A program made the translations under genes and the position numbers. From assembly GCA_031265005.1 (NCBI GenBank), contig JAISDD010000212.1, positions 1 to 11,327 of the forward strand: a DNA stretch of 11,327 nucleotides, written 5' to 3'. Below are positions 1 to 11,327 of this stretch, in pieces (within the stretch, counting starts at the first letter, position 1; every line of letters starts with the position of its first letter). The DNA comes from Syntrophomonadaceae bacterium. GTDB taxonomy: Bacteria; Bacillota; Syntrophomonadia; Syntrophomonadales; Syntrophomonadaceae. The notes below the pieces were generated by a model, which saw only the letters and a list, made by a program, of their open reading frames with translations, did not search any database and was not told where the DNA came from.

Positions 1-58
1 TGCTTCAGCGCGAACCCATGGGGAAAGGCGCGTATACATATGCTTCGCGCGTAGAAAA
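1..58 (-). promoter_or_regulatory. Probable start of the CRISPR leader downstream of cas2
   Basis: This stretch follows the cas2 stop codon on the minus strand, where type I-C loci normally place the leader and then the array. It contains a 7-bp inverted repeat, GCGCGAA at 8-14 and TTCGCGC at 44-50. It also has a near-direct repeat, TGCTTCAGCGCG at 1-12 and TGCTTCGCGCG at 41-51. Short palindromes GTATAC and CATATG lie between them. GC-rich motifs of this kind just after cas2 are, from memory, common in type I-C leaders. No CRISPR repeat is visible, so the array, if present, starts outside the window. The leader assignment rests on position and motif style. Confidence 0.5.
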
Positions 59-349
59 CTAAAAGATAAGAGTCCCATGCATATCCACAGGTTCTTTTAT
101 GCCATAATGTTCAATCTTATGTTTCCAGTTTGAGCCCATCATATAAAATCTCAGGCTGTCTTTCTTAAAATCTATAATTTTTAACAATTTGTTTTTAAGG
201 AATGTCCATTGCGCCGGATCAACCTCGCATTCAAAAACTGAAAACTGGACGCGCTGCCCATAATCAAGGCATGCTTTTGAAATATGCCTTAAACGTTTCT
301 GCCCGCCGGCTGCATCCGTTTTTATGTCATAACTTATCAAAACCATCAT
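59..349 (-). CDS. cas2: CRISPR-associated endonuclease Cas2 (type I-C)
   Basis: This 96-residue protein has the usual Cas2 length and ferredoxin-like pattern. The N-terminal strand MMVLISYDIKT carries the conserved metal-binding Asp (D8), followed by a helix with RLRHISKACLDYG and a strand with QRVQFSVFECEV. Cas2 forms the central dimer of the Cas1-Cas2 integrase that inserts new spacers at the leader end of the array. It is the last gene of the operon, four bases after cas1. Two adjacent ATG codons (347-349 and 344-346) are possible starts; a GGAAA sequence in the end of cas1 suits either. The product is intact, with no sign of decay. Confidence 0.95.
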   Translation of the reverse strand: MMVLISYDIKTDAAGGQKRLRHISKACLDYGQRVQFSVFECEVDPAQWTFLKNKLLKIIDFKKDSLRFYMMGSNWKHKIEHYGIKEPVDMHGTLIF

Positions 350-353
350 AAAT

Positions 354-1388
354 TTATTTCCATATAAACGGGGGATAAGCGTCTATATCTCCCCTCACGT
401 ATCTTGCAAACAGTAGCGCCTGCGCGTGGAATAAAATACCTATCTTAATATTTTCTTTAAAAAACGGGTGAAAAACTTCTTCATCCTTTCTTTTTCTGTA
501 AGCGTCTATTACTATTTTTCTATTTTTCTCATCCATCAAGACGCCGCCAGCGGATGATTTTTTGAAACCTTTGGTCTCAAGTTGGGATAGATTTATAAGC
601 GTAAGCGCCAATCTATCCGCTATAACCGGACGGAATTCCTCCATAATGTCAAGCGCGAGGCTGGCACGCCCAGACCTGTCTTTATGTAAAAATCCTGCCT
701 GTGGGTCCAACCCGACACCTTCTAAAGCAGAGGCTACGTCATGCGCGAGCAATGTATAAATAAAAGAAAGCAGACAGTTGACATTATCTTCCGGCGGCCG
801 GCGGCTGCGCCCGCGCATAAAAAATTTATTTTTGCCTATTAATATCAGACTGTCAAAAACGCCGAAATACGCATTAGCCGCGTCGCCTTCCATACCGCGC
901 AGTTCGTCCAAGCCGGCGGCGTCAAGAACATTTGACATGCTTTTTTGCAAATCCTGCGAGACTTTTCTGAGGCCTTCCGTATCGGGTATTTTATCCGCGT
1001 GATCCCGCAGCGCCCTGTTGAGAACCGTTCTTGAGTTCGCTAATTTTCCTATCATTATTGATTTGGCGGTTTCAAGGCAGAATTTATCGTCCCAAGAGTA
1101 TTTATACTGCTGTTTTCTGAGCAGGATATTGCCGGAGACCGGCCCAGTCACTCTGGCCAAAAATTTGCCGTATTCGGTGAAGAAGCTTATAGTTACATTA
1201 TTCTCCGCGCAAAAACCAAGCAGAAACGGCGAGCATAACACATTCCCTAAGCATACCACGGAATTTACGAGATGCACCGGCATGCGGCCGATTTCCTTCC
1301 CTCTGAGTGAGATTACAATATTCTCTCGCTCTTTGGAGATATAAGTTTCCTGCGTGGAAACATATAGCGTGCTATACAGTTTCTTCAT
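354..1388 (-). CDS. cas1: CRISPR-associated endonuclease/integrase Cas1 (type I-C)
   Basis: Cas1 is the catalytic subunit of the spacer integrase. The protein has 344 residues, a normal length for type I-C. The N-terminal beta domain runs to about residue 85 (for example EIGRMPVHLVNSVVCLG). The helical domain holds the metal-binding set: E167 in RGMEGDAA, H235 in AGFLHKDRSG, and D247/E250 in LDIMEEFRP. The FMRGRSRRPPEDNVNCLLS segment is typical of the family. The ATG at 1388 follows an AAGGGA sequence and lies within the end of cas4, a 17-base overlap that suggests coupled translation. Cas1 should work with Cas2 and Cas4 in spacer acquisition. All catalytic residues are present, so the adaptation module looks functional. 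Confidence 0.97.
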   Translation of the reverse strand: MKKLYSTLYVSTQETYISKERENIVISLRGKEIGRMPVHLVNSVVCLGNVLCSPFLLGFCAENNVTISFFTEYGKFLARVTGPVSGNILLRKQQYKYSWDDKFCLETAKSIMIGKLANSRTVLNRALRDHADKIPDTEGLRKVSQDLQKSMSNVLDAAGLDELRGMEGDAANAYFGVFDSLILIGKNKFFMRGRSRRPPEDNVNCLLSFIYTLLAHDVASALEGVGLDPQAGFLHKDRSGRASLALDIMEEFRPVIADRLALTLINLSQLETKGFKKSSAGGVLMDEKNRKIVIDAYRKRKDEEVFHPFFKENIKIGILFHAQALLFARYVRGDIDAYPPFIWK

Positions 1389-2007
1389 TTACGATGTCCC
1401 TTAAATACTGTTTTACCGTGCTTTTCCTTCCAAAAATTTCCGGCAGGCATATCTCGTTAAACGAGCAGTTTGAGCATTTTTTTGAATATTCCGGCTTAGG
1501 CGTGACCCCGCTTTCAATGAGCTCGTGAAACTCGCCAGCCAGCTTTGTAGTTTGGGCGCGCAATTCTTTATCAAACTCAACGTTAAGGCGGCTGCGCGTT
1601 TTGCCGTAGAAGATAGCGCCGCGCGGGATATTGCAGCCAGTCATTTCTTCTAAGCATATACATTGCGCGCAAAGCTGGACTTTATCCGTATTATCCTCTT
1701 TAGGCTTGCCGATTTTATATTCGACCGGAAAGGGAAGCAGCCGCGCGCCTGATTTATGAAACTCCACAACGTCGCTCTTGCCCACGAGGCCCAGCGCATG
1801 CGAGCGGATATAAATATCGCGCTCAATGACGATATCTTTTTTACGCTCGATTTTTTCGTTATGCACTTTTTCGTGCATAACAATCCCCTTCGCGGTAAAA
1901 AAGTTGTCCGCCCATTGTTGCTCAATATGTATTAAAGCGCATTGGCGTACGCAGTAAAGAATGTGCTGTAATCCTGACAAAGGCAGCAGCTTCTCATCGG
2001 AGTACAC
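1372..2007 (-). CDS. cas4: CRISPR-associated exonuclease Cas4 (type I-C)
   Basis: Cas4 is a RecB-like, iron-sulfur nuclease that trims prespacers and helps select those with a correct PAM before Cas1-Cas2 integration. The 211-residue protein has an N-terminal cysteine, C19, and a C-terminal trio, C178, C181 and C187, which together should bind a 4Fe-4S cluster. The nuclease core shows H45 (GIVMHEKVH), D79 (GKSDVVEF), E96 and K98 (PVEYKIGK) and Q111 (DKVQLCAQ). The start is GTG at 2005-2007. It shares one base with the cas7c TAG stop, giving a TAGTG junction, so translation is probably coupled. The upstream SD (GGAAGAG) is weak. The C-terminus overlaps cas1 by 17 bases. Confidence 0.95.
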   Translation of the reverse strand: MYSDEKLLPLSGLQHILYCVRQCALIHIEQQWADNFFTAKGIVMHEKVHNEKIERKKDIVIERDIYIRSHALGLVGKSDVVEFHKSGARLLPFPVEYKIGKPKEDNTDKVQLCAQCICLEEMTGCNIPRGAIFYGKTRSRLNVEFDKELRAQTTKLAGEFHELIESGVTPKPEYSKKCSNCSFNEICLPEIFGRKSTVKQYLRDIVNEETV

Positions 2008-2966
2008 TATATTTTCTCTTCCAACGTTACTCCTGAAGGGGTTTGCCCTACGGTTATTGAGTAATCAGAAAAATCTCTTGCCGGGATATTTTCATCCTTT
2101 TTCTGAATTTTTATCAAATCAAACAATTTGCTGGCCGGCGCGCTGCCGAGTTCATCAGAATGTTCAAAAACATATAATTTGCGCGCGGACATTAAACCTC
2201 TGGCTGCAGATCTGTCATTTTCAAACATATTAATGAGGGCTTTCCAGAACAAGTCTAAGTCTTCCTGGCTGAAACCGGTCTGTTTTGCCAGCGGCGCGGA
2301 AATAAAGCCGTAGGCAACATATAATCCGTAAGGCACCGTGCTTTTACGGCCCATTGTGCGGTTGTCTCCTTTTTGGTCTTCGGCTTCTTTCTCGGTAGTA
2401 ACCGCCATTCTTGTAATGGAATGTTCCAAAGATACAATTGGGCTTACAGACCGGCCAAAAGTAAATTGTACGGGGCCGCGCACTTGCCCGGCATTCATTC
2501 CGGTTGCCATTACCGCGCCGAAAGTGCGGATGTCATAGTAATTATCCGTAAGATATTTTCTTGCCTTATCGGCATTCAGACTTTCCTTGATACTGTCAAT
2601 TTCTTTTTTTAAAGTCTCAATCTTATTCTTATCTTTCTCTTTTTTTAAATCTTCTTTTAAGGATTTAATCTTTTCATCATATTCTTTTTGTTTTTCTTCA
2701 GAGAGACCTACTTTTATAAATGCGTTCTCTATTGTTTGATTAAGAACAGCCCTTTCTTTGATGAAAATATCATACGGCGGCTTTGCTTCTTTAACGAGCT
2801 CAACATAATTCCTTACTTTTCTTTTTAAACAGACATCCGTTATAATACCCTGTCCTGTCTCAGCATCAACCCTTGGCAAATTGCCGGCGTCAGGATCACC
2901 GTTTGGATTGCCGTCCTTTACGTCAAATATATATACAAAATCATATCTGTTTTTCAATGTTGTCAT
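2007..2966 (-). CDS. cas7: Type I-C Cascade backbone subunit Cas7c (Csd2)
   Basis: Cas7c polymerises along the crRNA to form the backbone of the type I-C surveillance complex. Family hallmarks are [23 protein letters not shown] at the N-terminus (residues 6-28), [13 protein letters not shown] (144-156), [17 protein letters not shown] (160-176), a [10 protein letters not shown] segment (182-191) and [11 protein letters not shown] (206-216). At 319 residues it is somewhat longer than I expect for Csd2, about 280-295. The excess sits at about residues 88-134, a Lys/Glu-rich stretch that reads as one long helix or coiled coil. The ATG lies two bases after the cas8c/cas11c stop and is preceded by AAAGGAGAA, a strong SD placed inside the end of cas8c. 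It overlaps cas4 by one base. Confidence 0.96.
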
Positions 2967-2968
2967 TT

Positions 2969-3355
2969 TTATTCTCCTTTATTTGCTTTTTCTTCTTTTG
3001 TTTTGAAAAAGTCCTGTCTTTGTTGATAGTAGCCTATAGCGAACATCCCTTGTTCCGCTAAAGGCAAATGCGCCGGATAACCTGTTTTATTATCAAGTCT
3101 GCTATGTATTTCGCCTATTAGTTTGCCGAAATAAATTTCTCTTCCCGGTTTTTCTTTGCCAAGTTTGCTGAGATGATGCTGATGTAATCTCATTAAGTTG
3201 GCAAAAACCGTAACCGGTGTGCTTGACGCCGAACCATAATAACGGATTATAGTTGAATTTGTGCTTCCATGCGCTTCTTCCTGCAGTTTCTCAAGCGCGG
3301 CAAAAAGCCTGCCAAGCACATAGCCTTGATTTGCATTTTCTATGTCTAAACTCAC
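2969..3355 (-). CDS. cas11: Cas11c small Cascade subunit, translated from an internal GTG within cas8c
   Basis: Experimental work on other type I-C systems established that the small subunit Cas11c is made from an internal start in the 3' part of cas8c. The sequence here fits that closely. An AAGGAGG Shine-Dalgarno sequence (3364-3370) lies 8 bases before an in-frame GTG (3353-3355), corresponding to Val442 of Cas8c. The product would be 128 residues, beginning [19 protein letters not shown] and sharing the Cas8c stop. It is predicted to be mostly helical. Its role would be to bind along the Cas7 backbone and stabilise the displaced DNA strand. The codons encoding K437-E438-G439 supply the SD. 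Expression is inferred from sequence only. Confidence 0.8.
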
Positions 3356-4678
3356 TTTTATTCCCTCCTTTTCATTCCTGTTTAAATATGCCTTTATTAA
3401 AGCCGCTCTGGGATAATTTATTTTTTGTTCCGCTTTTATGCGGATGATTAAAGCCTGCAATAAAGTATTAGGATAAGGCAAGCCGCGTAAAACGGACATC
3501 ATAAAATCTCCGGCCAGATGCGGGGCTATGTTTTCGGACTTGCCAAAAGCGGCAGTTGAAAGCAGAAGTTTGAATAAAGGCAAAAATTCATTTTCAAACG
3601 CGGGCCTATCTACTTTTAAATCTTCAAAGTACCGTGCTATATTTGTAGACATTCCCGCTACTGTGTCTTTGATGAAAAATCTTACGGATATTCTTGCCTT
3701 ATTTGGTGATAACCCTAAAACATAAAATTTTTTATCATCGCTGGCAGGAACTCCTGTTCCACTTTCTACGGATTTAAATAAGGCCCTTACGGCATTTATT
3801 CCCACATCCGGATTATCTTTAGGCGCTATACTGAAAAGAGAGGCGAAATTACTCTCCAGTTTGTCCGGTTTGCTCGCCCAGAAAACCATTGTCGCGTCAC
3901 CGGCTAACATTCTTTGTGCTGAATCCTTTGCCAGTAAAGAATTTAACGCGGTAGTATATGCAAACATTCCTCTTTCTCCGCAAGGCGCATTATGTCCCTG
4001 CTCCTTCCCGTAAGAATCATAACCGCTGTTTATCTGAAATGAAACTATATTGGCCCCGGTAGCGTTGAAACCTTTTATATTATTATGAATAGGGACTATG
4101 GTGTCTCTCTCGCCGGTTATAAGACAAACAGATTTTTCACCTTCGTCTGAATTAGCCAAATCGCCTACTGTACGCATTATATTTGGCGTTTTAGAAATTA
4201 TATCGTCTTCGCCGGCAAGCTTAAAGGTAATATACGCTTTTTTATCTTCTTTTAATTCTTTGAATATTTCCACATTGCTTTTATTCAACAGTTCTTCTTT
4301 ATCCGTATTCTTTAGAAATAATTTCAAAGCGTTTAAGCCCTTGTCATCAATATCGCCTAAAGAATTAATTTTTTCAATAAATGCGCCATGCATTTTTGAG
4401 ATTCTTTCTTTATCGCTTTTTATTTTTATTCCTAAGGCATATTCAGGGTTATCCCATAAGAGATTGGCGGCTACTCCGCTTGCTCTTTTTACAGATTTTG
4501 GAAGTAAGAACAGCTTGGCCCTTTTTTCTTTTCCCGTTCCTTCATAAGTAGATTCTAAATTTACTACATTGCCATTTTTATCCAGAACTACGATATACGG
4601 AATCTCTTTTTCTTCAAAACCCTGTCGCGGCAGATCCTCTTTTCTGTCGTAATATTCTTTTAATGCCTGTAAAATCAT
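2969..4678 (-). CDS. cas8c: Type I-C Cascade large subunit Cas8c (Csd1)
   Basis: Cas8c recognises the PAM and begins unwinding of target DNA in the type I-C complex. The 569-residue protein has family-typical length and motifs: [12 protein letters not shown] at the start, a [21 protein letters not shown] segment (63-83), LITGE (186-190), [17 protein letters not shown] (233-249), [11 protein letters not shown] (262-272), [20 protein letters not shown] (316-335), [14 protein letters not shown] (397-410) and [13 protein letters not shown] (480-492). The region from residue 442 onward is the helical part also expressed as Cas11c. The ATG overlaps the cas5c stop by four bases (ATGA) and is preceded by AAGGAGGT at a good distance. 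The gene is intact. Confidence 0.96.
3364..3370 (-). promoter_or_regulatory. Internal Shine-Dalgarno site for cas11c
   Basis: The minus strand reads AAGGAGG, followed by eight A-rich bases and GTG. This is an essentially consensus ribosome binding site in the middle of the cas8c reading frame, where none is needed for Cas8c itself. It is at least as strong as the sites in front of the annotated genes of the operon. Confidence 0.8.
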
Positions 4679-5388
4679 CTTAAAACCTCCTTATCGTCCC
4701 AAGCCGGAATATTCAGTACTCCATTTTCTAGCTTCGCGCGAAACCATAACGGTTTAGGGCATTTCAAATCGGCAAAGTCTATATCATAAAGCATAATCCC
4801 CAAATCTCTGGTTTCATTAATTGCGGGATTTATCTTTAATTCATTTTGTAATTCTTCATTTGCTATAAGTTTGAAATTTGCCGAAAATTCCCTGCAACCC
4901 AAATACGGCTGGTTGAAACATTGTCCTTTTTTTGCGCGTCTTTCAAACATCGCAGCGTATTTTTCTTCTTTTTCATCATCTTCTATAGAAGCTTTTTTAA
5001 TATTATCAATAGTATGCCCGTACAGGACATTGCGGCTGTTTAGTCTTTTTGCAGGTGGAATAAAATCAAATTCGGCGTGAATTCTGTATCTGACGTCTTT
5101 AAGAAAGAGGGCTGCGCGCTGCTGTCTGTTATCCTCGGCATAAATGCAGGGTTTACCGTCAGAAGCTACCGCGCTTACCTCATTGCGTCTTACTGAAATC
5201 CATTTTATAGTATTTAAAACTTCTATTTTTTTAATATTCCAAACTATGGCCGGTTTCCAAAAAATGGCTTCAAATATCGCGCGCGCGGCCGACGGCGTTA
5301 TAATTTCATAACTGAGCCTTTCAACCTTCATTTCGGGGCGAGTGAAGCATGCAAAATCACCCCAGACTTCTAAACAAAAACCTCTCAT
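4675..5388 (-). CDS. cas5c: Type I-C Cas5c (Cas5d), presumed pre-crRNA endoribonuclease and Cascade subunit
   Basis: In type I-C systems Cas5c replaces Cas6: it cuts the repeat RNA and caps the 5' handle of the crRNA. The 237-residue protein shows LEVWGDFACFTRPEMKVE (6-23), SYEIITPSAARAIFEAIFWKP (26-46), ISVRRNEV (64-71), RQQRAALFLKDVRYRI (88-103) and a MFERRAKKGQCFNQPYLGCREF block (147-168). By my recollection of Bacillus halodurans Cas5d (Tyr46, Lys116, His117), the matching positions here are F43, K143 and Y144, so two of three presumed catalytic residues differ. The gene starts ten bases after cas3; TAGGAGGG at the cas3 stop serves as the SD. It overlaps cas8c by four bases. Confidence 0.94.
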   Translation of the reverse strand: MRGFCLEVWGDFACFTRPEMKVERLSYEIITPSAARAIFEAIFWKPAIVWNIKKIEVLNTIKWISVRRNEVSAVASDGKPCIYAEDNRQQRAALFLKDVRYRIHAEFDFIPPAKRLNSRNVLYGHTIDNIKKASIEDDEKEEKYAAMFERRAKKGQCFNQPYLGCREFSANFKLIANEELQNELKINPAINETRDLGIMLYDIDFADLKCPKPLWFRAKLENGVLNIPAWDDKEVLR

Positions 5389-5398
5389 TATATCCCTC

Positions 5399-7567
5399 CT
5401 ATATGATACCTATGTCTATCCCGTAGTTTTCCGCAAATACATTAAGCCCGCAGTCTTCGCCGTAAAAACCTTTTACGGATTGAACAAAAATTCCATTTGG
5501 CGTTTCTTCAATGAGCCCGGCCGCTTCCAATTCCTTAAATTTATTTTCGGGAAGGTTGACGGTATATCTCTGTAACTTTCTCATCAAGTTTCTGCTGATA
5601 CTGCCGTACCGCAAATGATTTATCAACTCAATACTTTTATTATACTCTACTATAACCGGTTTAGCGCAATTATTATCAATAATACTAAATTCTTCCGCAT
5701 AAGTTGCAAATTGAAATTTCCCTTCTTGCGCGTCTTTTACTAACATTTCCTTAAATTCTTTATCGCCGGTGTAATTTGCCCTTTTTATGAGACTACGGAA
5801 AAATTTTCTTGCTGTCTCAACATTGTCAATTTCAAAATTATCGGATGAAATTATTTCTCTGGCGGCGTCTTCACTTTTTCGCATCAGCCCAGCGGGGGAA
5901 AGCTTTGGAGGATTAAATATAAATACCTTGCCCTTTTCCATTTTCCCTTCTCTGTTGCAGCGGCCTGCGGTTTGGATAATAGACGTCAGGCCGGCAAACG
6001 CGCGAAAAACAACCGGGAAATCAATATCAACCCCTGCTTCTATCAGCTGTGTGCTGATTACCCGAATCTCTTCCCCGCGTTTAAGTTTTTCTTTAATGAG
6101 TTCAATTTTTTTGCTTCTGTGTTCTGCGCACATGAGCGCGGATAAATGGATTGTCCCGAAAGGCATAAGTTTATAAAGTTCATAACAGTCCCGCCTTGTA
6201 TTTACGACGCATAAAACCTGTTTATATCGTTCCAATTTTTCCGCAACGTTTTCCCACGTTTCTTTTTTGGCGTCTGCTTGGGGGAAATGATAATTTACTC
6301 TTTTAAGTTTTTCATAAAGACACATTGAAGCGGGAACTATTTTTGTAATATTTTCTATTTTCTCAAAGTAAGGCTGGGTTGCGGTAGAAAATACGATGGA
6401 ACATTTATAATTGTTTATAAGTTGAGTCAAAATTTCTTCAACGGGGTAAAGGAGCTCCGGCGGCAGCATTTGGGCTTCGTCCAGAATAATTATGCTGTTT
6501 GCAATATTATGTAATTTTCTGCACTTACTTGGCTTGTTAGCGTAAAGACTTTCAAAAAACTGAACGTTTGTTGTAACTATTATCGGTGCGTCCCAATTCT
6601 CGCATGCAAGGCGGGATTTTTCAGTTTCTTTTTCCGGGTCTATATTGCTGTGGTGCTCAATAACATTATCCTCGCCTAAAATACTTTTTAGGATTTTAGC
6701 GGTTTGCTCTATAATTGACGTATAGGGGATAACATAGATTATCCTTGTTTTTTTGTATTTTAACGCGTGTTTGAAGGCAAAAGCCAGCGAAGATAAAGTT
6801 TTCCCTCCGCCGGTGGGCACAGTAATCTCAAAAAATCCAGACTTTGTATCCGCGGCGTGTTTACATGCCTCAAGTATTTCTAAACGAATTTTATTTATAT
6901 TTGTCTGTTTAGCTGATTTTGTAAAATCGCCCAAGTATTTTAAAAATATGTCTGAAAGAACCGGGATGGATAAGAAAAGTCCCCTTTCCTTATCGCCTGA
7001 CATATGTTGCTCCGTGTCAAGAAAATCCGCGTCAACAAGGCACGAAAACAGCATTCTTATCCACAGGTGAAAATCTTCCTCTGTCTTTATAAAAGGAGGA
7101 GGGATAAAATTCTTCAAAAGGTTAGAAAGCTCTATAGCAAATGGTTTTAGTTCTTCATAATATTGCCTATCTTCATTAAGCCTTTGCGAAAGCGCCTTAG
7201 GTTTAGTTTTTCCGGGATACCAGTCAGCCAGCCCGGCATGATGCCCGGCAATGCAATATGCCATAATTTTACCGGCTTCTTTATATCGCTCAACTGAGTA
7301 AACCGCGCCTGCGCTTGAATGATTAGTTTTAGGAACGTAAGCCCCATCTTCATCTGAATCCACATTTGAAACTTTTTTTAAATACTCCTGAAAAGCATCG
7401 CTTGCCTTGCCTAAGTCATGTAAAAGACCGATGTTATAAGCCCACCCTGCAGAGTTAAACGATTCCGCAAAACTTTCCGCCATGCTTGCCGTCATTTGCA
7501 AATGGTCTTCCAATAATTGCCATTGCCCTGATTTGTTCGCAGAGTGCGCAAATATATCTTTCTGCAT
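5399..7567 (-). CDS. cas3: CRISPR-associated nuclease-helicase Cas3 (type I-C, HD domain N-terminal)
   Basis: Cas3 is recruited by target-bound Cascade and degrades the DNA. The 722-residue protein has an N-terminal HD nuclease: H22, H50-D51 in LLHDLGKASDAF, H83 in NHSSAGAVY, H109-H110 in CIAGHHAGLADW and D179 in SCLVDADF. The superfamily 2 helicase follows: Walker A PTGGGKT (251-257), DEAQ box (363-366) in IIILDEAQML, motif III STAT (394-397), motif V ISTQLIEAGVDIDF (504-517) and motif VI QTAGRCNRE (532-540). A C-terminal domain follows to residue 722. All key residues are present and the gene is unbroken. It is the first gene of the operon. The SD before the ATG at 7567 is weak (TTGAGA), unlike the downstream genes. 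Confidence 0.97.
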   Translation of the reverse strand: MQKDIFAHSANKSGQWQLLEDHLQMTASMAESFAESFNSAGWAYNIGLLHDLGKASDAFQEYLKKVSNVDSDEDGAYVPKTNHSSAGAVYSVERYKEAGKIMAYCIAGHHAGLADWYPGKTKPKALSQRLNEDRQYYEELKPFAIELSNLLKNFIPPPFIKTEEDFHLWIRMLFSCLVDADFLDTEQHMSGDKERGLFLSIPVLSDIFLKYLGDFTKSAKQTNINKIRLEILEACKHAADTKSGFFEITVPTGGGKTLSSLAFAFKHALKYKKTRIIYVIPYTSIIEQTAKILKSILGEDNVIEHHSNIDPEKETEKSRLACENWDAPIIVTTNVQFFESLYANKPSKCRKLHNIANSIIILDEAQMLPPELLYPVEEILTQLINNYKCSIVFSTATQPYFEKIENITKIVPASMCLYEKLKRVNYHFPQADAKKETWENVAEKLERYKQVLCVVNTRRDCYELYKLMPFGTIHLSALMCAEHRSKKIELIKEKLKRGEEIRVISTQLIEAGVDIDFPVVFRAFAGLTSIIQTAGRCNREGKMEKGKVFIFNPPKLSPAGLMRKSEDAAREIISSDNFEIDNVETARKFFRSLIKRANYTGDKEFKEMLVKDAQEGKFQFATYAEEFSIIDNNCAKPVIVEYNKSIELINHLRYGSISRNLMRKLQRYTVNLPENKFKELEAAGLIEETPNGIFVQSVKGFYGEDCGLNVFAENYGIDIGII

Positions 7568-7588
7568 TTTTATCTCAACTTGTTTGTG

Positions 7589-7669
7589 ATGCTTGTTAGT
7601 CTAATATTTGAATTATACATAATTTTTTATATATAAGATAATTATAGAATGTGTTACACTATATTAGAC
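7589..7669. repeat. 9-bp inverted repeat flanking the cas promoter
   Basis: GTCTAATAT at 7589-7597 is exactly inverted as ATATTAGAC at 7661-7669, with 63 bases between the arms. The match continues with one single-base gap (GTTAGTCTAATAT against GTTGTCTAATAT). The right arm overlaps the proposed -35 and the left arm lies in the untranslated leader of cas3. The arrangement could be two operator half-regions for a repressor acting on the cas operon, or coincidence in AT-rich DNA. No regulator gene is present in the window. Confidence 0.35.
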
Positions 7670-7671
7670 AA
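7641..7671 (-). promoter_or_regulatory. Candidate sigma-70-type promoter of the cas operon
   Basis: On the minus strand a perfect -10 hexamer TATAAT (7641-7646) lies 19 bases downstream of TTGTCT (7666-7671), which matches the -35 consensus at four of six positions. The spacer is longer than the optimal 17. A second TATAAT occurs at 7612-7617, closer to cas3 but without a clear -35. The transcript would have a 5' leader of roughly 70 bases before the cas3 ATG. In such AT-rich DNA, TATAAT arises easily by chance. Confidence 0.4.
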
Positions 7672-7905
7672 CTTAATTGGTAGCTTGTACTACTCCGAAT
7701 TGAAATAGAAAAACTAATTTTATTATAAATAATTAGATATAAAAAGCAACCTCGTCTATGACTATCAAAAAAATCATAGAGATACTTTTAACGGTATTAT
7801 TATGGTAATACTTAAGTTTGTTTATTTTTTTGGTAAATGTATAAATAGATTAGAAAATTTAGAGAAGCAGATGTAAAAGTTAAATAATGTCGCGGAGTCC
7901 GTTAA

Positions 7906-7942
7906 AACCATCAGTCTTTCCTTCTTTTACTTTTTGATGGTT
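7906..7942 (-). terminator. Weak terminator-like hairpin downstream of the lipoprotein cassette
   Basis: AACCATCA (7906-7913) and TGATGGTT (7935-7942) form a perfect 8-bp stem with a 21-base loop. An outer 5-bp stem, CGGAG (7893-7897) with CTCCG (7944-7948), may extend it. On the minus strand the hairpin ends in TTTT, so it could stop transcripts from the DUF4823-like gene before they run into cas3. The long loop and short T run make it a weak terminator. Confidence 0.35.
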
Positions 7943-7956
7943 CCTCCGATATTTTG

Positions 7957-7988
7957 GGTCAAGGGGACAATCCACCGTCCCCTTGACC
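7957..7988. repeat. REP-like perfect 12-bp palindromic hairpin
   Basis: GGTCAAGGGGAC (7957-7968) and GTCCCCTTGACC (7977-7988) are exact inverted copies around an 8-base loop. There is no T run on either side, so it is not a standard intrinsic terminator. Palindromes of the GGGGAC...GTCCCC type with a short loop occur, from memory, as dispersed REP-like elements in several bacterial groups, sometimes near REP-associated (RAYT/Y1) transposases. None is encoded here, and repetition elsewhere in the genome cannot be judged from one window. Confidence 0.5.
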
Positions 7989-8037
7989 ACAAACACGCGG
8001 CTAAAATCAGCACATCACGCCCGGCTTAACAGGGTTT

Positions 8038-8616
8038 TTATTTTATATTTTTAAACCATGTATCAAGCGAATCGCTGAAACGCCCTTTGGGCCCCATAGT
8101 TCCGATGGGGATAATATTCAACAGGATAGTCGGGCAGCCGGCGTTTTGCATGCGTTGTTTGTTGAGCAGCTCCCCGGTTTGCACATCATAAATCTGAACG
8201 GATATATCTATGGAATCTCTCTTCGTTGAGCCATTTGCGCCGGTGCAGGCCATATAGAATTCGTCATTCCATTCCTCTATATCCAAGGTAATCAAATATT
8301 TATCGCCGCGCGCCTTAGCTTCTTCCAATCCTTGTGCGATCGGAAAATTCTGCTCGCTTCTGACAAGACTTCCGAATTTTTTGTGGAATTTATTAAAAAA
8401 TACGCCGGCGGCCTCCTTAGCGCTTCCCTTGTTTTCAGCACGCTCTCCTTTGAAAAAGGTTATTTCATGCCCGTCTTTAGGCTGAATCATGTAAAAACTT
8501 GAACCGGTATCAATCCTTTTATCCTGCTCAAATTTCCCTATTTTCTTTGAAGGGATGACCGAATGGCATCCACCTAACAATAATGAACCCGCTAATATCA
8601 ATGCTGTTTTTTTCAT
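8038..8616 (-). CDS. Putative lipoprotein, DUF4823-like
   Basis: This is a 192-residue envelope lipoprotein of unknown function. The signal peptide MKKTALILAGSLLLGGC ends in an LGGC lipobox, with C17 as the lipidation site. The mature part contains SSFYMIQPKDGHE, a helix EAAGVFFNKFHKKFG, EEAKARGDKYLITLDIEEWND and IDISVQIYDVQTGELLNKQ. That order and spacing resemble, from memory, the DUF4823 family of small lipoproteins. The ATG at 8616 was chosen because it opens the signal peptide and has AAGGAG at good spacing. A longer reading from 8730 would add 38 residues, hide the signal peptide and overlap the upstream gene. It lies 64 bases after the preceding lipoprotein gene and is probably co-transcribed. 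Confidence 0.85.
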   Translation of the reverse strand: MKKTALILAGSLLLGGCHSVIPSKKIGKFEQDKRIDTGSSFYMIQPKDGHEITFFKGERAENKGSAKEAAGVFFNKFHKKFGSLVRSEQNFPIAQGLEEAKARGDKYLITLDIEEWNDEFYMACTGANGSTKRDSIDISVQIYDVQTGELLNKQRMQNAGCPTILLNIIPIGTMGPKGRFSDSLDTWFKNIK

Positions 8617-8680
8617 TTGTATTTCTCCTTGTTGAAAAGTCTGCTTCTCAAAAATTGTGAGAAGGGAACATATCTTATAA

Positions 8681-9199
8681 CTATTTCTTATCCGCTTTTG
8701 TGCCGAGTATAAAAATATGCTCCGCGTCATTAAATTTAAAAGCGGTTCTGTTATCTGCGGGTATGGGGATAATAGTTACGACCGGTAAAGATAAATCCTT
8801 CTCTTCCTCCACGCGGAAAGCCAAATAATAAGGCTTGTTATTCTCTTTATCCCAGCCGTTTCTCCGTAAATAATGTTTATTTTCGCTTAATATATAATCC
8901 CCGCCGCCAATGGACACTTGGTAAGAATCCATAAAATAATACCCCGGGTCTAACTTTTCCTCATAAGTATATGCTTTGGGGAAAGAGGAATTCATCAACA
9001 ATTTGGCTTTGGTAACGCCTATCGCAAACGCGGAAGAAGTTGTGCCGTCGTCATTCAATTTCTTCCATAAAGTCAGCGCGGCTATTCCGTTTTCAGACTG
9101 GAAATTAAAACCGACTTTAGACGGATTGGCGGATTTATTGCCGACAGTCGCGCAAGCCGCAAGGCATAATACTAAACACAACCATAATATTTTTTTCAT
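8681..9199 (-). CDS. Putative lipoprotein of unknown function
   Basis: I do not recognise this 172-residue protein. It has a clear lipoprotein signal, MKKILWLCLVLCLAAC, with an LAAC lipobox and lipidation at C16. The mature sequence looks beta-rich: KVGFNFQSENGIAALTLWKK, SAFAIGVTKAKLLM, LDPGYYFMDSYQVSIGGGDY, KPYYLAFRVEEEK and LPVVTIIPIP. The LDPGYYFMDSYQV segment resembles the cuff of small periplasmic domains in which a gene product 'pays' an extended strand, but I cannot assign a family. The start has an excellent AAGGAG site five bases from the ATG. It lies 47 bases after the beta-barrel gene and 64 bases before the DUF4823-like gene, and may act with them at the outer membrane. Confidence 0.85.
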   Translation of the reverse strand: MKKILWLCLVLCLAACATVGNKSANPSKVGFNFQSENGIAALTLWKKLNDDGTTSSAFAIGVTKAKLLMNSSFPKAYTYEEKLDPGYYFMDSYQVSIGGGDYILSENKHYLRRNGWDKENNKPYYLAFRVEEEKDLSLPVVTIIPIPADNRTAFKFNDAEHIFILGTKADKK

Positions 9200-9246
9200 A
9201 TTTTCTCCTTAGACAACTTTTATTTTATATTGGCAACGCGGCCAAA

Positions 9247-9957
9247 TCAGCTGTTTGCCGCGGTATAGCCCTGCGGCTGCTTTCTGCTCTCAATTTCAAA
9301 ATAATATCTGAACTGCACGCCCCAGCTCAGGCCGTTAAGGTCATCCACAATATCTTTGCTGAATATCTTAGGGTAGCCGTGCCCGTCAAGTTTGGCATTT
9401 TTTGAATATTTGAAATCCACCCCGAGGCCGATTGCTCGGCTGACGCGCACTTCCGCGCCGAAAACCAGGTGCGGGAATATTTTATTGTCCTTATATTTTT
9501 GAGGGCCGTCTTTAAAAGTGGAAAACGCCCAGCTTAACCCGCCGCCGCCGTAAATATTGAAAAATTCAAAAATATTCAGTTTGCCGTAAACGCTCAGCGG
9601 GAAAATATTCTGTTCCATTTTTAAATTATAGCGCCCTGCCAGCGATGACGGGGGACGTATCCTAAAACTAAGCTCGTCTTTGCCCACGGTTTCGTAGCCG
9701 AGCTTGCCGCCAAGCGCAAACCTTTCGTTGAAGTTGTGCTCAAAAAATATGTCCGCGCCTAAGAACATACTTGATTCAGACAGAGAACTTGTGGAAGAGA
9801 TAGAAGATATATTGTTTTTAACCGCGTCAAGATTGGTAGTTTTTGCGGCTTTGCCTAATTTAAGCCCCACGCCTACTTCCTTGACGCCGGCGGCAAAAGC
9901 GGCAGAGGCAGATACATATAAAACTAAAACGCACACAACAGATATTAATGTTCTCAT
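9247..9957 (-). CDS. Putative outer-membrane beta-barrel protein
   Basis: This 236-residue protein has a Sec signal peptide with likely cleavage after A22 (AFA). The mature part has alternating hydrophobic and aromatic strands typical of a small beta-barrel: GVGLKLGKA, SMFLGADIFFEHNF, RFALGGKLGYETVG, FPLSVYGKLNIF, FNIYGGGGLSWAFS, FPHLVFGAEVRVS, IGLGVDFKYSKNA and LSWGVQFRYYFEIE. A Ser-rich linker (ISSISSTSSLSESS) lies near residues 50-63. After the last strand (RYYF) there is a short hydrophilic tail, so the terminal aromatic residue common in porins is missing. GGAGAT before the ATG is a good SD. It is the first gene of the envelope cassette; its substrate or partner is unknown. Confidence 0.82.
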   Translation of the reverse strand: MRTLISVVCVLVLYVSASAAFAAGVKEVGVGLKLGKAAKTTNLDAVKNNISSISSTSSLSESSMFLGADIFFEHNFNERFALGGKLGYETVGKDELSFRIRPPSSLAGRYNLKMEQNIFPLSVYGKLNIFEFFNIYGGGGLSWAFSTFKDGPQKYKDNKIFPHLVFGAEVRVSRAIGLGVDFKYSKNAKLDGHGYPKIFSKDIVDDLNGLSWGVQFRYYFEIESRKQPQGYTAANS

Positions 9958-10182
9958 TTTTTATCTCCATTTGATAAACCATCTAATTTATTTGACGACG
10001 CTTCCGGATTGAAAGGATTTTTCTTTGAATATATCTATTCTTTATTATTTGCTTCGCACCTCCCCCTCCCTATAACCACTGCTATTTTTCAGGAAGAGCT
10101 ACAGGTTAGTTTTTATCATAGCCAAACTGGCAATAACAAGAGAAAATCCTTGGGTTCTAAAGGCTAAATAGACCCCAAAAAA

Positions 10183-10210
10183 GCCATTCAAAGAAAAATT
10201 CTTGAACGGC
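10183..10210 (-). terminator. Intrinsic terminator-type hairpin
   Basis: On the minus strand GCCGTTCAA and TTGAATGGC form a 9-bp stem (one G-U pair) around a 10-base loop, followed by TTTTTT. On the plus strand the same DNA has a single A-C mismatch and is followed by TTTTT. It should work mainly for minus-strand transcripts coming from the MFS gene, perhaps as the second of two tandem terminators. Confidence 0.6.
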
Positions 10211-10266
10211 TTTTTATTTCGCGGAAAATCTCCAAAAACGGCATTTTCAGTTTTGGGCGCATAAAA

Positions 10267-10297
10267 AATCTCCGACCATAAAACAGTATCGGAGATT
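10267..10297 (-). terminator. Intrinsic terminator downstream of the MFS gene
   Basis: AATCTCCGA (10267-10275) and TCGGAGATT (10289-10297) form a perfect 9-bp stem with a 13-base loop. On the minus strand the stem runs straight into a TTTTTT tract. This suits termination of the MFS transcript, about 260 bases after its stop codon, and would insulate the envelope cassette. Confidence 0.65.
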
Positions 10298-10368
10298 GAT
10301 AATTGATTTACACTAAAATTCGGAGTGTGTAGTTTTGATAGCAATCCTCTCTGTTTAAATTCTACCAA

Positions 10369-10403
10369 AAATTCCCTAATAACAGGGAATTTACAGGGAA
10401 ATT
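10369..10403. repeat. Palindrome plus direct repeat built on AGGGAA
   Basis: AAATTCCCT (10369-10377) and AGGGAATTT (10384-10392) form a perfect 9-bp inverted repeat with a 6-base loop. The right arm is then repeated directly: ACAGGGAATTT (10382-10392) and ACAGGGAAATT (10393-10403). Further copies of the core occur as TTCCCT at 10467-10472 and AGGGA at 10505-10509. The cluster may be an insertion-sequence end or remnant, a dispersed repeat or a binding region; the sequence does not decide. Confidence 0.45.
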
Positions 10404-10559
10404 ATGCATTTTTGAATCCTTTATGCTGCCTTTTTTAAGTAACCTCCCCTATACAACCATAAAACATTCCCTATGAAAATAACAGCAAATTAAATATTTT
10501 TATCAGGGATTTTTTTGGATAAAACATATATCCGACTGCCCTTGATTAATTGCCCGCAT

Positions 10560-11327
10560 TTAAGATTTAACGATACCGTTTTCTTCGTCCGTAAAATCAT
10601 TCCTCATACGGTAAAAACCTAAAGCCGTAAGAAAACAGATTAAACCTATAATCAACCACGGCAGGGCCGGCGAAACGGGGCTTAAATATTCCATAAATAC
10701 GCCCGCACTTACCATTCCTAAGCCGGCACCGGCTTGGATAGCCATTGCTTGCATACCTAAAAATCTTCCTCTATTTTTTCCCGGTGCGATATTTGCTATC
10801 AATGAATTCTGCCCCGGCGATACCGCTGTTTGACCTATGGAAGATAAAACAATTGCAACTACGGCTGTAACAAAACTTTGCGCGCGACCGAGTATAATAT
10901 AGCCTAATCCGTAGAGAACAGAGCCTGCTACAAGAGACGTGGTGAGTTTGTGCCTGTTCATTATTTTTGCAGCGTGATATTGTAAAAGCACTACTACTAA
11001 ACCGTCCAACGCAAACAGCCAGCCTATCTGATATTGTGCAAACCCCATATATTTTATACCGTGCAAAGAAAAGCCGGTAATCAGCTGGGCCGATACAAAA
11101 GCTATCAGAAATACCAAAAAGCAGATTTTAGCAAATCTTGCCTCTTTAAGCGATATTAGCATATCTTTAAAAGAAACTTTTGCGCGGATTTCGGCCTCTC
11201 CCTCAGGTGTTGGAGGGATGTCCTGAATTTTTATCAGAACCAATAAAAGCGTCAACAAATAAAACATGCCGGTAATGGCAAACGCCAGTGCAAAAGAGTA
11301 TCCCGCCATAAACCCGCCTGTGGCCGC
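10560..11327 (-). CDS. MFS transporter, C-terminal part (5' end outside the window)
   Basis: The frame stays open to the window edge, so at least 255 residues of a larger major facilitator superfamily transporter are present. The visible part begins in a TGGFMAGYSFALAF segment that resembles the end of the family's motif C, at transmembrane segment 5. A charged central loop (IPPTPEGEAEIRAKVSFKDML) follows, then about six more hydrophobic segments: FAKICFLVFLIAFVSAQL, IGWLFALDGLVVVLLQY, SLVAGSVLYGLGYIILG, FVTAVVAIVLSSIGQTA, GAGLGMVSAGVF and LPWLIIGLICFLTALGF. This is the C-terminal half of a 12-segment drug or metabolite exporter of DHA1 type. The ATG at 11309 is internal, not the true start. 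Substrate cannot be assigned. Confidence 0.88.
   Translation of the reverse strand, partial: AATGGFMAGYSFALAFAITGMFYLLTLLLVLIKIQDIPPTPEGEAEIRAKVSFKDMLISLKEARFAKICFLVFLIAFVSAQLITGFSLHGIKYMGFAQYQIGWLFALDGLVVVLLQYHAAKIMNRHKLTTSLVAGSVLYGLGYIILGRAQSFVTAVVAIVLSSIGQTAVSPGQNSLIANIAPGKNRGRFLGMQAMAIQAGAGLGMVSAGVFMEYLSPVSPALPWLIIGLICFLTALGFYRMRNDFTDEENGIVKS

Follow-up and report, generated by a model that had tools for sequence, protein, structure and literature searches.

A cas11c gene very probably nested within cas8c of a type I-C operon, and tandem Cas11c domains in other Cas8c proteins

Does the cas8c gene of this type I-C operon encode one protein or two? The window, the whole stretch of DNA analysed here, is one complete contig of 11,327 bases from a MAG (G000; 1.63 Mb, 276 contigs, 77% complete) and carries on its minus strand an operon in which NCBIfam profiles identified cas3 (5399–7567, 722 aa, TIGR01587 and TIGR01596), cas5c (4675–5388, 237 aa, TIGR01876), cas8c, cas7c (Csd2; 2007–2966, 319 aa, TIGR02589), cas4 (1372–2007, 211 aa, TIGR00372), a type I-C cas1 (354–1388, 344 aa, TIGR03640) and cas2 (59–349, 96 aa, TIGR01573), the contig ending 58 bases past cas2. 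Repeat searches covering positions 1–1500 and 7500–11327 showed no CRISPR array. The cas8c gene (Csd1; 2969–4678, minus strand), which cas5c overlaps by 4 nt, encodes the 569-aa large subunit of type I-C Cascade (TIGR01863, 510.8 bits, E = 4.8e-153) and is annotated as a single protein where, to judge from the sequence, the organism very likely makes two. The second would be a 128-aa small subunit, Cas11c, from a gene at 2969–3355 on the same strand with the frame and stop of cas8c.

The initial annotation had proposed such a hidden gene from a ribosome binding site followed by an in-frame GTG, and the minus-strand sequence bears this out exactly, with the Shine-Dalgarno (SD) motif AAGGAGG at 3370–3364, an 8-nt spacer at 3363–3356 and the GTG at 3355–3353 opening the 128-aa product. 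This GTG is codon 442 of cas8c (4678 − 3355 = 1323 bases, or 441 codons, upstream), and the SD does lie, as had been stated, within K437-E438-G439, where the codons AAG GAG GGA are read. AAGGAGG occurs four times on the two strands of the window (3370, 4692 and 8418 on the minus strand, 7093 on the plus strand), the copy at 4692 being the ribosome binding site of cas8c itself. Calculated with a 16S 3' end sequence that we assumed, the anti-SD duplex of the internal motif reached -12.1 kcal/mol, compared with -12.9 for cas8c, -10.7 for cas5c, -8.7 for cas7c and -2.7 to -5.2 for cas3, cas4, cas1 and cas2, and it ranked first among the 21 in-frame internal starts of the gene. Predicted accessibility places the start region among the least folded stretches of cas8c, folding around GTG 442 amounting to -1.7 kcal/mol over 70 nt against a median of -10.75 for the gene (99.6th percentile).

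Single motifs are weak evidence, since by eye an AAGGAG at 4006–4001 (minus strand) likewise precedes an out-of-frame ATG (3990–3988) in the same gene by ten bases, and an in-frame GTG could in the same way follow a purine-rich stretch by chance. Duplexes as strong as -12.1 kcal/mol were found, however, at 0.13% of 3,044 other in-frame internal starts of cas8c genes, and the position recurs in distant genes, which makes coincidence extremely improbable. Both SD codons, AAG and GAG, are the rarer, G-ending synonyms in the window cas8c (Lys AAA 45 vs AAG 10; Glu GAA 35 vs GAG 7), and the observed SD energy was reached in 3.3% of 1,000 synonymous-codon shuffles of this gene alone. At that rate the locus taken alone is moderately unusual, and the comparison across many loci is decisive. 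The same 3.3% speaks for a reading in which the SD-like string simply follows from a conserved Cas8c motif (K-E-G/E/V before V/M-S/A-L), with no internal start at all.

For this comparison, a TIGR01863 profile search of 398 genomes of the phylum gave 103 with a match, and 120 loci were taken, namely 103 from the phylum genomes, two from genome contigs, 14 from plasmid records and the window, with L001, the window's own locus, left out. Four loci that did not span the region (L063, L104, L105 and L106) were dropped, giving 116; three N-terminal cas8c pieces (G127:C131, G082:C51 and G333:C46) had been left out of the sample. An ATG, GTG or TTG was present within 4 codons of the aligned column in 115 of the 116 loci and an SD-like duplex of -5 kcal/mol or lower in 112, related loci within these counts not being independent. 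The internal start ranked first among the in-frame internal starts of its own gene in 98 loci (17 of 115 did not rank first). In these counts each locus was scored at whichever start codon gave the strongest duplex up to 4 codons from the aligned column, a choice that favours low energies; twelve loci were scored two codons downstream, nine of which also have Met or Val at the aligned column. Across 45 clusters formed below 50% identity, the start was found in 44, the duplex of -5 kcal/mol or lower in 42 and the first rank in 38, compared with 1.7 first ranks expected by chance. Conservation of the SD and start in close relatives had been put forward as a check, and both are kept in the nearest relative found, an Endomicrobium MAG contig (L002, Cas8c 64.6% identical), which has AAGGAGG, an 8-nt spacer and GTG in the same position.

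Codon choice weighs against the protein motif as the source of the signal. Of the 45 loci with Val in the start column, 44 code it as GTG, compared with the 11.1 predicted by the Val codon usage of the individual genes; among cluster representatives all 15 do so, against a prediction of 3.6. Observed minus synonymous-shuffle energy was -4.56 kcal/mol at the site (n = 115) and +0.06 kcal/mol at the 3,044 other internal starts, which were scored singly. The site was stronger than its own synonymous mean in 113 of 115 loci, whilst locus by locus 29 of 115 reached the 5% level and 75 of 115 the 20% level. Although 70 of 115 single-copy loci do have a [KRQ]-E-[GEVD] triplet among the nine residues that precede the start column, as the motif reading would have it, the bias lies in the codons themselves and the triplet is missing from all 13 triple-copy proteins described below, so that we give this reading very little probability.

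Several loci depart from the common pattern. Two from Bacteroidota (L112 and L117; Parabacteroides and Phocaeicola), a phylum that makes weak use of SD motifs, have an ATG near the Cas11c column without an SD, and a Streptomyces locus (L116) has a weak SD at that column. In Deinococcus aetherius (L118), no start codon falls inside the 4-codon limit around the aligned column. One of the dropped loci (L106, G023:C24) is a 697-aa frame with weak similarity to Cas8c that includes the Cas11c region, and at G916:C1:1794520-1797583 the cas8c match falls into two pieces about 1.3 kb apart, the Cas11c part lying in a separate 189-aa frame.

The predicted product (calculated 14.5 kDa, pI 8.8) has solved relatives. 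Its best phmmer match among them was 8g9s_H (1.1e-27, residues 3–121 aligned), followed here by 7kha_K (4.2e-20, residues 2–123 of 128 aligned), and when the whole Cas8c was the query, residue 442 aligned on residue 1 of 7kha_K. An AlphaFold model of the 128 residues (pLDDT 86.9) comprises six helices and matched 16 PDB chains at E ≤ 0.001, all from type I-C Cascade entries, so the model as predicted has the helical-bundle Cas11 fold. In NCBIfam, the sole match of the product was the Cas8c model. By its in-frame location at the 3' end of cas8c, its homology, its fold and its internal SD with a homologous start, the product belongs with type I-C Cas11c.

The 8g9s structure, which we take to be the type I-C Cascade of Neisseria lactamica, provides the closest solved chain, albeit one diverged in sequence from the window product. 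An internal cas11 in the N. lactamica cas8 is mentioned in passages of PMC10865793. The closest parallel in gene organization is the type I-C system of Desulfovibrio (Nitratidesulfovibrio) vulgaris (7kha), which has in common with the window the gene layout, the domain, the homologous GTG start and an internal SD in cas8c. In strain RCH1, cas8c has a GTG at residue 489 of 612, homologous to GTG 442, with GGAGGTG upstream; the spacing differs, with 3 nt after GGAGGTG (5 from GGAGG) in D. vulgaris and 8 nt after AAGGAGG in the window, and the two Cas11c sequences are 40% identical in the fold comparison. Passages of PMC7684278 give the D. vulgaris small subunit as residues 489–612 of Cas8c and describe a 14 kDa subunit in its Cascade, with one Cas8c to two small subunits. 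In other subtypes, text in PMC11899642 describes Cas11b made from an internal start in cas8b of Haloferax and a type I-D case within cas10; as is predicted for the window, one gene gives two proteins by in-frame internal initiation there, although the proposed Haloferax SD is GGATG. The arrangement is already known for type I-C, and the window is a well-supported further example whose GTG start is common to D. vulgaris.

Initiation is not the only use to which an internal SD might be put, since such a motif could instead slow the ribosome at a domain boundary to aid co-translational folding, and the site does coincide with the beginning of the C-terminal domain. A pause would need no start codon, yet the GTG is kept as a codon, and a free subunit is made in D. 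vulgaris according to the passages of PMC7684278 cited above; pausing without initiation is thus highly unlikely. Taken together, the homology to solved chains, the D. vulgaris start, the conservation of SD and start and the predicted unfolded start region support the hidden Cas11c of the initial annotation, and we hold it very probable that GTG 442 is used and that a separate Cas11c is made from this internal start. Ribosomes would bind the internal AAGGAGG in the cas operon mRNA and restart in frame at GTG 442, so that the last 128 codons of cas8c would serve as a second gene, cas11c, whose product, a helical bundle of 14.5 kDa, would have the same sequence as the C-terminal domain of Cas8c. 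In type I-C Cascade, two free Cas11c copies, a number that we infer for the organism of the window, would adjoin that domain and give support to the R-loop's non-target strand.

The gene was also said to be routinely left out of annotation. Consistent with this, cas11c was absent from 12 of 12 annotated plasmid records (14 were fetched, two of them without any annotation), PLSDB gene tables being incomplete. Short homologues do exist in public protein sets (n = 162); among the 120 listed, 71 begin at the residue equivalent to GTG 442, and their source names are Csd1 or Cas8c, none Cas11. By eye, the longest contig exceeds 10 kb for seven of the 120 listed. Gene callers presumably choose the internal start where a short contig truncates the front of cas8c, an account outside which P0052 (125 aa, on a 162-kb contig) falls. 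Conservation of the internal start at codon level gives an easy way of checking a cas8c gene for Cas11c from sequence.

Some Cas8c proteins carry more than one Cas11c domain in a single chain. The cas8c at L048:6941-9673 (G244:C4) is a single 910-aa reading frame in which three Cas11c domains lie in tandem. The codons at its first domain read AAT GAA GGG GTA ATA AAT ATT ACG TTG, whilst a one-domain gene of the same family (L155, G415) reads AAT GAG GAG GAG ATA AGT ATG GCG TTA, indicating that in L048 the ATG has been replaced by ATT and the SD weakened. L048 keeps a TTG two codons further along, with a duplex of -6.2 kcal/mol, compared with -12.3 at the ATG of L155; no start codon stands within 5 codons of its second domain, and its third has an ATG and a GTG without an SD. 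A second genome (G1024) encodes two Cas11c domains at L151 (G1024:C86), where a strong SD and GTG are kept (-12.9 kcal/mol), which predicts a free two-domain product. Extra in-frame Cas11c domains showed up in the genome-search match tables for G244 and G1024 only, G244 being one of the 103 matched genomes and recurring in a search that matched 31 of 395 genomes, and G1024 coming from one that matched 61 of 391.

A search of public proteins for tandem copies returned 1,423 matches, of which 120 were listed, and domains were counted in 240 proteins. Among the matches listed, at least 13 proteins have three domains (P0121, P0122, P0123, P0125–P0132, P0139 and P0198) and one has two (P0168). In P0131, P0132, P0139 and P0198, the last of which is without the Cas8c front, the third copy matches in part; over the part searched, P0121 and L048 share 99% identity. 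Searching viral contigs and phage records with P0129 gave no DNA of a further triple-copy gene. Taken as a protein-level stand-in for the SD, and with related sequences not independent, the [KRQ]-E-[GEVD] triplet occurs within the nine residues ahead of the first domain in none of the 13 triple-copy proteins, compared with 90 of 106 single-domain public proteins and the 70 of 115 single-copy loci. In a tree of single domains (159 tips), the copies of P0121 group with L155 (support 0.955) and those of P0122 with L074 (0.824), the two copies of P0168 group together (0.998), as do the two of L151 (0.831), and P0125–P0129 group by copy number (0.976–0.986), whilst P0123 and the P0130–P0139 group take ambiguous positions. 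This grouping indicates more than one origin of the tandem copies, recent in some cases and old in others.

Three domains in one chain equal the Cas11c complement of D. vulgaris Cascade, which has one in Cas8c and two free. On balance we lean towards the view that type I-C systems set the Cas8c:Cas11c ratio in two ways, by internal initiation, as in the window and most of the relatives compared, or by covalent tandem copies, which reached three domains per chain in several lineages, and that the internal signal decays once triple copies are present, the DNA-level evidence for decay coming from one locus (L048) in which a TTG with a -6.2 kcal/mol duplex is left. We found no description of fused or tandem Cas11 in Cas8c in the open-licence PMC literature, as covered by titles, abstract starts and passages. 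Tandem-copy Cas8c is possibly a large and small subunit in a single chain, and lets the reason for having a free subunit be tested on natural variants.

The nearest Cas8c found being that of the Endomicrobium contig raises the matter of where the window's operon came from. The rpoB of G000 shares 84% identity with those of two relatives in the same GTDB family, and 48.5% with that of the Endomicrobium genome. Tetranucleotide composition of the window correlated with G000 at r = 0.853, within the 0.67–0.93 of 12 other G000 contigs, and with two Endomicrobium stretches at 0.678; it fits G000 better than Endomicrobium. Transfer of the operon or misbinning of the contig may lie behind the resemblance to the Endomicrobium Cas8c. 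Adjoining the operon, positions 8038–9957 (minus strand) hold three frames whose products look, by eye, like two lipoproteins and an outer-membrane barrel.
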